Shown here in pieces: positions 1 through 64,000 of a stretch of 64,000 bases of DNA. Position 1 is the stretch's first letter, and every line of letters begins with the position of its first letter. A model generated the notes under the pieces. That model was not told the DNA's origin. It ran no database searches and was given only the letters and a program-made list of their open reading frames with translations. The translations under genes and the position numbers were made by a program. The stretch is from Ruegeria sp. 6PALISEP08 (GTDB taxonomy: Bacteria > Pseudomonadota > Alphaproteobacteria > Rhodobacterales > Rhodobacteraceae), in assembly GCF_001238295.1 (NCBI RefSeq), contig NZ_LGXZ01000010.1:62001-126000 (forward strand), given 5' to 3'.

Positions 1-2
1 TA

Positions 3-2741
3 CAGAACTGGATGGGACGGATTGGCGCGTCGATCGCAGCGCCCTTGTTCATGATCGTGGGGTGGGGCAGCTGGGGCATTGCGCTTGTTCTGATCGGGTG
101 GGGTTTGCGTTTCGCGGGCCACTTCGGTGAAGACCGGGCCATCGCACGGTTGATTTTTGCCCCGATCTGGATTGCCGTTGTCTCGGTCTACGCCGCGACC
201 CTTGTTCCCGATGCCGAATGGCGCGCAACCCACAGCTATGGGCTGGGCGGTTTGTTTGGCGACACTGTCATGGGAGCGTTGCTGACACTGTTGCCGATCT
301 CTTCACATTTTCTGGTCAAGCTAATGTCATTGGCCATGGCGGTCGGCATGATTGCGCTGGGCATTTTTGTTTTGGGCTTCACCAAAACGGACGTGAAACG
401 TGGTTTCCACGCCTTCCTGCTGGGCCTTGTGATGTCCTATGACATGCTGATGACCCTGATGGGGCGCGGTGCGGCGTCGGCGGCGCAAGCGGCACGGGAT
501 CGCCGAGCGCAGTGGGAAGAACGCAAACTTGCGCGTACTGAGGCGGAAGAGGCCATTTATGAAGACGATCTGGCCTACGCTGATCCAATCTTTGAAGCCC
601 CCGAGCTGGAAAGCCCGGAACCTGCGGTGAAAGGCGGACTGCTGTCGCGCATGCCGTCGCTTATCCGCCGCCCTGACCCTATGCCCGAACCTGAACTGGT
701 CGATCCTGAACCAATCGCGGGCTTTGATGAGATGCCGGGCGAGGATCGCATCCGGTCGAAAATCTCGGCCGCTGTACGCAATCGCAAAGTGGCGGCAGGT
801 GAGATGACGCCCGAGCCGGACCCGAACCTGCCTTTGACCAAAGGTCGAGGCCGCCGCCCTGGTCCGCTGATCCTGAATACAAGCCAGCCGGATGGTCTGC
901 CGATGGAGCCACCGGTGACGGCTGCGGGCTTGCCGTCCGAGCCTCCGGTTTCGGCGGATGTCACTGCAGAGTGGCAAGATCCCGCACCGACGGGATATGC
1001 GCCGGAGCCGATGCTGGATCATTATGCGTCTGAGCCGGAAGTAGACGACGCCCCGGTCTTCGAAGATGTTGAAGAGCCCGCACCGCAGCCGCGACCTGCA
1101 ATGAAAATCCCTGTGGCCGAACCGCGAAAACCCGTGGTTGCCCAACCCGTGCGCCGCACGCCGCAGCCATCCCGTCGGGCACAGGCCGAAGCGCAACCGG
1201 CGTTGTCGTTTGAGGACAAACATGCCGATTTCGAACTGCCTCCGCTGGGATTGTTGTCGAATCCGGCCAGCATTCAGCGCCATCATCTGAGTGATGAGGC
1301 GTTGGAAGAAAACGCGCGGATGCTGGAAAATGTTCTGGATGATTACGGCGTCAAAGGTGAGATCGTCAGCGTTCGCCCCGGTCCGGTTGTCACCATGTAC
1401 GAGTTGGAACCGGCTCCGGGTTTGAAAGCCAGCCGCGTGATTGGCCTGGCCGATGACATTGCGCGTTCGATGTCAGCGCTGTCGGCACGTGTTTCAACCC
1501 TGCCGGGACGCTCTGTCATCGGCATCGAGCTGCCCAACGAAAACCGCGAGATGGTGGTTCTGCGCGAAATTCTCGCCAGCCGTGACTTTGGCGATGGCAA
1601 CCATGCACTGCCTCTGGCACTGGGCAAGGATATTGGTGGCGAATCCGTTGTGGCGAACCTGGCCAAGATGCCTCACTTGCTGATCGCAGGGACCACCGGT
1701 TCCGGTAAATCGGTGGCGATCAACACGATGATTTTGTCATTGCTGTACAAGCTGACACCGGATGAATGCCGCCTTATCATGATCGATCCGAAGATGCTGG
1801 AACTTTCGGTTTATGACGGCATCCCGCACCTGCTCTCGCCTGTCGTCACCGACCCGAAAAAGGCGGTCGTCGCGCTGAAATGGGTCGTGGGTGAGATGGA
1901 AGACCGCTATCGCAAGATGTCCAAAATGGGTGTCCGCAATATAGCCGGTTACAACGGTCGCGTGAAAGACGCGCTGGCCAAGGGCGAGCTGTTCAGCCGC
2001 ACGGTACAGACCGGCTTTGACGATGAAACCGGCGAGCCAACCTTTGAGACCGAAGAATTCGCACCCGAAGCGATGCCCTATATCGTCGTGATCGTCGACG
2101 AAATGGCTGACCTGATGATGGTTGCAGGCAAGGAAATCGAAGCCTGCATCCAGCGTCTGGCACAGATGGCGCGGGCCTCGGGCATTCACCTGATCATGGC
2201 CACACAACGCCCTTCGGTCGACGTGATCACCGGTACAATCAAGGCCAACTTCCCGACGCGGATTTCATTCCAAGTGACCTCGAAAGTCGACAGCCGCACT
2301 ATCTTGGGTGAAATGGGCGCTGAACAGCTTCTGGGGCAGGGCGACATGCTCTATATGGCTGGCGGGGCCAAGATCACCCGCTGCCACGGGCCATTCGTCT
2401 CAGATGAAGAGGTCGAGGAAATCGTCAACCACCTGAAACAGTTTGGTCCGCCAGACTACGTGAACACGGTGCTGGACGGCCCGGCTGAGGACAAGGCTGA
2501 CAATATCGACGCTGTTCTGGGTCTGAGCACCGGCGGCAATACAAACGGAGAGGATGCCCTGTATGATCAGGCGGTGGCGATTGTGATCAAGGATCGCAAG
2601 TGTTCGACCTCTTACATTCAGCGAAAACTTGCCATTGGCTACAACAAAGCTGCGCGGCTGGTTGAGCAGATGGAAGACGAAGGCGTTGTTTCTGCGGCAA
2701 ATCACGTCGGTAAGCGGGAAATCCTCGTCCCCGAGCAGTAA
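3..2741 (+). CDS. ftsK: DNA translocase FtsK (5' truncated)
   Basis: FtsK is the membrane-anchored hexameric DNA pump that moves the chromosome terminus through the division septum and activates XerCD at dif. The frame stays open to the window edge (codons Q-N-W precede the first ATG at 12), so the true start lies upstream. Visible parts in order are the last hydrophobic segments of the N-terminal membrane domain (to about residue 150), a long Pro/Glu-rich linker (about 170-400), and the RecA-like motor. The motor has Walker A GTTGSGKS near residue 560 and Walker [10 protein letters not shown] near 695. A C-terminal winged-helix gamma domain (about 840-905) reads KOPS. The lolA gene follows 39 bases downstream on the same strand. 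The identification is very firm. Confidence 0.97.
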
Positions 2742-2780
2742 GATATTTAATAACAAGGGCAGAAGGCCTATCTGTACGGC

Positions 2781-3377
2781 ATGAAACAGATCGCTTTTGC
2801 CCTTGCTTTGACACTGGCCGCTCCTGCCGCATGGGCGGCGGATAAGCTGCCGCTTTCGCAGATTTCGAATTACCTGAACGGATTGAAAACGGTTGAGACG
2901 ACTTTCACGCAAGTGAACGATGACGGATCGTTGAGCACCGGTAAGCTGTGGATGCAGCGCCCGGGCAAGATGCGGTTCGAATATGACCCCCCCAATAGCG
3001 CAGTTGTTTTGGCACGTTCGGGCAGTGTTCAGATTTTCGATCCGAAATCCAACCAGCCCCCCGAGCAATACCCGCTGAAGCGTACGCCGCTGTCCATTGT
3101 ATTGGCGCGGAATGTGAACTTGGGTCAGGCCAATATGGTCGTAGGCCACAGCTTTGACGGCACAGCCACCGTGGTCACGGCACAAGACCCCAAGAACCCC
3201 GAGGCAGGTCGGATTGAGCTTATGTTTACGGACAACCCGGTCGAGCTGCGCAAATGGGTGATTCACGATAACGCTGGTGGGCAGACAAGCGTTCTGCTCG
3301 GTGCGCTGAATGAAGGTGGGCGCCTCGATCAGGGCTTGTTCTCGAACAGAAAGAGGGTCGGGTCAGGCAATCGCTGA
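2781..3377 (+). CDS. lolA: LolA-family outer-membrane lipoprotein carrier
   Basis: LolA is the periplasmic chaperone that takes lipoproteins released by LolCDE across to the outer membrane. The 198-residue product starts with a clear Sec signal peptide (Lys-2, hydrophobic core, cleavage after AWAA near residue 20). The mature part has the LolA pattern: a stretch around 'VETTFTQVNDDGSLSTGKLW', then 'RPGKMRFEYDPP', then 'PLSIVLARN'. It lies 39 bases after ftsK, an order common in Rhodobacteraceae, so the two are probably cotranscribed. Assignment is from motif recognition; LolB-like relatives are a remote alternative. Confidence 0.9.
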   Translation: MKQIAFALALTLAAPAAWAADKLPLSQISNYLNGLKTVETTFTQVNDDGSLSTGKLWMQRPGKMRFEYDPPNSAVVLARSGSVQIFDPKSNQPPEQYPLKRTPLSIVLARNVNLGQANMVVGHSFDGTATVVTAQDPKNPEAGRIELMFTDNPVELRKWVIHDNAGGQTSVLLGALNEGGRLDQGLFSNRKRVGSGNR

Positions 3378-3391
3378 CCCGCCCGAATGTG

Positions 3392-3973
3392 TCAGTATCG
3401 GCAGTTCGCCAACTGCGCTTGGTACAACTGCGCGCGCGCGTCCACGTCATTGGCTACGTTCAATAACCAGGATTTGCTGTTGTAGCTGCCACGCGCGTAT
3501 CCCGTATGGCCTTCATGATAGGCTAGGTATTGATTGCGCGTATCTGCCGGGTGGATGCCGTTACGTTCGTTGCTTTTATTCATGTACCAGCCGATGAAGT
3601 CTGATGCGTCGCGGATACGATCCCGCTTGGCCCGGCGTTTTCCGGTTTCACGCTGGTATTGCTCCCACGTACCATCAAGCGCCTGACCGTAGCCGTAAGC
3701 GCTGCTTTGACGACCCATCGGGATGACGCCCAAAACGTATCTATGCGGGGTGCGCGCATCATGGCGATAGCGGCTTTCCTGATAGATCGTGGCCATCTGA
3801 ACGTGAACGGGAACGCCCCATTTGCGTTCGGTGTTTTTGAAGGCCTTGATGTAGTCAGGCTTTTCACGCGCAATGCTGCACGCGTCGTTCAATCTGCTGG
3901 GCGGCTGTTTGGAGCCACCCCCACAGGATGCCAGAAGCAGCACCCCGAAGAGTACGATAAGAATTCTGCTCAT
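3392..3973 (-). CDS. Small lytic transglycosylase (SLT-domain) lipoprotein
   Basis: A 193-residue predicted peptidoglycan lytic transglycosylase. I start it at the ATG at 3973 because it opens a lipoprotein signal: hydrophobic core then lipobox LLASC with Cys17. A 52-codon upstream extension of the frame lacks any signal features. The catalytic Glu of the SLT fold is visible in 'ATIYQESRYR'. It is followed by 'SAYGYGQALDGTWEQY', where lytic transglycosylases usually have GLMQ, and by an 'AYHEG' segment in place of the usual YNAG. These substitutions mark a divergent subfamily. It converges on lolA and lies 62 bases downstream of the AEC transporter gene on the same strand. Confidence 0.82.
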   Translation of the reverse strand: MSRILIVLFGVLLLASCGGGSKQPPSRLNDACSIAREKPDYIKAFKNTERKWGVPVHVQMATIYQESRYRHDARTPHRYVLGVIPMGRQSSAYGYGQALDGTWEQYQRETGKRRAKRDRIRDASDFIGWYMNKSNERNGIHPADTRNQYLAYHEGHTGYARGSYNSKSWLLNVANDVDARAQLYQAQLANCRY

Positions 3974-4034
3974 GTGCCTCGTGCCTTTTTTGAGGCATTC
4001 TAACGCAGATTGAGTAATTATGAAATCACAATCG

Positions 4035-4916
4035 TTATAAAACGATAGCCAGAATAAGCGGTAACGCTGCGACGGAAAGCACGGTGGATACCATGACCAT
4101 GCCAGCGACTGCATCGGAATCGGCCCCAAACCGTTCTGCCAACAGGTAAGAGGTTACCGCAACCGGCGTACAGATCTGCAATATCAGAACGCCAAAAGCG
4201 ATGGTGTCCAGATCAAACAGCACCCCGATACCCCATCCCAAAGCAAAACACACGGTCAGCTTCAACGCTGACAGCCAGATCGCTTGCCCCAGGCTACGTG
4301 ACGTCAGGCGGGCGATTGCCACGCCGACAGTGACCAGCATCAGTGGGACGGCCATTTGCCCCAAGAGCTCCAATGTGTTTGTCAGGAATTTAGGTGTTTG
4401 CCAGCCTTGCCAAAGAAAAATTGCACCAAGGATCGTAGCCCAAGCCATCGGCTGGCGCACAACCTGGCCCCATGCACCTTTTCCTGCGACCAGATAAATC
4501 CCATAGGTGAAGGAAAACAGTGCAGTTACAGACAGAAAGATAACTGCATAGCCCAAGCCGATTTGACCAAAGGCAAAAATGCACAACGGCAGGCCGAGGT
4601 TGCCGGTATTACCGAAAATCAAAGGTGACAGGTAAGTTCTCTGATCCAGTTTCAAGCCGCGAACGATCAGCCAGAACACCAACGCCAGCAAAAGATTTGC
4701 AAGCAAGGTCGCCATTGTGAAGCGCGAAAGATCTCCGCCCGGGATTTCGGTTTGCATTAGGGCAACAAAGATCAGGCTGGGCATTGCCAGGGTTGTCGCA
4801 AAGCGGGTGACGAACTGCAGGCGATACTCGAACCCCAGTTTGACCCAGGCAAAACCAATCCCCGCCAACAAAAAGACCGGCGCTACGATTTCGAACACTG
4901 TCAGTATTAGGTTCAC
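4035..4916 (-). CDS. AEC-family transporter (auxin-efflux-carrier fold)
   Basis: A 293-residue inner-membrane protein with about ten hydrophobic segments, as in AEC permeases, which export small organic acids or amino-acid derivatives. The family-typical elements include an N-terminal 'VFLLAGIGFAWVKLG', the central 'GNTGNLGLPLC' motif, and a C-terminal 'CTPVAVTSYLLAERFG'. Translation appears to start at a GTG (4916) with a GGGA-type ribosome-binding site just upstream. It is transcribed away from hspQ. The substrate cannot be inferred from sequence. Confidence 0.88.
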   Translation of the reverse strand: MNLILTVFEIVAPVFLLAGIGFAWVKLGFEYRLQFVTRFATTLAMPSLIFVALMQTEIPGGDLSRFTMATLLANLLLALVFWLIVRGLKLDQRTYLSPLIFGNTGNLGLPLCIFAFGQIGLGYAVIFLSVTALFSFTYGIYLVAGKGAWGQVVRQPMAWATILGAIFLWQGWQTPKFLTNTLELLGQMAVPLMLVTVGVAIARLTSRSLGQAIWLSALKLTVCFALGWGIGVLFDLDTIAFGVLILQICTPVAVTSYLLAERFGADSDAVAGMVMVSTVLSVAALPLILAIVL

Positions 4917-4996
4917 AGACTGTTTCCCTGAGTTTCACATCAATGATTGGCTTTTCGGGCCAGAAACGGGTAGTAAATGCTCTGGGGGCTGAAACA

Positions 4997-5323
4997 ATGC
5001 TAAAGACACGTGCAAAATACGGCTTAGGCCAGGTGGTTCGTCACAAAAAACATCCTTTCCGAGGGGTAATTTTTGACGTGGATCCAGAATTTTCAAATAC
5101 CGAGGAATGGTATCAGGCCATCCCTGAAGACAGCCGTCCACGGAAAGAGCAGCCATTTTATCACCTGTTGGCTGAGAACGACCAATCCTTCTATGTTGCT
5201 TATGTTTCAGAACAAAATCTGGTTGCCGACTATTCCGGAGAGCCGGTCGAGCACCCGGATATCCCCAATATGTTTGGTCCGTTCGAAGACGGCGCATACC
5301 CCCTGCATTTCCACCTGAACTAA
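4997..5323 (+). CDS. hspQ: Heat shock protein HspQ
   Basis: A 108-residue HspQ/YccV-type protein, a hemimethylated-DNA-binding domain family member. In enterobacteria HspQ is an adaptor and specificity factor for Lon protease. The signature is visible as 'AKYGLGQVVRHKKHPFRGVIFDVDPEF', a conserved 'PFYHLLAEN' and 'YVSEQNLV'. The ATG at 4997 is preceded by a GGGGG stretch and matches the usual family N-terminus; in-frame codons further upstream look like leader. It is monocistronic, with ggt converging downstream. Confidence 0.92.
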   Translation: MLKTRAKYGLGQVVRHKKHPFRGVIFDVDPEFSNTEEWYQAIPEDSRPRKEQPFYHLLAENDQSFYVAYVSEQNLVADYSGEPVEHPDIPNMFGPFEDGAYPLHFHLN

Positions 5324-5358
5324 AGTTACCTGCCACCTCGGTGGCGGTTGTGCGCCTG

Positions 5359-6936
5359 TTAGTATCCAAGGGCGCAGCCGTCCTTACGCGGGTCGCTGGC
5401 ACCTTCCAAAATACCGTCTTCCCGGATTCGGATCGCTTGTGCACCCCCTAGTGGCGTTTCGGGTGTTTCGACAGTGTGTCCAATTTCTGTCAATTGTTTC
5501 AGCACCTCTTCTGGGTAGCCACGTTCCAGCTTCAGAACAGATCCGTCGAAGAATGCGCGGGGGGCATTGATGGTCTCTTGCAGTTCAAGGCCGAAATCTC
5601 TGAGATTGGACACAAATCGCGCGTGGCCAGTTGGTTGATACGCTCCGCCCATCACGCCAAAGGGCATCATGACGCGGTCGTTTTCGGTAAGCATCCCCGG
5701 AATAATCGTGTGCATCGGACGCTTGCCGCCGCCCAGTTCGTTTGGGTGGCCCGGCTCCAGCGTGAATCCAGCGCCTCTGTTCTGAAGCAAGATGCCATAC
5801 TTTTCTGATGCGATGCCCGATCCAAAGCTGTGAAAGATCGAGTAGATCAGCGACACGGCCATCCGATCGCGGTCAACGACGGTGATATAGACAGTGTCCT
5901 TGTGAATGGCTTCGGTCAAAGGCGCCGCCGCAGGTATTGCACGTTTGGGATCAATGAGCGCGGCCAGCTTGGCGGCGAGCTCAGGGTCAAGAAAGCGCTC
6001 TGCTCTGGCCATATGGTCTGGATCTGCGATGAACCTGTTGCGTGCATCATAGGCCAGTTTGGTCGCCTCTGCCTCGATGTGAATCCGGTCTGCTCCGAAT
6101 GGATCCATGCGGGTCAGATCAAAGTGTTTCAGGATATTCAGCAGCAAAATCGCAGTCGCGCCTTGGCCGTTTGGCGGATGTTCCACCAGATCGACGCCTT
6201 TGTATTCTCCGCGCATGGGCTGAGCGTCGCTACATCCCGCGTTTTGAAAGTCCTCAGCGGTGTGGACGCCGCCGCGAGCGGACAAGGCTGCGATCATGTC
6301 CTCGGCAATGTCGCCCGAATAAAACGCGCCGCGACCTTCGCTTGCGATCCGACGCAATACTTCGGCTTGACCTGGCGCGCGAAAGATCTGTCCGACCGAA
6401 GGGGCTTGCCCGTCGATCAGATAGTGGTCGCGCGCCGAACCTTGCAATGTTTCCGCCCCAATTCTCCAGTCAAACGAAACTCGGGGCGCAACGGGAACAC
6501 CCGCTTCCGCGTAGTGAATTGCAGGGGTCAGGATCGCGTCCAACCCCAAACGCCCTTCAGTCTCTGCAAGATGGCAGAACGCGTCCACAGCGCCGGGAAT
6601 TGTCACGGCATCCGCCCCGTTCAAGGGCACAGATGAAAGGCCCTGATCGCGCAAAAGCTGTGCCTGAGCTGCAGCTGGCGATCGGCCTGAACCGTTCAAG
6701 GCTCGGATTCGGCTTTCCCCAGCCCGGTTGAACAGAACAAAGCAATCGCCGCCCAGCCCGGTCATCTGCGGCTCGCAAATTCCCAGCAGGACCGCTCCGG
6801 CAATAGCGGCGTCCATTGCGTTGCCGCCCTGTTCCAGAGTGTCGATCGCTACTTTAGCTGCAAGCGGGTGAGATGTTGCACACATCCCGTGCGTCGCAAA
6901 AACTTCTGACCGGCCTGGTTTATGCAGATCCCTCAT
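5359..6936 (-). CDS. ggt: Gamma-glutamyltransferase family protein
   Basis: An Ntn-hydrolase of the gamma-glutamyltransferase family (525 residues). These enzymes cleave gamma-glutamyl amides such as glutathione and self-process before a nucleophilic Thr. The predicted nucleophile is Thr348 in 'KDTVYITVVD', which would free the small subunit. Downstream the family elements 'GAGFTLEPGHPNELGGGKRPMHT' and 'GVMGGAYQPTGHARF' are present. The N-terminus (MRDLHKPGRSEVF) has no signal peptide, so the product is probably cytoplasmic, unlike the classical periplasmic enzyme. The ATG at 6936 has a GGGAG-type ribosome-binding site. A long inverted repeat lies in the 5' region (7014-7060). Confidence 0.9.
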   Translation of the reverse strand: MRDLHKPGRSEVFATHGMCATSHPLAAKVAIDTLEQGGNAMDAAIAGAVLLGICEPQMTGLGGDCFVLFNRAGESRIRALNGSGRSPAAAQAQLLRDQGLSSVPLNGADAVTIPGAVDAFCHLAETEGRLGLDAILTPAIHYAEAGVPVAPRVSFDWRIGAETLQGSARDHYLIDGQAPSVGQIFRAPGQAEVLRRIASEGRGAFYSGDIAEDMIAALSARGGVHTAEDFQNAGCSDAQPMRGEYKGVDLVEHPPNGQGATAILLLNILKHFDLTRMDPFGADRIHIEAEATKLAYDARNRFIADPDHMARAERFLDPELAAKLAALIDPKRAIPAAAPLTEAIHKDTVYITVVDRDRMAVSLIYSIFHSFGSGIASEKYGILLQNRGAGFTLEPGHPNELGGGKRPMHTIIPGMLTENDRVMMPFGVMGGAYQPTGHARFVSNLRDFGLELQETINAPRAFFDGSVLKLERGYPEEVLKQLTEIGHTVETPETPLGGAQAIRIREDGILEGASDPRKDGCALGY

Positions 6937-7013
6937 GGTGTGCTCTTTCTCCCTGAAACAAGGGAAAGCTATTCACTGATCCAGGATTGTCCAGAGATTT
7001 CAGGAGAGAAGTT

Positions 7014-7060
7014 CCTCGGCGCCTTTCACTGGGTGGGGGCTGTGATAAGTGGCGCCGAGG
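7014..7060. repeat. Inverted repeat, 10-bp perfect arms
   Basis: CCTCGGCGCC (7014-7023) is exactly complementary to GGCGCCGAGG (7051-7060) with a 27-base loop; one bulge would extend the arms. It lies after the STAS/kinase pair and about 78 bases before the ggt start codon on the minus strand. It could be a terminator-like stem without a T tract or a leader structure of ggt. Confidence 0.5.
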
Positions 7061-7141
7061 GAAGCTATCTGAGCTACGAGTCACTGTATGGCGGTTGTTT
7101 GCGGCGCGACAATGTTTCGAAAATGGCGTTATTGTGACCAG

Positions 7142-7606
7142 TTATGCCCGATTAGGCGCATTGCCGAAGTTAAACCGCAGGGAAAGCCGATTGCACCCAT
7201 CCCGGCGCTCATACCGGATGTCACTGGTGAGCTGATGAATCAGGAACCAGCCAAACCCCCCTTCCGGTAGGTCTTGCGTGGTTTCCCCCAGCGGTGCAGG
7301 CGTTCCGTCCGGCATCCGAAAACCGGGCAGCGGATGGCCGGTATCCGAGATCAGGATGTCCAGCCTATCCCGGTCCAGTCGGCAAGTGACCTGAACATTG
7401 GCCGGTGCAATGCCATTGTATGCGTGTTCCACCACGTTGTTGATTGCTTCGGCCAATGCAATCTTCACATCGTCCGATTTATGAGGCGGCAAGCCATGAT
7501 TCGCCAGACCACTGCTAAGCCGCGCGATACCTGCGCTGGCTTCTGTGTCCGTCGCGTGGAAGCTTAGCTCCAGGCAGGTCTTGTTACAAATTGGCTCCAC
7601 GCCCAT
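7142..7606 (-). CDS. Anti-sigma-factor-type serine kinase (RsbW/SpoIIAB-like ATPase)
   Basis: A 154-residue HATPase_c_2 protein of the RsbW/SpoIIAB type. Such kinases phosphorylate STAS antagonists and sequester sigma factors or other partners. The N box is visible as 'ALAEAINNVVEHAYNG', followed by the G1 box 'DILISDTGHPLP' and a late 'GGFGWFLIHQLTSDI' that forms the ATP lid and G2 region. It follows the STAS gene by 15 bases on the same strand, a typical partner-switch pair. No PP2C phosphatase or sigma factor gene is nearby, so the target is unknown. Confidence 0.88.
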   Translation of the reverse strand: MGVEPICNKTCLELSFHATDTEASAGIARLSSGLANHGLPPHKSDDVKIALAEAINNVVEHAYNGIAPANVQVTCRLDRDRLDILISDTGHPLPGFRMPDGTPAPLGETTQDLPEGGFGWFLIHQLTSDIRYERRDGCNRLSLRFNFGNAPNRA

Positions 7607-7621
7607 TCACTCCTGCCTAGG

Positions 7622-7960
7622 TTACGCATCTGGCGCGGACAGCGCGTCGTCCAGTGTTGAAAACAACCGGAAAACAGTATCCATGCGCGTCAGGCGAAAA
7701 ACTTTCTCGACCACTGGCTGCGGCCCGGCCAGATCCAGTTGCCGGTCTTTGCCCAGCTGCTTCATCGACGCCACAATGGCACCCAGACCGCTGGAATCGA
7801 TGAACTGAACGCCGGACAGATCCAGCACAACCCGATCTGCGCTGGTCTCGGTTTCCGAGCGCATGTCTTCCTTGAACTGAATGGCCATTGCGGCATCGAT
7901 CCGGTCGGAATGAACGGTGATTATCTGTGTTGCGCCGTTTGACGCGCTGGTCAGCCCCAT
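7622..7960 (-). CDS. STAS-domain anti-anti-sigma factor
   Basis: A 112-residue single STAS domain like SpoIIAA/RsbV. The phosphorylatable site is 'GVQFIDSSGLGAIV', where the second Ser of the DSSG motif is the usual acceptor. I choose the ATG at 7960 over the TTG at 7978 because GGAGG sits 11 bases before the ATG and would lie inside the longer version. It is first in a two-gene unit with the kinase and divergent from the thiolase gene. Confidence 0.9.
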   Translation of the reverse strand: MGLTSASNGATQIITVHSDRIDAAMAIQFKEDMRSETETSADRVVLDLSGVQFIDSSGLGAIVASMKQLGKDRQLDLAGPQPVVEKVFRLTRMDTVFRLFSTLDDALSAPDA

Positions 7961-8063
7961 GGTTTGGGCACCCTCCAAACTGAAAAATGAGTCGTAGAAA
8001 TACGCTAGACGCCAATTCTTACCATTCGGTATTCAAGAACCGAAAAGCAGGAGGAAAACCCGG

Positions 8064-9236
8064 ATGAAAGATGTTGTGATTGCAGGGGCCGCCAGAACGC
8101 CAATGGGTGGTTTTCAAGGCATGTTCGATGGGGTTGCGGCAGCCGACCTTGGGGGGGACGCGATCCGGGCGGCGTTAAGCCAAGCAGGGGCACAATCAGT
8201 TGATGAAGTTCTGATGGGATGTGTTTTGCCAGCGGGGCAGGGCCAGGCCCCCGCGCGGCAGGCAGGTTTTGCCGCTGGTTTGGGCGAAGAGGTCCCGGCA
8301 ACAACGCTGAACAAGATGTGCGGCTCGGGCATGAAAGCGGCAATGGTTGCCTTTGACCAGATTGCCTTGGGCCATGCGGATACAATGATTGCAGGCGGAA
8401 TGGAGAGTATGACGAATGCCCCCTACCTGCTGCCCAAGATGCGCGGTGGTGCCCGCATTGGCCACGGTCAGGTGGTCGATCATATGTTCCTGGACGGGCT
8501 CGAAGACGCCTATGACAAAGGCCGTCTAATGGGCACTTTTGCTGAGGATTGTGCCGAAGCCTATCAGTTCACCCGCGAAGCGCAGGATGAGTATGCGCTG
8601 CAGTCTCTGTCGAACGCCCTGACCGCACAGGAAAACGGTGCATTTGATCGGGAAATTGCTCCGGTCACAGTTCGTACTCGAAAGGGTGAGGTTGTGCACG
8701 ACACCGATGAGCAACCAAATTCTGCCCGCCCTGATAAAATTCCTACGCTGAAACCCGCGTTTCGCAAGGACGGAACAGTGACGGCCGCCAACTCCTCTTC
8801 GATTTCGGACGGGGCCGCGGCGCTTGTTCTGGCTTCGGCCGAGGCGGCCGAAGCGCAAGGGCTGGCGGTGCGTGCCCGTGTTTTGGGTCACGCCAGTCAC
8901 GCCCAGGCACCCGGGCTGTTTACCACTGCGCCGGTTCCGGCCGCACAGAAACTCTTGTCCCGCATCGGCTGGAGCAAGGAGGATGTTGACCTGTGGGAAG
9001 TCAACGAAGCCTTCGCGGTTGTGCCGATGGCGTTCATGTATGAAATGGGATTGCCGCGCGACAAAGTGAACGTGAATGGCGGCGCCTGTGCGCTGGGTCA
9101 TCCTATCGGTGCCTCGGGCGCGCGCATCATGGTTACATTGCTGAACGCATTGGAGAAGCGAGACCTCAAACGAGGAGTTGCGGCCATCTGCATCGGCGGC
9201 GGCGAAGGCACCGCGATTGCAATCGAACGCGTTTGA
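8064..9236 (+). CDS. Acetyl-CoA acetyltransferase (thiolase)
   Basis: A 390-residue thiolase that condenses or cleaves acyl-CoAs; in this group it serves acetoacetyl-CoA or polyhydroxyalkanoate metabolism. The nucleophilic Cys86 is in 'LNKMCGSGMKA'. The His of 'GGACALGHPIGASGAR' and the C-terminal Cys of 'AICIGGGEG' complete the catalytic set. The start codon has a strong AGGAGG ribosome-binding site. No PHA synthase is next to it, so the choice between PhaA/AtoB and a degradative role is open. Confidence 0.93.
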   Translation: MKDVVIAGAARTPMGGFQGMFDGVAAADLGGDAIRAALSQAGAQSVDEVLMGCVLPAGQGQAPARQAGFAAGLGEEVPATTLNKMCGSGMKAAMVAFDQIALGHADTMIAGGMESMTNAPYLLPKMRGGARIGHGQVVDHMFLDGLEDAYDKGRLMGTFAEDCAEAYQFTREAQDEYALQSLSNALTAQENGAFDREIAPVTVRTRKGEVVHDTDEQPNSARPDKIPTLKPAFRKDGTVTAANSSSISDGAAALVLASAEAAEAQGLAVRARVLGHASHAQAPGLFTTAPVPAAQKLLSRIGWSKEDVDLWEVNEAFAVVPMAFMYEMGLPRDKVNVNGGACALGHPIGASGARIMVTLLNALEKRDLKRGVAAICIGGGEGTAIAIERV

Positions 9237-9239
9237 CCC

Positions 9240-9290
9240 TTCATCTTTTTCCAAATACTTCGGGGTGCGGGGGGGGAGCGCCCCCGCGCA
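9240..9290 (+). repeat. Intergenic repeat element, copy 1 (degenerate)
   Basis: 'TTCATCTTTTTCCAAATACTTCGGGG' followed by a GC hairpin (GGGGG-AGCG-CCCCC region). It resembles the better-conserved copies at 31901 and 33608, which share a TTCATCTGGC(C/A)AAAAATATCTCGGGGG core followed by a GC hairpin. It directly follows the thiolase stop codon and may act as a terminator. Confidence 0.5.
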
Positions 9291-9310
9291 GTCCCAATGG
9301 ATAAGAACCA

Positions 9311-9766
9311 ATGACAGTCGATTACGACAGCCTGACCAACACAATCGCAGCATTGACCGAAGGCGAAACGGATCAGGTCGCTTTGATGGCCACGGTCGCG
9401 TGCGAGGTGCATCATTCAGACGACCGCTTTGACTGGACCGGATTTTATCGTGTGGTGGAACCTGGTTTGCTAAAAATCGGCCCTTATCAAGGTGGGCATG
9501 GGTGCCTTGTCATCCCGTTCGAACGCGGCGTTTGCGGTGCCGCAGCGAAGACAGGCAAGGTGCAGCTTGTGTCGGATGTTGACGCTTTCCCGGGTCATAT
9601 TGCGTGCGCGTCTTCAACCCGGTCTGAACTTGTCCTTCCGGTGCGGGACCCGTCAGGTGATATCATTGCTGTTTTTGACATTGATAGCGATCAGCCAGCT
9701 GCATTCTCATCGTTGGATGCGCAAAAACTCCAAGATATTCTGACGGCTGTTTTTGCAGGATCCTAG
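9311..9766 (+). CDS. msrC: Free methionine-(R)-sulfoxide reductase (GAF fold, fRMsr)
   Basis: A 151-residue GAF-domain enzyme that reduces free methionine-R-sulfoxide. Three conserved cysteines are in place: Cys65 (GGHGC), Cys75 (RGVCG) and Cys99 (FPGHIAC). Their spacings of 10 and 24 residues match the known catalytic and resolving cysteines of the yeast enzyme (84, 94, 118). The active-site framework 'DWTGFYRV' and 'SELVLPVRD' is also present. Start ATG at 9311. It likely contributes to oxidative-stress repair. Confidence 0.93.
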   Translation: MTVDYDSLTNTIAALTEGETDQVALMATVACEVHHSDDRFDWTGFYRVVEPGLLKIGPYQGGHGCLVIPFERGVCGAAAKTGKVQLVSDVDAFPGHIACASSTRSELVLPVRDPSGDIIAVFDIDSDQPAAFSSLDAQKLQDILTAVFAGS

Positions 9767-9907
9767 CTGTCGCAGTCGTTGCTGGCTTGCATCAAAACCA
9801 AGGATTCCCGCGTGATTGCACGGCTAAATCGAGTTCGCCTTGCGGGCTTCGAAATGATCTCATATCAAAATCAATAGCGAAGGTTCTTTTTTGGGTGTTT
9901 CTCAGGG

Positions 9908-10657
9908 ATGCAAGAAGCTGAAATCAATCCGAGGGTCACAGGCGGGGCGCCCAAAAAAGGGATCAAACGCGCGCATATGGCAACCTTCCCGGATCGTGTC
10001 GGCGTTTTACCTCATTCGGTGGCAAGCATTGCATCGCAGGTCGACAAGGTGTTCCTCTGCCTGAATGAGTATCACGATGTACCTGGCTTTCTGAACGAGT
10101 TCGACAACGTCACTGCTGTGATCCCCGAGCGGGACTATAAGGATGTCGGCAAGTTTATTTTCCAGCCTGATCCTGAAGACACCGTTTTTCTTGTCGATGA
10201 CGATATCGAATATGCCGACAACTATGCCCGTCAGACCCTGCGCCGAGCACGGGGCGTTGGAATGGATAAGCGCGTCTTCGGTTATCACGCGACGACGTTC
10301 TCAAACCCGACGCCAAGGTCGATACGGCAACGCACGTTATTGCGGATGAATCAAAAACTCACATACTCAACCAGAGTCCATCAGTTGGGAACCGGAACCG
10401 TCATGCTGTCCGGATCACTGTTTCCACCTCTGGATTACATGGAGGGCAGTGAGAAGTTCGTTGATGTACGTTTTGCCCGCTACTGTTTCGAAAATGATAT
10501 CGAAATGTGGACTTTACCCAGAAACCGGCGCCGCTTTCCCAGTTTGCTCGCCGGGCTTGAGCCGGAGAAACGCGAAACGATTGCCGATAGTTTCAGCCGT
10601 CGTTGGCCGCAACATGTGCTGGATGAAGTGAAGGTTTTTGCGGGTCTTCAATTCTGA
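9908..10657 (+). CDS. Putative GT-A-like glycosyltransferase
   Basis: A 249-residue protein that I recognise only at fold level. The N-terminal half alternates strands and helices in a GT-A pattern: 'HMATFPDRVGVLPHSVASI', a strand 'KVFLCLNEY', then 'EDTVFLVDDDIEY'. The Asp97-Asp99 cluster there looks like the metal- and nucleotide-sugar-binding DXD motif. The mid region 'FGYHATTFSN' and 'LGTGTVMLSGSLF' is compatible with an acceptor site. It has no signal peptide or membrane segment. It is isolated, with no polysaccharide genes nearby, so the acceptor is unknown. Confidence 0.55.
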   Translation: MQEAEINPRVTGGAPKKGIKRAHMATFPDRVGVLPHSVASIASQVDKVFLCLNEYHDVPGFLNEFDNVTAVIPERDYKDVGKFIFQPDPEDTVFLVDDDIEYADNYARQTLRRARGVGMDKRVFGYHATTFSNPTPRSIRQRTLLRMNQKLTYSTRVHQLGTGTVMLSGSLFPPLDYMEGSEKFVDVRFARYCFENDIEMWTLPRNRRRFPSLLAGLEPEKRETIADSFSRRWPQHVLDEVKVFAGLQF

Positions 10658-11004
10658 AGCCAAACGAGCTTTCCGACATTGAACGTGTTCCGGGAAGTAC
10701 CCAGGGCGTGAAGGATAGCCCTTCTTGATGGAAACACGGCAAGGGAGCGCCGCGCGACGTCTTTCCGAAGTCAAATAGCTGTCTGAAGCCATTTCGCATA
10801 ACTTGTTAGTTTCATATTTTCGATACCCTTTCACCTGCCGGTTCTTAAGGGCCAAGTTTGCCTGCGGTCGTCAACTCGGCGGTTGGCGGTCTGCACAATT
10901 CAAAATCCAATCGAAAACCATGCGTGAAAAAATGCTTGGAAATTTCACAAACTTGCTTCATCGTGAAAATAGGAAGAAAAATTTCACAAGATTCGGAGTG
11001 GCCA
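10658..11004. other. 347-base intergenic region with regulator operator
   Basis: No convincing gene. The right third is AT-rich and carries the two inverted repeats listed separately, plus a lone TTTCAC half-site at 10829-10834. The left two thirds show no recognisable RNA or terminator. Confidence 0.5.
10923..10989. promoter_or_regulatory. Tandem inverted-repeat operator (two GTGAAA-N13-TTTCAC sites)
   Basis: Site 1 is GTGAAA at 10924-10929 with TTTCAC at 10943-10948. Site 2 is GTGAAA at 10963-10968 with TTTCAC at 10982-10987. Both spacers are exactly 13 bases and the sites are 39 bases apart. Both are followed by AA and have AA before TTTCAC. Site 2 ends 17 bases before the GTG start of the XRE-cupin gene, which suggests autorepression and control of the genes that follow. 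Confidence 0.65.
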
Positions 11005-11574
11005 GTGAACAGCCATGCCCCCCAAAGCGCGACACTCGGAGCCGACCTAAGGGCCTTGCGCAAGGCCCGAGGATTGACCTTGACCGAGATTGCAACGCGG
11101 CTGGATCGGTCGGTGGGATGGTTGAGTCAGGTTGAACGCGACATGTCCGCCCCCTCGATCTCGGACCTGCGCCAGATCGCCGAGTGCCTTGGCGTCCCCA
11201 TGTCGATGTTGTTTGCGCATTCAGCTGCACCTGCAGACGAGCAAGGGTATGTTGTACGCGCGGGGTCACGTCGTCCCATGGGGTCGGGCGAAGAAGGGCT
11301 GATCGAAGAGTTGCTCTCGCCGGATCTGACCGATGACTTCGAAATGGTGCATTCCACGTTCGAGCCCAATTCGAAGATGCAGACGCCCGCCAATCGCCCG
11401 ACGCAAGAAGTGGGCTACATGATCTCTGGCCGATTGGATCTGAACATCGGATCACGCGCATTTTCCGTCGGGCCAGGTGACAGTTTTCGGATCAAACACG
11501 AACCTTATCAATGGTCTAACCCCTATGATGAGCCCGCGGTGGCCATCTGGGTCATCGCTCCACCGGTGTATTGA
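11005..11574 (+). CDS. XRE-family regulator with C-terminal cupin domain
   Basis: A 189-residue one-component regulator. The XRE helix-turn-helix spans about residues 12-66 ('LTEIATRLDRSVGWLSQVE'). The cupin sensor domain is about 105-185 ('EVGYMISGRLDLNIGSRAFSVGPGDSF'). I start at the GTG at 11005 because GGAG lies six bases upstream; the longer in-frame extension runs through the operator repeats and is not protein-like. It overlaps the LysE gene by one base. PuuR-like proteins of this type often repress amine or amino-acid catabolism. Its ligand is not known. Confidence 0.85.
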   Translation: MNSHAPQSATLGADLRALRKARGLTLTEIATRLDRSVGWLSQVERDMSAPSISDLRQIAECLGVPMSMLFAHSAAPADEQGYVVRAGSRRPMGSGEEGLIEELLSPDLTDDFEMVHSTFEPNSKMQTPANRPTQEVGYMISGRLDLNIGSRAFSVGPGDSFRIKHEPYQWSNPYDEPAVAIWVIAPPVY

Positions 11575-12197
11575 TGAGCTTTGAAGCCTGGACCATATTC
11601 GCGCTGTTCTGGGTGGTATTCGTGACCACGCCGGGCCCGAACGCAGTCAATTGCATCTCGAACGGGATGAGTTTGCCGTTCCCCAAGGCGATGTTGGGTG
11701 TTCTGGCAATCCTCACGCAGGCAAGCGCCTTTCTTATCCTGTCTGCGCTGGGCGTTACTGCTTTGATTGCCGCCTCTCCGACCGGGTTCTTTATCGTCAA
11801 GCTATTGGGTGCAGGGTTTCTGATCTGGGTTGGAATACGTGGATGGATGAATGCTGCAAAACCTGCACCGGCCTCCGAAAGGCCGGCTCGGCACGTCTAT
11901 TTTCATGCGCTGGCTGTTGCGGCGATCAATCCCAAAAGCGTGGCCGGATACCTCGCCGCCTTCTCACAATTCGTTCAGCCCGACGTGCCAATCTGGCAGC
12001 AGATGGGAGTGATCATGCCCACGGCGCTGATCATCACAACGCTCAGCTACACCGGCTTCACCCTGTTAGGTGCGCTGATGGGCAAAGCGGCGCTGGGGGC
12101 CGTGTTCAACATTTGGGTCCGTCGCGTAATGGCGACCTGTTTTGTCATCTACGGCGTGTTGTTAGGGGCCAGCAGCTCGCCCGCAGCAAGGGGGTAA
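11574..12197 (+). CDS. LysE-family translocator
   Basis: A 207-residue RhtB/LysE-type exporter of amino acids or related compounds, with about six hydrophobic segments. The family motif 'TTPGPNAVNCISNGM' near the N-terminus and 'AAINPKSVAGYLAAFSQF' in the middle are both visible. It begins at an ATG that overlaps the TGA of the regulator gene (TGATG), so translation is coupled. It may relieve build-up of an amino-acid intermediate of the pathway encoded downstream. Confidence 0.87.
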   Translation: MSFEAWTIFALFWVVFVTTPGPNAVNCISNGMSLPFPKAMLGVLAILTQASAFLILSALGVTALIAASPTGFFIVKLLGAGFLIWVGIRGWMNAAKPAPASERPARHVYFHALAVAAINPKSVAGYLAAFSQFVQPDVPIWQQMGVIMPTALIITTLSYTGFTLLGALMGKAALGAVFNIWVRRVMATCFVIYGVLLGASSSPAARG

Positions 12198-12201
12198 ACA
12201 C

Positions 12202-12582
12202 ATGCATACCGGATCCTGCCTGTGCGGCGCAGTCGCATTTACAATCGACGGAGATCTGTCGCCGCCCTCGGTCTGCCATTGCAGCCAGTGCCGAACGCAA
12301 TCGGGCCATGTCTGGGCGTCGACTTCGACCCATCAGGACAACCTTAGCTTCACTGCAAGCGATACACTCAGCTGGTTTCGCGCCTCTGACATCGCCCGGC
12401 GTGGGTTTTGCAGTGCGTGTGGCTCGTTCCTCTTCTGGCAGCACAATGACGAGGACACGATTTCAGTTTCCATGGGTGCGCTCCGCGAACCCACGGGTTT
12501 GATGCTCTCGAAGCACATCTTTGTCGCCGACAAGGGCGATTACTACGACATCACGGACGATCTGCCTCAAGAGGCACAGTAA
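12202..12582 (+). CDS. GFA-family (CENP-V/GFA domain) zinc protein
   Basis: A 126-residue protein of the glutathione-dependent formaldehyde-activating family. The full set of seven zinc cysteines is present: Cys6 and Cys8 (GSCLCGA), Cys25, Cys27 and Cys30 (CHCSQC), Cys70 and Cys73 (CSAC). Gfa is proposed to speed formation of S-hydroxymethylglutathione, although many family members have other roles. Beside dehydrogenases that release C1 units, a formaldehyde-handling role is a reasonable inference. It lies four bases after the LysE gene. Confidence 0.85.
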   Translation: MHTGSCLCGAVAFTIDGDLSPPSVCHCSQCRTQSGHVWASTSTHQDNLSFTASDTLSWFRASDIARRGFCSACGSFLFWQHNDEDTISVSMGALREPTGLMLSKHIFVADKGDYYDITDDLPQEAQ

Positions 12583-12597
12583 CAGGGAACAAAACAC

Positions 12598-15045
12598 ATG
12601 AGTGACTTTCCGACAAAAGCCCGCGTGGTCATTATCGGTGGCGGTGTGGTGGGGGCCTCGTCCCTTTATCACCTGGCCAAGAAAGGCTGGACCGATTGTG
12701 TCCTGCTGGAGAAGAACGAACTGACTGCAGGCTCGACCTGGCACGCGGCGGGTAACGTTCCGACCTTCTCGACCTCTTGGGCGATCATGAACATGCAGCG
12801 GTACTCGACCGAGCTGTATTCGCGGCTGGGCGACGAGGTCGATTATCCGATGAACTACCACCAGACCGGGTCAATCCGTCTGGCGCATTCGAAAGAGCGG
12901 GTTCAGGAATTCGAACGCGCAATGGCGATGGGACGCTATCAAGGCATCCCGATGGAAATGTGGACCCCGGAAGAAGCTAAAGAGCGTTATCCCTTCCTGG
13001 AAACCCATGATCTCGAGGGCGTTCTTTTTGATCCGTCGGATGGTGATATCGATCCGGCTCAGTTGACTCAGGCGCTTGCGAAGGGCGCTCGGGACATGGG
13101 GCAGAAAATCCTCCGCTTCACCCCGGCAACGGGCGTGACGCAGCATGATGACGGTACATGGACCGTACAGACCGAAAAAGGCGATATTGCCTGTGACTAT
13201 GTTGTGAACGCAGCCGGGTATTATGCCCAGCGCGTGGGCGAGTGGTTCAAACCCTTCGGAGGTCGTACCGTTCCTGCGATGGTCATGAGCCACCAGTACC
13301 TGTTGACGGACGAGATCCCCGAGATCGAAGCATGGACCAAGGAAAGCGGTGCCAAGCTGCCTCTGCTGCGAGATGTGGACGTATCCTATTACCTGCGGCA
13401 GGAGAAGCATGGCTTCAACCTTGGTCCTTATGAGCCCAACTGCAAGGGCCACTGGATGACGGAAGACGACCCCATGCCCGAGGATTTCAGCTTCCAGCTG
13501 TGGAATGATGACCTGGATCGGATCGAAGACATCATGACCGACGCGATGGAGCGGGTTCCGCTGATGGCGACCTCGGGTGTTGGTCGTGTCATCAACGGGC
13601 CGATCCCCTATGCACCGGATGGGTTGCCGCTGATTGGCCCGATGCCCGGTGTGAAAAACGCGTTTGAGGCACACACATTTACATTCGGCATCGCGCAGGG
13701 CGGTGGTGCAGGCAAGGTGCTGGCAGAGTGGATTGTCGAAGGCGCAACCGAATGGGATATGTGGGCCGTCGATCCGCGCCGCTACACCGATTACACTGAT
13801 CAGGACTACTGCAATCAGAAGGGTCTGGAGGTTTACGGCAACGAATACGCCATGCATTTCCCCCACCACGAATGGCCTGCTGCGCGTGACAAGAAGCTGT
13901 CGCCGGTACATGACAAGGTCAAAGCGCTGGGCGGTGTGATGGGTGCCTACAACGGATGGGAGCGGGCCAACTGGTTCGCGAAGCCGGGCGATGACACCTC
14001 GCTTGAGGCGACCCATACCTGGGGCCGTTCCGGCCCGTGGGAGCAGCGGATCAAAGAAGAATGCGAGGCCGTGCGAGACCATTGTGGCGTACTGGATTTG
14101 CCAGGTTTCTCGCGCTTCATGGTCAATGGAGAAGGTGCCGCCGAGGCGTTGCGCGGCCTCGCAACCGGTGGATTGCCCAAGGTCGGCCGGATGAACCTCA
14201 TCTACGTCTCCGACGACCGTGGTCGTATTCTGACCGAGATGTCCTGCATCCGTCTGGGAGAAGACGAGTTCGTGATGATCACCGCGGCGACTGCGCAATG
14301 GCACGACCGCGATATTCTGATGAACGCGTTGCCTGCCACTGTGTCGATTACGGATGTCACAACCACGCGCGACACGCTGATCGTCACTGGTCCGAAATCG
14401 CGTGAGATCCTGTCGAGTATGAGCGATGCTGATCTGACCTCCGGATGGCTGACCCACCAGTCCGCCACCGTCGCGGGGCAGCCTGCCTACCTGATCCGCG
14501 TTTCCTTCGCCGGTGAGCTGGGCTGGGAAGTGCATGCGCTGAACGAGCATATGCCTGCGATCTATGACGCGATCATCGAGGCGGGTGCCAAGCCGTTTGG
14601 GATGTATGCGCTGAACTCGCTGCGGATCGAAAAAGGGTATCGCGCTTGGAAAGGCGATCTGTCGACCGACTACTCGCTGCTCGAAGGCGGGTTGGAGCGG
14701 TTTGTGAAGCTGGACAAACCACAGGACTTCCCCGGAAAAGCGGCGATCCTGAACGAAAAACAGCAGGGTGTGAAGAAATCATTCGTCACCCTGACTGTTG
14801 ATGCGGGAGATTGCGACGCGCCATATATGTCCTGCATCTGGCAAGGCGATGAGATCGTAGGTGAGACCACTTCGGGCGCATGGGGATACCGTGTTGGCAA
14901 ATCCATCGCGCTGGGCATGATCAAGGCCGATCTTGCGAACCCCGGTACTGAACTTGAGGTCGAAATCTACGGTCAAAAGTTCCGTGCTGTGGTAGAGCAG
15001 GATCAACCGCTCTGGGATCCCGAGAACGAGCGGTTGCGCGCTTAA
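12598..15045 (+). CDS. GcvT-family FAD-dependent dehydrogenase (dimethylglycine/sarcosine dehydrogenase-like) 1
   Basis: An 815-residue flavoprotein of the DMGDH/SARDH family, which demethylates N-methyl amino acids and passes the methyl carbon to tetrahydrofolate. In order: a DAO/FAD domain with 'VVIIGGGVVGASSLYHL' (about 10-26), the flavin-linking His in 'AGSTWHAAGN' (about 46-55), a middle FAO_M domain (about 380-440), and the GcvT folate domain with its C-terminal barrel (about 450-810). It is a paralogue of the enzyme encoded from 18576. The substrate could be dimethylglycine, sarcosine or another methylated compound. It sits 15 bases after the GFA gene in the same operon. Confidence 0.88.
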   Translation: MSDFPTKARVVIIGGGVVGASSLYHLAKKGWTDCVLLEKNELTAGSTWHAAGNVPTFSTSWAIMNMQRYSTELYSRLGDEVDYPMNYHQTGSIRLAHSKERVQEFERAMAMGRYQGIPMEMWTPEEAKERYPFLETHDLEGVLFDPSDGDIDPAQLTQALAKGARDMGQKILRFTPATGVTQHDDGTWTVQTEKGDIACDYVVNAAGYYAQRVGEWFKPFGGRTVPAMVMSHQYLLTDEIPEIEAWTKESGAKLPLLRDVDVSYYLRQEKHGFNLGPYEPNCKGHWMTEDDPMPEDFSFQLWNDDLDRIEDIMTDAMERVPLMATSGVGRVINGPIPYAPDGLPLIGPMPGVKNAFEAHTFTFGIAQGGGAGKVLAEWIVEGATEWDMWAVDPRRYTDYTDQDYCNQKGLEVYGNEYAMHFPHHEWPAARDKKLSPVHDKVKALGGVMGAYNGWERANWFAKPGDDTSLEATHTWGRSGPWEQRIKEECEAVRDHCGVLDLPGFSRFMVNGEGAAEALRGLATGGLPKVGRMNLIYVSDDRGRILTEMSCIRLGEDEFVMITAATAQWHDRDILMNALPATVSITDVTTTRDTLIVTGPKSREILSSMSDADLTSGWLTHQSATVAGQPAYLIRVSFAGELGWEVHALNEHMPAIYDAIIEAGAKPFGMYALNSLRIEKGYRAWKGDLSTDYSLLEGGLERFVKLDKPQDFPGKAAILNEKQQGVKKSFVTLTVDAGDCDAPYMSCIWQGDEIVGETTSGAWGYRVGKSIALGMIKADLANPGTELEVEIYGQKFRAVVEQDQPLWDPENERLRA

Positions 15046-15063
15046 CCTCTTGCGGAGACAGCC

Positions 15064-15540
15064 ATGAGCAAACGATACGCTAAACTGGGGCCTGGTGAGG
15101 GCCCCAGCTATGACTGGGAAAATGACCATACCTACGTGAAGGTGTCAGGTCAGGAAACAGATGGCGCATACACGCTTATGGAAGACAATCTGAAGGCCAG
15201 TTTTGCGCTTGGCCTTCATTGTCACGACACCCACGCCGAAACCTTCTATTTTCTGGAAGGTCAGGTTGATTTCTATGTCGATGGTGATTGGCATCGATGT
15301 GGACAGGGCACCACGATGCACGTGCCGCCCGGAGTGCCGCATGCCTGTCGTGTGGCGGGCGATGCGCCAGCCAAAATGCTCATGATCTTTCAGCCTTCGG
15401 GGTTTGATGGGTTCCTTGCCGAACTTGCAAAGATGAGCGAAACCGACTTTGCCGACGAGGCCAAGATGGCCGATCTCAACGCGCGGTATGACATCGTTCC
15501 CATGGGCCCTGTCCCACTGCATCCGGATGATGAGGTCTGA
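15064..15540 (+). CDS. Cupin-domain protein
   Basis: A 158-residue single-domain cupin. Motif 1 is 'GLHCHDTHAETFYFLEG' (H-x-H-x4-E-x6-G) and motif 2 is 'VPPGVPHACRV', so a metal site with three His and one Glu is likely. Its function is unknown; small cupins of this type are dioxygenases, isomerases or sensors. Nothing specific supports a DMSP lyase. It lies 18 bases after the first GcvT-family gene and one base before the MDR dehydrogenase gene, so it belongs to this catabolic operon. Confidence 0.75.
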   Translation: MSKRYAKLGPGEGPSYDWENDHTYVKVSGQETDGAYTLMEDNLKASFALGLHCHDTHAETFYFLEGQVDFYVDGDWHRCGQGTTMHVPPGVPHACRVAGDAPAKMLMIFQPSGFDGFLAELAKMSETDFADEAKMADLNARYDIVPMGPVPLHPDDEV

Positions 15541-15541
15541 G

Positions 15542-16594
15542 ATGGCCGTTCCAAAATCCATGTCTGGCGTCTACTTGACTGGTCACGGTGGACCCGAAGC
15601 GTTGGAGTGGCGCGAAGATATTCCAGTACCCGAGCCCGGTCTGGGCCAGGTGCTTGTTCGCGTCGCCGCCGCGGGTGTGAACAACACGGATATCAACACC
15701 CGAGTTGGTTGGTACGCGTCCGAAGTGACGGGGGCCACGGATGCCGTAGATCAGGACGTCGAATCCGGTGGGTGGGGCGGTGCCTTGCACTTCCCCCGCA
15801 TTCAAGGTGGGGATCTGTGCGGTATTGTCGAGGCTGTGGGTGACGGGGTTCATTTCAGCATGGGCCAACGCGTGACCTGCCCGATCAACTTGCCGCGCCC
15901 GCGCCCGGGAAATCCTCAGGGGTTCATCGCGCTTGGGTCCGAGATCGACGGCGCCTTTGCGCAATACTGTCTGGTTGAGGCGGATGATCTGTACGACGTC
16001 AGCACCTCGCCTCTGTCGGATGTTGAAATTGCAGCCATTCCCTGCGCCTTTGGCACCGCCGAGAACCTGCTGACCCACGCAGGTGTGACGGCAGGACAAA
16101 AGGTCTTGATCACCGGTGCGTCAGGTGGTGTTGGTCTGGCCGCTGTGCAACTCGCAGCACTGCGCGGGGCCACGGTCTGGGGCGTAACAGGTGCCACGAA
16201 AGCCGAGGTCGTCAAATCCCAAGGGGCAAAAGCTACCTTTGACCGTGATGAATCGCCGCCGCAGGATATGTTCGACGCGGTGATCGATGTGGTGGGCGGT
16301 CTCGCTTGGGCATCGCTGATCCTGGCCTTGAAACCCGGCGGGCATTACGCCGTGTCAGGCGCAATCGCAGGCCCAATTGTTCAGGCCGATCTGCGGGACA
16401 TCTACTTGCGCGACATCACGATTCATGGGTGTACACATCAGACCCCCGAAGTCTTTGGCCGCCTTGTGGAATTGATGAATGTGGGACGGATCAAACCGCT
16501 GATCTCGCGAACCTATCCGCTGCGTGAGATCGCCTTGGCGCAGGCTGATTTTCAATCCAAGACCTTTCCGGGTAAACTGGTTCTTGTGCCTTAA
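15542..16594 (+). CDS. MDR-superfamily alcohol dehydrogenase / quinone-reductase-like
   Basis: A 350-residue medium-chain dehydrogenase/reductase. The N-terminal catalytic GroES-like domain contains 'VLVRVAAAGVNNTDINTRVGW'. The Rossmann domain has 'ITGASGGVGLAAVQLAALRGA' near residue 190. I see no four-Cys structural zinc loop, so it groups with zinc-free quinone-oxidoreductase-like members. The ATG at 15542 comes one base after the cupin stop. The substrate is unknown; an aldehyde or semialdehyde intermediate of the local pathway is possible. Confidence 0.82.
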   Translation: MAVPKSMSGVYLTGHGGPEALEWREDIPVPEPGLGQVLVRVAAAGVNNTDINTRVGWYASEVTGATDAVDQDVESGGWGGALHFPRIQGGDLCGIVEAVGDGVHFSMGQRVTCPINLPRPRPGNPQGFIALGSEIDGAFAQYCLVEADDLYDVSTSPLSDVEIAAIPCAFGTAENLLTHAGVTAGQKVLITGASGGVGLAAVQLAALRGATVWGVTGATKAEVVKSQGAKATFDRDESPPQDMFDAVIDVVGGLAWASLILALKPGGHYAVSGAIAGPIVQADLRDIYLRDITIHGCTHQTPEVFGRLVELMNVGRIKPLISRTYPLREIALAQADFQSKTFPGKLVLVP

Positions 16595-16605
16595 GGAGCG
16601 ATGGC

Positions 16606-17499
16606 ATGGCAGATATTACCCTTTTGGACGGCTCGATTGGGCAGGAACTGGTCAAGCGCAGTGGTGATGCGCCAACGGCGCTTTGGTCAACCCGGGTCAT
16701 GATCGATCGCCCTGAATTGGTGCGCGAAGTGCATGCAGAGTACTTTCGGCGCGGGGCGACGATTGCAACGACCAACACTTATGCAGTTCACCGGTCCCGA
16801 TTACGGTTCGAAAACATCGAAGATCAGTTGGAAACTCTTATTAACATCGCGCTGTCGCAGGCTCAGGCCGCTTGTGAAGGGACGAAGAATCGTGTTGCGG
16901 GATCACTGGGGCCATTGCTGGCCTCATACAGACCTGACCTACAGCCAGACCCGAGCGAAGCCGACGAAAAATTTGGTGAATTGGTCAGTTTGATGGCGGA
17001 TAAGGTAGATCTGTTCCTAATTGAAACGGTTTCTTCCGTGCTCGAAGCCGAAGGTGCGCTACGCGGCACAACCGGGTCTGAAAAACCGGTGTGGCTGGCC
17101 CTGTCGGTCAATGACGATGAAGGAAGCTTTCTCAGGTCCGGTGAACCCTTGGCGGACATAGCTACATTGGTCGAAGAGTATTCACCGGATGCTGTGCTGA
17201 TCAATTGTTCGCGCCCCGAGGCGATCCCGGCAGCATTGGACATCCTGTCGGGCATGTCCCTGCCATTTGGGGCCTATGCCAATGGGTTCACACATATCTC
17301 GGACGGGTTCCTCGAAGATGCGCCTACGGTGGACACTTTGGAACAACGACATGACCTTGGTCCGGATGCCTATGCGGATCATGTCATGCGATGGGTCGAT
17401 CAGGGGGCCACGATCGTCGGCGGATGCTGCGAAATAGGCCCAGATCACATCGAAACGCTGGCCAACCGATTGCGGACGGCCGGACACAGTATCGTCTGA
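16606..17499 (+). CDS. Homocysteine S-methyltransferase family protein
   Basis: A 297-residue zinc TIM-barrel methyltransferase of the MmuM/BHMT family. It would move a methyl group from a sulfonium or quaternary-amine donor to a thiol such as homocysteine. The zinc ligands are Cys201 ('LINCSRPE') and Cys274-Cys275 ('VGGCCEIGPDHI'). The N-terminal 'LLDGSIGQEL' and 'GATIATTNTY' strands are also typical. It has an AAGGAG ribosome-binding site. Lying between two GcvT-type demethylases, it suggests that the pathway substrate carries several methyl groups, for example a betaine. Confidence 0.87.
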   Translation: MADITLLDGSIGQELVKRSGDAPTALWSTRVMIDRPELVREVHAEYFRRGATIATTNTYAVHRSRLRFENIEDQLETLINIALSQAQAACEGTKNRVAGSLGPLLASYRPDLQPDPSEADEKFGELVSLMADKVDLFLIETVSSVLEAEGALRGTTGSEKPVWLALSVNDDEGSFLRSGEPLADIATLVEEYSPDAVLINCSRPEAIPAALDILSGMSLPFGAYANGFTHISDGFLEDAPTVDTLEQRHDLGPDAYADHVMRWVDQGATIVGGCCEIGPDHIETLANRLRTAGHSIV

Positions 17500-17507
17500 G
17501 AACGCTG

Positions 17508-18485
17508 ATGGCAGCAGAGTCGAAACAGGGCGATTCACAACAGACCCTCTGGCAGTTCGACATTATCGTCGCGCCGGGTTTTGTGTTGTTGGAACTCGCC
17601 TCGCTTGTGGATGTTCTGCGGGTGGCTAACCGCGTCTGTGCTTCACCGCCTTTCACCTACACGTATCGGTCACTGCGCGGTGGCGATGTGGCCAGCAGCA
17701 GTGACGCCGTAGTTTCGACAACAAAACTGCCACCGCAACCCAAGGCCGATTATCTCTTTGTCATTGGCAACTCCGACCCGGATCAACCTGACCTTTCGCT
17801 TGGCCGTATCGTTTCGGATTACACGTATCGCGGTGCACAGGTCTTTCTTCTGTCTGAAGCTGCCAGTCGTTACATAGACGAAAACGGCACCGAACATCTG
17901 GCGACCCATTGGGAAAACGCCTCTTTCCTACGCGAACGAGGTGCCCGGTTCGAGGCTAAACTCTCAATCGCCACGGAAAACGGGCCGGTGGTTACATGTG
18001 CCGGAATGGGGGCCACAGCCGACATCGCATTGGCCGTCATCGGGCGGCATATTTCAGGGCCGACGAAAATGACGGTCGCGGATATCATGCTGCATGAGCA
18101 GATTCGCGATTTCTCATCCATGCAGCCATTTTCAGGGGCAAAGACCACGGCCACCGGCGACGCCAAGCTGGATCAATGCATTAAGCTGATGCAAGAGAAT
18201 ATCGAAGACCCCCTGCCTATTCGACAGATTGTCGAGGATCTGAGCCTGTCGAATCGATCGCTGGAGCGTAAGTTCAAATCCTTTTTCGCCACCACACCCA
18301 ACGGGTTCTATCGCGAAATGCGTCTGGCCAAGGCCAATAATCTTCTGATGAACACCACGATGAGCGTGCGTGAGATCGGTATGGCCTGCGGTTTCCCCAA
18401 CGGATTTTCGTCTGTTTACAAAAGCTTCTTCGGTGTCACCCCCTTTGTCATGAGGCGGGAAAAACGCCAGGCCGCACAAAGATGA
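17508..18485 (+). CDS. GlxA-family AraC regulator with DJ-1/PfpI domain (GbdR-like)
   Basis: A 325-residue regulator. The N-terminal glutamine-amidotransferase-like DJ-1/PfpI domain (about 15-190) senses ligand. The C-terminal AraC domain (about 225-315) has both helix-turn-helix units: 'IRQIVEDLSLSNRSLERKFK' and 'SVREIGMACGFPNGFSSVYK'. Family members GbdR, CdhR and SouR control glycine betaine, carnitine and sarcosine catabolism in Pseudomonas. This supports a methylated-amine role for the locus. Start at ATG 17508, eight bases after the methyltransferase stop; an upstream extension overlaps that gene and is not used. Confidence 0.87.
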   Translation: MAAESKQGDSQQTLWQFDIIVAPGFVLLELASLVDVLRVANRVCASPPFTYTYRSLRGGDVASSSDAVVSTTKLPPQPKADYLFVIGNSDPDQPDLSLGRIVSDYTYRGAQVFLLSEAASRYIDENGTEHLATHWENASFLRERGARFEAKLSIATENGPVVTCAGMGATADIALAVIGRHISGPTKMTVADIMLHEQIRDFSSMQPFSGAKTTATGDAKLDQCIKLMQENIEDPLPIRQIVEDLSLSNRSLERKFKSFFATTPNGFYREMRLAKANNLLMNTTMSVREIGMACGFPNGFSSVYKSFFGVTPFVMRREKRQAAQR

Positions 18486-18575
18486 TTTTCCCGGATACCG
18501 TGACGCTTTTAGTGCATTTGTTGTCGATCCCCCGTGGCATTCTGGCCAGAACCAAACACTAGCGGAGTCGTCACA

Positions 18576-21029
18576 ATGGTTGATCTTCCCAGCAAGGCCC
18601 GAGTGGTCATCATCGGCGGCGGCGTCATCGGATGCTCGGTCGCTTATCACCTGACCAAGAAGGGTTGGAAGGATGTCGTGCTGCTGGAACGCAAACAGCT
18701 GACCAGTGGTACCACCTGGCACGCGGCAGGCCTTATTGCGCAGCTGCGCGCCACCGCAAACATGACCAAGCTGGCGAAATACAGCCAGGAACTTTATGGC
18801 TCGCTGGAAGAAGAAACAGGCGTTGCCACGGGCTTCAAGCGCTGCGGGTCAATCACCGTGGCCTTGACTGAAGAGCGCAAGGAAGAGATCTATCGTCAGG
18901 CCGCGATGGCGCGGGCCTTTGGTGTCGAGGTCGAAGAAATCTCGAATGAGCGGGTGCAGGAACTGTACCCACACATCAATCTCGAAGGCGTCAAAGGGGC
19001 TGTTTATCTACCATTGGACGGGCAAGGTGATCCGGCCAACATTGCACTGGCCTTGGCCAAAGGCGCGCGTCAGCGCGGCGCTGTAGTGAAAGAGCGAGTG
19101 AAGGTTACCGACATCGTCAAACAGGGCCGGTCGGTCACTGGTGTGGACTGGGTCGCCGATGATGGCAGCGCCTCGGGCCATATCGAATGCGACATGGTGG
19201 TGAACTGCGCGGGTATGTGGGGGCACGAAGTTGGCCGGATGGCCGGTGTGAATGTACCGCTTCACGCGTGTGAACACTTCTATATCGTAACCGAGAACAT
19301 TGACGGTCTGACCCAGCTGCCAGTGCTGCGTGTGCCTGACGAGTGCGCCTACTACAAGGAAGATGCAGGTAAAATCCTGCTGGGCGCGTTCGAACCTAAC
19401 GCGAAACCCTGGGCAACGAACGGTATCCCTGACACGTTCGAGTTCGATCAGCTGCCCGAAGATTTCGACCATTTTGAGCCGATCCTTGAAGCCGCTTGTG
19501 AACGGATGCCAATGCTGGCCGAGGCGGGTATCCACACCTTCTTCAACGGTCCTGAAAGCTTCACGCCCGATGATGCGTACCACCTGGGTCTGGCGCCCGA
19601 GATGGACAATGTCTGGATTGCCGCCGGGTTCAACTCGATCGGCATCCAATCCGCCGGTGGCGCGGGAATGGCGCTGGCCGAATGGATGGATACAGGCGAG
19701 AAACCCTTTGATCTAGGCGACGTGGACGTCAGCCGAATGCAGCCGTTCCAGGGCAACAAGAAGTACCTGTTCGAGCGCTCGAAAGAGACACTGGGATTGC
19801 TTTACGCCGACCATTACCCCTATCGCCAAAAAGCCACCGCCCGCGGCGTGCGCCGGACGCCGTTCCATCATCACCTGCTGGAACAGGGCGCTGTTATGGG
19901 CGAACTGGCCGGTTGGGAACGCGCCAACTGGTTTGCGAATGACGGTCAGGAGCGCGAATACCAGTACAGCTGGAAACGCCAGAACTGGTTTGAGAATTCG
20001 GCGGCCGAACACATGGCGGTACGCGAAAATGTGGGCATGTATGACATGTCTTCCTTTGGCAAAATCCGTGTCGAAGGCCCGGATGCCGAGAGATTCATGA
20101 ACTACATCGGTGGCGGCGACTACTCGGTGCCAAATGGCAAGATCGTCTACACGCAGTTTCTAAACCGCACAGGTGGGATTGAGGCGGACGTCACCGTGAC
20201 CCGACTGACCCAAACCTCTTATCTGGTGGTAACCCCGGCGGCGACCCGTCTGGCGGATCAGACCTGGATGCAGCGCCATGCCGGTAATTTCAACGTGGTC
20301 ATCACCGACGTGACCGCCGGCGAAGGCGTCCTGGCCATCATGGGTCCGAATGCGCGCGCGCTGCTGGAAAAAGTCTCACCCAACGATTTCACGAACGCGA
20401 CCAATCCGTTCGGCACAGCACAGGAGATCGAGATTGGCATGGGCCTCGCACGTGCTCACCGTGTCACCTATGTAGGCGAGCTTGGATGGGAGATCTATGT
20501 CTCTTCGGATATGGCGGGCCACGTCTTCGAAACCCTGCATGACGCCGGGCAGGACATGGGTCTGAAGCTCTGTGGTATGCACATGATGGACAGCTGCCGG
20601 ATCGAAAAGGGCTTTCGCCATTTTGGTCACGATATTACCTGCGAAGATCACGTTGTCGACGCTGGCCTGGGCTTTGCTGTCAAGGTGGACAAAGGCAGCG
20701 ATTTCATTGGGCGCGAGGCCGTGATCGCACGGAAAGAGAGCGGCCCCAAATACCGTCTGGTGCAGTTCCGCCTGAGGGAATCCGAACCGCTGTTGTTCCA
20801 CAATGAACCGATTGTCCGCGACGGTGAGTATGTCGGCTATCTAAGTTCCGGCAACTATGGCCACACTCTCGGTGGTGCTATTGGTTTAGGCTATGTGCCC
20901 TGCGAAGGAGAGAAAGCCGCGGACGTCCTGGCTTCGAGCTACGAGATCGACGTTTGTGGTGTGAAGGTCAAAGCTGAAGCGTCGCTGAAGCCGATGTATG
21001 ATCCAAAATCAGAACGGGTTAAGGTCTAA
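18576..21029 (+). CDS. GcvT-family FAD-dependent dehydrogenase (dimethylglycine/sarcosine dehydrogenase-like) 2
   Basis: An 817-residue paralogue of the enzyme encoded from 12598, with the same order of DAO/FAD, FAO_M and GcvT domains. The first 60 residues align almost motif for motif: 'ARVVIIGGGVIGCSVAYHL', then 'SGTTWHAAGL' with the flavin-linking His. The folate-binding half includes 'YVGELGWEIYVSS' and 'GYVPCEGEKA'. ATG 18576 with GGAG upstream is preferred to an in-frame ATG 42 bases earlier. The 90-base gap after the regulator gene may carry its own promoter. It probably removes a different methyl group or acts on a different substrate than its paralogue. Confidence 0.88.
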   Translation: MVDLPSKARVVIIGGGVIGCSVAYHLTKKGWKDVVLLERKQLTSGTTWHAAGLIAQLRATANMTKLAKYSQELYGSLEEETGVATGFKRCGSITVALTEERKEEIYRQAAMARAFGVEVEEISNERVQELYPHINLEGVKGAVYLPLDGQGDPANIALALAKGARQRGAVVKERVKVTDIVKQGRSVTGVDWVADDGSASGHIECDMVVNCAGMWGHEVGRMAGVNVPLHACEHFYIVTENIDGLTQLPVLRVPDECAYYKEDAGKILLGAFEPNAKPWATNGIPDTFEFDQLPEDFDHFEPILEAACERMPMLAEAGIHTFFNGPESFTPDDAYHLGLAPEMDNVWIAAGFNSIGIQSAGGAGMALAEWMDTGEKPFDLGDVDVSRMQPFQGNKKYLFERSKETLGLLYADHYPYRQKATARGVRRTPFHHHLLEQGAVMGELAGWERANWFANDGQEREYQYSWKRQNWFENSAAEHMAVRENVGMYDMSSFGKIRVEGPDAERFMNYIGGGDYSVPNGKIVYTQFLNRTGGIEADVTVTRLTQTSYLVVTPAATRLADQTWMQRHAGNFNVVITDVTAGEGVLAIMGPNARALLEKVSPNDFTNATNPFGTAQEIEIGMGLARAHRVTYVGELGWEIYVSSDMAGHVFETLHDAGQDMGLKLCGMHMMDSCRIEKGFRHFGHDITCEDHVVDAGLGFAVKVDKGSDFIGREAVIARKESGPKYRLVQFRLRESEPLLFHNEPIVRDGEYVGYLSSGNYGHTLGGAIGLGYVPCEGEKAADVLASSYEIDVCGVKVKAEASLKPMYDPKSERVKV

Positions 21030-21035
21030 ATCAGA

Positions 21036-21084
21036 GGGTAGAGGGCTCTGCCCCCGCTACCCGGAGCGCGAGGCAGAGCCTCGC
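21036..21084. repeat. Two adjacent GC-rich hairpins after the catabolic block
   Basis: GGGTAG (21036-21041) pairs with CTACCC (21057-21062). Next, GCGAGGC (21068-21074) pairs perfectly with GCCTCGC (21078-21084) across a three-base loop. There is no T tract. They follow the second GcvT-family gene by seven bases and are likely a terminator or transcript-stabilising structure. Confidence 0.45.
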
Positions 21085-21215
21085 ATTTCCGTTTGAAAGC
21101 CTTGATGCGGTCGGACAACTCATCAAAAACTGTTATGTGACACATCACTGTTTTCAGAGTTTCCAAACACTTTGGTTCTGCCGTAAACGGAACCGGTATC
21201 AACCGGAGACCTGAC

Positions 21216-22115
21216 GTGGCCGACACGCCTTTACCATCTCAGAGCACGGACACGCCGAAAGGTCTTGCGCTGGCTGTCACAGCTTATGTCCTGTGGGGCT
21301 TTCTGCCACTATACATGAAAGCGCTGGATCATTTGGGACCGATCGAGGTTGTGGCGCATCGTATTATCTGGTCAGTGCCAGTGGCCGGGCTTTTGCTGGT
21401 CGCATTGGGCCGGACCCGAGATCTGAAGGCCGCTTTGGGCAATCCGAAAATGCTGGGCATGGCTGCTGTGACAGCTGCGCTTATATCCGTGAACTGGGCG
21501 ATTTACGTCTGGGCCATCTCCACGGGTCACGCACTGGATGCAGCGCTGGGATATTACATCAACCCTCTGTTCAGTATCGCGCTGGGGGCGATCTTGTTAA
21601 GGGAGCCCCTGACGCGGACGCAACTGTTCGCGGTCGGGTTAGCCGCACTGGGTGTGGTGGTACTTGTGGTGGAGGCCGGCCGGTTGCCTTGGGCGGCTCT
21701 TGGACTGATGGTCAGTTGGGGGTTCTATGCGTTTTTCAAACGTTCGCTGCCAATTGGACCCAATCAGGGCTTTCTGCTTGAAGTCCTGATCCTTTTGATT
21801 CCAGCCCTCGTCTATGTCACCTTTCTGGGTGTGCAGGGCACGGGGCATTTCGGTGTGGGGATGTCAGATACCCTATTGCTGTCCTGTGCCGGTGTTGTGA
21901 CGGCTGTGCCCCTGCTGGTCTATGCGAACGGTGCCAAACTGGTGCGGCTGTCCACGATGGGTATCCTGCAATACATTGCGCCGACCATGATTTTCATCAC
22001 GGCAATCTCTTTGTTTGGCGAAAAGATCGACACCGGCCGGATGATCGCCTTCCCTCTGATCTGGGCGGCTTTGATTGTCTACTCGATCCCGATGATCCGG
22101 CAGGCACGGGCTTAG
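21216..22115 (+). CDS. rarD: RarD-type EamA transporter
   Basis: A 299-residue ten-helix drug/metabolite transporter of the RarD subfamily. Characteristic segments are 'AYVLWGFLPLYMKALDHLGPIEVVAHRIIWS', 'GHALDAALGYYINPLFSIALG' and 'VSWGFYAFFKRSLPIGPNQG'. RarD was named from chloramphenicol-sensitivity phenotypes and its real substrate is unsettled. Translation seems to start at GTG 21216 after CCGGAG. Its end overlaps the convergent SGNH hydrolase gene by four bases. Confidence 0.9.
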   Translation: MADTPLPSQSTDTPKGLALAVTAYVLWGFLPLYMKALDHLGPIEVVAHRIIWSVPVAGLLLVALGRTRDLKAALGNPKMLGMAAVTAALISVNWAIYVWAISTGHALDAALGYYINPLFSIALGAILLREPLTRTQLFAVGLAALGVVVLVVEAGRLPWAALGLMVSWGFYAFFKRSLPIGPNQGFLLEVLILLIPALVYVTFLGVQGTGHFGVGMSDTLLLSCAGVVTAVPLLVYANGAKLVRLSTMGILQYIAPTMIFITAISLFGEKIDTGRMIAFPLIWAALIVYSIPMIRQARA

Positions 22116-22822
22116 GCCTGACGCAACAGCTGCGCTGCGGCTTCCGCCCAAAGGGCGTAGGCGCGTGGGCTGGGATGATAGCCGTCTGGGGCAGCAAGGG
22201 CAGGGTCGTCCGGCAGATCGAGTTTCAGATGCCTGACATGGGGGTGGGCAAACACAACCTGTTGCAGCGCCTGATCCAGCCTGGCAGCCTGACGGCCAAG
22301 GACCCACGCCAAAGGATAAGGTAAGGCTGGGAATCTGTTCATCTGTGGAACGCCGGTGACGACAATGCGCCGTGCTTTCAGATCTTTGGAAAGAGCAGTG
22401 ATGAGCTGTGTTTGGCGCTGTGCAAACTGCCGGGATGTTACGGCACGGGTCACATCATTGACGCCCAAAGCCGTGACAACCGCGTCGAATTCGCCTTGCA
22501 CGCCTTTCAGGCGATCGAGCGTGTCCTGTGTCGTATGCCCCGTGGTTGCTTCCAATCGCCACTCAACCGAGTAATGCTTGGCCAGCTGGTCAACCAAGTG
22601 CCCGGACAGAGCCTGCGCTTGGGTTCCGGCCCCAACCCCCGCAGCCGAACTGTCGCCGCAGATGAGCAGGCGCAGGCGCGGGCCGCGGCCGGATCGGCCT
22701 GTTCGCGGACCCGTCGGTTCGGGCAACATCTGAGCGTTTCGGCGCACTGCAAGGCCCTGTGCCGCCAGAACCGGCAGCAAGGGAATGCGCAGGACCTGAT
22801 CGGCTGCAATCAAGCCGCGCAT
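22112..22822 (-). CDS. SGNH/GDSL hydrolase
   Basis: A 236-residue esterase of the SGNH fold. Block I is 'LLICGDSSAAGVGAG' with the nucleophilic Ser of GDS, block III is 'ALGVNDVTR' with the GxND Asn, and block V is 'DGYHPSP' with the catalytic Asp and His. There is no convincing signal peptide, so it is probably cytoplasmic. It starts two bases after the NTF2-like gene on the same strand, so the two form an operon. The physiological ester is unknown. Confidence 0.88.
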   Translation of the reverse strand: MRGLIAADQVLRIPLLPVLAAQGLAVRRNAQMLPEPTGPRTGRSGRGPRLRLLICGDSSAAGVGAGTQAQALSGHLVDQLAKHYSVEWRLEATTGHTTQDTLDRLKGVQGEFDAVVTALGVNDVTRAVTSRQFAQRQTQLITALSKDLKARRIVVTGVPQMNRFPALPYPLAWVLGRQAARLDQALQQVVFAHPHVRHLKLDLPDDPALAAPDGYHPSPRAYALWAEAAAQLLRQA

Positions 22823-22824
22823 GG

Positions 22825-23235
22825 TCAGCTTAAGGCATCTTTGAATTTGAGAAACCGCGCATCGGTCATCACGCGTGCCATCATCGCCTCTCGCAAGGCG
22901 CCGACCGTTTTATAGGGCCGCATGACGACTTCGAAGGTCTGGATCAAGCCGTCGTCGTTCAGCGTGATCAGGTCCACGCCGATCCCGTCAAGATCGCCGA
23001 CCTTGCACTGGAATTCCAGCGCCCAGTCTTTTCCTTCGCCCATGATGCGGCGATAGCGGAAGTCCGAGAAGACCTGCCCGACATGTCCAAGAACGGCTGC
23101 CACCGGCGTGCGACCTGTCCAGGTGCTGTAGTAGGTTGGCGGCAGGAACCGGACATCCTCGGCCAGCAGCGCGTGGATCAGGGATTCATCGCCTTTGGCG
23201 ACAACCTCTTGCATTCGGTCTATGGTCGGGTGCAT
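22825..23235 (-). CDS. NTF2-like (SnoaL-fold) protein
   Basis: A 136-residue protein with the cone-shaped NTF2/SnoaL pattern: an N-terminal helix 'MQEVVAKGDESLIHALLAEDVRFLPP', then alternating strands ending in 'VVMRPYKTVGALREAM'. Start at ATG 23235 is set by a near-perfect AGGAGGAG ribosome-binding site. These folds serve as small isomerases, hydratases or ligand binders, and nothing here fixes the activity. It is translationally close to the SGNH hydrolase gene. Confidence 0.72.
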   Translation of the reverse strand: MHPTIDRMQEVVAKGDESLIHALLAEDVRFLPPTYYSTWTGRTPVAAVLGHVGQVFSDFRYRRIMGEGKDWALEFQCKVGDLDGIGVDLITLNDDGLIQTFEVVMRPYKTVGALREAMMARVMTDARFLKFKDALS

Positions 23236-23327
23236 GTCGTCTCCTCCTGTGCGGAAGGTCTCTGAACATCGCGCCACAGGCAAGGGCGACGTTGCGGGAG
23301 GGAGCGAGCTGCGATAGGCAGGCCCGC

Positions 23328-23975
23328 ATGAGCGAGACCTATGATCCCCCTAGAACCCCGCTGGATGTGTTACATGAAGACGCCCAGTTGATTGTGGTGA
23401 ACAAACCGTCTGGCCTGCTTTCGGTGCCGGGGCGTGGCCCGCATCTGGCGGATTGTCTTCTGACACGGGTGCAGGCGGCGTTTCCTCAGGCACTGCTGGT
23501 GCACCGGCTGGACCGGGATACATCCGGTGTCATGGTTTTTGCCCAAACGCCCCATGCACAGCGAAACCTGAGTATGCAGTTCGAGCAGCGGCAGACGCGC
23601 AAAACCTATATTGCTGGTGTCTGGGGGCGGCTGGAACCCAAGACCGGCACAGTTGACCTGCCTTTGATTGTGGACTGGCCCAACCGGCCCAGACAAATGG
23701 TCTGCCACGACACGGGAAAGCCCGCGATCACCGATTGGCGTGTTGTGAAATATGAAGGCGAAACAACGCGCGTGCGCCTGTTTCCCAAGACAGGCCGGTC
23801 CCATCAATTGCGCGTTCACATGCAGGCGTTGGGTCATCCGATTCTGGGCGACCCGTTTTACGCAACCGGTGCTGCCGCAGATTTCCCCAGGTTGATGCTG
23901 CATTCGGAAGAACTGCGCCTGAAACACCCAGAAGGCGGCGTTTCGATGAAATTCCGTGCTCGGGTGGAGTTCTGA
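23328..23975 (+). CDS. RluA-family pseudouridine synthase
   Basis: A 215-residue RNA pseudouridine synthase. The catalytic Asp lies in 'LLVHRLDRDTSGVMVF', and the family elements 'RQTRKTYIAGVWG' and 'LFPKTGRSHQLRVHMQALGHPILGD' follow. There is no S4 domain, and the length is close to E. coli RluA, which modifies 23S rRNA U746 and tRNA U32, so RluA is the likely functional match. ATG 23328 is chosen because the upstream extension overlaps the divergent gene's 5' end and is not conserved-looking. Confidence 0.88.
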   Translation: MSETYDPPRTPLDVLHEDAQLIVVNKPSGLLSVPGRGPHLADCLLTRVQAAFPQALLVHRLDRDTSGVMVFAQTPHAQRNLSMQFEQRQTRKTYIAGVWGRLEPKTGTVDLPLIVDWPNRPRQMVCHDTGKPAITDWRVVKYEGETTRVRLFPKTGRSHQLRVHMQALGHPILGDPFYATGAAADFPRLMLHSEELRLKHPEGGVSMKFRARVEF

Positions 23976-24109
23976 GGAAATCGCGTCGGGATTGGCGGCT
24001 AATTGCCGATCTCACCCGATTGTTGCTTGAGCCCCAGCGCCTTGGCCGTGATATACTGAGAAAAACCAAACTCACCCGACAAACGGGTGTCGGAGCAGAA
24101 GGTGATATC

Positions 24110-24781
24110 ATGACGATTTCCAAGTTTATTCTGGCCACGGGGCTGATTTCAGCCCTTGTTTTGTCAGCTTGCACGGATCCGGGCACGTTGTCGGTGCAGG
24201 GCGACCCGAACCAGAACGCTAAACAAGGTGCCGTTTTGGGCGGTCTTGTTGGAGCTGGCGTCGGGGCGATCGCTAACAACTCGAATCCTGGCCTTGGGGC
24301 GCTGGCGGGGGCTGCAATTGGCGCAGCCGGTGGTGGCCTGATCGGCAACCAGCTAGACAAACAGGCGGCTGAGCTGCGTCAGCAATTGGCAAATGACGGG
24401 ATCACCATCGTGAATGCGGGCGATCGTCTGATTGTGACGGTCCCCAATGATATTACCTTTGACACCGACAGCTCGACCGTGCGCCCGGCGCTGCGATCCG
24501 ATTTGGTGAAAGTGGGTCAGAACCTAGTCAATTACCCGAACTCGAACGTGCAGATCATTGGTCACACGGACAGCGACGGGGACGCGACCTATAATCTGGG
24601 CTTGTCCCAGCGTCGCGCTAATGCAGTGGCGGATGTCCTGCAGGCCAATGGTGTCAGCTATAATCGCATCACAACAATTGGTCAGGGCGAAAACAATCCT
24701 GTCGCCTCGAACCTGACACCAGAGGGCAAGGCGCAGAACCGTCGGGTCGAGATCGTTGTCGTACCCAGCGGAAACACGTAA
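24110..24781 (+). CDS. OmpA-family lipoprotein with glycine zipper (YiaD-like)
   Basis: A 223-residue outer-membrane-associated lipoprotein. The signal peptide ends in lipobox LSAC with Cys22. A glycine-zipper segment follows ('GGLVGAGVGAIANN', 'GALAGAAIGAAGGGLIGNQLDKQ', about 45-85). The C-terminal OmpA peptidoglycan-binding domain (about 110-220) holds 'ITFDTDSSTVRP' and 'NVQIIGHTDSDGDATYNLGLSQRRA'. It would tether the outer membrane to peptidoglycan. ATG 24110 is chosen because it opens the signal peptide. A hairpin terminator follows. Confidence 0.92.
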   Translation: MTISKFILATGLISALVLSACTDPGTLSVQGDPNQNAKQGAVLGGLVGAGVGAIANNSNPGLGALAGAAIGAAGGGLIGNQLDKQAAELRQQLANDGITIVNAGDRLIVTVPNDITFDTDSSTVRPALRSDLVKVGQNLVNYPNSNVQIIGHTDSDGDATYNLGLSQRRANAVADVLQANGVSYNRITTIGQGENNPVASNLTPEGKAQNRRVEIVVVPSGNT

Positions 24782-24800
24782 CGCAGATTAAGTTTGATGC

Positions 24801-24828
24801 ACGGGGTCGCCATCGGCGGCCCCGTTTG
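24801..24828 (+). terminator. Stem-loop terminator after the OmpA-lipoprotein gene
   Basis: ACGGGG (24801-24806) pairs with CCCCGT (24820-24825), with an inner GCC/GGC pairing, followed by a short TTT. It is a plausible but weak rho-independent terminator. Confidence 0.55.
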
Positions 24829-24912
24829 CGCATTGACTGCGCGTCAAATGGGGTTTGGAACAGGTCAAACTCAGGCTAGGTTCCCGAAAACACAGAAACG
24901 GAGCTACCCTAG

Positions 24913-25455
24913 ATGTCTCAACTCACCCTCGTTGGCCTGTCCGGATCCCTTCGTCAGGAGGCGACCAACCGCAAGCTTTTGCGTGAAGCGGCCCGCTTGT
25001 TTGATCCGACCCACTTTGTTGAAGCAGACCTGAACTTGCCGCTTTATGACGGAGATCTGGAAGAGGGCGAGGGGATTCCGGCAGCGGTACAGTCTCTGGC
25101 AGATCAAATCGCCCAGGCTGATGCGGTTGTTATCTCGACGCCGGAATACAATAAGGGACCGTCGGGTGTTCTGAAGAACGCGCTGGACTGGGTCAGCCGG
25201 ACTCAGGGCAATCCTTGGGCCGACAAACCGGTGGCGGTTATGTCGGCGGCAGCAGGTCGTGCAGGGGGTGAGCGGGCGCAGATGATCCTGCGCGCGTTTA
25301 TGGTGCCCTTTCAGCCGCGCATTCTGCAGGGGCCTGAAATTCATCTGGCAGACACCTCGAACGAGTTCGACGAACACGGCAAACTGGTCTCTGACCGGTA
25401 TGAAAAGTCATTGCATAAACTGATGCAGAAACTTCGGGCCGAGGCCGGTTTCTGA
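24913..25455 (+). CDS. NADPH-dependent FMN reductase
   Basis: A 180-residue flavodoxin-like reductase. The phosphate-binding loop is 'GLSGSLRQEATNRKLL', and the flavin and NAD(P)H site is 'ISTPEYNKGPSGVLKNALDWVSR', the classic SsuE/ChrR/AzoR-like signature. Start at ATG 24913 after CGGAG. Such enzymes supply reduced FMN or detoxify quinones and chromate. It could serve desulfonating monooxygenases, but none is encoded nearby. Confidence 0.88.
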   Translation: MSQLTLVGLSGSLRQEATNRKLLREAARLFDPTHFVEADLNLPLYDGDLEEGEGIPAAVQSLADQIAQADAVVISTPEYNKGPSGVLKNALDWVSRTQGNPWADKPVAVMSAAAGRAGGERAQMILRAFMVPFQPRILQGPEIHLADTSNEFDEHGKLVSDRYEKSLHKLMQKLRAEAGF

Positions 25456-25470
25456 AACAGGGCCAAAAGA

Positions 25471-26262
25471 ATGAAAGAAGAGCGTCAGACGGATATCATG
25501 GACCCCGCCCGCGCCGCTGCATTTCAAGCTGCGCTGGGTTCCGAGCCGACGATTGCCGGTGGTTCAGCCTTGCCGCCCTTCTTCCATCAGCTCTATTTCT
25601 GGTCACCGCAACCGCCTGCCGCGTTGGGGCGGGATGGGCATCCCAAGGTTGGTGGTCTGATCCCGGATATGGGATTGCCGCGCAGAATGTGGGCCGGAGG
25701 GCGGTTGGAGTTTCATGTGCCTTTGGTCGCGGGAATCGACGCGGACAAGAAATCGGTTCTGGAGAGTCAAAACTCCAAAGTGGGGCGGTCCGGCCCGTTG
25801 GGTTTTGTCACTTTGCGACACGAGATCTGGCAGGAGGGGCAGCTGTGCCTGACCGAATGGCAAGACCTGGTCTATCGTGAGGATCCCGTGCCGGACGCAA
25901 CAAGTTCGCAGCCACCGATCGCGCGGGGGGATGAAACGGATCTGCGCGCGGTTAGGTTCGATTCAACTCTGTTGTTTCGATACTCGGCACTGACCTTCAA
26001 CGGTCATCGCATCCACTATGATCTGGATTATGCGCGGGATGTGGAAGGATATGACGGGCTGGTCGTGCATGGACCACTATTGGCGCAACTTCTCATGCTG
26101 TTTGCGGTTGATCTGAACGGTCCGCTTACGTCTTTCTATTTCCGTGCCACCTCACCGCTTATGCACTTCGAGACCGCCCAGTTGTGCCGCAACGGAGAGG
26201 ACATGTGGGTACGTGGTCCCGATGGTCGACAGTGTATGCAAGCTGTTGCCATGTCACAGTGA
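25471..26262 (+). CDS. MaoC-like hydratase (FAS1-like dehydratase / 3-methylfumaryl-CoA hydratase type)
   Basis: A 263-residue double hot-dog protein. The N-terminal half has 'FFHQLYFWSPQPPAALGRDGHPKVGG' and 'PRRMWAGGRLEFHVPL'. The C-terminal half carries the hydratase segment 'HRIHYDLDYARDVEGYDGLVVHGPL'. This layout matches mesaconyl-C4-CoA/3-methylfumaryl-CoA hydratase relatives acting in C5-dicarboxylate CoA chemistry. ATG 25498 is an alternative start. It ends inside the convergent FAD oxidoreductase gene with a nine-base overlap. Confidence 0.78.
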   Translation: MKEERQTDIMDPARAAAFQAALGSEPTIAGGSALPPFFHQLYFWSPQPPAALGRDGHPKVGGLIPDMGLPRRMWAGGRLEFHVPLVAGIDADKKSVLESQNSKVGRSGPLGFVTLRHEIWQEGQLCLTEWQDLVYREDPVPDATSSQPPIARGDETDLRAVRFDSTLLFRYSALTFNGHRIHYDLDYARDVEGYDGLVVHGPLLAQLLMLFAVDLNGPLTSFYFRATSPLMHFETAQLCRNGEDMWVRGPDGRQCMQAVAMSQ

Positions 26263-27288
26263 AGCGTCGGGTCGGAAATCATCGGGAATATAATCCCGGC
26301 CTTCCAGCATCAGCTCCGCCATAACCTCGGCTATTTTGGGTGCCATGCCAAACCCGATCTTGAACCCGCCATTTGCGATGAACTGCCCTTGATGCAATGG
26401 ATGCGCCCCCAACATCGGCGCGCGGCTTTTGCTGCGCGGGCGGACACCTGCCCAGCATTCCATTACCTCGGCCCCATGCAACAGAGGCAGGGCGCGTGTG
26501 GCGCGGTCGATCACATCGTCCAGGGCGCTGTCCGTGCTGGTCGGGTCGTCATACTCCCGTTCCGAGGTTGACCCGATTGCCAGTGTCCCGTCCGCATGGG
26601 GTACGATGTGTATCGCGTCGGCAAAGAGCTGTGGAACCTCGCCGGCATCGAAGCGCAGCAGGGCGGCTTGCCCTTTGACGCCGCTTCCAACGGTCTTGCC
26701 GTACACGTCATTCAGTTCCTGTAGACCCGCCAGGCCCGTGGCGTGGACAACCTGCCCTAGGTCATCGGCTTCGCTGATCACGTGGATGCCCATAACTTCA
26801 AGGGCCGCAACAAGCGCGGCGCAGGCTCGTCGGGGATGCATCCGCGCCGTCAGAGTATCCCGGATGACAAATCCGGTGGGGCTGGGCGGGCACCATGCAC
26901 CAGCCTGCGCGGCGCTGATCACGCGCCATTCGGCCAACCCCTGCCAAAGTTCATCCGCCGTGCCCTCACGCTGGCGCGCCAGGTACAGGCTGCGGGTATC
27001 CGCGATGGGCTGAAGGCGACCCAGACGACCATAGCCGGGGGAAACGCCGCCGGTTTCTTCGACCTGCCGCCAGAAAGACTCGGCCATGATCAGGCTTTCG
27101 AACTGAAAGGCTTTCTTGGCGTTCCAGTTTTCAGGGACATGCGGGGCCAACGCGCCGACCAGACCGCCGCTGGAGCCGGTTCCCGGCCCGAACGGATCGA
27201 TAACCTGCACTTTTGCGCCGCGCCGGGCACAGGCCCAGGCAATGGACAGGCCAAAAACTCCTGCACCGCGAACCGTCACGTCGACCAT
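26254..27288 (-). CDS. FAD-dependent oxidoreductase (DAO family), candidate MnmC2 partner
   Basis: A 344-residue D-amino-acid-oxidase-fold flavoprotein with N-terminal 'VRGAGVFGLSIAWACARRGAKVQVID' and C-terminal 'AGVRPRSKSRAPMLGAHP' plus 'ANGGFKIGFGMAPKIAEVMAE'. It resembles glycine oxidase ThiO and the C-terminal oxidase half of MnmC. Its neighbour, divergent and 55 bases away, is mnmD, the other half of MnmC. I therefore infer that it removes the carboxymethyl group from cmnm5(s2)U34 of tRNA. ATG 27288 with AGGA upstream is preferred over TTG 27294. Confidence 0.8.
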   Translation of the reverse strand: MVDVTVRGAGVFGLSIAWACARRGAKVQVIDPFGPGTGSSGGLVGALAPHVPENWNAKKAFQFESLIMAESFWRQVEETGGVSPGYGRLGRLQPIADTRSLYLARQREGTADELWQGLAEWRVISAAQAGAWCPPSPTGFVIRDTLTARMHPRRACAALVAALEVMGIHVISEADDLGQVVHATGLAGLQELNDVYGKTVGSGVKGQAALLRFDAGEVPQLFADAIHIVPHADGTLAIGSTSEREYDDPTSTDSALDDVIDRATRALPLLHGAEVMECWAGVRPRSKSRAPMLGAHPLHQGQFIANGGFKIGFGMAPKIAEVMAELMLEGRDYIPDDFRPDASL

Positions 27289-27343
27289 TGCCAATTTCCT
27301 ATTCCTTGTTCAGTGTCGCGCCGCTTAGCTACAGGATTCCCAG

Positions 27344-28009
27344 ATGGCAGACCAGCGTGCCAAATTGACGTGGACCGAGGATCAGATACCGGTCTCGGAT
27401 CGTTTCGACGATCCCTATTATTCGTTGCAGAACGGGCTGGAAGAGACACGCCATGTGTTTCTGGCGGGCAACGATTTACCCGCGCGATTCACGCCCGGAT
27501 TTCACATTGCCGAACTGGGTTTTGGCACCGGCCTGAATCTGCTGACCGTTTGGTCTGAATGGGAAAAATCAGGCCAGACCGGACCCTTGCGGTTTACCAG
27601 TTTCGAAGCATTTCCCATGGCTGCGGAAGACATGCGGCATGCGCTTGCAGCCTTCCCCGAATTGCATCCCTGGAGTAACCGTTTTCTGACGCATTGGACG
27701 GGCTGCGAATGTAAGCTTGAAACCCTCCAGTTTGAGGTGATCATCGGAGATGCGCGCGCGACCCTACCGAATTGGGCTGCGGCGGCGGATGCTTGGTTTC
27801 TCGACGGGTTTTCGCCTGCCAAGAACCCTGAATTGTGGGGCGCAGACCTGATGCAGGAGGTGGCAATCCACACCGTCACAGGGGGTACGGCAGCCACCTA
27901 TACGGCCGCAGGCTTTGTGCGGCGGGGGCTGGAGGATGCCGGTTTCAACGTTACCCGTACGCCCGGTTATGGCCGCAAGCGGCATATGACACGGGCACAC
28001 AAAGCATGA
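27344..28009 (+). CDS. mnmD: tRNA 5-methylaminomethyl-2-thiouridine methyltransferase MnmD
   Basis: A 221-residue SAM-dependent methyltransferase equal to the N-terminal half of bifunctional MnmC. It makes mnm5(s2)U34 in the wobble position of tRNAs. The signature is the SAM motif 'IAELGFGTGLNLLTVW', then 'FEAFPM', then 'AWFLDGFSPAKNPELWGADL'. The protein ends after the methyltransferase domain, so the oxidase half must be separate. The divergent FAD gene next door is the natural candidate. The stop overlaps the EamA gene start by four bases (ATGA). Confidence 0.92.
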   Translation: MADQRAKLTWTEDQIPVSDRFDDPYYSLQNGLEETRHVFLAGNDLPARFTPGFHIAELGFGTGLNLLTVWSEWEKSGQTGPLRFTSFEAFPMAAEDMRHALAAFPELHPWSNRFLTHWTGCECKLETLQFEVIIGDARATLPNWAAAADAWFLDGFSPAKNPELWGADLMQEVAIHTVTGGTAATYTAAGFVRRGLEDAGFNVTRTPGYGRKRHMTRAHKA

Positions 28010-28875
28010 CACAGAAAAACCATGTAGGCGCGGGCATCACATTGATGGTGGGCGCAACAATTGTCTTTGCGTTGCAGGACGGCCTCTCTCGTCACTTGGC
28101 CGGGACCTATAACACCTACATGGTGGTTATGATTCGCTATTGGTTTTTTGCCGCGTTTGTCATCGCACTGGCCGCGCGCTCTCCGGGCGGGTTGAGGGCA
28201 GCGGCGCAGACAAGTCAGTTGGGTCTGCAGATCACCAGGGGTGTGCTGCTGGCCGCCGAGATTTGCGTGGCGGTCTTTAGCTTCACCATACTTGGGTTGA
28301 TCGATAGTATGGCGATCTTCATCTGCTATCCGCTGATTGTCGCAGCACTCAGCGGGCCCGTTCTGGGCGAACAGGTCGGATGGCGGCGGTGGAGCGCGAT
28401 CGCGGTGGGCTGCATCGGCGTTCTGATCATCTTACAACCGGGTGTCGGCGTTTTTGATCCATGGGCGATCATTCCCCTGATTTCGGCCCTGATGTTTGCG
28501 ATCTACGCTTTGTTGACACGTTATGTCGCCCGTCAGGACAGCGCAGCCACCAGCTTTTTCTGGACTGGCGTCGCAGGCGCAGTCGCAATGACCCTGGTCG
28601 GTATGTGGTTCTGGGAGCCGATGGCTTCCGACGATTGGCTGTGGATGGGGCTGCTTTGTGTCAGCGGAGTTTCCGGGCACTGGTTGCTGATCAAATGTTA
28701 CGAGATGGCTGAGGCCAGCGCGGTGCAGCCCTTTGCCTATTTCCATCTGGTCTGGAGTGCGATTCTGGGGATCTCGGTCTTTGGGGAAACGCTGCGCCCA
28801 GAAGTTGTTGCGGGCGCAGCGATTGTTGTGGCCGCAGGGTTGTTCACCCTATGGCGCGAACGCCGCCAGCGATGA
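28006..28875 (+). CDS. EamA-family (DMT) transporter
   Basis: A 289-residue ten-helix transporter with two EamA repeats. The first repeat holds 'VFALQDGLSRHLAGTYNTYMVVMIRYW', and the second contains 'PFAYFHLVWSAILGISVFGETLRPEVVAGAAIV'. The substrate is unknown. Its ATG overlaps the mnmD stop, which indicates translational coupling. It overlaps the convergent slt gene by 27 bases at the 3' end. Confidence 0.88.
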   Translation: MTQKNHVGAGITLMVGATIVFALQDGLSRHLAGTYNTYMVVMIRYWFFAAFVIALAARSPGGLRAAAQTSQLGLQITRGVLLAAEICVAVFSFTILGLIDSMAIFICYPLIVAALSGPVLGEQVGWRRWSAIAVGCIGVLIILQPGVGVFDPWAIIPLISALMFAIYALLTRYVARQDSAATSFFWTGVAGAVAMTLVGMWFWEPMASDDWLWMGLLCVSGVSGHWLLIKCYEMAEASAVQPFAYFHLVWSAILGISVFGETLRPEVVAGAAIVVAAGLFTLWRERRQR

Positions 28876-30822
28876 TCCTACCAGTTCTTGTGAGAACGGG
28901 ATCGGAAGCGGGGGCTGCCCCAAGCGGGCCCGGTAGACCGGCAGGCTTTCGGTCACGCGCATCACGTAGTTGCGGGTTTCAGTGAACGGAATCGTCTCGA
29001 TCCAGTCGACGATATCAATCTCACCCGCGCGGGGGTCGCCAAAACGCTGCATCCACGAGATCGGGCGCCTTGGTCCTGCGTTATACCCGGCGGCCATCAT
29101 CACCACGTTCCCGTTGAAATCCGCCGCCAATCCTGAAAGATAATTGGCCCCCAGTTTGGCGTTGTACTGCCAATCCGTGGTCAATCGTCCAGTCTGGTGA
29201 CCACTAAGGAGGCCCAGCTCACCCGCTACCAGTTTGGCCGTCGCGGGCATCACCTGCATCAGACCACGCGCACCCGCACCGCTGACCACCACCGGATCAA
29301 ACTCGCTTTCACGTCGCGCAATGGCCAGCGTCATTTCCTTTGCCATGGGCAAACGAATATCGGCCACGGGATGCACCGGGTAATAAGCTGCGGGCAACAC
29401 GGTGCCCGTAGTTGCCGCCCGCTTGGCGATCATCACGGCCAGATGCGGCTGTTTCAGCTCGATGACCAGATCACCAAGTTGATTGGCTTGCACCTGATCA
29501 AGACTTTCGACCAGATGGGCCAGGAACCTCTCGGACAGGTTGGCCTCTCCGGCTTTCAGCAGCAACAGCCCCGCTTCCAGAACGCTGGAATCGGCGAACT
29601 CTGCCTGCCGCCAATGCGGTGCGCGCCGCGGATTGGCCAGCTCTGCATCAAACGGCCTCCCAATCCGTTCCGCAGCCAACAAGCCGTAGAACGAGGTTTG
29701 ATAGTCGGCCCCCGTAGCGTAGGCGTCGTAAGCCTTGTCTGCGTCGCCCATCGCTGCGTAAGCCCGCCCAAGCCAGTAACCGCCACGCCCTTTTGAGATT
29801 GGCGATTTGACCGCGTCAGAGAAACTCTGGAAATGTCGCACAGCCGTGGCCGGATCATTCAGCTTGCGCAGCGCCAGAAACCCGGCCAGCCATTCCAGAT
29901 CGGCATAGCCATAGCCCATTTCGGGTGTCATGTGGTGATTGGCGGCCACGTCGTAAGCCCGTGCCGATCGTCCCGACCGCATCTCAAGCCGCGCCAGTCG
30001 ACGGCGTCCTTCGGCCCATTTGTCAGGTTCGCCCAAGGCATCCGGGCCGGTCGATCGTGCCAGCATCAGGTCAACGGCGCTGTCATCCAGTTCCTTCTTG
30101 TCCCGCCAGACAAAACGGTCAAAGGCAAGCCCGGGCGCATCCGCCAAGGATTTCGGAACTGCCGCCACTTTGCCGTCCACGCCGGGCTGGCGTTTCTGTA
30201 ACGCGATCCGTGCCTCGGCCAGCTTGCGCTGGTCTGCACTGACCAGAGACAACATCTGCCCGGCGCTGACCAGATGACCATCCCATAGCATCCGGTCCAG
30301 CCGTGCCGCGTGATGCGGTTTCAACAGCTTTGCGAAGTTTTCCAGATACGTCTTCTGCAACCCTGAGCCCATCGGCATAGTCCGCCACGCGGTGACGATA
30401 TCCGCTTCGGCGTCTCCGATACGTCCCTTTGCTTTCAGAGCGATTGCATAATTCAACGCACCTTCAGCAGTCTGAGGGGGCATTTCGGCATAGAATTTCA
30501 GAACCCTGTCAGGATCGGCGCCGGTAAAGGCCGGCTCGCTTTTGCGGCGCAACCATGCCAGACCGGGCCAGTCGGGGCGGCGTTCGAGAAACACCAGTAC
30601 ATCGCCCGAGCTGCCGAACCCTTCGCGCAGCCAGTGCCAAACGATGATATCGCGCGATACAGATCCGCGTTGGCCAGATACGCGCAGAGCGGCGTTCCAG
30701 TCGCCCTTACGCATTTCATAAAGCCCCGCACGCAAATCACCTGCGGCATCCGCCCGCGCAAGCTGCGGTGCCGTTACTGAGTACAGAATCGCGGCAATCA
30801 ACAATGCCAGAAAGCGTGTCAT
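28849..30822 (-). CDS. slt: Soluble lytic murein transglycosylase (Slt family)
   Basis: A 657-residue periplasmic enzyme that cleaves the MurNAc-GlcNAc bond to 1,6-anhydro products. It has an N-terminal signal peptide ([24 protein letters not shown]). A long alpha-helical superhelix of tetratricopeptide-like repeats covers about 30-470. The C-terminal SLT catalytic domain holds Glu in '[13 protein letters not shown]', then '[13 protein letters not shown]' and 'MAAGYNAGP'. Start at ATG 30822 opens the signal peptide; a longer in-frame extension is rejected. It is divergent from dapA. Confidence 0.93.
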
Positions 30823-30956
30823 CCCTTGCATTTCCCAACCAACCGAGGATAGAGCCTGTGAAGATAAACCCTGCGTCGCCGGGATCAACTCACAAAGCTG
30901 GAAACGTGAGGGACCGAGGCGCAAAAACCGCAAAATGCACCTTAAAGGAGCGTGTC

Positions 30957-31829
30957 ATGTTCAAAGGCTCAATGCCAGCCCTCGTCACCCCGTTCAACAA
31001 CGGCGAGTTGGACCTGAAGACGCTCAAACATCTTGTGGATTGGCAGATTGCAGAAGGGTCGACCGGGCTGGTGCCGGTGGGTACCACAGGCGAAAGCCCC
31101 ACGCTCAGCCATGACGAGCATGAAACGGTGATCGAAGAGGTCGTGAAAACGGCCGCAGGCCGCGTGCCGGTCATCGCCGGTGCCGGTTCGAACAATACGG
31201 TCGAGGCTATTCGGTTCGTGCAGTTCGCCCAAAAGGTCGGCGCGGACGCAGCGCTGGTCGTTACCCCCTATTACAACAAGCCAACCCAAAACGGCCTGAT
31301 TGCGCATTTCCAGGCCCTGCACGAAGCTGCGGATATTCCGATCATCATCTACAACATCCCCGGACGGTCCGTTGTCGACATGACACCGGCCACTATGGGT
31401 GAGCTGTCAAAGCTGCCGCGCATTGTTGGTGTCAAAGATGCAACGGGCGATCTGGCCCGCGTTAGCCAGCAACGCGCGACCTGTGGCGCAGATTTCTGCC
31501 AGCTGTCCGGTGAAGATGCGACCGCGCTTGGTTTCAATGCCCATGGCGGTGTTGGCTGTATCTCGGTCACTGCAAACGTCGCTCCCAAGCTCTGCGCCGA
31601 GTTTCAACAGGCCACGCTGGCCGGAGACTATGCAAAAGCGCTGGACTATCAGGATAAGTTGATGCCGCTGCACGAAGCCATCTTCATCGAACCGGGTCTT
31701 GTCGGCGCCAAATACGCGCTCAGCAAACTGGGCCTCTGCGGCACCGAGGTCCGTTCACCGTTGACCGAGCTTGAGGACAGCACTAAGGCCGCAATTGAGG
31801 CTGCAATGGCCCATGCTGGCCTGATCTGA
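30957..31829 (+). CDS. dapA: 4-hydroxy-tetrahydrodipicolinate synthase
   Basis: A 290-residue aldolase-fold enzyme that condenses pyruvate with aspartate semialdehyde in lysine and diaminopimelate synthesis. The Schiff-base Lys160 is in '[12 protein letters not shown]'. Tyr132 lies in '[10 protein letters not shown]', and Thr43-Thr44 in '[12 protein letters not shown]'. These correspond to E. coli Lys161, Tyr133 and Thr44-Thr45. Start at ATG 30957 with AAAGGAG upstream. A clear rho-independent terminator follows 22 bases after the stop. Confidence 0.97.
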
Positions 31830-31850
31830 CACGTATTTCAGAATACAACA

Positions 31851-31884
31851 AAGGGCGGCCTCAAATCCTGAGCGCCGCCCTTTT
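31851..31884 (+). terminator. Rho-independent terminator of dapA
   Basis: GGGCGGC (31853-31859) pairs with GCCGCCC (31874-31880), with extra A-T pairs at the base. TTTT follows. Confidence 0.85.
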
Positions 31885-31900
31885 CATTTCGGATCCAGAC

Positions 31901-31962
31901 TTCATCTGGCAAAAAATATCTCGGGGGAGTCGCGGCTTGCCGCGGCGGGGGCAGAGCCCCCT
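31901..31962 (+). repeat. Intergenic repeat element, copy 2
   Basis: TTCATCTGGC-AAAAAATATC-TCGGGGG at 31901-31927, then CGCGGC/GCCGCG and GGGGGC-AGAG-CCCCCT-like hairpins. The same core occurs inverted at 33608-33678. It abuts the end of soeC. Confidence 0.7.
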
Positions 31963-32834
31963 CAGCGTTTACCGTAGTAAAGCCCAACGACATGTTCAGC
32001 CTGTGCAAAGAACAACCAGCGCGACGTTGCCACGCCCGCCAGATGCGATGCTACGGCCAGCAATGCGAAGAAGTGATTGAACGGTAAAACCAGCAGTAAC
32101 ACCGGCAGCACGAAGGCCAGAACAAACGAGATGACACGCAGTTTCTCTGCGTGTTTGCGACCGACCACGTGAACAAATTCCCGCAGCAGATAGTTGGTGC
32201 CGGTATGCGGTGGTTCAAAGGCGCGGACAGACCCGCGCACACCAAGCCCGGTTGCGGTGCCCAGATCGGTTCCAGAGCAGGCAAACGCCTGATCCCCTTT
32301 ACGCCAATACAGCATCTGGACAAGCGCCGAGATCAACAGCAGCGGAATAGCAACGCTTGTTTGACCGGCCAGCAATGCACCACCCGCCAAGCTGAAGCTA
32401 AGGAACATCGCCGGGGTCAGGTTCATGTTCCAGCGCGGGATGGTTTTGAGCTGCGTGTAGATCATTGATGTGGTGAAAACGGTTGCCAGCGAGAACAGCG
32501 CGCCTATCCAGCCCAGCAGGCTCCAATTCTGATCCAGAAACACCAGTCCAATCGCGTAGAGCCCCATGATGATCAGCGCCAGAACAGCGCACCAGCCTTC
32601 GCGGCTGAGCCAGCTGGTCTTCCATTGGATAAAGGCTTTCCAGGCGCGCTCCGGGTGCCCCAGGTGGAACGTGGACGCCATCAGCCCGCCGACTGCCAAC
32701 GCGTAGGCGATGGCAAAGAAGGCAAAGGCCATCCAGCCCGAGACAGCCGGAAACCCAAGGCCAAGAAAGACCAACAGGCCAAAACCCAGCCCGGACAAAG
32801 TGGTGAAGATAATGACTGAGGGTGCGGGATGCAT
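31962..32834 (-). CDS. soeC: Sulfite dehydrogenase membrane anchor SoeC (DmsC/NrfD-like)
   Basis: A 290-residue membrane protein with about eight hydrophobic helices, related to the DmsC anchor. It would pass electrons from sulfite oxidation into the quinone pool. Features are 'VGGLMASTFHLGHPERAWKAFIQWKTSWLSREG' and a quinone-site-like 'FFALLAVASHLAGV'. Its ATG overlaps the soeB stop by one base. DmsC homology alone would suggest a DMSO reductase. The position after xsc-pta and the gene order A-B-C instead match SoeABC, the cytoplasmic-facing sulfite-oxidising complex. Confidence 0.85.
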   Translation of the reverse strand: MHPAPSVIIFTTLSGLGFGLLVFLGLGFPAVSGWMAFAFFAIAYALAVGGLMASTFHLGHPERAWKAFIQWKTSWLSREGWCAVLALIIMGLYAIGLVFLDQNWSLLGWIGALFSLATVFTTSMIYTQLKTIPRWNMNLTPAMFLSFSLAGGALLAGQTSVAIPLLLISALVQMLYWRKGDQAFACSGTDLGTATGLGVRGSVRAFEPPHTGTNYLLREFVHVVGRKHAEKLRVISFVLAFVLPVLLLVLPFNHFFALLAVASHLAGVATSRWLFFAQAEHVVGLYYGKR

Positions 32835-33583
32835 CAGAGTTTCTCCAACGTCTTGTCGAGCCAGCTGAGGAAGCCCTTGGGTTCTTCTGCAACAGGTGCC
32901 AGAAGGGGGGCCAAAATGTCGATCTGGTCCTCCACCGTGTCCTTGGGGCGCGGCGGCAGGTATTTGTTGACAGGTTTGGTGCCCATTTCGGGCATCAGAT
33001 CCACACCGCCCCGATCTGCAACCAGCTTGCTGACATCGCTGTCAGGATCGCCCAGATCGCCAAAGTGCCGGGCACCTGCGGGGCAGGTGCGTACACACGA
33101 GGGGACACGATCCACCTCTGGCAGGTTTTCGTTATAGATTCGGTCAACGCAGAGCGTACATTTTTTCATGACGCCTTCGGCCTGATCCAGTTCGCGCGCG
33201 CCATAGGGGCACGACCAAGCACAGAGGCCGCAACCGATGCAGTCGCTTTCGTTAACCAGAACGATGCCATCTTCCACACGTTTATAGCTGGCGCCGGTCG
33301 GGCAGACGGTGACGCAAGGCGCGTCTTCACAATGCAGGCAGGATTTAGGGAAGTGGATCAGCTGAGCATGACCTTCGGCAGGCTGCACTTCGTAGGAATG
33401 CACCCGGTTCAGGAACGTACCCGACGGGTTACCGCCGTAAGCGTCCTGATCTGAAAGGGGCGCGCCGTAGTTTTCAGTGTTCCAACCTTTGCACGAGATC
33501 ACGCAGGCGTGGCAGCCTACGCAGGTGTCCAGGTCGATGACCAGACCCATCTTGCGATCGGTGGATTGAGGTAGCTGGGTCAT
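32834..33583 (-). CDS. soeB: Sulfite dehydrogenase iron-sulfur subunit SoeB
   Basis: A 249-residue polyferredoxin with four cysteine clusters for four [4Fe-4S] centres: 'CVGCHACVISC', 'CLHCEDAPCVTVC', 'CIGCGLCAWSC' and the 'CTLC...CVRTC' set. It wires the molybdenum subunit SoeA to the membrane anchor SoeC. There is no signal peptide. It ends in a one-base overlap with soeC. The 108-base gap from soeA holds a repeat element with two hairpins. Confidence 0.88.
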   Translation of the reverse strand: MTQLPQSTDRKMGLVIDLDTCVGCHACVISCKGWNTENYGAPLSDQDAYGGNPSGTFLNRVHSYEVQPAEGHAQLIHFPKSCLHCEDAPCVTVCPTGASYKRVEDGIVLVNESDCIGCGLCAWSCPYGARELDQAEGVMKKCTLCVDRIYNENLPEVDRVPSCVRTCPAGARHFGDLGDPDSDVSKLVADRGGVDLMPEMGTKPVNKYLPPRPKDTVEDQIDILAPLLAPVAEEPKGFLSWLDKTLEKL

Positions 33584-33607
33584 GTCATTGAACCTCTGCT
33601 TGCAATG

Positions 33608-33678
33608 CCGGGGAGGGGGCCAGCCCCCTCTTGAGCCTTTGGCTCAATTCACCCCCGAGATATTTTTGGCCAGATGAA
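33608..33678 (-). repeat. Intergenic repeat element, copy 3, inside the soe operon
   Basis: Inverted relative to copy 2: read on the minus strand it begins TTCATCTGGC-CAAAAATATC-TCGGGGG. Two hairpins follow, TTGAGCC/GGCTCAA (33631-33647) and GAGGGGGC/CCCCCTC (33613-33630). It occupies most of the soeA-soeB gap and could modulate read-through or mRNA processing. Confidence 0.7.
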
Positions 33679-33691
33679 GTGCGGATCCGGG

Positions 33692-36511
33692 TCATTTGCC
33701 CACCTTCCATGCCAGGTCCTGTGGCCCAGTCCCAACCGGGGACTTGATCGCAGGGAACTCAGGCTGACTTTCCGCATCCGAAGGAGGCGCGGCTTTCTCG
33801 ATCTTGACCTTAAGGTCGAACCACGCGGCCTGGCCCGTGATCGGATCAGAGTTTGCCCATCGCAGGCCGTCGCCTTTGGCGGGCAGAAGCTCGTGTATCA
33901 GGTGGTTGAGAAGAAAGCCTTTTGTGGCCTCGGGTGCATCTTCTTGCAGGGCCCAGGCACCTTTGCGTTTACCGATGGCGTTCCAGGTCCATACGGTGTT
34001 GTCGTTCAGGGCAGCCATTTCCATGACAGGCACCGTGATTTCACCATGTGGCGAGGTCACCTTGGCCCAGTCACCATCTTGCAATCCATGTTCACGCATC
34101 AGTTTTGTCGGCACGTAAAGCGGGTTGCGCCCGTGCAGTTGACGCAGCCATGCGTTCTGGGTGCCCCAGCTGTGATACATCGCCATAGGGCGCTGTGTCA
34201 GGGCGTTCACAGTGAAGCCTTCATTGCCGGTCTGGTCGGTTTCGTACCAGATCGGCATCGGGTCCATAGTTTCTTTGATGCGCGCGCGCAGATGTTCGGG
34301 CGGTTGGCGTTCGCCATGGCCTTCGGCGGCCAGCTGAAACTTACGCATCGGCTCGGAATAGAGTTGGAACAAGTAGGGTTGCGGGCTGTCGTAGATGCCC
34401 ATGCCAACCGCCCAGTCTTGGTAAGCGGTGTTCCACGGTTTGTAGTAATCCGCACCTTCGGGGATATGGGCCACGTAGAAGCCGCCGTTTTCAATATAGC
34501 GGTTCAACTGGTCGGGGTTTACTTCGCCCCGGCCCTTCTTGTCGCCATTCTCGCCCCGGAATCCAGCAAGGGGGCCGATGCCTGGCTTGCGTTCGTGGTT
34601 AACGATGTAATCGGCATAGTCGACCCATTTGGCGCTGCCGTCCTCGTTGGTGAAGCACGGCAGTCCCATTCGGTTCGCCAGATCGATCAGCACGGACTGA
34701 AAACCGCGCACTTCACGATCAGGTTCGATCACTGGCCAGCGGATCGCGTCCGCGGCGGCGTCTGCTTCGCAGATCGGGCGGTCGAGCAGCGAGATGCAAT
34801 CGTGACGTTCCAGATAGGTGGTATCCGGTAGGATCAGGTCGGCATAGGCGACCATTTCCGAGGAATAGGCATCTGAATAGATGATGCGCGGGATCACGTA
34901 ATCGCCGTTCTCATCCTTATCCGTCAGCATCTCCATGACACCCTTGGGGTTCATGGTCGAGTTCCAGGACATGTTGGCCATGTACATGAACAGCGTATCG
35001 ATCTTGTAGGGATCGCCTGCATGGGCGTTAGAGATCACCATATGCATCAGCCCATGGCTGGACATCGGGTTTTCCCAGGTAAACGCCTTGTCGATTCGTG
35101 CGGGGCTGCCGTCTTCTTTCAGCGCAAGATGTTCGGGGCCCTGTACAAAGCCCAGATGCGGGCCGTCCAGCGGTGAATTTGGGGTCACCTTGCAGTGCGG
35201 GGTTGGGTGGGCCTCGACCGGTTTGGGGTAGGGCGGCTTGAAGCGGAAGCCGCCCGGAACCTCGACTGTGCCCAGCAGGATTTGCAGAACGTGCAGCGCG
35301 CGGCAGGTCTGGAAGCCGTTGGCATGGGCCGAGACACCGCGCATCGAATGCATCGCCACGGGGCGGCCGATCATTTTGCTGTGTTTTTCTCCGCGGAAAT
35401 CGGTCCATTCACGGTCCAGCTCGAATGCTTCGTCAAAGGCCACGCGCGCCAGCTCACCCGCGATGGCACGAATGCGCTGGGCGGGGATGCCGCACTGTTC
35501 GGCAATGTTTTCGGGCGCGTATTCGTCGCTCAGGTACCGTTCGGCCATCAGGTGGAAGACCGGGCGGTGGGTGACGCCGTCTTTTTCGTAAGTGGCCGAC
35601 AAGTCCGGGCGAACACCGGGCTTGTCGAAGGCAGTCAATTCACCGGTGGCGCGATCTATGACCAGTGGTTTGCCGTCTTCGTCCCGCAAGAACAAGCCCT
35701 TGGTCGGACCTTCGGAGGCGTCGATCAGAACCGGTGCGTTGGTGTAGCGACTGAGGTAGTCGAGATCGATCTTGCCCGCCTTCATCAGCACGTGGATCAT
35801 CGACAGGATGAACAGCCCATCGGTGCCTGGCGTAATGCCGACCCAGTCATCGGCCACGGCGTTATAGCCCGAGCGGATCGGGTTGACGCCGATCACACGC
35901 GCGCCACGCGCCTTGATCTTGCCGATGCCCATCTTGATCGGGTTGGAGTCGTGGTCTTCGGCCACGCCGAACAGCATGAACAGTTTGGTGTGGTCCCAAT
36001 CGGGCTGGCCGAACTCCCAGAATGCGCCGCCCATCGTATAGATGCCGCCCGCTGCCATATTGACGGAACAAAAGCCGCCATGTGCTGCATAGTTACAGGT
36101 ACCGAAGTTTTGCGCCCAGAAGCTGGTGAAGCTTTGACTTTGATCGCGCCCAGTGAAAAAGGCCAGCTTTTCGGGGTTGTCTTCACGGATCGGCTTCAGC
36201 CAGCTGACAGCGAGCTCCAGTGCTTCGTCCCAGCTGATTTCCTCAAACTTCCCCGAGCCGCGCGGGCCAACGCGTTTCAGCGGCGCGCGCAGGCGTGACG
36301 GAGCGTTGACCTGCATGATCCCGGCGGATCCTTTGGCGCAAAGGACACCTTTGTTGACTGGGTGATCGCGGTTGCCTTCGATATAGGCAACCTTGCCATC
36401 TTTCATATGCACGTTGATGCCACAGCGGCAGGCGCACATATAGCACGTGGTTTTGCGAACCTCGTCCGAGACTTTCGGAGACGTATCAAGGATCGGCTGC
36501 TGATGGGTCAT
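33692..36511 (-). CDS. soeA: Sulfite dehydrogenase molybdopterin subunit SoeA
   Basis: A 939-residue DMSO-reductase-family molybdoenzyme. An N-terminal [4Fe-4S] site has Cys23, Cys26, Cys30 and Cys58, followed by 'GVLCAKGSAG'. Then come the Mo-bis-MGD domains (about 65-760) and the C-terminal dinucleotide-binding barrel (about 790-920). There is no twin-arginine signal, so it is cytoplasmic, as known for SoeA. The length is close to that of known SoeA proteins. As part of tauR-xsc-pta-soeABC it would oxidise the sulfite released by Xsc to sulfate and feed electrons to quinone. A related oxidoreductase with another substrate is possible but less likely. Confidence 0.87.
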   Translation of the reverse strand: MTHQQPILDTSPKVSDEVRKTTCYMCACRCGINVHMKDGKVAYIEGNRDHPVNKGVLCAKGSAGIMQVNAPSRLRAPLKRVGPRGSGKFEEISWDEALELAVSWLKPIREDNPEKLAFFTGRDQSQSFTSFWAQNFGTCNYAAHGGFCSVNMAAGGIYTMGGAFWEFGQPDWDHTKLFMLFGVAEDHDSNPIKMGIGKIKARGARVIGVNPIRSGYNAVADDWVGITPGTDGLFILSMIHVLMKAGKIDLDYLSRYTNAPVLIDASEGPTKGLFLRDEDGKPLVIDRATGELTAFDKPGVRPDLSATYEKDGVTHRPVFHLMAERYLSDEYAPENIAEQCGIPAQRIRAIAGELARVAFDEAFELDREWTDFRGEKHSKMIGRPVAMHSMRGVSAHANGFQTCRALHVLQILLGTVEVPGGFRFKPPYPKPVEAHPTPHCKVTPNSPLDGPHLGFVQGPEHLALKEDGSPARIDKAFTWENPMSSHGLMHMVISNAHAGDPYKIDTLFMYMANMSWNSTMNPKGVMEMLTDKDENGDYVIPRIIYSDAYSSEMVAYADLILPDTTYLERHDCISLLDRPICEADAAADAIRWPVIEPDREVRGFQSVLIDLANRMGLPCFTNEDGSAKWVDYADYIVNHERKPGIGPLAGFRGENGDKKGRGEVNPDQLNRYIENGGFYVAHIPEGADYYKPWNTAYQDWAVGMGIYDSPQPYLFQLYSEPMRKFQLAAEGHGERQPPEHLRARIKETMDPMPIWYETDQTGNEGFTVNALTQRPMAMYHSWGTQNAWLRQLHGRNPLYVPTKLMREHGLQDGDWAKVTSPHGEITVPVMEMAALNDNTVWTWNAIGKRKGAWALQEDAPEATKGFLLNHLIHELLPAKGDGLRWANSDPITGQAAWFDLKVKIEKAAPPSDAESQPEFPAIKSPVGTGPQDLAWKVGK

Positions 36512-36601
36512 TGGCGGGTCCTGTCGGTTGTTTCGGGAGGAATGTGTCAGTTTCTTCCCGATATGAGAACACTGTTCCGAAAAACGGTGTGAATAAGTGA
36601 A

Positions 36602-37609
36602 TTACGTACTGTCGGCTTGCAGTGCAGTCACGGCGATCATTTGGGTTACATCTTCGGCGCTGCAGCCGCGCGACAGGTCATTGGCCGGTTGTGCCAGCCC
36701 TTGAAGCACCGGGCCAATTGCGGAGTATCCGCCCAGCCTCTGGGTGATCTTGTAGCCGATGTTGCCCGCATCAAGATTTGGGAAGATCATCACGTTGGCC
36801 TGACCGGCAACGGATGATCCGGGGGATTTGCGATCACCGACCGAGGGAACAAAAGCCGCGTCAAACTGCAGTTCTCCGTCGACTGACAGATCAGGTGCGG
36901 TCTGGCGCAAAGATTCCGTGGCCTCGATCACCTTGTCCACGTCCGGGTGCTTGGCGCTGCCTTTGGTCGAAAAGCTCAGCATCGCGATCTTGGGGTCGAT
37001 CTGCAGAAGACTTTTGGCCGAGGCGGCCGAGGCGATGGCGATTTTGCTCAGCTCAGAGGCAGTCGGATTGATGACCAGACCGCAGTCTGAATACAGCATC
37101 GCCCGTGCGCCGGACTGCGCGTTCTCAGGCGGGTACATCAGGAAAAAGGACGACACCATCCCGGCATCCGGGGCCATTCCGATGACCTGAATGGCCGCGC
37201 GAACAATATCGCCGGTTGTATGCACCGCGCCGCCAACCGTTCCGGTGGCGCGTCCGCTGCGCACCAGCATGGCGGCATAGACCGGTGCCGTTTCAACGGC
37301 CGCGCGGGCCGTGGCCTGATCAACACCCTTGTGTTGACGCAACTCAAAGAATGTCTGGGCAAACTCCTCGGTCAGTTCCGAGGTCACGGGGTCATGCACC
37401 GCAGCGCCCTGTGAAGGAGCAGCACCGTGATCCTTCAGGGCAGCTTCGACTTCGGCTTGCGGTCCGACCAGAATAACATCGGCCAGATCGGCCTGATGGG
37501 CGGCCAGCGCCCCCGCAACAACGCGGGGATCACTGCCTTCGCATAGTGAAATCACAGGGCGGGTGGCCGGAGCATTCTGCCGCAACAGCTCAATAGGTGT
37601 CAGGGTCAT
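36602..37609 (-). CDS. pta: Phosphate acetyltransferase
   Basis: A 335-residue single-domain phosphotransacetylase. Family segments are 'GGAVHTTGDIVRAAIQVIGM', 'SDCGLVINPTASELSKIAIASA' and 'ANVMIFPNLDAGNIGYKITQRLGG'. It converts the acetyl phosphate made by Xsc to acetyl-CoA. The short form, without the DRTGG regulatory domain, is the one usually paired with xsc. It starts 22 bases after the xsc stop. Acetate-kinase coupling is not seen here, so the sulfonate role is favoured. Confidence 0.94.
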   Translation of the reverse strand: MTLTPIELLRQNAPATRPVISLCEGSDPRVVAGALAAHQADLADVILVGPQAEVEAALKDHGAAPSQGAAVHDPVTSELTEEFAQTFFELRQHKGVDQATARAAVETAPVYAAMLVRSGRATGTVGGAVHTTGDIVRAAIQVIGMAPDAGMVSSFFLMYPPENAQSGARAMLYSDCGLVINPTASELSKIAIASAASAKSLLQIDPKIAMLSFSTKGSAKHPDVDKVIEATESLRQTAPDLSVDGELQFDAAFVPSVGDRKSPGSSVAGQANVMIFPNLDAGNIGYKITQRLGGYSAIGPVLQGLAQPANDLSRGCSAEDVTQMIAVTALQADST

Positions 37610-37631
37610 TCGCTCCGGCCTCGTCCTGTAA

Positions 37632-39407
37632 TTATACGGCTTGCTCGCGCATATCGTCAGCCGAAACGCCTGCGACTGCGACGGGCTTCTTCATCGCATC
37701 ACGGCGGAAGGGTTCACCCAGTTCCTGGTTGATCAGGGCCTCGATCAGGGTGGTGATGCCGTTCTTCTGATCTTCGATCGCCTGGTTCAGGGCTGCGGTC
37801 AGCTCGTCCTGCGTGCTGGCAACAACACCTTTCAGACCGCAGGCTTGTGCGATACCGGCATAAGACACCTGGGTGTCCAGCTCGGTGCCGACGAAGTTAT
37901 CGTCGAACCACAGGGTCGAGTTCCGCTTTTCAGCACCCCACTGGTAGTTGCGGAAGACGATCTGGGTCACGGCAGGCCATTCCGAGCGGCCGATCGCGGT
38001 CAGTTCGTTCACTGCGATACCAAAGGCACCGTCACCGGCAAAGCCGACAACCGGAACTTCGGGCTGGCCGATTTTTGCACCTACGATGGCAGGCAGACCG
38101 TAACCACAGGGGCCGAAAAGGCCGGGGGCCAGGTATTTGCGGCCCTCTTCAAAGGCCGGATAGGCGTTGCCGATGGCGCAGTTGTTGCCGATATCGGATG
38201 AGATGATCGCCTCTTTCGGTAGCGCCGCCTGAATGGCACGCCATGCCATGCGCGGGCTCATCCAGTCGGGCTTGGCATCGCGGGCGCGCTGGTTCCAGCT
38301 GGTGCCCGGATCGTCATCCTCGTGGGTCATCGAGGTCAGTTCCTGAGCCCAGGCGGATTTCTTCTGCGCGATACGGTCTTTACGCTCCTGACGGCCTTCG
38401 TCACCTGCGGTGCCGCTCAGCTGGTTCAGGATGCCGTTGGCCACCTTGGCCGCGTCGCCAACGATGCCGACGCTGACTGTCTTGGTCAGGCCGATACGGT
38501 CGGGGTTGATGTCGACCTGAATGATTTTCGCATCCGCTGGCCAGTAGTTGATGCCGTAACCCGGCAGGGTCGAGAACGGGTTCAGACGGGTGCCGAGGCA
38601 CAGGACCACGTCAGCTTCGCTGATCAGCTCCATCCCGGCTTTCGAACCGTTATAGCCCAGGGGACCTGCAAACAGCGGGTGCGAGCCGGGGAAGGCGTCG
38701 TTGTGCTGGTAGCCAACGCAGACCGGTGCGTCCAGACGCTCGGCCAGCGCCTTGGAGGCGTCGATGCCGCCTTCGGACAGAACCACACCGGCACCGTTCA
38801 GGATGACCGGGTTCTTGGCGTTCGACAGCAATTCAGCGGCTTGGGTAACGGCGGCCTCGCCGCCCGAGGGGCGCTCGAATTCAACGATGGCGGGCAGGTC
38901 GACGTCGATCACCTGAGTCCACATATCGCGCGGGATGTTCAGCTGAGCCGGGGCGCTGGCGCGTTTGGCCTGCATGATCACGCGGTTCAGAACCTCGCAG
39001 ACGCGGGACGGGTCGCGGACTTCTTCCTGATAGGCAACCATGTCTTCGAACAGCTTCATCTGCTCGACTTCCTGGAAACCACCCTGACCGATGGTCTTGT
39101 TGGCCGCCTGCGGTGTCACCAACAGCAACGGTGTATGGTTCCAGTAGGCGGTTTTGACAGCGGTCACGAAGTTGGTGATACCAGGGCCGTTCTGCGCGAT
39201 CATCATCGACATCTTGCCGGTGGCGCGGGTGTAGCCATCGGCCATCATGCCGGCGCTGCCTTCATGGGCGCAGTCCCAGAACATGATTCCAGCTTTCGGG
39301 AAGAGGTCCGAGATCGGCATCATCGCCGAGCCAATGATACCGAACGCATGTTCGATCCCGTGCATCTGCAGAACCTTAACAAAGGCTTCTTCGGTCGTCA
39401 TCTTCAT
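37632..39407 (-). CDS. xsc: Sulfoacetaldehyde acetyltransferase
   Basis: A 591-residue thiamine-diphosphate enzyme that converts sulfoacetaldehyde and phosphate to sulfite and acetyl phosphate, the key step of taurine and isethionate carbon use. It opens with 'TTEEAFVKVLQMHGIEHAFGIIGSAMMPISDLFP'. The ThDP-binding region has 'VGFAGDGAFGIAVNELTAI'. ATG 39407 with GGAGAG seven bases upstream is chosen; the apparent longer start would use TTG. Pta follows at once and TauR lies upstream. No genes that make sulfoacetaldehyde (tpa, toa, tauXY) are in the window. Confidence 0.96.
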   Translation of the reverse strand: MKMTTEEAFVKVLQMHGIEHAFGIIGSAMMPISDLFPKAGIMFWDCAHEGSAGMMADGYTRATGKMSMMIAQNGPGITNFVTAVKTAYWNHTPLLLVTPQAANKTIGQGGFQEVEQMKLFEDMVAYQEEVRDPSRVCEVLNRVIMQAKRASAPAQLNIPRDMWTQVIDVDLPAIVEFERPSGGEAAVTQAAELLSNAKNPVILNGAGVVLSEGGIDASKALAERLDAPVCVGYQHNDAFPGSHPLFAGPLGYNGSKAGMELISEADVVLCLGTRLNPFSTLPGYGINYWPADAKIIQVDINPDRIGLTKTVSVGIVGDAAKVANGILNQLSGTAGDEGRQERKDRIAQKKSAWAQELTSMTHEDDDPGTSWNQRARDAKPDWMSPRMAWRAIQAALPKEAIISSDIGNNCAIGNAYPAFEEGRKYLAPGLFGPCGYGLPAIVGAKIGQPEVPVVGFAGDGAFGIAVNELTAIGRSEWPAVTQIVFRNYQWGAEKRNSTLWFDDNFVGTELDTQVSYAGIAQACGLKGVVASTQDELTAALNQAIEDQKNGITTLIEALINQELGEPFRRDAMKKPVAVAGVSADDMREQAV

Positions 39408-39491
39408 GTGAGTGCTCTCCAAACAAGTGGGTGAAACCGGGCAAAGTGCCCGGGGTTTTGATACGGTTTTGGCGTATGGGTGCGCTTGGCG

Positions 39492-39524
39492 TTAGGGCCA
39501 AAACGAAACCCGAATTAGGTCCAG
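39492..39524 (-). promoter_or_regulatory. Candidate TauR operator upstream of xsc
   Basis: On the minus strand CTGGACCTAA (39515-39524) exactly matches the TauR repeat CTGGACYTAA reported, as I recall, for Rhodobacter capsulatus. A second, weaker copy, TTGGCCCTAA (39492-39501), lies 23 bases further along. They sit 85-117 bases upstream of the xsc ATG, as expected for an activator. Confidence 0.7.
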
Positions 39525-39531
39525 ATATCGC

Positions 39532-40992
39532 CTAGGCGGTCCGAATGGCGTCCGCAATCAGATTCACACCTGGTGCAATGCGGTCGGTCGAGATTGAGGA
39601 GTAGCCGAGGCGGTAAAAGTTCCGGGGTCTGTCTGGTCCAGAGAAAAACGGTGCGCCCGGTTCAATATGAACACCCTGATTCTGCAGCCTCAACGCCAGT
39701 TGGGTCGTGTCGACATGTTCCGGCGCCGACATCCACATTGACGAACCACCAATCACGCCGCGCCCGGCCACGGTCAGGCCGCTTTCTTCGATGGCTGAGT
39801 TCATTGCAGCGCGCCGCTCTTGCAAAGCCTTCGACATGCGCCGGATCTGCGCGTCGTAGTGGCCCAATGACAAAAAGTATGCGGCCGTGCGCTGAATGTG
39901 CCCAGGTGGGTGGCGCAGAACCAATGAACGAAGCGCACGTGCCTCGCGGATAAAGGGCTCGGAGCCGACCATGTATCCAAGCCGCAATCCGGGGAACAGC
40001 GACTTGGAAAAACTGCCGACGTAGATCACGCGCCCATCCCGATCCATGGATTTGAGCGCCGGTGAAGGCGCACCCCGAAAAGCCATTTCAAATTCGTAGT
40101 CATCCTCGACAACCATCGCGTCCAGTTCGCGTGCTCGATCCAGCAATTTGTTCCGGCGTTCGATCGACATCGTTGCGGTCGTCGGGCTTTGATGGCTGGG
40201 CGTTGTAAAGATGACGTCAGCGCTGTCGGGGATCGTTTCGGGTGGAAGTCCGTTTTGATCGACGCTCAGGGGCGTCACCGCGCAGTCCCAATGGTTCAGC
40301 AAGCTCCGTAGCGCGTAATAACAGGGGTCTTCTATCACTGCGGAACGATTGTGGGTCAGCAAGATGCGCGATGCCAGCCAGAGTGCGTTCTGCGCGCCCA
40401 GCGTGATCAGAATTTCTTCGGGGCGGGCGGCAATGCCGCGTCTGGGTAGGGTGTGGCGGGCGATGAACTCGACCAGAAGTGGGTCATCCTGATCCACGTA
40501 ATCACCTGTCAGCGAATCGAAGTCCTTGTGTCCCAAAGCTCGCACAGCGCACAAGCGCCAGTTGGCGTGATCAAACAAAGTCCGGTCTGCCTGACCGTAG
40601 ATGAACGGATAGCGGTATTCGCGCCAGTCGCTGGGTTTCGGCAGAACGTAGCTGTCCAGAAAGCGACGCGCTAGCGCCTTGTCCCAGTCTACGGATTCTG
40701 TGCCGCGCTGGACGGGCGAGTATTTGGGCGGGACGGGCGCATTATGCGAAACGTAGTATCCAGATCGTCCCTTGGCAGTCAGGTAATCATTTGCCAGCAA
40801 TTCGGTATAGGCCAACGTCACCGTGATCCGGCTGACACCCAGATGTGCGGCCAGTTTGCGCGACGAAGGCAGCTTTTCCCCAACGTGAAAGCGACCAGAC
40901 AGGATGCCTTCGGCGATCATCTGCTGGATCTGAGCCTGAAGCGTGCCTTGACCGTTGAGTTCAAGAAAGAATGTATCGACTGATATCCCCAT
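39532..40992 (-). CDS. tauR: TauR-type MocR/GntR transcriptional regulator
   Basis: A 486-residue MocR-family regulator. The N-terminal GntR winged helix (about 15-80) contains 'LPSSRKLAAHLGVSRITVTLAYTELLANDYL'. The C-terminal aminotransferase-like domain (about 110-480) has the PLP lysine in 'YVGSFSKSLFPGLRLGYMV'. TauR activates taurine genes in Rhodobacter capsulatus. Its position just upstream of xsc, on the same strand, fits. Direct repeats matching the TauR site lie upstream of both this gene and xsc. It is divergent from the ArsR-permease pair. Confidence 0.9.
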   Translation of the reverse strand: MGISVDTFFLELNGQGTLQAQIQQMIAEGILSGRFHVGEKLPSSRKLAAHLGVSRITVTLAYTELLANDYLTAKGRSGYYVSHNAPVPPKYSPVQRGTESVDWDKALARRFLDSYVLPKPSDWREYRYPFIYGQADRTLFDHANWRLCAVRALGHKDFDSLTGDYVDQDDPLLVEFIARHTLPRRGIAARPEEILITLGAQNALWLASRILLTHNRSAVIEDPCYYALRSLLNHWDCAVTPLSVDQNGLPPETIPDSADVIFTTPSHQSPTTATMSIERRNKLLDRARELDAMVVEDDYEFEMAFRGAPSPALKSMDRDGRVIYVGSFSKSLFPGLRLGYMVGSEPFIREARALRSLVLRHPPGHIQRTAAYFLSLGHYDAQIRRMSKALQERRAAMNSAIEESGLTVAGRGVIGGSSMWMSAPEHVDTTQLALRLQNQGVHIEPGAPFFSGPDRPRNFYRLGYSSISTDRIAPGVNLIADAIRTA

Positions 40993-41005
40993 GCCTGCTT
41001 ATAGG

Positions 41006-41037
41006 GTGGACTTAAGGTGGGGGCAATCTGGACTTAC
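41006..41037 (-). promoter_or_regulatory. Candidate TauR operator upstream of tauR
   Basis: Two direct repeats resemble CTGGACYTAA on the plus strand: GTGGACTTAA (41006-41015) and CTGGACTTAC (41028-41037). Each has nine of ten matches and they start 22 bases apart, about two helical turns. They begin 14 bases upstream of the tauR start codon, which fits autoregulation. Confidence 0.65.
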
Positions 41038-41093
41038 ATTGCGGTCACGAAATTTCACCTGGTGGGTTGACCCGGAAATCGGTTTAGCCTAAA

Positions 41094-41111
41094 TAACTAT
41101 AAATCTAGTTT
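41094..41111 (+). promoter_or_regulatory. Candidate ArsR-type operator
   Basis: An AT-rich imperfect palindrome, AACTA-N6-TAGTT (41095-41099 and 41106-41110), lies 15 bases before the ArsR-family ATG. The size and place suit autorepression by the encoded regulator. Confidence 0.45.
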
Positions 41112-41125
41112 AATGGAGGCGACTC

Positions 41126-41434
41126 ATGTGGGAAGCTGCTGCTGCCGGATTTTCTGCCATGGGATCTGAAGCCCGGCTGAAAGTCCTCAAGACCCTGGTA
41201 CGGGCTGGCGACGCCGGTTTGACCGTTGGCGAGATTCAAAACCGGACGGGTATCGCCCCGTCGACCTTGGCGCATCACCTGCGGTTTCTTGCGGCCGGTG
41301 GTGTTGTTGAGCAGGAAAAGATCGGGCGCACCACGATCAACCGGGCCTGTTACAACGAATTGAGAAACCTGGCGCAGTTCATTCTCAGCGAATGTTGCGC
41401 CGACGCGGTTGGAGAGGCTGCGAACGATGGTTGA
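41126..41434 (+). CDS. ArsR-family winged-helix repressor
   Basis: A 102-residue ArsR/SmtB-type regulator. The DNA-binding part is 'TVGEIQNRTGIAPSTLAHHLRFLAAGGVVEQE'. Cys85 ('INRACYNE') and the C-terminal Cys pair in 'ILSECCADA' could bind a thiophilic metal or metalloid. It overlaps the permease gene by eight bases, so the two are coupled. The inducer, whether arsenical or another soft metal, is not defined by sequence. Confidence 0.88.
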   Translation: MWEAAAAGFSAMGSEARLKVLKTLVRAGDAGLTVGEIQNRTGIAPSTLAHHLRFLAAGGVVEQEKIGRTTINRACYNELRNLAQFILSECCADAVGEAANDG

Positions 41435-42458
41435 ATTAACACAAAATCCCAAGGTGACCGCCAAGGGCGTGCTGGAGCTGATCAAGACGCCTTGGGCGTT
41501 GATCGTTGCAATTCTTGCGGCTGTAGCAATCCTGGACCCCGGTAACTTGCGTGAGGTGGTGACTTTCGCAGTCAAGGCCTTGGCGCATACCGGGCAATAC
41601 ATCCTGTTTGCCGTGCTGCTGCTGTCATACCTCAAGGCGACCGGAGCAGAAGTGATGGTGGCCCGCGCCTTTGAGGGGCGCGAGACCCGGATGATCTTTC
41701 TGGCCGCACTATTCGGTGGTCTCGCACCGTTCTGTTCTTGCGAGGTCATTCCCTTTATCGCAGGCCTTCTGGCGCTTGGCGCACCGTTGTCGGCGGTCAT
41801 GGCTTTCTGGCTCAGCTCGCCCTTGATCGACCCGCCGACACTCTTGATTACCGCCGGTGCGCTGGGATGGCCCTTTGCCATCGGTAAAGCTGTGGCAGCG
41901 GTTGCTCTTGGCCTGTTTGGCGGGTTCATGGTGCGACTGTTGATGCGCCAAGGAGCGTTTGCCCAACCTCTGCGCGAATACAAACCTGCCGGATGCTGCG
42001 GCTGTGGTCCGAAAATGGATGACAAGCCGGTCTGGAAATTCTGGCAAGAACCCGAGCGACGCGTTCGGTTCCGTTCAGAGTTCGTACACAACGGATTGTT
42101 CCTGCTGAAATGGCTGGCTCTGGCGTATGTGCTTGAAGCCTTGTTGGTCAACTATGTGCCTGCCGACCTGATCGCTGGCGTGGTTGGTGGAGATGGTGTG
42201 CTGCCCATCGTTGTTGCCGCCTTGGTGGGAATGCCGGCTTATCTGAACTCCTACGTGGCACCGCCGCTGCTGGCGGGATTGATGGAGCAGGGAATGACGG
42301 CAGGCGCCGCCATGTCGTTCATGGTTGCTGGTGCCGTCAGTTCCATCCCGGCGATGGCCGCCGTCTGGTCGCTGGTCAAACCCCGCGTGTTTGCCACTTA
42401 CCTTGGCCTCGGTGTGGGTGGTGCTATTATCGCAGGCATCATCTTTCAGATGGTATGA
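41427..42458 (+). CDS. Permease of the ArsP/UPF0718 family
   Basis: A 343-residue membrane permease with two inverted halves. The first half has 'GLAPFCSCEVIPFIAGLLALGAPL', the cysteine motif typical of ArsP-like organoarsenical and related metal(loid) exporters. The second half has 'ALVGMPAYLNSYVAPPLLAG'. A cytoplasmic loop contains a CCGCG cluster near residue 192 that could capture a thiophilic ion. ATG 41427 with GGAGAGG upstream is preferred over TTG 41409. Cotranscribed with the ArsR gene and ended by a strong hairpin. Confidence 0.87.
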   Translation: MVELTQNPKVTAKGVLELIKTPWALIVAILAAVAILDPGNLREVVTFAVKALAHTGQYILFAVLLLSYLKATGAEVMVARAFEGRETRMIFLAALFGGLAPFCSCEVIPFIAGLLALGAPLSAVMAFWLSSPLIDPPTLLITAGALGWPFAIGKAVAAVALGLFGGFMVRLLMRQGAFAQPLREYKPAGCCGCGPKMDDKPVWKFWQEPERRVRFRSEFVHNGLFLLKWLALAYVLEALLVNYVPADLIAGVVGGDGVLPIVVAALVGMPAYLNSYVAPPLLAGLMEQGMTAGAAMSFMVAGAVSSIPAMAAVWSLVKPRVFATYLGLGVGGAIIAGIIFQMV

Positions 42459-42463
42459 ACGAA

Positions 42464-42498
42464 AAAGCCGCCCGGTGTCAGCACCGGGCGGCTTTGTT
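42464..42498. terminator. Bidirectional rho-independent terminator
   Basis: A 14-bp perfect stem, AAAGCCGCCCGGTG (42464-42477) with CACCGGGCGGCTTT (42482-42495), and a four-base loop. It lies between convergent genes and has A and T runs on both sides. Confidence 0.92.
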
Positions 42499-42514
42499 AA
42501 ATGGGTTCAACCAA

Positions 42515-42904
42515 TCAGCTGTCTTCGCACAAGCGTGGCAGTTTGAACCGATACCGGGCTTCGCCACTTTCGACATACACGCGTTTCTCGATGCAAGCCG
42601 TTGTGCCCACGGTCTGTGAAATTTGGGATTCGGTCGAAGTGATCGACGTGGCAGATCCATCCGGCAAACGAACAGAGGCGATGACGCCGTTCTTAAGATC
42701 TCCGTTTACCGCCGTGGCAGACAAAACCGGCACAGTCAGGAAGGCTTCGTGCGCGTGTTCCCCTTCATCACCCAGCAGAAACAGGAACGTAACGATAACG
42801 ATCATGACAACGCCGCCGGCCAAACCAAGGCCCCAGGTTTTGAGAAAGGCATAAACAGAGACGGCACGGTGCGGGCCAAAAACAGCAGATAGAACGTTCA
42901 GCAT
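42515..42904 (-). CDS. Single-pass membrane protein of unknown function
   Basis: A 129-residue protein I do not recognise. It has one strong transmembrane helix (about 24-44, 'LGLAGGVVMIVIVTFLFLLG'), a short cytoplasmic N-terminus and a mostly hydrophilic C-terminal domain of about 80 residues. Two cysteines (near 104 and 126, 'TTACIEK' and 'RLCEDS') could form a disulfide if the domain is periplasmic. It follows trcR on the same strand but a terminator hairpin separates them. Confidence 0.65.
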   Translation of the reverse strand: MLNVLSAVFGPHRAVSVYAFLKTWGLGLAGGVVMIVIVTFLFLLGDEGEHAHEAFLTVPVLSATAVNGDLKNGVIASVRLPDGSATSITSTESQISQTVGTTACIEKRVYVESGEARYRFKLPRLCEDS

Positions 42905-42914
42905 GGCAAGTCCG

Positions 42915-42945
42915 TTAAAAAGCCCCAGCCGTTCTGGCCGGGGCT
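42915..42945 (-). terminator. Rho-independent terminator downstream of trcR
   Basis: On the minus strand AGCCCC/GGGGCT closes a stem with one mismatch and an inner GGC/GCC pairing, followed by TTTT. It separates trcR from the membrane-protein gene. Confidence 0.8.
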
Positions 42946-42954
42946 GATTGTGCG

Positions 42955-43713
42955 TTAGGGGCGAAGATCATCTTCGTCTTCGTCATCAGCCCCACCTTTG
43001 GGCAGATTAAAGAAGCTGTCAGCATCGATGATCGCTTCTTCTTTCTCTTCCTCAGGTTCATCGGACAGTGAGAACGTTTCGAGCCCTTCAATCGCGGTTG
43101 GGATTTTTGGCGCAGCGTCCATTTCCAGCGACTGTTCGGTCGACACCAGTTTGCGACGTTCATCATCGCTCATCACACCGCCTTCTGCGGCTTTCTTGGC
43201 GGCGGCCTTCTGCACGATGGCGTCCAGCTCGGACTGTTTGCACAGGCCCAGAGCGACTGGGTCGATCGGTTGCATGTTGGCGATGTTCCAGTGGGTGCGC
43301 TCGCGGATCGACTGGATGGTGGGTTTGGTGGTGCCCACCAGCTTGGCAATCTGACCATCGCTGAGTTCCGGGTGGAACTTGACCAGCCACAGGATCGAGT
43401 TCGGACGGTCCTGACGCTTGGACAGCGGTGTGTAACGCGGACCACGACGTTTTTCTTCGCCCGAAGCGGCCGGGTTGAACTTGAGCCTCAGCTTGTGAAG
43501 CGGGTTGTTCTGCGCCGCGTTGATCTCGTCCTGGGTCAGCTGGTTGTTGGCAATCGGGTCAAAACCCTTCACGCCAGCAGCGACATCGCCGTCAGCGATG
43601 CCTTGCACTTCCAATTCGTGCATCCCTACGAAGTCCGCGATCTGCTTGAAGCTGATCGTGGTGTTGTCCACCAGCCATACGGCGGTTGCCTTGGCCATAA
43701 GCGGTTTTGCCAT
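42955..43713 (-). CDS. trcR: Cell-cycle transcriptional regulator TrcR (DUF1013)
   Basis: A 252-residue alphaproteobacterial DUF1013 protein. The core (about 1-160) includes 'TAVWLVDNTTISFKQIADFVGMHELEVQGIADGD' and a second helix-turn-helix-like stretch 'LSDGQIAKLVGTTKPTIQSIRERTHWN'. The acidic C-terminal tail (about 200-252) is low complexity. The family is linked to cell-cycle control with CtrA/GcrA-type networks in alphaproteobacteria. It is monocistronic with its own terminator. Confidence 0.9.
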   Translation of the reverse strand: MAKPLMAKATAVWLVDNTTISFKQIADFVGMHELEVQGIADGDVAAGVKGFDPIANNQLTQDEINAAQNNPLHKLRLKFNPAASGEEKRRGPRYTPLSKRQDRPNSILWLVKFHPELSDGQIAKLVGTTKPTIQSIRERTHWNIANMQPIDPVALGLCKQSELDAIVQKAAAKKAAEGGVMSDDERRKLVSTEQSLEMDAAPKIPTAIEGLETFSLSDEPEEEKEEAIIDADSFFNLPKGGADDEDEDDLRP

Positions 43714-43843
43714 CAGCCCGTCTCCTATACATACATCTGTCCCGTCGCCGGAATTCGGCGGCCCCTTGGTCTTGAGGCAGGTTTCCGTTGTCGGGGAACT
43801 TGGGCCGTATATAGTCGCGCAAAGGCAAGAAGGGAAGAGGTGA

Positions 43844-44473
43844 ATGCGCTGGGTCGTATTGTGGGTTTTTAGCGCGTTTGCTGCGCTGGCCGAAGGCGAA
43901 AAGGCCGGAGAGTTCGATTACTATGTTCTGTCGCTTAGCTGGTCGCCCAACTGGTGCGCCCGCGAAGGTGATGCGCGTGGGTCCGATCAGTGCGATGCGC
44001 GTCATGATCATGGCTGGATTCTGCATGGCCTTTGGCCACAATTCCATCAGGGATGGCCGTCCTATTGCAGAACGCCCGAAGCGCCTCCGACCCGTCGTAT
44101 GACACGCGAAATGGAAGATATTCAGGGCAGTGCGGGTCTGGCCTGGCATCAGTGGAAAAAACACGGCACCTGTTCCGGACTGTCTGCGCCCGACTATTTC
44201 GCCCTGTCCCGACGCGCCTATGACGCGGTCAAGCGCCCACAGGTGTTTCGCAAGCTGGACTCATCCGTCACCCTACCCGCTACAGTGGTCGAAGAGGCGT
44301 TCCTGAAGGCCAATCCCGGTTTGAAACGGGACATGATCACCGTCACATGCAAGCAGGGCTATATCGAAGAGATCCGCCTGTGCCTGTCGCGCGACCTTGG
44401 TCCAGTGCCCTGTGGCGGCGACGTGATCCGCGACTGTACCGCCAAGGACGCGCTGTTCGATCCGATTCGTTAA
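43844..44473 (+). CDS. Ribonuclease T2 family protein
   Basis: A 209-residue secreted endoribonuclease. It has a short signal sequence (MRWVVLWVFSAFAALA). CAS I is 'ILHGLWPQF' with His61. CAS II is 'WHQWKKHGTCSG' with His102, Lys106 and His107, where most members have Glu in place of Gln103. Several cysteines suit disulfides in the periplasm. It may scavenge RNA phosphate. The 3' end overlaps the convergent next gene by four bases. A ribosome-binding site AAGAGG precedes the ATG. Confidence 0.9.
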   Translation: MRWVVLWVFSAFAALAEGEKAGEFDYYVLSLSWSPNWCAREGDARGSDQCDARHDHGWILHGLWPQFHQGWPSYCRTPEAPPTRRMTREMEDIQGSAGLAWHQWKKHGTCSGLSAPDYFALSRRAYDAVKRPQVFRKLDSSVTLPATVVEEAFLKANPGLKRDMITVTCKQGYIEEIRLCLSRDLGPVPCGGDVIRDCTAKDALFDPIR

Positions 44474-44958
44474 AGCTTCTTGTTCTGGCAATCGCGGGCA
44501 TAATCCAGCGCTTTGGCGGTCCCTTTGAGGTCGATAGCCATCACCACTTCACCTGCGGGGTTATGAACGGTCATCGTTTTGTTCTGTGCGATGGCGTTCA
44601 CAAAGCTTCGATCGGTGAAAAACACCGTCGCGCCCGGTACATCTCGTTCGTTGAACCCAATGGCAGTCGCGTCATAGCTTTTGCCGTCCAGCTCAAACCG
44701 GATCGGATAGCTCTCGCCTTGTTTGATGTCGCCCCAAGCCTTGTTGTAAACGGCGAAATACCCGCGATTGCCAAGCGCGTCATAGCCAAGGCGCACCACC
44801 GAGAGATCCTGATACACCGTCTGGATCAGGCACCCGTTGCCAAGTGCGGGGTCCATCATGATGTTCCAGCCTTCGACAAAGCCTTTGTCGATGAGGTCTT
44901 GTGCGAGAGCAGAGGTGGTGGTGAAGGCAGCGAAGGTAAGGGCAAGAAGGCGGGTCAT
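44470..44958 (-). CDS. Secreted protein of unknown function (162 aa)
   Basis: The product begins with a clean signal peptide (MTRLLALTFAAFTTTSALA). The mature domain of about 140 residues has alternating beta strands ('GWNIMMDPALGNGCLIQTVY', 'SYPIRFELDGKSYDATAIGF') and two cysteines at the ends (near 43 and 158) that may pair. I recognise no catalytic motif. A 12-base direct repeat, two copies 40 bases apart, lies just upstream of its start, so it may be regulated. It ends inside the RNase T2 stop region. Confidence 0.7.
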   Translation of the reverse strand: MTRLLALTFAAFTTTSALAQDLIDKGFVEGWNIMMDPALGNGCLIQTVYQDLSVVRLGYDALGNRGYFAVYNKAWGDIKQGESYPIRFELDGKSYDATAIGFNERDVPGATVFFTDRSFVNAIAQNKTMTVHNPAGEVVMAIDLKGTAKALDYARDCQNKKL

Positions 44959-44974
44959 AGCACATCCACAAATC

Positions 44975-45026
44975 AGACAATCTATTTATGTCATTGTAAA
45001 TTGTCGTGGAAGTTAGACAATCTATT
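44975..45026. promoter_or_regulatory. Two direct repeats AGACAATCTATT, 40 bases apart
   Basis: Exact copies at 44975-44986 and 45015-45026, 17 and 57 bases upstream of the secreted-protein ATG on the minus strand. The region is AT-rich. This looks like a double operator, but no regulator is known. Confidence 0.5.
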
Positions 45027-45044
45027 AATTTCCAAGGGGCCGTG

Positions 45045-45389
45045 TCAGGTCTCCTCGCCGTTGGAACATATCTCAATTCTCAGGTTAACAATTGCCTGGT
45101 TCGGAACGTCTTCTGAATTCAGCGACCCTCCGACAGCTAACCATTCGGAGTATTCAGGGTTAATGCAATCAACGTATAGAGCGCCGAAAAAATCGCCGTA
45201 CTTACCTTCGCCGCGAACATAGACGTGCCTGTCTGTTTGTTCATCATATCTTTTGTCTTCCGGAATTGCGCTCCACCATTGTTTGTATGGCGGCGGTAGA
45301 TCGTGGGTGTCTTCGTATAAGTAGAGAGTTTCAGCAGCAATGGGCGAGGCGAAAGCACCAACAATTGCAAACAACGCTAAGTGTTTCAT
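45045..45389 (-). CDS. Small secreted protein of unknown function (114 aa)
   Basis: A signal peptide (MKHLALFAIVGAFASPIAA) is followed by a compact domain rich in Tyr and Trp ('LPPPYKQWWSAIPEDKRYDE') and two cysteines near 75 and 108. No family is recognised. My count of its coding lines gives about 47 percent GC, well below the neighbours, so it may be acquired or under different selection. The next gene on the same strand is the 162-residue secreted protein, 86 bases away. Confidence 0.62.
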   Translation of the reverse strand: MKHLALFAIVGAFASPIAAETLYLYEDTHDLPPPYKQWWSAIPEDKRYDEQTDRHVYVRGEGKYGDFFGALYVDCINPEYSEWLAVGGSLNSEDVPNQAIVNLRIEICSNGEET

Positions 45390-45543
45390 CGTGTTTGATA
45401 ATCCGTGAAATTAACAGAAAGCAACTCATCCAACAACTATACCGCTGTCAAGGTAGGTACCGCGATATTTGAGCGAGCGCCGTGCGCTGCGCTGGCGCCG
45501 ACTAGCGCAAAGGCAGCGCGAAAAAAAGAACTGGGAATTTGAG

Positions 45544-46137
45544 CTACAGTTCCTTCCGCGCCCGCAGCGCGGCCGTAATCGTCCCGTCATCCAGATAATC
45601 CAACTCACCGCCAATCGGCACACCCTGCGCCAGCGAGGTCAGGCGTACCTGACCCTCCAGTTGGTCTGCAATGTAGTGGGCGGTGGTCTGGCCGTCGACG
45701 GTCGCGTTCAGCGCCAGAATGATTTCGGTGATACCCTCGGAAGTCACCCGATCCCTGAGACGGGGAATGCGCAATTCATCCGGGCCAACCCCGTCCAGCG
45801 CAGACAATGTGCCGCCAAGAACGTGGTAGCGGCCTTTGAAAACAGCCGCGCGTTCCATCGCCCAAAGGTCGGCAACATCCTCGACCACGCACAGCTCTCC
45901 GGTCGCGCGGGCCTCATTGTCGCAGATATCGCAGATGTCGGTGGTGCCCACGTTACCGCAATTCAGGCATTCACGAGCGGTAATGGCAACCTGCTGCATG
46001 GCATCAGACAAGGGCGTCAGCAGAAGGGCACGTTTGCGGATCAGATGCAGAACGGCGCGACGGGCCGAACGGGGGCCGAGGCCGGGCAGCTTGGCCATCA
46101 GTTCGATCAGATTGTCTATGTCGTTGTTGGAACTCAA
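45544..46137 (-). CDS. recR: Recombination mediator RecR
   Basis: A 197-residue RecR, which with RecF and RecO loads RecA onto gapped DNA. Features are the HhH region '[20 protein letters not shown]', the four-Cys zinc finger '[16 protein letters not shown]', and the Toprim domain '[16 protein letters not shown]' with '[14 protein letters not shown]'. No ATG fits; a TTG at 46137 with AGGAG eight bases upstream gives the usual N-terminus ([13 protein letters not shown]). It is the last gene of the dnaX-ybaB-recR unit. Confidence 0.95.
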
Positions 46138-46157
46138 TCCGCACGCTCCTGCAAATG

Positions 46158-46179
46158 GGCCGGGCAAGGGGGCCCGGCC
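46158..46179. repeat. GC hairpin between ybaB and recR
   Basis: GGCCGGGC (46158-46165) pairs with GCCCGGCC (46172-46179) across six bases. It has no T tract on the minus strand, so it is probably an attenuating or mRNA-stability stem, not a full terminator. Confidence 0.45.
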
Positions 46180-46201
46180 TTTGGGTCGTCAGGAGTGTCT
46201 A

Positions 46202-46555
46202 TCAGAACGGCAGCTTGATGTCTGCTGGCAAGCCCATGCCTTCGGTCAGTTTTGCCATTTCCTCCTGAGAACGCTCAGTCGCTTTGGATTGGGCATCCTT
46301 GATCGCGGCCAAGATCAGGTCTTCTACCACTTCCTTGTCGTCGCCGTTAAAAATCGACGGGTCGATGTCCAGACCTTTCAGGTCGCCCTTGGCCGTTGCA
46401 GTTGCCTTGACCAAGCCAGCCCCGGATTCACCGACAACCATCATGTTGTTCAGCTCTTCCTGCATTTCGGTCATTTTCGTTTGCAGATCCTGCGCGGATT
46501 TCATCATCTTGGCCATGTCGCCCAGACCGCCAAGCCCGCCGAGTCCTTTCAGCAT
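46202..46555 (-). CDS. ybaB: YbaB/EbfC nucleoid-associated protein
   Basis: A 117-residue DNA-binding protein that forms tweezer-like dimers. It has a Gly-rich N-terminus (LKGLGGLGGLGDMAKMMKSA), a coiled helix 'LQTKMTEMQEELNNMMVVGESG' and 'GLVKATATAKGDLKGLDIDPS'. ATG 46555 has AGGAG upstream. It is the standard partner between dnaX and recR, but here a dioxygenase gene separates it from dnaX. Confidence 0.95.
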   Translation of the reverse strand: MLKGLGGLGGLGDMAKMMKSAQDLQTKMTEMQEELNNMMVVGESGAGLVKATATAKGDLKGLDIDPSIFNGDDKEVVEDLILAAIKDAQSKATERSQEEMAKLTEGMGLPADIKLPF

Positions 46556-46686
46556 TGGTATTCTCCTGTGTCTCTGTTTGGGTTCTAGATACGGGCCGCA
46601 GCCGCGTGGCACAAGAGTTGTCCCGCCGGTCGGAGAGCTCTTTGGCATAACCGATGACTCGAAGCGGGCGCGGGAGGGATGGTTTT

Positions 46687-47556
46687 TCAAACCACACGAA
46701 CTGCGTTTAAACCATCAGACTCGGTTACAGAGCTACAAATAGATTTCAGCGTTCTTGGATGGTTGTAGTCCCAGGGACGGCCGCGATGCATCGTTGCGCG
46801 TTCATCCCAGATCAGAACGTCTCCGACTGACCATTGGTGCGAATAGACATATTCGGGCTGCGTGCAGAACGCGATGGCTTCGTCCAGCAGAATCTGGCTT
46901 TCTTCATGCCCCATTCCTTCGATGGCAAAGGCGTGCGAGGCGATGAACAAGGCTTCTTCCCCGGTCACTGGATTTGGCCAGATTGCGCGCCATGGGCGAT
47001 CCGGCCATCGCGTCATTTTCGGCAGCGCAGCGAGGTCAGCTGAAATCTTTGATCGGGAATGTGACAACCGATGCCAGATGATGGCATCCTTGAGGGCGGA
47101 TTTCAGATGATCTGGCATATCCGCCCAAGCGGCACGCGTCGACGCGAGTTCTGTTTCACCGCCGGATGGAGGTACGACTTTTGCAGTCAGAATGTTGATC
47201 AGCGCCGGCGTCGACAGGAACGTGCTGTCCGTGTGCCACAACATGTTGGCCTGCAAGTCCAACAAGCGCAAATCGTCTTTCGCACGCAGTCCATCCTTGG
47301 TCTTGTTTGTCAGCTCGGGAAGCTGAAACTCAATATCGCGACCCGCTGCCATGGCTTCCCGGTTTTCCAATGGCCCAAAAAGTTCGGCAAGGCGCATGTG
47401 ATCCGCGTCAGATATCGATTGCGCAGGAAACAGGAGCGCAGAATGGGTTTCGAACGCTTGCCGAATTTCCGGAAAATAACGCTGTTTGGTGACGTCGCGC
47501 AAATCCAGGTCGTGAACGACCAATCCGAAACGTGGGTGCAGTGGTGACGTTCGCAT
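46687..47556 (-). CDS. TauD/TfdA-family 2-oxoglutarate-dependent dioxygenase
   Basis: A 289-residue Fe(II)/2-oxoglutarate dioxygenase. The iron triad is His108 and Asp110 ('MLWHTDSTF') with His257 ('ATMHRGRPWDY'), and Arg268 binds 2-oxoglutarate. The closest named types are TfdA-like herbicide/aryloxyalkanoate and TauD-like taurine dioxygenases; the substrate is not evident. ATG 47556 has GGAGG upstream and beats an earlier in-frame ATG. A perfect TTGACA hexamer lies upstream on the minus strand (47600-47605). Its place between dnaX and ybaB is unusual. Confidence 0.88.
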   Translation of the reverse strand: MRTSPLHPRFGLVVHDLDLRDVTKQRYFPEIRQAFETHSALLFPAQSISDADHMRLAELFGPLENREAMAAGRDIEFQLPELTNKTKDGLRAKDDLRLLDLQANMLWHTDSTFLSTPALINILTAKVVPPSGGETELASTRAAWADMPDHLKSALKDAIIWHRLSHSRSKISADLAALPKMTRWPDRPWRAIWPNPVTGEEALFIASHAFAIEGMGHEESQILLDEAIAFCTQPEYVYSHQWSVGDVLIWDERATMHRGRPWDYNHPRTLKSICSSVTESDGLNAVRVV

Positions 47557-47643
47557 GCAATCCCTCCCTAACATCATGGAAGGGTGTAATCGTTTGAAGT
47601 GTCAATCTGCTTCGTTTGCGACACGGGATCGATCGCTTTCGGG

Positions 47644-49407
47644 TCAGTCTTCCTCGAACGGGTCCCATTCATCTTCGACTTCGGGAAGCGCTTCGGTTTC
47701 GACTTGGGCAGCGCGTTGCTCTGGCGTCTCGATTTTTGTGATCTTTGCCTTGGGAAATTGAGCAAGCACAGCCTGAACCAGAGGGTGTTGTTCGGCTTCG
47801 GCTTTCAGGGCCAGCTCGGCCTCGTCCCGAATTTCCGCAATTGTCGGTGCATCCCCGTTCGAGACTATCGACACAGCCCACCGGTTTCCGGTCCAACGTT
47901 GCAGGGCAGAACCCAACCGGGGCGCAAGGTCGGTCGGTGCCTGCGCGGCGGGGGTGAATTCGATCCGACCGGGTTGATAAGACACCAGCCGCACGCCGTT
48001 TTCCACTTCGACCAGAAGCTTTACGTCGCGGTTGGTGCGGATCAGTTCGACCACATGCTCAAAGGTCGGATACCGGGCCAGGGCCGTCTGGACATCCTGT
48101 GCCAATGCGGCAACGGGCGCGCCGCTTGGGCCGCGTGGGGGCGCTGCGTATGCAGGTGCCGGGGCCGCGCTGGCCTGCACAGGCACTGCGCCCTGCCGGG
48201 ACACCGAAGCGCCGCCACCAGGTCCACCAGCCGGAGGTGGCGGGGCATCCTGCAACCGTTTGATTAATTCTTCAGGGCTGGGCAGATCGGCCACATGGGT
48301 CAGGCGGATAACGGCCATCTCAGCGGCCATCATGGCATTGGGCGCGGCAGAGACTTCTTCTAGCGCCTTCAGCAGCATCTGCCACATTCGGGTCAGGACA
48401 CGCATCGGCAGGGCCTCTGCCATGTGCTGGCCACGGCTTCGTTCATCCGGCGAAACAGTCGGGTCTTCGGCGGCGTCGGGCGTGATCTTTACGACGGACA
48501 CCCAATGCGTGATTTCGGCCAGATCGCGCAAGACGGCTAAAGGGTCTGCGCCTTCTGCGTATTGTCCGCTCAGTTCCGTCAGCGCGCCAGCGGCATCGCC
48601 ACGCAGGATCATGTCCATCAGGTCCAAAACGCGGCCACGGTCCGCAAGTCCCAGCATTGCGCGGACCTGTTCGGCCGTGGTTTCACCTGCCCCATGCGAA
48701 ATTGCCTGATCCAGCAGCGAGGTTGCATCCCTTGCAGATCCTTCTGCTGCGCGGGTGATCAGCGCCAGAGCATCTTCGGCGATCTGAGCGTTTTCGGCAG
48801 CCGCGATCTTTTGCAGAAGGCCAATCATGTCCTCTGGTTCGATCCGGCGCAAATCAAAGCGCTGACAGCGGGACAGAACCGTAACAGGCACTTTGCGGAT
48901 TTCGGTGGTTGCGAAGATGAACTTCACATGTTCAGGCGGTTCCTCAAGCGTCTTGAGCAGCGCGTTGAAGGCGCTGGTCGAGAGCATGTGAACCTCGTCG
49001 ATAATGTAGATCTTGTAACGTGCGCTGGCGGCGCGATAGCGGACACTGTCGATGATCTCGCGGATGTCGTTCACACCGGTTCGGCTGGCGGCGTCCATCT
49101 CCATCACATCGACATGGCGGCCTTCCATGATCGCCACGCAATGTTCGCATTGGCCGCAAGGCTCGGTCGTTGGGCTGCCAGCGCCGTCGGGACCGATGCA
49201 GTTCATGCCCTTGGCGATGATCCGCGCGGTGGTGGTTTTACCGGTGCCGCGAATGCCGGTCATGATGAAAGCCTGCGCAATCCGGTCCGCTTCGAATGCG
49301 TTTTTCAGGGTGCGCACCATGGCATCCTGGCCCACCAGATCGGCAAAGGTTTCCGGGCGATATTTGCGGGCGAGAACCTGATAGGCGGGGCTGGGAGTGT
49401 CGGTCAT
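47644..49407 (-). CDS. dnaX: DNA polymerase III subunit gamma/tau
   Basis: A 587-residue clamp-loader ATPase. Walker A is 'TGIRGTGKTTTARI' (about 49-62). The zinc module has Cys at 'MNCIGPDG' and 'EPCGQCEHC'. Walker B is 'IYIIDEVHMLS' and the sensor region is 'TVLSRCQRFDLRRI'. The C-terminal third holds a Pro/Ala-rich linker and the tau-specific domain, with an acidic tail 'EVEDEWDPFEED'. No slippery heptamer was identified with certainty. It heads the operon with the dioxygenase, ybaB and recR genes. Confidence 0.96.
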   Translation of the reverse strand: MTDTPSPAYQVLARKYRPETFADLVGQDAMVRTLKNAFEADRIAQAFIMTGIRGTGKTTTARIIAKGMNCIGPDGAGSPTTEPCGQCEHCVAIMEGRHVDVMEMDAASRTGVNDIREIIDSVRYRAASARYKIYIIDEVHMLSTSAFNALLKTLEEPPEHVKFIFATTEIRKVPVTVLSRCQRFDLRRIEPEDMIGLLQKIAAAENAQIAEDALALITRAAEGSARDATSLLDQAISHGAGETTAEQVRAMLGLADRGRVLDLMDMILRGDAAGALTELSGQYAEGADPLAVLRDLAEITHWVSVVKITPDAAEDPTVSPDERSRGQHMAEALPMRVLTRMWQMLLKALEEVSAAPNAMMAAEMAVIRLTHVADLPSPEELIKRLQDAPPPPAGGPGGGASVSRQGAVPVQASAAPAPAYAAPPRGPSGAPVAALAQDVQTALARYPTFEHVVELIRTNRDVKLLVEVENGVRLVSYQPGRIEFTPAAQAPTDLAPRLGSALQRWTGNRWAVSIVSNGDAPTIAEIRDEAELALKAEAEQHPLVQAVLAQFPKAKITKIETPEQRAAQVETEALPEVEDEWDPFEED

Positions 49408-49494
49408 GTTTTCTCGGTCGGATTCGGGGCTTCGGCACAGCGTAGTGGCCGCTGTCGTTTACGTCCACAGCATGGCGCGATGATTTTTGATTTA

Positions 49495-49510
49495 GAAACC
49501 GGCCGGTTTC
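49495..49510. promoter_or_regulatory. Perfect 16-bp palindrome between dnaX and the phosphatase gene
   Basis: GAAACCGGCCGGTTTC is fully self-complementary. It lies 88 bases upstream of dnaX and 70 bases upstream of the divergent phosphatase gene. It is a possible dimeric-regulator site; no known factor is assigned. Confidence 0.4.
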
Positions 49511-49579
49511 GCACTAAGCTGTTCCAACAGATTTAAAGACTCATATTTGTAACGAGTTCTGGGTGGAGGACACAGGTTC

Positions 49580-50080
49580 ATGTCGCAGCTGGTTATCTAT
49601 GCCTTGCAAGTCGCAGGGGGAACGCTTGCCCTGACGTCGATGCCCGGACGCGGTGGTGATTACGGGGGTGATCTTGAAACGATTGCGGCATGGAAGCCGG
49701 GGCTTGTTGTTTCAATGACAACGGATGTCGAGATGCTTCAGCATGGGGCTCAGGATTTCGGCAGCGATATCCAAAGCCGCGCGAGCCGGTGGGTGCATCT
49801 GCCGATCGAAGACTTTGGTGCACCTACTGCAGCAGTTGAAGAGGCATGGCCCGGCGTCAGCGCCGCCGCCCGGCACGCCCTGGCTGGAGGAGGCCGGGTG
49901 CTGGTGCATTGTCGGGGCGGCTGCGGCAGGTCGGGGATGGTTGTCCTGAGGCTGATGGTCGAATGCGGCGAGCGGGCAGACAAGGCCCTTGAGCGTTTGC
50001 GGGCGTTGCGTCCCTGTGCCGTGGAAACAGATGCCCAACTGGCCTGGGCGGCACGGGAATTTCAGACTCAGGTCGTGTAG
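49580..50080 (+). CDS. Dual-specificity/tyrosine phosphatase-like protein
   Basis: A 166-residue cysteine phosphatase. The P-loop is 'VLVHCRGGCGRSGM' with nucleophile Cys111 and Arg117. The general acid is probably Asp78 in 'LPIEDFGAP'. The size fits the cyclin-phosphatase/DSP-like bacterial group, which act on phospho-tyrosine, phospho-serine or small phosphates. It converges on the riboswitch-controlled orphan gene two bases away. It is transcribed away from dnaX across a shared promoter region. Confidence 0.85.
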   Translation: MSQLVIYALQVAGGTLALTSMPGRGGDYGGDLETIAAWKPGLVVSMTTDVEMLQHGAQDFGSDIQSRASRWVHLPIEDFGAPTAAVEEAWPGVSAAARHALAGGGRVLVHCRGGCGRSGMVVLRLMVECGERADKALERLRALRPCAVETDAQLAWAAREFQTQVV

Positions 50081-50082
50081 TC

Positions 50083-50490
50083 TTAGGCCGAAAGATGTTC
50101 AGGCGCGTGCACGGGTTTGCGGGGCTGCAGCGCTACAACCTCGATTATCGCGCAGGGTGGGTCTGCAATGAGGCCGGACGGCAAGGTGGTGAACGTATTC
50201 CCAAAGATCAGATCGGCGTACGCGTTCAGGTCCTCGGGCTGAGCTTCAGACTGTGTGCCGCAAAAGATGCGAATTCTGTCTGATTGAGCTCGAATGGTTG
50301 CGTGGCACCCTTCCGCGCAATGCGCCAATTCACTGCCGCCATCAAACTCGAATTCGTCGCCTGTGGCCGCTGTGGCCTGAGTCATAGCCTCGGAAACCGA
50401 GCGCGCAAGTCGCGCCAAGGCGGGGCAGGTTTTGCCTGTCCGCTGACATACCGTTGCGCTGTATTCATGTGTCTTTGTCTTCCAGATCAT
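50083..50490 (-). CDS. Cys-rich orphan protein under a cobalamin riboswitch
   Basis: A 135-residue protein with no family I can name with confidence. Five cysteines (15, 22, 58, 62, 77), in 'VCQRTGKTCPAL', 'LAHCAEGCHATI' and 'IRIFCG', suggest metal or redox chemistry. The layout, including a late 'DLNAYADLIFGNTFTTLPSG', faintly recalls the predicted metal-binding DUF1636 family seen with cobalamin genes; this is weak. ATG 50490 has GGAGGG upstream. The gene is the only one downstream of the B12 riboswitch, since the next gene converges on it. Expression should fall when cobalamin is plentiful. Confidence 0.72.
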   Translation of the reverse strand: MIWKTKTHEYSATVCQRTGKTCPALARLARSVSEAMTQATAATGDEFEFDGGSELAHCAEGCHATIRAQSDRIRIFCGTQSEAQPEDLNAYADLIFGNTFTTLPSGLIADPPCAIIEVVALQPRKPVHAPEHLSA

Positions 50491-50589
50491 CCTGCGCCCT
50501 CCGCGCGTGTTGGACAGGAAGATCGGGTCAGGTGGGACGGCAAAGTGCAGTCAGGACCTGCCCGGACACCCCGCCCGAGTTTCGGTTTC

Positions 50590-50795
50590 AATTCCGATGG
50601 CAGGTCTCCTGACTTGCGGGTCTTGGCTTTGCCGACCTTCCCAGCCCTGGGGGCCAGTGGTGTTTTGGCATCGCTCACCGCTTACAGTTGCGGGGGCAGT
50701 CGCGGATTTGGTTTGCACCTGAATGACCAGGCTGAACCGCACCGTGTTCCCTTTTCATCCCGACCCCTTGTGGGGGACAGGAACCATCACACAAC
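50590..50795 (-). ncRNA. Cobalamin riboswitch
   Basis: Read on the minus strand, the segment has the AdoCbl riboswitch order: an AAGGGAAC..GGTGCGG start, 'CTGCCCCCGCAACTGTAAGCG', 'CCACTGG', 'GGGAAGG', 'AAGACCCGC' and the B12 box 'AGTCAGGAGACCTGCC' ending near 50599. About 100 bases separate it from the orphan-gene start, and no clear intrinsic terminator lies between. Control by hiding the ribosome-binding site is therefore likely. Confidence 0.95.
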
Positions 50796-50934
50796 CGCTA
50801 GCGTCTGACCCGGTGCCGAGTCAAGCTGATCTTTTCGCCCGACGTTTGGTCATGCTGGATGGGTGGAAAGTTCCCGCTTAGAGTCTTCACTATTGAAGGT
50901 AAGCAAGTCAATTTTCAGCGCAGGGTCAGGGATC

Positions 50935-51792
50935 ATGTTGGACACAGAGCAGTCGGTTTTGACCGAAGATTTCCTCTTTCCGTCCGGGTCGACGACCCTA
51001 TCAGCGCGGCTATACCGACCGATCACAGAACCCGAGACCGTGGTTGTTCTGAACAGCGCAACAGGCGTGCCGCGCGACTATTATCGCCACTTCGCACGTT
51101 GGCTGGCTGCCGAGCGAGGTATGGCGTGCCTGACATATGACTACCGGGATTTCGGGCATTCTCTGACCGGCGGTATGAAGGATGCACGTGCGACAATGGC
51201 GGATTGGGCTTTGATCGACATGCCAGCGGCGCGGGCGGAAATGCGCAGGCGCTATCCTGATGCGCAGCAGTGGACCATTGGTCATTCGATAGGTGCGATG
51301 CTGGGGCCGGTTCAGCCGGATATTGATCTGATCGATCGAATGATTTCCGTGTGTTCGGGTCTAGTGACCCTGAGTGATCACCCGTGGCCTTACCGAGGAT
51401 TGGCCGCTGTGTTCTGGTATGGGCACGCGCCATTGCTGGTAAAAGCACTGGGCTATCTGCCGGGAAAGGCAATCGGGTTTGGCGCGGACTTGCCGGCGTC
51501 GGTCTACTGGCAATGGCGCAAATGGTGCACGGCACCTTTGGGTTATGTGCCTGAAATCGGACAAAACCTTCCGGAGACGCGTTGGGACGGCTCTGGTACA
51601 CCCGTGGACTTGTTCACTTTCGAAGACGACCAGATGGTCCCGCCGGAAGCGGTCTGGCGGCTTGCCGACCTTTATGGAGCTGAGGCTAAGCGGCACCTGC
51701 TTAGGTCTGATGATTTCGGATTGCCGGAGATTGGCCATATCGGAGCATTTGCACGGCGCAACGCGGCAGTATGGCCGCGCCTGATCGCTTGA
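50935..51792 (+). CDS. Alpha/beta hydrolase
   Basis: A 285-residue serine hydrolase of the alpha/beta fold. The nucleophile elbow is 'WTIGHSIGAM' with Ser in GHSIG. The oxyanion strand is 'VVVLNSATGVPRDYY', an Asp-containing loop is 'FTFEDDQMVPPEA', and the His may be that of 'PEIGHIGAF'. The N-terminus is cytoplasmic-looking. ATG 50935 after AGGG is preferred to a GTG 72 bases upstream. The substrate is unknown. The gene is separate from the divergent riboswitch transcript. Confidence 0.83.
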   Translation: MLDTEQSVLTEDFLFPSGSTTLSARLYRPITEPETVVVLNSATGVPRDYYRHFARWLAAERGMACLTYDYRDFGHSLTGGMKDARATMADWALIDMPAARAEMRRRYPDAQQWTIGHSIGAMLGPVQPDIDLIDRMISVCSGLVTLSDHPWPYRGLAAVFWYGHAPLLVKALGYLPGKAIGFGADLPASVYWQWRKWCTAPLGYVPEIGQNLPETRWDGSGTPVDLFTFEDDQMVPPEAVWRLADLYGAEAKRHLLRSDDFGLPEIGHIGAFARRNAAVWPRLIA

Positions 51793-51828
51793 CCAGGCGC
51801 GGCACACGAATTGACGTACACCTTCCAG

Positions 51829-52857
51829 CTATCGCCCTTTGCGCAGTTTTTGCTCCTGCATGACACCCCGCACCATCTTACCGAACGCTTTGTCCCGCGC
51901 CCGGGATTGGGCGACAGATTCCGAGTTGCGCTGATCTTCGCGCCGAAGTTTTCGCCAGCGATCCAAACGGGCAGGATCAAGCACGCCTTGGTTGATCGCC
52001 TGCTGTACCGCGCAGCCTGGCTCGGAGTCGTGCTGACAATCTGAAAAGCGGCAGTTCAGGCCAAGTTCGGTGAGGTCTGAAAAAACTTCATCGATACCGT
52101 CCTGAGCGTCCAGCAAGCGCAAAGCGCGCATTCCAGGCGTGTCGATCAGCCAGCCACCGTTGCGCGTCCGATGTAATGCGCGTGCCGTAGTTGTGTGCCG
52201 ACCGCGAGCGTCGTCCTCTCGAATACCTGACGTGGCAAAATCCTTATTGGTCAAGGCGTTGGACAGTGTCGTCTTGCCAACACCTGACGACCCAACCAGC
52301 GCGCCCGTCTGGCCTTTAGGACACCAGGACAGAACCGTTTCAATTTCCGCTGGGTCCAGTGCGTTGATTGCCAGAACTGTCAGATACGGGTCCAGGGCCT
52401 GCACCTGTCCCGAGAAACGCTTGGGGTCATCAGATTTGTCAGCCTTTGTCAGGACAATGACTGGGTAACATCCTGCTTGATGCGCAAGCGCCAGATAACG
52501 CTCTAGCCGGGGCAGGTTGAAATCTGCGTTGCACGAACTGACGATGAACAGCACATCGACATTGGCTGCGATCAGTTGCGTCGCAGCACCTGTACCTGCA
52601 GCTCGTCGTTGCAGTAGGCTGCGCCGGTCGAGCAGATGGTGAACGCGTTTGTCGTTGTCAGTTAGAACCCAGTCTCCGACGGCATAGCTACCGGTCGATT
52701 GATCAGGGGTCAGCAGTGGAAATTCGCCCTCTGGGTTCAGCCCGATTAGGCGGTCCCGATGAACAGAAGCGATGCGAAACGGCGTACACGAAGAATGAGC
52801 CGCGTGTTGCGCGGCAAAATGAGAGGACCACCCCAGGTCCGAAAGAGAAGAATGCAT
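51829..52857 (-). CDS. rsgA: Ribosome small-subunit-dependent GTPase A
   Basis: A 342-residue circularly permuted GTPase that matures the 30S subunit. An OB-fold is at about 30-100. The GTPase order is G4 'VLTKADKSDD', then G1 'GSSGVGKTTLSNAL' and G3 'WLIDTPGMRAL'. A C-terminal zinc site follows: C-x4-C-x-H-x5-C in 'CRFSDCQHDSEPGC'. The start is uncertain: ATG 52857 gives the usual N-terminus (SLSDLGWSSHF), while ATG 52908 adds 17 residues without a good ribosome-binding site. Confidence 0.93.
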   Translation of the reverse strand: MHSSLSDLGWSSHFAAQHAAHSSCTPFRIASVHRDRLIGLNPEGEFPLLTPDQSTGSYAVGDWVLTDNDKRVHHLLDRRSLLQRRAAGTGAATQLIAANVDVLFIVSSCNADFNLPRLERYLALAHQAGCYPVIVLTKADKSDDPKRFSGQVQALDPYLTVLAINALDPAEIETVLSWCPKGQTGALVGSSGVGKTTLSNALTNKDFATSGIREDDARGRHTTTARALHRTRNGGWLIDTPGMRALRLLDAQDGIDEVFSDLTELGLNCRFSDCQHDSEPGCAVQQAINQGVLDPARLDRWRKLRREDQRNSESVAQSRARDKAFGKMVRGVMQEQKLRKGR

Positions 52858-52949
52858 TGGTCTGCCTGTTGTCAGAAACAGCAATCCCAACGGATGGCGA
52901 TCGCGCATCCCCGGGTCATGTGTTCAGGCAGTCGGCTGGTATTGTGAGA

Positions 52950-52988
52950 TCAGAACCGTACTGCCCGAAGGGTTTTTGTTGCAATCAT
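52950..52988 (-). CDS. Short leader-like ORF (12 codons)
   Basis: ATG at 52988 with AGGAGG five bases upstream opens 12 sense codons (MIATKTLRAVRF) before TGA. The spacing and strength of the ribosome-binding site are better than those of many real genes. It lies between the SRP RNA and rsgA on the same strand. It may be a leader peptide, a tiny protein or chance. Confidence 0.3.
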   Translation of the reverse strand: MIATKTLRAVRF

Positions 52989-53019
52989 AAAGCCCTCCTG
53001 CGGCTAACGTTCATTAAGT

Positions 53020-53113
53020 GAGAGGTTGGACATCGACCCAAGCGGGGCTCGTTGTGGCTGCTTCCTTCCGGACCTGACCAGGTTGGCGAGGCGCTCGCCC
53101 GCGCCAACCTCTC
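53020..53113 (-). ncRNA. ffs: Signal recognition particle RNA (4.5S-type)
   Basis: The minus strand holds the universal SRP core, 'GGTCAGGTCCGGAAGGAAGCAGCC', forming the Ffh-binding hairpin. The outer stem GAGAGGTTGG pairs with CCAACCTCTC at the ends, which sets a 94-base transcript. The RNA binds Ffh to target membrane proteins cotranslationally. It lies upstream of rsgA, between rsgA and cpdB. Confidence 0.95.
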
Positions 53114-53153
53114 GACTCTGGATATAGGGAAGGCAGAGGAAAAAGACAACCCG

Positions 53154-55022
53154 TCAGAACATCAGATGGATACGCTCGAATCCTGTGTCATCGGGGCTGA
53201 GCACCTTGGGATCGAACTTGAGCAATTCATCAATGTGTTTAAGGGCACCCGGACCTGTTCGAAGTACGGTTTTTGTGCCCGCTTGGGCTGCCAATGTAAA
53301 CGGATAGGGGTGCCGCGTTATTGGATCGAGAGGAAGGCGATCAGACAGATAATCCCGCACCAGGTCCTTGATATCGAGAGGCGGCAGATTGATATGCCGG
53401 GCTGCGGATGCCACAGGAAAATGCCCCCCTCCGCTGGTGCGATAACTGTTGCAAGCCAGAACAAACCTTTGTGTGGGAGGAACGGATTGGCCACCAATTT
53501 GCAGATCACGAACCCGCCTGTTGTCTGGGTCGATCACCCGTCCTTCGACGTCGAAGCGTGCAGGTTGCGACAGATCGATTTGATAGGACAGTCCAAAGAT
53601 GACGTCGAAATTATATCCGGCCCGCTCGGGGTTGATCAGATCCGTTTCGAAATCGGGCGCAAGCTGGTTGAACACACTTGCCGACATTTCAAGCCAATCC
53701 AGCAATTCTACACCATTGATCTGGATCGCACGCAACTCATTGCTATACGGATACAGGTCAGCAACATGGCGCAGGCATATTTGTCCCGCCGGTACATTTG
53801 TATAATGTCGGGGGCCAGCGCGTCCGCCGCTTTTGGCCGGTGCAACGGCTGACAGAAGCGGTAACTCTTCCAACGCGGAACCATGCAAGAAAGGGCGCAC
53901 TGCAGAGGCCTGAGCAGCGGCGGCCAGAGCCAGCCCGCGATCTGGCAGGCAGAAGCTGAAATAGCTATGCATGGCGTCTGACACTTGCGCGACAGGTTTG
54001 GCTACTGCGTCACGGGTCTGACGATGGGCATCGGCGAGCAGGCGCACCATGTCCTGATCTTCGTCAACTGCAGCGCCGGCCACAAGAAACGGGCGCAGTT
54101 CTGCGCGACACTCTGCAATGCTGAACCCGGCATCCGGCCGCGGAGCGACAACTAGGTCTATTACGCCAAGGTAAGACCCGGCAGAACCGGCCATGACAAC
54201 CGGTGTCCCGTGCACCAACCCTTTTGTTTGATTGAGATACGAGGAGTTGGCATTGGCGCGACTTGGAAGGGTCAGATGCGTGTGCCCGGCAACAATGGCG
54301 TCGATTCCGTCGATGGCGGCCAAAGGGATGACGGCATTCTCCATACCTTCTGCAGCCTCTGATTGGCCCAGCCCGGAATGGGCAAGCATCACGATCAGAT
54401 CACACCCTTTGGCGCGCAAAAGCTCTGTCAGCTCGCGGGCGGTGGTTAGGATGTCTTCGGCTATGACCGTTCCGTTCAGGTGATGCTCTTCCCAGCACGT
54501 TGTCTGCGGCGGAAGAACGGAAATCAGGCCGATACGAAGGGGTATGTTTTGGTCGCCCACTGGTACGGTGCGGTCCAGTATCGTATACCTCTGCCACGTT
54601 TGCTGACCGTCCAAACGATGCAGGTTGCTGCACAGAACCGGGCACGGGGCTTGTGAGAGGATATTGTCCAATTTTGGTAACCCAAACCCAAAATCATGGT
54701 TGCCAAGACCCACGGCGTCATAATCCAGCTTTGTGAAGGCCTGCATCAACGGATGCGGCGTGTCGTTCCGCGCTGCCCACTCGCCCAGTGGAGTTCCCTG
54801 TATCGCGTCCCCATTGTCCACCAACAGAACCAACGCATCACTGGCTTCTTGGCGAGCTGCACGGATCAGGCTGGCGGTACGCGTCAGTCCAAGCGTCGGG
54901 TCCGGTGTGTCTGTGTAATAGTCAAAACCTGTCAGATGCATATGCAGGTCGGTCGTGGCCAGAATGCGTACGCGTCCGCAGTCCTTTGCAGGGCGTGTCT
55001 GAGTCGATGGGTTTTGCTTCAC
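53154..55022 (-). CDS. cpdB: CpdB-like 2',3'-cyclic-nucleotide phosphodiesterase/3'-nucleotidase
   Basis: A 622-residue protein of the UshA/CpdB 5'-nucleotidase group. The N-terminal metallophosphoesterase domain has 'ILATTDLHMHLTGFDYY', 'VDNGDAIQGTPLG', 'GLGNHDFGFGLPKL' and 'IVAGHTHLTLP'. The C-terminal substrate-binding domain (about 330-600) has 'FVLACNSYRTSGGGHFP'. Family members are normally exported, but this one starts with MKQNPSTQTRPAKDCGRVRI and shows no signal peptide. Translation seems to use GTG 55022, and an in-frame stop lies not far upstream. Either it acts in the cytoplasm or its start is still missed. Confidence 0.88.
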   Translation of the reverse strand: MKQNPSTQTRPAKDCGRVRILATTDLHMHLTGFDYYTDTPDPTLGLTRTASLIRAARQEASDALVLLVDNGDAIQGTPLGEWAARNDTPHPLMQAFTKLDYDAVGLGNHDFGFGLPKLDNILSQAPCPVLCSNLHRLDGQQTWQRYTILDRTVPVGDQNIPLRIGLISVLPPQTTCWEEHHLNGTVIAEDILTTARELTELLRAKGCDLIVMLAHSGLGQSEAAEGMENAVIPLAAIDGIDAIVAGHTHLTLPSRANANSSYLNQTKGLVHGTPVVMAGSAGSYLGVIDLVVAPRPDAGFSIAECRAELRPFLVAGAAVDEDQDMVRLLADAHRQTRDAVAKPVAQVSDAMHSYFSFCLPDRGLALAAAAQASAVRPFLHGSALEELPLLSAVAPAKSGGRAGPRHYTNVPAGQICLRHVADLYPYSNELRAIQINGVELLDWLEMSASVFNQLAPDFETDLINPERAGYNFDVIFGLSYQIDLSQPARFDVEGRVIDPDNRRVRDLQIGGQSVPPTQRFVLACNSYRTSGGGHFPVASAARHINLPPLDIKDLVRDYLSDRLPLDPITRHPYPFTLAAQAGTKTVLRTGPGALKHIDELLKFDPKVLSPDDTGFERIHLMF

Positions 55023-55205
55023 TTTAAAAAGTCTGCTTTTGACTAAGGTAATTGATCAAATGGTACAGGGCGTAACTTAAATGATTTTTCCGAGGCTACC
55101 ATGCGGCTTTTCGGCGGCAGTCTCACGTATTGCAAGAGCCGGAATTGCGATTGCAACACGGGCACAGACATGGCAGCCCTGTGCGCAGGACCAGAAGGAC
55201 ATCCA

Positions 55206-56189
55206 ATGAAAAACGCAGAGCAGGTGACGTTTGGCGGCTCGGGCCTGGATCGGGCCGCCCATTTGCGCGGGAATGCCGAATCACTTGCCGAAGCGATGCG
55301 CAATCCGACCGCACAGTGCATGTTGGTGTGGCGGGGGAAAATCCTGGTTGCAGGCGACGGGCTGGATCAGCTTGCTGTACTGCCGATGACGCATCCGCTG
55401 GTCAGCGACGGGCCCGGTGGGGTAGCTGAGATCCCGGTCTTTTTGGGTATGACCGCCGAAGACGCGCCTTTTTTTGCGGTGGATATCTCGGCCTGGACAG
55501 CAGAAGGTCTGGACCTGACCGGACTGGGCGAGTTCGTAGACAAGTCTGAACAGCAGCACCCGGATTTGCCGGAAGGGTATGTGTTCGCCGAATTGCGCCG
55601 GATCATGACGCGATTGTCGGCGCGGGATGCCGAACTGGCCGCGACGGCCAAAGCGGTTATCGGCTGGCACGAAACGCATCGATTTTGCGCCCGCTGCGGT
55701 GCCACCAGTGAGATATCGCAAGGCGGTTGGCAACGCAGTTGTCCGTCATGCAGCGGGCAACATTTCCCGCGCACCGACCCGGTTGTGATCATGCTGATCA
55801 CGCATGGGGACAGTGTGCTGATGGGGCGGTCTCCGGGTTGGCCCGAGGGTATGTTTTCGTTGCTGGCGGGCTTTGTCGAGCCCGGAGAAACCCTGGAAGC
55901 CGCCGTGCGCCGCGAGGTGATGGAAGAGGCGGGCGTGCCCGTTGGGGACGTTTCCTATCTGTCCAGTCAGCCCTGGCCATTCCCAGCTTCGTTGATGTTT
56001 GGCTGCGCGGGAGAGGCGTTGTCGCGTGACATCGTGATTGATCCCGTCGAGATTGAAGAGGCCATGTGGGTAAGTAAATCCGAGATGATGCAGGCATTTG
56101 CCGGGGACCATCCAAACCTGCTGCCCGCCCGAAAAGGTGCAATCGCCCATTTTCTTCTTGAGAACTGGCTTGCGGATACGTTGGACTAA
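55206..56189 (+). CDS. nudC: NAD+ diphosphatase NudC
   Basis: A 327-residue Nudix hydrolase that cleaves NADH/NAD+ to NMN and AMP and can decap NAD-capped RNA. It has an N-terminal NudC domain, a four-Cys zinc ribbon 'CARCGATSEISQGGWQRSCPSC' (about 162-185) and the Nudix box 'GFVEPGETLEAAVRREVMEEAG' (about 220-242). The NudC-typical 'SSQPWPFPASLMFGC' follows. ATG 55206 with AAGGA is preferred over the long upstream extension. Confidence 0.95.
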   Translation: MKNAEQVTFGGSGLDRAAHLRGNAESLAEAMRNPTAQCMLVWRGKILVAGDGLDQLAVLPMTHPLVSDGPGGVAEIPVFLGMTAEDAPFFAVDISAWTAEGLDLTGLGEFVDKSEQQHPDLPEGYVFAELRRIMTRLSARDAELAATAKAVIGWHETHRFCARCGATSEISQGGWQRSCPSCSGQHFPRTDPVVIMLITHGDSVLMGRSPGWPEGMFSLLAGFVEPGETLEAAVRREVMEEAGVPVGDVSYLSSQPWPFPASLMFGCAGEALSRDIVIDPVEIEEAMWVSKSEMMQAFAGDHPNLLPARKGAIAHFLLENWLADTLD

Positions 56190-56226
56190 CGAAATATAGG
56201 CGCGGCCATAATCTTCAAAGGGTATC

Positions 56227-56694
56227 ATGCAGTTTTTAGCGCGAGAGGATATCGAAGCCCCAATTAACGCGGTGTTCGATATGGTGTCGGATTTCGAGCG
56301 GTTCGAACGTATGGCAATGCGCCGGGGAATCGACGTAAGGCGCTCGGATTCGGAGGCGATCTTTGCTGCGGGAACTGAATGGCAGACAGAGTTCAAGCTG
56401 CGCGGCAAATTGCGCGAGATGTCAGTGGTGATGACAGATTGCGACCGGCCTTCGCAAATGCGTTTTGAAGCCAGCAGCAAGGGCATGACCGGTCTGACGA
56501 GTGTGGATTTTCTGGCCCTATCGCCACGCAGAACGCGCCTGAGCCTTGAGATGTCTCTGGCGGCCAAGACTTTGCCTGCGCGCCTGTTGCTGCAATCGGT
56601 GAAGTTGGGCCAGTCCCGGTTTCGCAAACAGCTGCAATCCCGGCTGAGTGAATTTGCGCGTGAGTTGGAACAGCGTCATCTGCATGGTGCATAG
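56227..56694 (+). CDS. SRPBCC-fold protein
   Basis: A 155-residue START/Bet v1-like protein: 'REDIEAPINAVFDMVSDFERFERMAMRRG' opens the first strand and helices, and a long C-terminal helix 'FRKQLQSRLSEFARELEQRHL' closes the hydrophobic cavity. Such domains bind lipids or polyketides, and some are coenzyme-Q partners. No catalytic residues can be assigned. It starts 37 bases after nudC and is probably in the same transcript. Confidence 0.78.
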   Translation: MQFLAREDIEAPINAVFDMVSDFERFERMAMRRGIDVRRSDSEAIFAAGTEWQTEFKLRGKLREMSVVMTDCDRPSQMRFEASSKGMTGLTSVDFLALSPRRTRLSLEMSLAAKTLPARLLLQSVKLGQSRFRKQLQSRLSEFARELEQRHLHGA

Positions 56695-56743
56695 AGAATA
56701 CTGTTACTCTGTTTCTTGTGTTGATTAAGCGGAAGAGGCCCGG

Positions 56744-57286
56744 ATGTCGCACATCATCTTTCTGCACGGCGCATCGAGCAGCGGAAAATCGACCACAGCG
56801 CGGGCCTTGCAGCAGAGGATCGAACTGCCGTTCTGGCACATTTCCATTGATCATCTGCGCGAGTCCGGGGTTTTGCCGCTGACTCGATACCGCAACAAAG
56901 AGTTTGATTGGCGCGCTGACAGATCTGCGGTTTTTGACGGATTTCATCAGTCGCTGGCGGGATATGCTGCAGCGGGCAACAATCTGATCGTGGAACACAT
57001 TTTGGACACCCCGGGTTGGGTCGAAGATCTGCACAGGCTGCTTCGACCTTTCGACGTGCTTTTTGTTGCAGTTCACTGTCCGGTCGCGGAGTTAAACGCA
57101 CGTGAGCGTTTGCGCGGTGATCGTCCAATTGGAAGCGCAGCGCAGGATCACTCTGAAATCCATGCCGGAAGGGTCTACGATATGGAAATAAACTCAACTG
57201 TAGGTGTCGAGTTTAATGTACAAACGATCCTTCAGGTGTGGCGCAGCAACCTGCGCCAGTCTGAATTTACCCGATCGAAGGAATAG
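56744..57286 (+). CDS. Chloramphenicol-phosphotransferase-like P-loop kinase
   Basis: A 180-residue P-loop protein of the CPT-like family. Walker A is 'FLHGASSSGKSTTARAL' (about 6-22), followed by 'FWHISIDHLRESG' with the Asp used in substrate binding. A late 'ELNARERLRGDRPIGSA' resembles the arginine-rich lid. The prototype phosphorylates chloramphenicol in its producer; most homologues act on unknown metabolites. It lies 49 bases after the SRPBCC gene and converges on pheA. Confidence 0.82.
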   Translation: MSHIIFLHGASSSGKSTTARALQQRIELPFWHISIDHLRESGVLPLTRYRNKEFDWRADRSAVFDGFHQSLAGYAAAGNNLIVEHILDTPGWVEDLHRLLRPFDVLFVAVHCPVAELNARERLRGDRPIGSAAQDHSEIHAGRVYDMEINSTVGVEFNVQTILQVWRSNLRQSEFTRSKE

Positions 57287-57290
57287 AACC

Positions 57291-58124
57291 CTAGCCGCGC
57301 GGTTGCGCTGCCGGGTAGACGCCCAGGATTTCAACATTGGTTGTGAAATGCTCTAACTCATCCATGGCCAGTTGAACATTTCGGTCGTCAGGGTGCCCGA
57401 CTATGTCTGCGTAGAACTGTGTCGCGGTGAAGGATCCGTCGACCATATAGCTTTCCAGCTTGGTCATGTTGATCCCGTTGGTGGCAAAGCCGCCCATCGC
57501 CTTATACAGCGCCGCAGGGATATTGCGGACCTGAAACACAAAGCTGGTGATCATGCCGTGTTCGCCGCGACGTGACAGATCGGACTGGCGAGACATCACA
57601 AGGAAACGGGTCGTGTTGTCGTCACTGTCCTCGATATGGCGGGCCAGAACATTCAGATTGTAAATCTCACCCGCCAGTTCGCTGGCCAACGCAGCAGAGT
57701 GGGGGTCGCCTACCTCGGCCACCTCGCGCGCGGCGCGCGCGTTATCCGGGCTGACGCGTCCGCGTATGCCATGCTGTTTCAGAAAACCGGCGCATTGCGG
57801 CAGCAGCACCAGATGGGAATGGGCCTCGGTGACGTCTTCCAGTTTTGCGCCTGGGACAGCCAACAGGTTGATATGCACCCGCACGAATGCCTCGTCGATG
57901 ACATGCAACCCGCTATGGGGCAACAGACGATGAATATCGGCAACCCGGCCGTAGGTTGTGTTTTCGACTGGAAGCATCGCCAGATCCGCGGCACCGGAAC
58001 GAACCGATTCGATCACATCTTCGAATGTGCGGCAGGGCAGGGCTTCCATATCGGGCCGAGCGTTGCGGCAGGCTTCGTGACTGTAGGCGCCGGGTTCGCC
58101 CTGAAAAGCAATGCGATTGGTCAT
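57291..58124 (-). CDS. pheA: Prephenate dehydratase
   Basis: A 277-residue enzyme that converts prephenate to phenylpyruvate for phenylalanine synthesis. The catalytic domain begins 'RIAFQGEPGAYSHEACRN' and contains 'LPVENTTYGRVADIHRLL' and 'NTTRFLVMSR' with the catalytic Thr-Arg-Phe. The C-terminal ACT domain (about 190-270, 'SFVFQVRNIPAALYKAMGGFA') gives phenylalanine feedback. There is no chorismate mutase domain. ATG 58124 is chosen over TTG 58145. It is divergent from cycM. Confidence 0.95.
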   Translation of the reverse strand: MTNRIAFQGEPGAYSHEACRNARPDMEALPCRTFEDVIESVRSGAADLAMLPVENTTYGRVADIHRLLPHSGLHVIDEAFVRVHINLLAVPGAKLEDVTEAHSHLVLLPQCAGFLKQHGIRGRVSPDNARAAREVAEVGDPHSAALASELAGEIYNLNVLARHIEDSDDNTTRFLVMSRQSDLSRRGEHGMITSFVFQVRNIPAALYKAMGGFATNGINMTKLESYMVDGSFTATQFYADIVGHPDDRNVQLAMDELEHFTTNVEILGVYPAAQPRG

Positions 58125-58244
58125 TTGGTCGATTCCATGCAACAAGTTCGCGATTTTGTCGTTTCGTCGCGGTGTCTATACCTTGCCTCTCGCAAGGGGA
58201 AGCCTTAGACAGCAGCCCAGACAGCTGAAATGGACACGCGATCA

Positions 58245-58757
58245 ATGTTCGACACGATGACAGTTACCAAGGCCGCCGCAGGCCTGTTCGGCACTTTCCT
58301 GGTGCTGCTTCTGGCCAAATGGGGGGCAACCGTCCTCTATTCTTCCGGTGGCCATGGCTCGGCTGAGGCCGCCTACATTATCGAAACCGAAAGCTCGGGC
58401 GAAAGCGCCGACGGCGAAGAAGTGGTCTTCGAAGACCTGCTGGCCGCCGCTGACGTTGAGAAAGGCGCTAAAGTATTCCGCAAGTGCACCGCGTGCCACA
58501 AGCTGGAAGACGGCGCAAACGGCACTGGCCCTTATCTGTACGGCGTTGTTGATCGCCCGGTCGCCTCGGCCAATGGTTTTACCGGTTACTCGGCCAGTAT
58601 GCAGGCGCATGGCGGCAACTGGACACCTGAAGCGCTGGATGCGTTCATTGAGCGCCCAAGTGCCTATATCTCGGGCACATCGATGAGTTTTGCCGGTCTG
58701 AAAAAGCCGCAGGACCGTGCAGACCTGATCGCTTACCTGCAGACAATCGGCAACTGA
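58245..58757 (+). CDS. cycM: Membrane-anchored cytochrome c (CycM/c552-type)
   Basis: A 170-residue class I cytochrome c with an uncleaved N-terminal helix (about 10-32, 'AAGLFGTFLVLLLAKW') and an acidic linker. The haem domain has Cys81, Cys84 and His85 ('KCTACHK') and the axial Met147 ('GTSMSFAG'). In Paracoccus and Rhodobacter this protein carries electrons between the bc1 complex and terminal oxidases. I prefer ATG 58245 because the homologous N-terminus starts MFDTMTVTKA; ATG 58230 is an alternative. A strong terminator follows. Confidence 0.92.
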   Translation: MFDTMTVTKAAAGLFGTFLVLLLAKWGATVLYSSGGHGSAEAAYIIETESSGESADGEEVVFEDLLAAADVEKGAKVFRKCTACHKLEDGANGTGPYLYGVVDRPVASANGFTGYSASMQAHGGNWTPEALDAFIERPSAYISGTSMSFAGLKKPQDRADLIAYLQTIGN

Positions 58758-58781
58758 TTGCCTGACAGATCAAAGAATTCG

Positions 58782-58812
58782 AAAGCCGCTGCCATACGCA
58801 GCGGCTTTTTTT
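58782..58812 (+). terminator. Rho-independent terminator of cycM
   Basis: AAAGCCGCTGC (58782-58792) pairs with GCAGCGGCTTT (58798-58808) across five bases, with a run of seven T from 58806. Confidence 0.93.
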
Positions 58813-58927
58813 GTCTGAAGGAAACTTCACAAAGCGCTCACGCGTTCTAAACTTGAATTTGTCAGTGTTGGCTATTTAGCTAGCTGTTACGACATTTAAG
58901 ATGCCCATGACCCAAAGGACGAGCCAC

Positions 58928-60832
58928 ATGATATCCCTGATGCCCGCTGCACGTGATCTGAAGTTACGGCCCTGGGTTGGCATATTGGGGCTTTGCACTG
59001 CTTTGATCGCTCCGCAATTCGTACAGGCTTCGGATGAGGGTGTCACCAGCAGTCATGGGTACTCGTATTTCGGCAATCTGGATTATCCCGCTGATTACAC
59101 GCACCTGAACTACGTGAATCCGGATGCGCCCAAAGGTGGCGAGCTTTCTTTGGCGGCCTCGGGTACGTTCGATTCTCTCAATCCCTATTCCCGAAAAGGG
59201 CGCGCTGGCGCATTGACGACGCTGCAATATGATCGCCTTTTTGAAAGTTCGGATGACAGTGTCGGGCAATATTACGGAGTATTGGCAGAAAGCCTGGAAT
59301 ATGACGAAGGGCGCAACTACGTCATCTTCCACTTACGGCCCGAAGCAACCTTTTGGGATGGCACTCCGGTAACGGCGGAAGATGTCGTCTATAGCCACCG
59401 CCTGTTCATCGAACAGGGCTTGCCCTCGTACGCGCAGGCCGTAGGTCGCATGGTGACTGGGGCTGAAGCGCTGGATGAACATTCCGTCAAGTTTTCGTTT
59501 AACCCCGAAGTAACCCGCCGCAGCCTGATCGAAACGGTCGGCGCGACCCCCGTATTTTCCAAAGCGTGGTTCGAAGCGGATGAGTCTAGACGCCTGGATG
59601 AGCCTCGCCTGGAAGTAGCGGTTGGATCAGGTCCTTATAAGCTTGACAGTTATGACATCAATCGTCGGATCGTTTACAAGCGTCGCGATGATTATTGGGG
59701 CAAGGATTTGCCGTTCAACGTTGGTCGGAATAATTTCGACACAATCCGCGTCGAGTATTTTGCTGATCAGACGGCGGCGTTCGAAGGTTTCAAAGCTGGT
59801 GAGTACACGCTGCGTATCGAGAACGACCCCAAGCTTTGGGCGACGGGGTATGATTTCCCGAAGCTGAACGAAGGATCGGTCGTTCGCGATGAGATCGCGG
59901 ATGGCAGCCCACCTACCCCCTCGGGTTTTGTTTTCAATCTCGGAAAACCGCAGTTGGCAGACAAGAACGTCCGTAAAGCCCTTGCTCTGGCCTTCAATTT
60001 TGAATGGGCAAACGAGTCTCTGTTGTTCGGTCTGAATTCGCCGCGCGATTCCTTTATTCAAGGTACCCCGCTTGCAGCAATAGATCTGCCCGAAGGCGAT
60101 GAACTGGCGTTTTTGCAAGCGTTGGGTGACGTTGTACCCGAAGACCTTCTGACAGAGCCTGCTGTTATAACGCACGTGTCAAACCCTGCACGTCTGAACG
60201 ATCGGAGAAATCTTCGCAAAGCAGCGAAAATACTGGACGAGGCCGGGTGGCCTGTTGGCGATGGCAATGTGCGACGCAATGCCGAAGGACAGACACTGAA
60301 GCTAAATATTCCGTATCCTTCAAATCTGCCGACATCGACCGCCACCATGATCGAAACCTATGTTCAGAACTTGCAGTCTATTGGTGTGGATGCTTCGGCT
60401 GAAAAGGTTGACCCGGCGCAGTACACTCTGCGCAGCCGCGAGCGGGATTACGATATGGTCTACTCCACACGTTACGGGTCATTCCTGTCCACCGGTGGCG
60501 GGTTAAGCCAGATGTATGGATCGGAAGAAGCTGCATTCAGCCTCTTTAATCCGGCCGGGTTGGCTAGCCCCCTGGTTGACGCAATCATCGAAGCATCTTT
60601 TGAAACCGACAATCAGGCGGATCAGGACACAGCACTGATGGCGTTGGATCGCGCCCTGCGGTATGAGTTCTTCGTAGTTCCCGTAGGATACATCGCTGAC
60701 TATTGGACGGCGTATTACGATATGTACGAATACCCCGAAAACCTGCCACCCTATTCGCTGGGCCATCTGGATTTGTGGTGGATCAATCCGGAAAAAGAGG
60801 CCGATTTGAAAGCGAAAGGCGCACTGCGATAA
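58928..60832 (+). CDS. yejA: Peptide ABC transporter substrate-binding protein (YejA-like)
   Basis: A 634-residue family-5 solute-binding protein of the oligopeptide type. A signal peptide (to about FVQAS near residue 35) precedes '[32 protein letters not shown]', which matches the YejA subgroup. Then comes '[17 protein letters not shown]'. The subgroup imports oligopeptides and, in enterobacteria, microcin C. ATG 58928 has AAAGGA eight bases upstream; in-frame ATGs at 58901 and 58907 are alternatives. It is the first gene of a yejABEF operon. Confidence 0.88.
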
Positions 60833-60833
60833 C

Positions 60834-61928
60834 ATGGGCGCCTATATTCTAAGACGCTTGTTGCTGATCATTCCAACCCTTTTGGGTATCATGATCGTCA
60901 ACTTCACGCTGGTACAATTCGTGCCGGGTGGACCGGTCGAACAGATAATCGCGCAGATCGAAGGGCAGGGTGACGTCTTTGCAGGATTTGCGGGTGGGGG
61001 TGATGCTGGCGCTGGTTCTGAACCGGGAGGCGGCGTTTTCGACGACAAATACGTCGGCGCGCGGGGCTTGCCGCCCGAGTTCATTGCTGAACTTGAAAAG
61101 GAATTCGGCTTTGACAAACCGCCGCTGGAGCGGTTCGTGATCATGATGGGTAACTATCTGACACTGGATTTCGGGCAAAGCTATTTCCGTTCGATCAGCG
61201 TGATTGATCTGGTGCTTGAAAAGATGCCGGTTTCGATTTCGCTGGGCTTGTGGTCAACGTTGATTGCCTATCTGGTTTCGATCCCGTTGGGCATTCGCAA
61301 AGCGGTCAAGGATGGCTCGCGGTTCGATACCTGGACCAGCGGGATGATCATTGTGGCTTACGCGATACCGGGCTTCCTGTTTGCCATTTTGCTGCTGGTG
61401 CTGTTCGCCGGTGGATCGTATTGGCAAATCTTCCCGCTGCGCGGTCTGACTTCGGATAACTGGGACAGCCTGAGTTTCTTCGGCAAGATCGCGGATTACT
61501 TCTGGCACATTGCGTTGCCGACAATCGCGCTGACAATCTCGGCCTTTGCGACGCTGACACTGCTGACCAAGAACTCGTTTCTGGATGAAATCAAAAAACA
61601 ATATGTCATGACGGCCAGAGCCAAGGGCCTGAGTGAAAGCAAGGTGCTTTATGGTCATGTATTCCGTAATGCGATGCTGATCGTGATCGCCGGTTTTCCA
61701 GCTGTTTTCATCGGCGTGTTTTTTGGTGGGTCGATCATTATCGAGACGATTTTCTCGCTCGACGGTCTGGGCCGTCTGGGGTTCGAAGCAGCCGTGGCGC
61801 GCGATTACCCGGTGATCTTCGGCACACTGTTCATCTTTGGCCTGATGGGGCTGGTCGTCGGCATCATCAGCGATCTGATGTATGTGCTGGTCGATCCGCG
61901 CATCGACTTCGAAAAGCGGGAGGGGTAA
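60834..61928 (+). CDS. yejB: Peptide ABC transporter permease (YejB-like)
   Basis: A 364-residue inner-membrane permease. '[34 protein letters not shown]' is the standard first helix of DppB-type permeases. The BPD coupling motif is in the last third ('[25 protein letters not shown]'). A glycine-rich insertion (about residues 45-65) lies in the periplasmic loop after the first helix, typical of YejB. It begins two bases after the yejA stop. Confidence 0.93.
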
Positions 61929-63035
61929 ATGGCACTGTCCCCTCTGAATCAGCGTCGCTGGAACAACTTTTGCCGCAACAGGCGCGCTTTCTGGTCACTC
62001 ATTATCTTTTCGGTACTGTTTGGCCTGTCTCTGTGCGCCGAGTTCATAGCAAATGACAAACCCATCCTCGTGAAGTACCGGGGTGAGTTTTATGCGCCGA
62101 TCTTCAATTTCTATGCTGAAACCGAATTCGGTGGGGACTTCCAGACCGAGGCGATCTATCGCGATCCTGAAGTTCAATGCCTGATCGACAGCGGCGGCCT
62201 GGAAGAGTGTTTCGACGATCCCGAAGGCATCATCGAAAAGATTGACGCCGGGACTTTCCAGGCGGAAGGATTCGAGCGTGGCTGGTCGCTTTGGCCGCTG
62301 ATCCCATATTCCTTCAACACTTCGGTAGACCGACCGGGTGCCGCACCCTTGCCGCCCAACGGTCAGAACCTGCTGGGTACCGATGACACCAAACGCGATG
62401 TACTGGCCCGGGTGATTTACGGCTTTCGCCTGTCGATCCTGTTCACTCTGATTGTCACAGGCGCCGCCAGTCTGATCGGTATTTTCGCCGGGGCCCTACA
62501 AGGATTCTTTGGCGGTTGGCTTGACCTGATTTTTCAGCGGATCATCGAGATCTGGTCAGCGACCCCGTCGCTTTATGTCATCATCATTATGTTCGCTGTT
62601 CTGGGCCGAGGTTTCTGGCTGCTGGTTGCATTGATGATCCTGTTCAGTTGGACCGGGTTGGTGGGTGTCGTACGTGCCGAGTTTCTAAGGGCCCGAAACC
62701 TCGAATACGTTCGCGCCGCGCGGGCGCTGGGGGTGAGCAACATGACAATCATGTTCCGCCATATGCTGCCCAACGCGATGGTCGCCACGCTGACCTTCAT
62801 GCCGTTCATTGTTACGGGAACAATCGGTGGTCTCGCCTCGCTCGACTATCTAGGTTTTGGCTTGCCATCCTCGGCCCCGTCGCTGGGGGAACTGACCTTG
62901 CAGGCCAAACAAAACCTTCAAGCCCCGTGGTTGGCTTTCACAGCCTTCTTCACCTTTGCCATCATGCTGTCGCTGCTGGTCTTCATTTTCGAAGGCGTGC
63001 GGGATGCGTTTGATCCTAGAAAGACCTTCTCATGA
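61929..63035 (+). CDS. yejE: Peptide ABC transporter permease (YejE-like)
   Basis: A 368-residue partner permease. The N-terminal part has one helix followed by a long periplasmic region (about 45-155) that includes a Cys pair in 'VQCLIDSGGLEECFD', characteristic of YejE. The membrane domain then has the coupling segment 'NLEYVRAARALGVSNMTIMFRHMLPNAM'. It starts right after the yejB stop and overlaps the ATPase gene by four bases (ATGA). Confidence 0.93.
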   Translation: MALSPLNQRRWNNFCRNRRAFWSLIIFSVLFGLSLCAEFIANDKPILVKYRGEFYAPIFNFYAETEFGGDFQTEAIYRDPEVQCLIDSGGLEECFDDPEGIIEKIDAGTFQAEGFERGWSLWPLIPYSFNTSVDRPGAAPLPPNGQNLLGTDDTKRDVLARVIYGFRLSILFTLIVTGAASLIGIFAGALQGFFGGWLDLIFQRIIEIWSATPSLYVIIIMFAVLGRGFWLLVALMILFSWTGLVGVVRAEFLRARNLEYVRAARALGVSNMTIMFRHMLPNAMVATLTFMPFIVTGTIGGLASLDYLGFGLPSSAPSLGELTLQAKQNLQAPWLAFTAFFTFAIMLSLLVFIFEGVRDAFDPRKTFS

Positions 63036-64000
63036 GCTTGCTGGATGTGAACAACCTCAAGGTCTCGTTCCGGCAGGACGGTCAGGTCAGCGCTGCTGTC
63101 AAAGGCGTGTCCTTTACCGTGGATCGGGGTGAAACCGTTGCGTTGGTGGGCGAGTCCGGGTCAGGGAAATCCGTGACGGCTTTGTCGACTGTTTCACTGC
63201 TGGGTGACAGCGCACTGGTCGAAGGGTCTGTGACCTACGACGGACAAGAGATGATCGGCGCCTCAGAACAGCATCTGATGGATGTGAGGGGCAACGACAT
63301 CAGCTTTATCTTTCAGGAGCCGATGACCTCGCTGAACCCGTTGCACACCATTCAGAAACAGATGGCTGAATCCCTTGCCCTGCATCAGGGTGTTGCCGGT
63401 GACGCGGCGCGGGGTCGGGTTTTGGAGCTGCTGACCAAGGTTGGCATCCGCGACCCCGAGGACAGGTTGGACAGCTATCCGCACCAGCTGTCGGGCGGAC
63501 AGCGGCAGCGGGTGATGATCGCAATGGCGCTGGCCAACAAGCCGGACATTCTGATCGCCGATGAACCGACGACTGCGCTGGACGTCACCATTCAGGCGCA
63601 GATTCTCGAATTGCTGGCCGAATTGCAGAGATCCGAAAACATGGGGATGCTGTTCATCACCCATGACCTGGGCATCGTGCGCCGGATCGCTGACCGGGTC
63701 TGTGTGATGAAGGATGGTGAGATTGTCGAAACGGGCGCGACGCAGGACATCTTTGACAACCCACAGCATCCCTATACCCGCAAACTTTTGGCGGCAGAAC
63801 CTTCGGGCCAGCCCGAACCAGTTGCTTCAGACGCGGAAGAGGTTGCGCGCACTGATCACTTAAAGGTCTGGTTCCCGATCCAGCGCGGATTTCTGAAGCG
63901 TACAGTTGGCTATGTGAAGGCGGTCAATGACGCCACGCTCAGCGTACGCGCGGGAGAGACTCTGGGGATTGTCGGCGAAAGCGGCTCGGGCAAGACCACG
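63032..64000 (+). CDS. yejF: Peptide ABC transporter double ATPase (YejF-like, 3' truncated)
   Basis: The ATG overlaps the yejE stop and the frame is open to the window edge, so only 323 codons are seen. It is a fused ATPase. The first cassette has Walker A 'GESGSGKS' (about 41), '[16 protein letters not shown]' and Walker B '[13 protein letters not shown]'. After the OppD-type '[11 protein letters not shown]' the second cassette begins near residue 275 and the window ends inside its Walker A (GESGSGKTT). This is the arrangement of YejF. The remaining second cassette is outside the window. Confidence 0.94.

Follow-up and report, generated by a model that had tools for sequence, protein, structure and literature searches.

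What does a cobalamin riboswitch control when the single gene behind it resembles nothing in the known cobalamin repertoire? Such a locus occurs in Ruegeria sp. 6PALISEP08, in a window of 64,000 nucleotides (contig NZ_LGXZ01000010.1, positions 62,001 to 126,000). Roseobacters, Ruegeria among them, supply B12 in marine waters, and the aerobic-route helpers that handle cobalt and corrinoid are incompletely known. The locus shares its aptamer family and its physiological logic with established cobalamin riboswitch regulons, represented here by CbiM and cobW-cobN operons; BtuB and CbtAB are further members of such regulons. The gene in the window differs in that neither Pfam nor NCBIfam matches it to any known transporter, enzyme or B12-independent isozyme.

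The leader and its single gene

A cmscan search of the whole window against all families placed an RF00174 match at 50803-50582 on the minus strand (123.3 bits, E 1.7e-30; gathering score, 31.5 bits). Model positions 1-189 of 189 are covered. The complete minus-strand B12 riboswitch proposed in an earlier, sequence-only reading thus passes the covariance model easily; its aptamer limit had been set too short, at 50795, and the match extends 8 nt further, to 50803. The features of the unit are:

50582..50803, minus strand: cobalamin riboswitch aptamer, full length (RF00174; aligned with 18 relatives)
50557..50579, minus strand: conserved post-aptamer element CTCGGGCGGGGTGTCCGGGCAGG, largely invariant across 19 aligned leaders
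50494..50506, minus strand: Shine-Dalgarno GGAGG in a GCGC/GCGC hairpin, ahead of the start codon (consensus fold)
50083..50490, minus strand: gene of 135 codons; product predicted to be cytosolic, Cys15, Cys22, Cys58 and Cys62 invariant; its clade is distantly related to DUF1636 (ORF and clade alignment)

The leader between aptamer and start codon spans 91 nt. Its post-aptamer element presumably forms part of the expression platform; by a loose pattern, the core of this element is present in 10 of the 20 riboswitch leaders tested (that of the window included) and absent from the genome's other four riboswitch leaders. The GCGC-GGAGG-GCGC hairpin, which the consensus fold shows as paired and which is identical in all 19 leaders, is the presumed site of translational control. 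Because its pairs never vary, covariation lends the hairpin no support. Changes on both sides are seen at 10 of 79 predicted leader pairs, none of these in the GGAGG hairpin, and hence we infer, rather than observe, translational repression by B12. The direction of control, with B12 repressing, would likewise follow from what is known of the riboswitch family.

The ORF itself (50490-50083, minus strand) starts with ATG, with GGAGG 7 nt upstream. A convergent ORF (49580-50080, plus strand), whose product is protein-phosphatase-like (PF22784, 35.7 bits), ends 2 nt from the end of the riboswitch gene. Since this downstream neighbour lies on the plus strand and ends at 50080, the riboswitch unit consists of one gene, as had been proposed. 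The protein contains six cysteines (15, 22, 58, 62, 77, and 113) and not the five first counted.

The initial judgement that this is not a recognisable cobalamin gene has held: the protein has no known-family match in Pfam or NCBIfam, and no significant sequence match in these collections or in the PDB. A PHROGs search with the single protein as query was equally unrewarding, and a plasmid collection returned two matches of about 32% identity, from Tritonibacter mobilis. (A DUF4379 zinc-finger match, at E 0.11, was below the cut-off and was dropped.) No signal peptide was seen by eye, so the protein is presumably cytosolic.

A clade and its riboswitches

The distribution of the gene was followed with a clade profile built from a 30-row alignment (A1). 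Within the genus, this profile finds the gene in 54 of 54 genomes. Such retention, together with a dN of 0.084 against a dS of 0.375 in comparison with the L023 gene (dN/dS about 0.22), argues that the gene is really coding. Among 394 family genomes, 64 match at E <= 0.001 and 20 carry clade copies, defined by a score of at least 98.9 bits; the next score is 75.4 bits, and the cut was chosen after this gap had been seen. Nine of the 11 lower-scoring matches that were aligned are PF07845 (DUF1636) hits. At class level, matches are seen in 6 of 385 genomes. One of the six, G345, from another alphaproteobacterial family, has a partial copy scoring 93.5 bits, here called clade-like and kept outside the count of 20. 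Close relatives also occur on 17 named contigs: 16 from Ruegeria and one from Rhodobacteraceae bacterium KLH11.

A B12 riboswitch lies ahead of the gene in 19 of the 20 clade copies from the 394 family genomes. Thirteen copies were checked by genome search, and 12 of them start 85-138 nt behind an RF00174 match on the same strand (by coordinate difference); the remaining seven copies all have RF00174 just upstream, as does the clade-like copy of G345. RF00174 also precedes the clade gene on 17 of 17 named contigs, which may overlap in species with the other genomes counted. The riboswitch check covers the 20 clade copies and the named contigs, for a gene more widely present among the 54 genus genomes. 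Had homologues been common and never associated with B12 riboswitches or cobalt genes, the first interpretation would have failed; in these samples the close homologues are instead nearly always found with such riboswitches.

The sole clade copy of the 20 that is not behind a B12 riboswitch, that of G040 (L111:6964-7203, plus strand), has no RF00174 around it in a permissive scan at E <= 1. Its genome holds one RF00174 elsewhere and no PF07845 hit. At L150:2499-2678 (minus strand), a weak second B12 riboswitch match of 37.5 bits lies upstream of a strong one of 129.9 bits.

The wider DUF1636 family also is riboswitch-linked, much less strictly than the clade: 18 of 40 DUF1636 genes lie no more than 600 nt behind a riboswitch (41 family genomes, 83 riboswitches listed), a count that rests on two genome searches, one with stricter filters. 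In the genome of the window, one of the five RF00174 riboswitches heads the clade gene, and two head CbiM cobalt-uptake genes (PF01891). Another stands before a DUF1636 gene, after which come an ABC ATPase, a PF01497 binding protein and, further on, a permease. The last heads a series of DUF1636, CobW (TIGR02475), CobN, and CobG genes (CobG at 233.9 bits, where the cut-off is 234.8). Three of the five riboswitches therefore head genes of the clade/DUF1636 superfamily, and the company that these genes keep suggests cobalt and corrinoid, on the uptake side and the synthesis side alike. (Gene calls are simple ORF picks, which are poor in high-GC genomes, and the names dnaX, recR, ABC ATPase, and permease are our reading of ORFs unless a family match is given.)

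Of the 20 clade genomes, 12 have the gene near dnaX (our reading), as does the window, and these dnaX-side housekeeping neighbours are uninformative on function or B12. A phosphatase-like ORF similar to that at 49580-50080 stands beside several relatives with this arrangement. The small SRP RNA (RF00169) also lies near the gene, at 53016-53114 in the window (minus strand, 56.8 bits), and each of the 17 named contigs carries one as well. In G051, G153, and G040, the clade gene was seen to have no B12 or cobalt gene beside it.

In a minority of genomes, B12, cobalt or metal uptake genes do lie beside the clade gene. In G194, DUF1289/DUF6925, ExbB, ExbD, ExbD, and TonB genes come after it in the same orientation. 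An opposing set, behind another riboswitch, comprises a BtuB-like receptor, PF01497, FecCD, and an ABC ATPase; CbiZ adjoins. The best NCBIfam match of the receptor is the TonB-dependent B12 receptor, at 249 bits, below the cut-off of 599.7. In G345, the clade gene has a DUF1289/DUF6925 gene on one side and, on the other, CbiZ together with a FecCD permease of which the C-terminal half is present. G782 has a PF01497 (BtuF-type) gene that starts 3 nt after the clade gene, and a PF01497 protein is likewise encoded after a DUF1636 gene in G125. The clade gene of G091 has a second riboswitch and an ABC transport set behind it. Finally, a ZnuA-type transporter adjoins the clade gene in both G782 and G186, which makes a link to zinc or manganese possible.

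Several of these loci bear further observations. In G194 and G345, the gene for a protein with DUF1289 and DUF6925 (L175:10794-11780 and L173:4598-5503, both minus strand), which comes after the clade gene and likewise behind the B12 riboswitch, is possibly B12-linked too. G345 has a second B12 riboswitch (L173:1209-1412, minus strand, 102.8 bits) ahead of what we read as a Rieske-type oxygenase ORF, with a homocysteine S-methyltransferase (PF02574) a few kb away. The two G091 riboswitches (L109:6916-7109 and 7613-7815, minus strand), about 500 nt apart, flank the clade gene, and the one after it precedes the ABC uptake set.

DUF1636 kinship and the four cysteines

The sequence-only reading had raised a metal-binding relative of DUF1636 as one possibility. 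Profile-profile comparison shows that the clade is indeed a distant relative of DUF1636, although PF07845 misses the protein itself. Against a 20-row DUF1636 profile, the clade profile gives a probability of 97.5 and E 6.7e-12; with hhalign, 32 DUF1636 rows give 92.9 and E 3.7e-7. Twelve rows found by the clade profile itself, mostly PF07845 hits, give E 2.3e-18 (hhalign; this set includes the mis-extracted L091, nine of the other 11 rows are PF07845 hits, and L096 and L098 are not among the matches listed). The values of 6.7e-12 and 2.3e-18 indicate common descent within a DUF1636 superfamily in the wide sense. In direct searches, the clade profile picks up DUF1636 genes with scores reaching 72.2 bits (E 1.4e-19).

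Searches in the other direction yield less. PF07845 does not match the window protein in its own genome at E <= 10. DUF1636 is matched by 11 of 30 clade members at E <= 1, the best at 8.3e-4; when seven clade members were scanned against PF07845, four scored 14.1-16.3 bits and three gave nothing, and the curated score of 31.6 bits was not reached. A midpoint-rooted tree of 72 rows separates clade and DUF1636 with 100/99 support on each side, its inner forks being backed by few columns. (It contains 29 of the 30 clade rows, because two shared a name, and leaves out the mis-extracted L091.) On sequence grounds, the clade is a distinct sister branch of DUF1636, and not a member by Pfam's own test.

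What the two groups share is profile homology, partial control by B12 riboswitches, and a C-x3-C pair in the second half. The C-x2-C start of DUF1636, in contrast, occurs in 4 of 38 clade rows, whereas a C-x6-C pair occurs in all 38. By eye, the clade also lacks the tail common to many DUF1636 rows. A search of the PDB with DUF1636 retrieves a solved member, 9jn8 'ORF378' (E 2.7e-39); the clade profile meets a chance match alone (E 0.65).

DUF1636 has been assigned to the thioredoxin-like [2Fe-2S] ferredoxins, of which it keeps three of the four ligand cysteines, and a redox role has been predicted for it from sequence (PMC4520260, which under O30786 concerns the DUF1636 family). The available part of PMC12828279 names the family as well. 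In the literature searched, no experimental role for DUF1636 was found, nor any report that joins DUF1636 or ORF378 with cobalamin or that describes 9jn8. One cobalamin-riboswitch homologue is listed among R. pomeroyi small RNAs in the available part of PMC4809877, where the clade gene is not shown, and neither clade gene nor DUF1636 is mentioned in the accessible portions of PMC8123684, PMC7689651, PMC7895991, and PMC3621897. The clade is undescribed, and what is new here is the clade itself, its near-strict riboswitch linkage, its fourth cysteine, and the B12-uptake neighbourhoods.

That fourth cysteine deserves attention. In the 30-row clade alignment, only C15, C22, C58, and C62 are invariant. 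The pattern C-x6-C-x34..36-C-x3-C is found in 38 of 38 clade sequences (the 30 and eight more), with a gap of exactly 35 residues in 36. NuoE-type sequences from the same family show C-x4-C-x35-C-x3-C in 28 of 28 cases (28 of the 30 loci found); in NuoE these cysteines are the [2Fe-2S] ligands. The clade therefore has the same 35-residue gap and C-x3-C pair as the thioredoxin-like [2Fe-2S] ferredoxins and NuoE (PF01257; 1f37, 1m2a) but differs in the first pair, C-x6-C in place of C-x4-C. Four candidate ligand cysteines whose second pair is C-x3-C, the arrangement looked for in PF01257, are present in all 38 clade sequences. The C-x6-C pair may supply the fourth cysteine that DUF1636 is without.

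Recognition at the level of family and fold is another matter. Pfam gives no match to PF01257, and no alignment was obtained between the clade profile and NuoE; a DUF1636 set aligns weakly with NuoE (probability 15.9), and DUF1636 against 1f37 gives E 0.42. A predicted model places a helix (23-43) and then a strand (48-55) between the two cysteine pairs. Two predicted models (pLDDT 83.9 and 85.5) have the order strand-helix-strand-strand-strand-helix, with all Foldseek matches at E > 0.1. Against the PDB nothing was significant (best E 0.11 and 0.18), and a thioredoxin-like ferredoxin and 9jn8 were both absent from the best 50 of 449 and 457 matches. The structure searches with these two predicted models are not counted as support for the ferredoxin reading.

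A probable role in cobalt or corrinoid acquisition

Nearly all close relatives lie behind the same switch, and a few lie beside B12 or metal uptake genes; the protein is thus probably an undescribed helper for obtaining cobalt or B12 when B12 is scarce. The original proposal that the riboswitch marks a cobalt- or B12-related protein gains support from the clade-wide linkage and from the DUF1636 kinship, and some role with cobalt or corrinoid is very probable.

The best overall explanation, which at nearly even odds is still tentative, is a B12-repressed one-gene unit encoding a cytosolic thiol protein, probably with a [2Fe-2S] cluster, that serves cobalt or corrinoid acquisition. When cobalamin is plentiful, the fold of the leader RNA would block expression; when it is scarce, the protein would be made. 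A single metal centre is most likely bound by the four invariant cysteines; it would probably be a [2Fe-2S] cluster, arranged as in the thioredoxin-like ferredoxins. The protein would then pass electrons to an incoming corrinoid or cobalt, or strip ligands from it, and so bring it into a usable form; the simplest task common to its partners would be at the cobalt atom, which might be reduced, freed of ligands, or carried. Cytosolic place, cluster, and redox task are each deduced, and they differ in strength: that the cysteines bind an Fe-S cluster is slightly favoured, whereas a redox task on the corrinoid is a more speculative suggestion.

Could the four cysteines instead hold Co(II) or Zn(II) directly, at a single site, in a cobalt metallochaperone or buffer that hands its metal to the cobaltochelatase route or takes it from an uptake system? 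Such a carrier would suit the DUF1636 gene that precedes cobW and cobN in the genome of the window, as it would the two CbiM genes in the same riboswitch regulon and the ZnuA-type transporters beside the clade gene in two genomes. Moreover, CobW itself acquires Co(II) and carries a CxCC motif, according to the accessible text of PMC7895991. However, the neighbours in G194, G345, and G782 (BtuB-like, CbiZ, and PF01497) point to preformed corrinoid and not to free cobalt, and the cysteines are spaced much as in a [2Fe-2S] ferredoxin. An Fe-S or thiol redox role is favoured; a Co(II) carrier, although rather unlikely, is its close rival.

The G194 locus, where the clade gene comes first behind the riboswitch, ahead of DUF1289/DUF6925, exbB, exbD, exbD, and tonB, brings to mind a regulatory or assembly partner of a TonB-ExbBD or BtuCDF-type transporter, in which the cysteines would be structural. 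This is improbable: where the gene has its dnaX-side place, in 12 of 20 genomes, it has no such genes for neighbours, and a DUF1636 paralogue sits in a biosynthetic operon. A decaying or accidental passenger, a relic that kept its riboswitch, would fit the few family genomes that carry the gene (20 of 394) but is contradicted by its presence in all 54 genus genomes, its dN/dS, and its invariant cysteines and leader, and can hardly be credited.

A clade marked by riboswitches and kept in all 54 genus genomes examined, with BtuB/TonB-like, CbiZ, and PF01497 links in single relatives, offers a handle on the function of the whole superfamily. Conceivably, and with appreciable doubt, the gene founds an undescribed, B12-repressed and probably Fe-S family that makes imported or newly inserted cobalt or corrinoid usable, with DUF1636 as its wider kin. 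If true, this would fill in an accessory step so far missing from the aerobic route by which marine roseobacters acquire B12.
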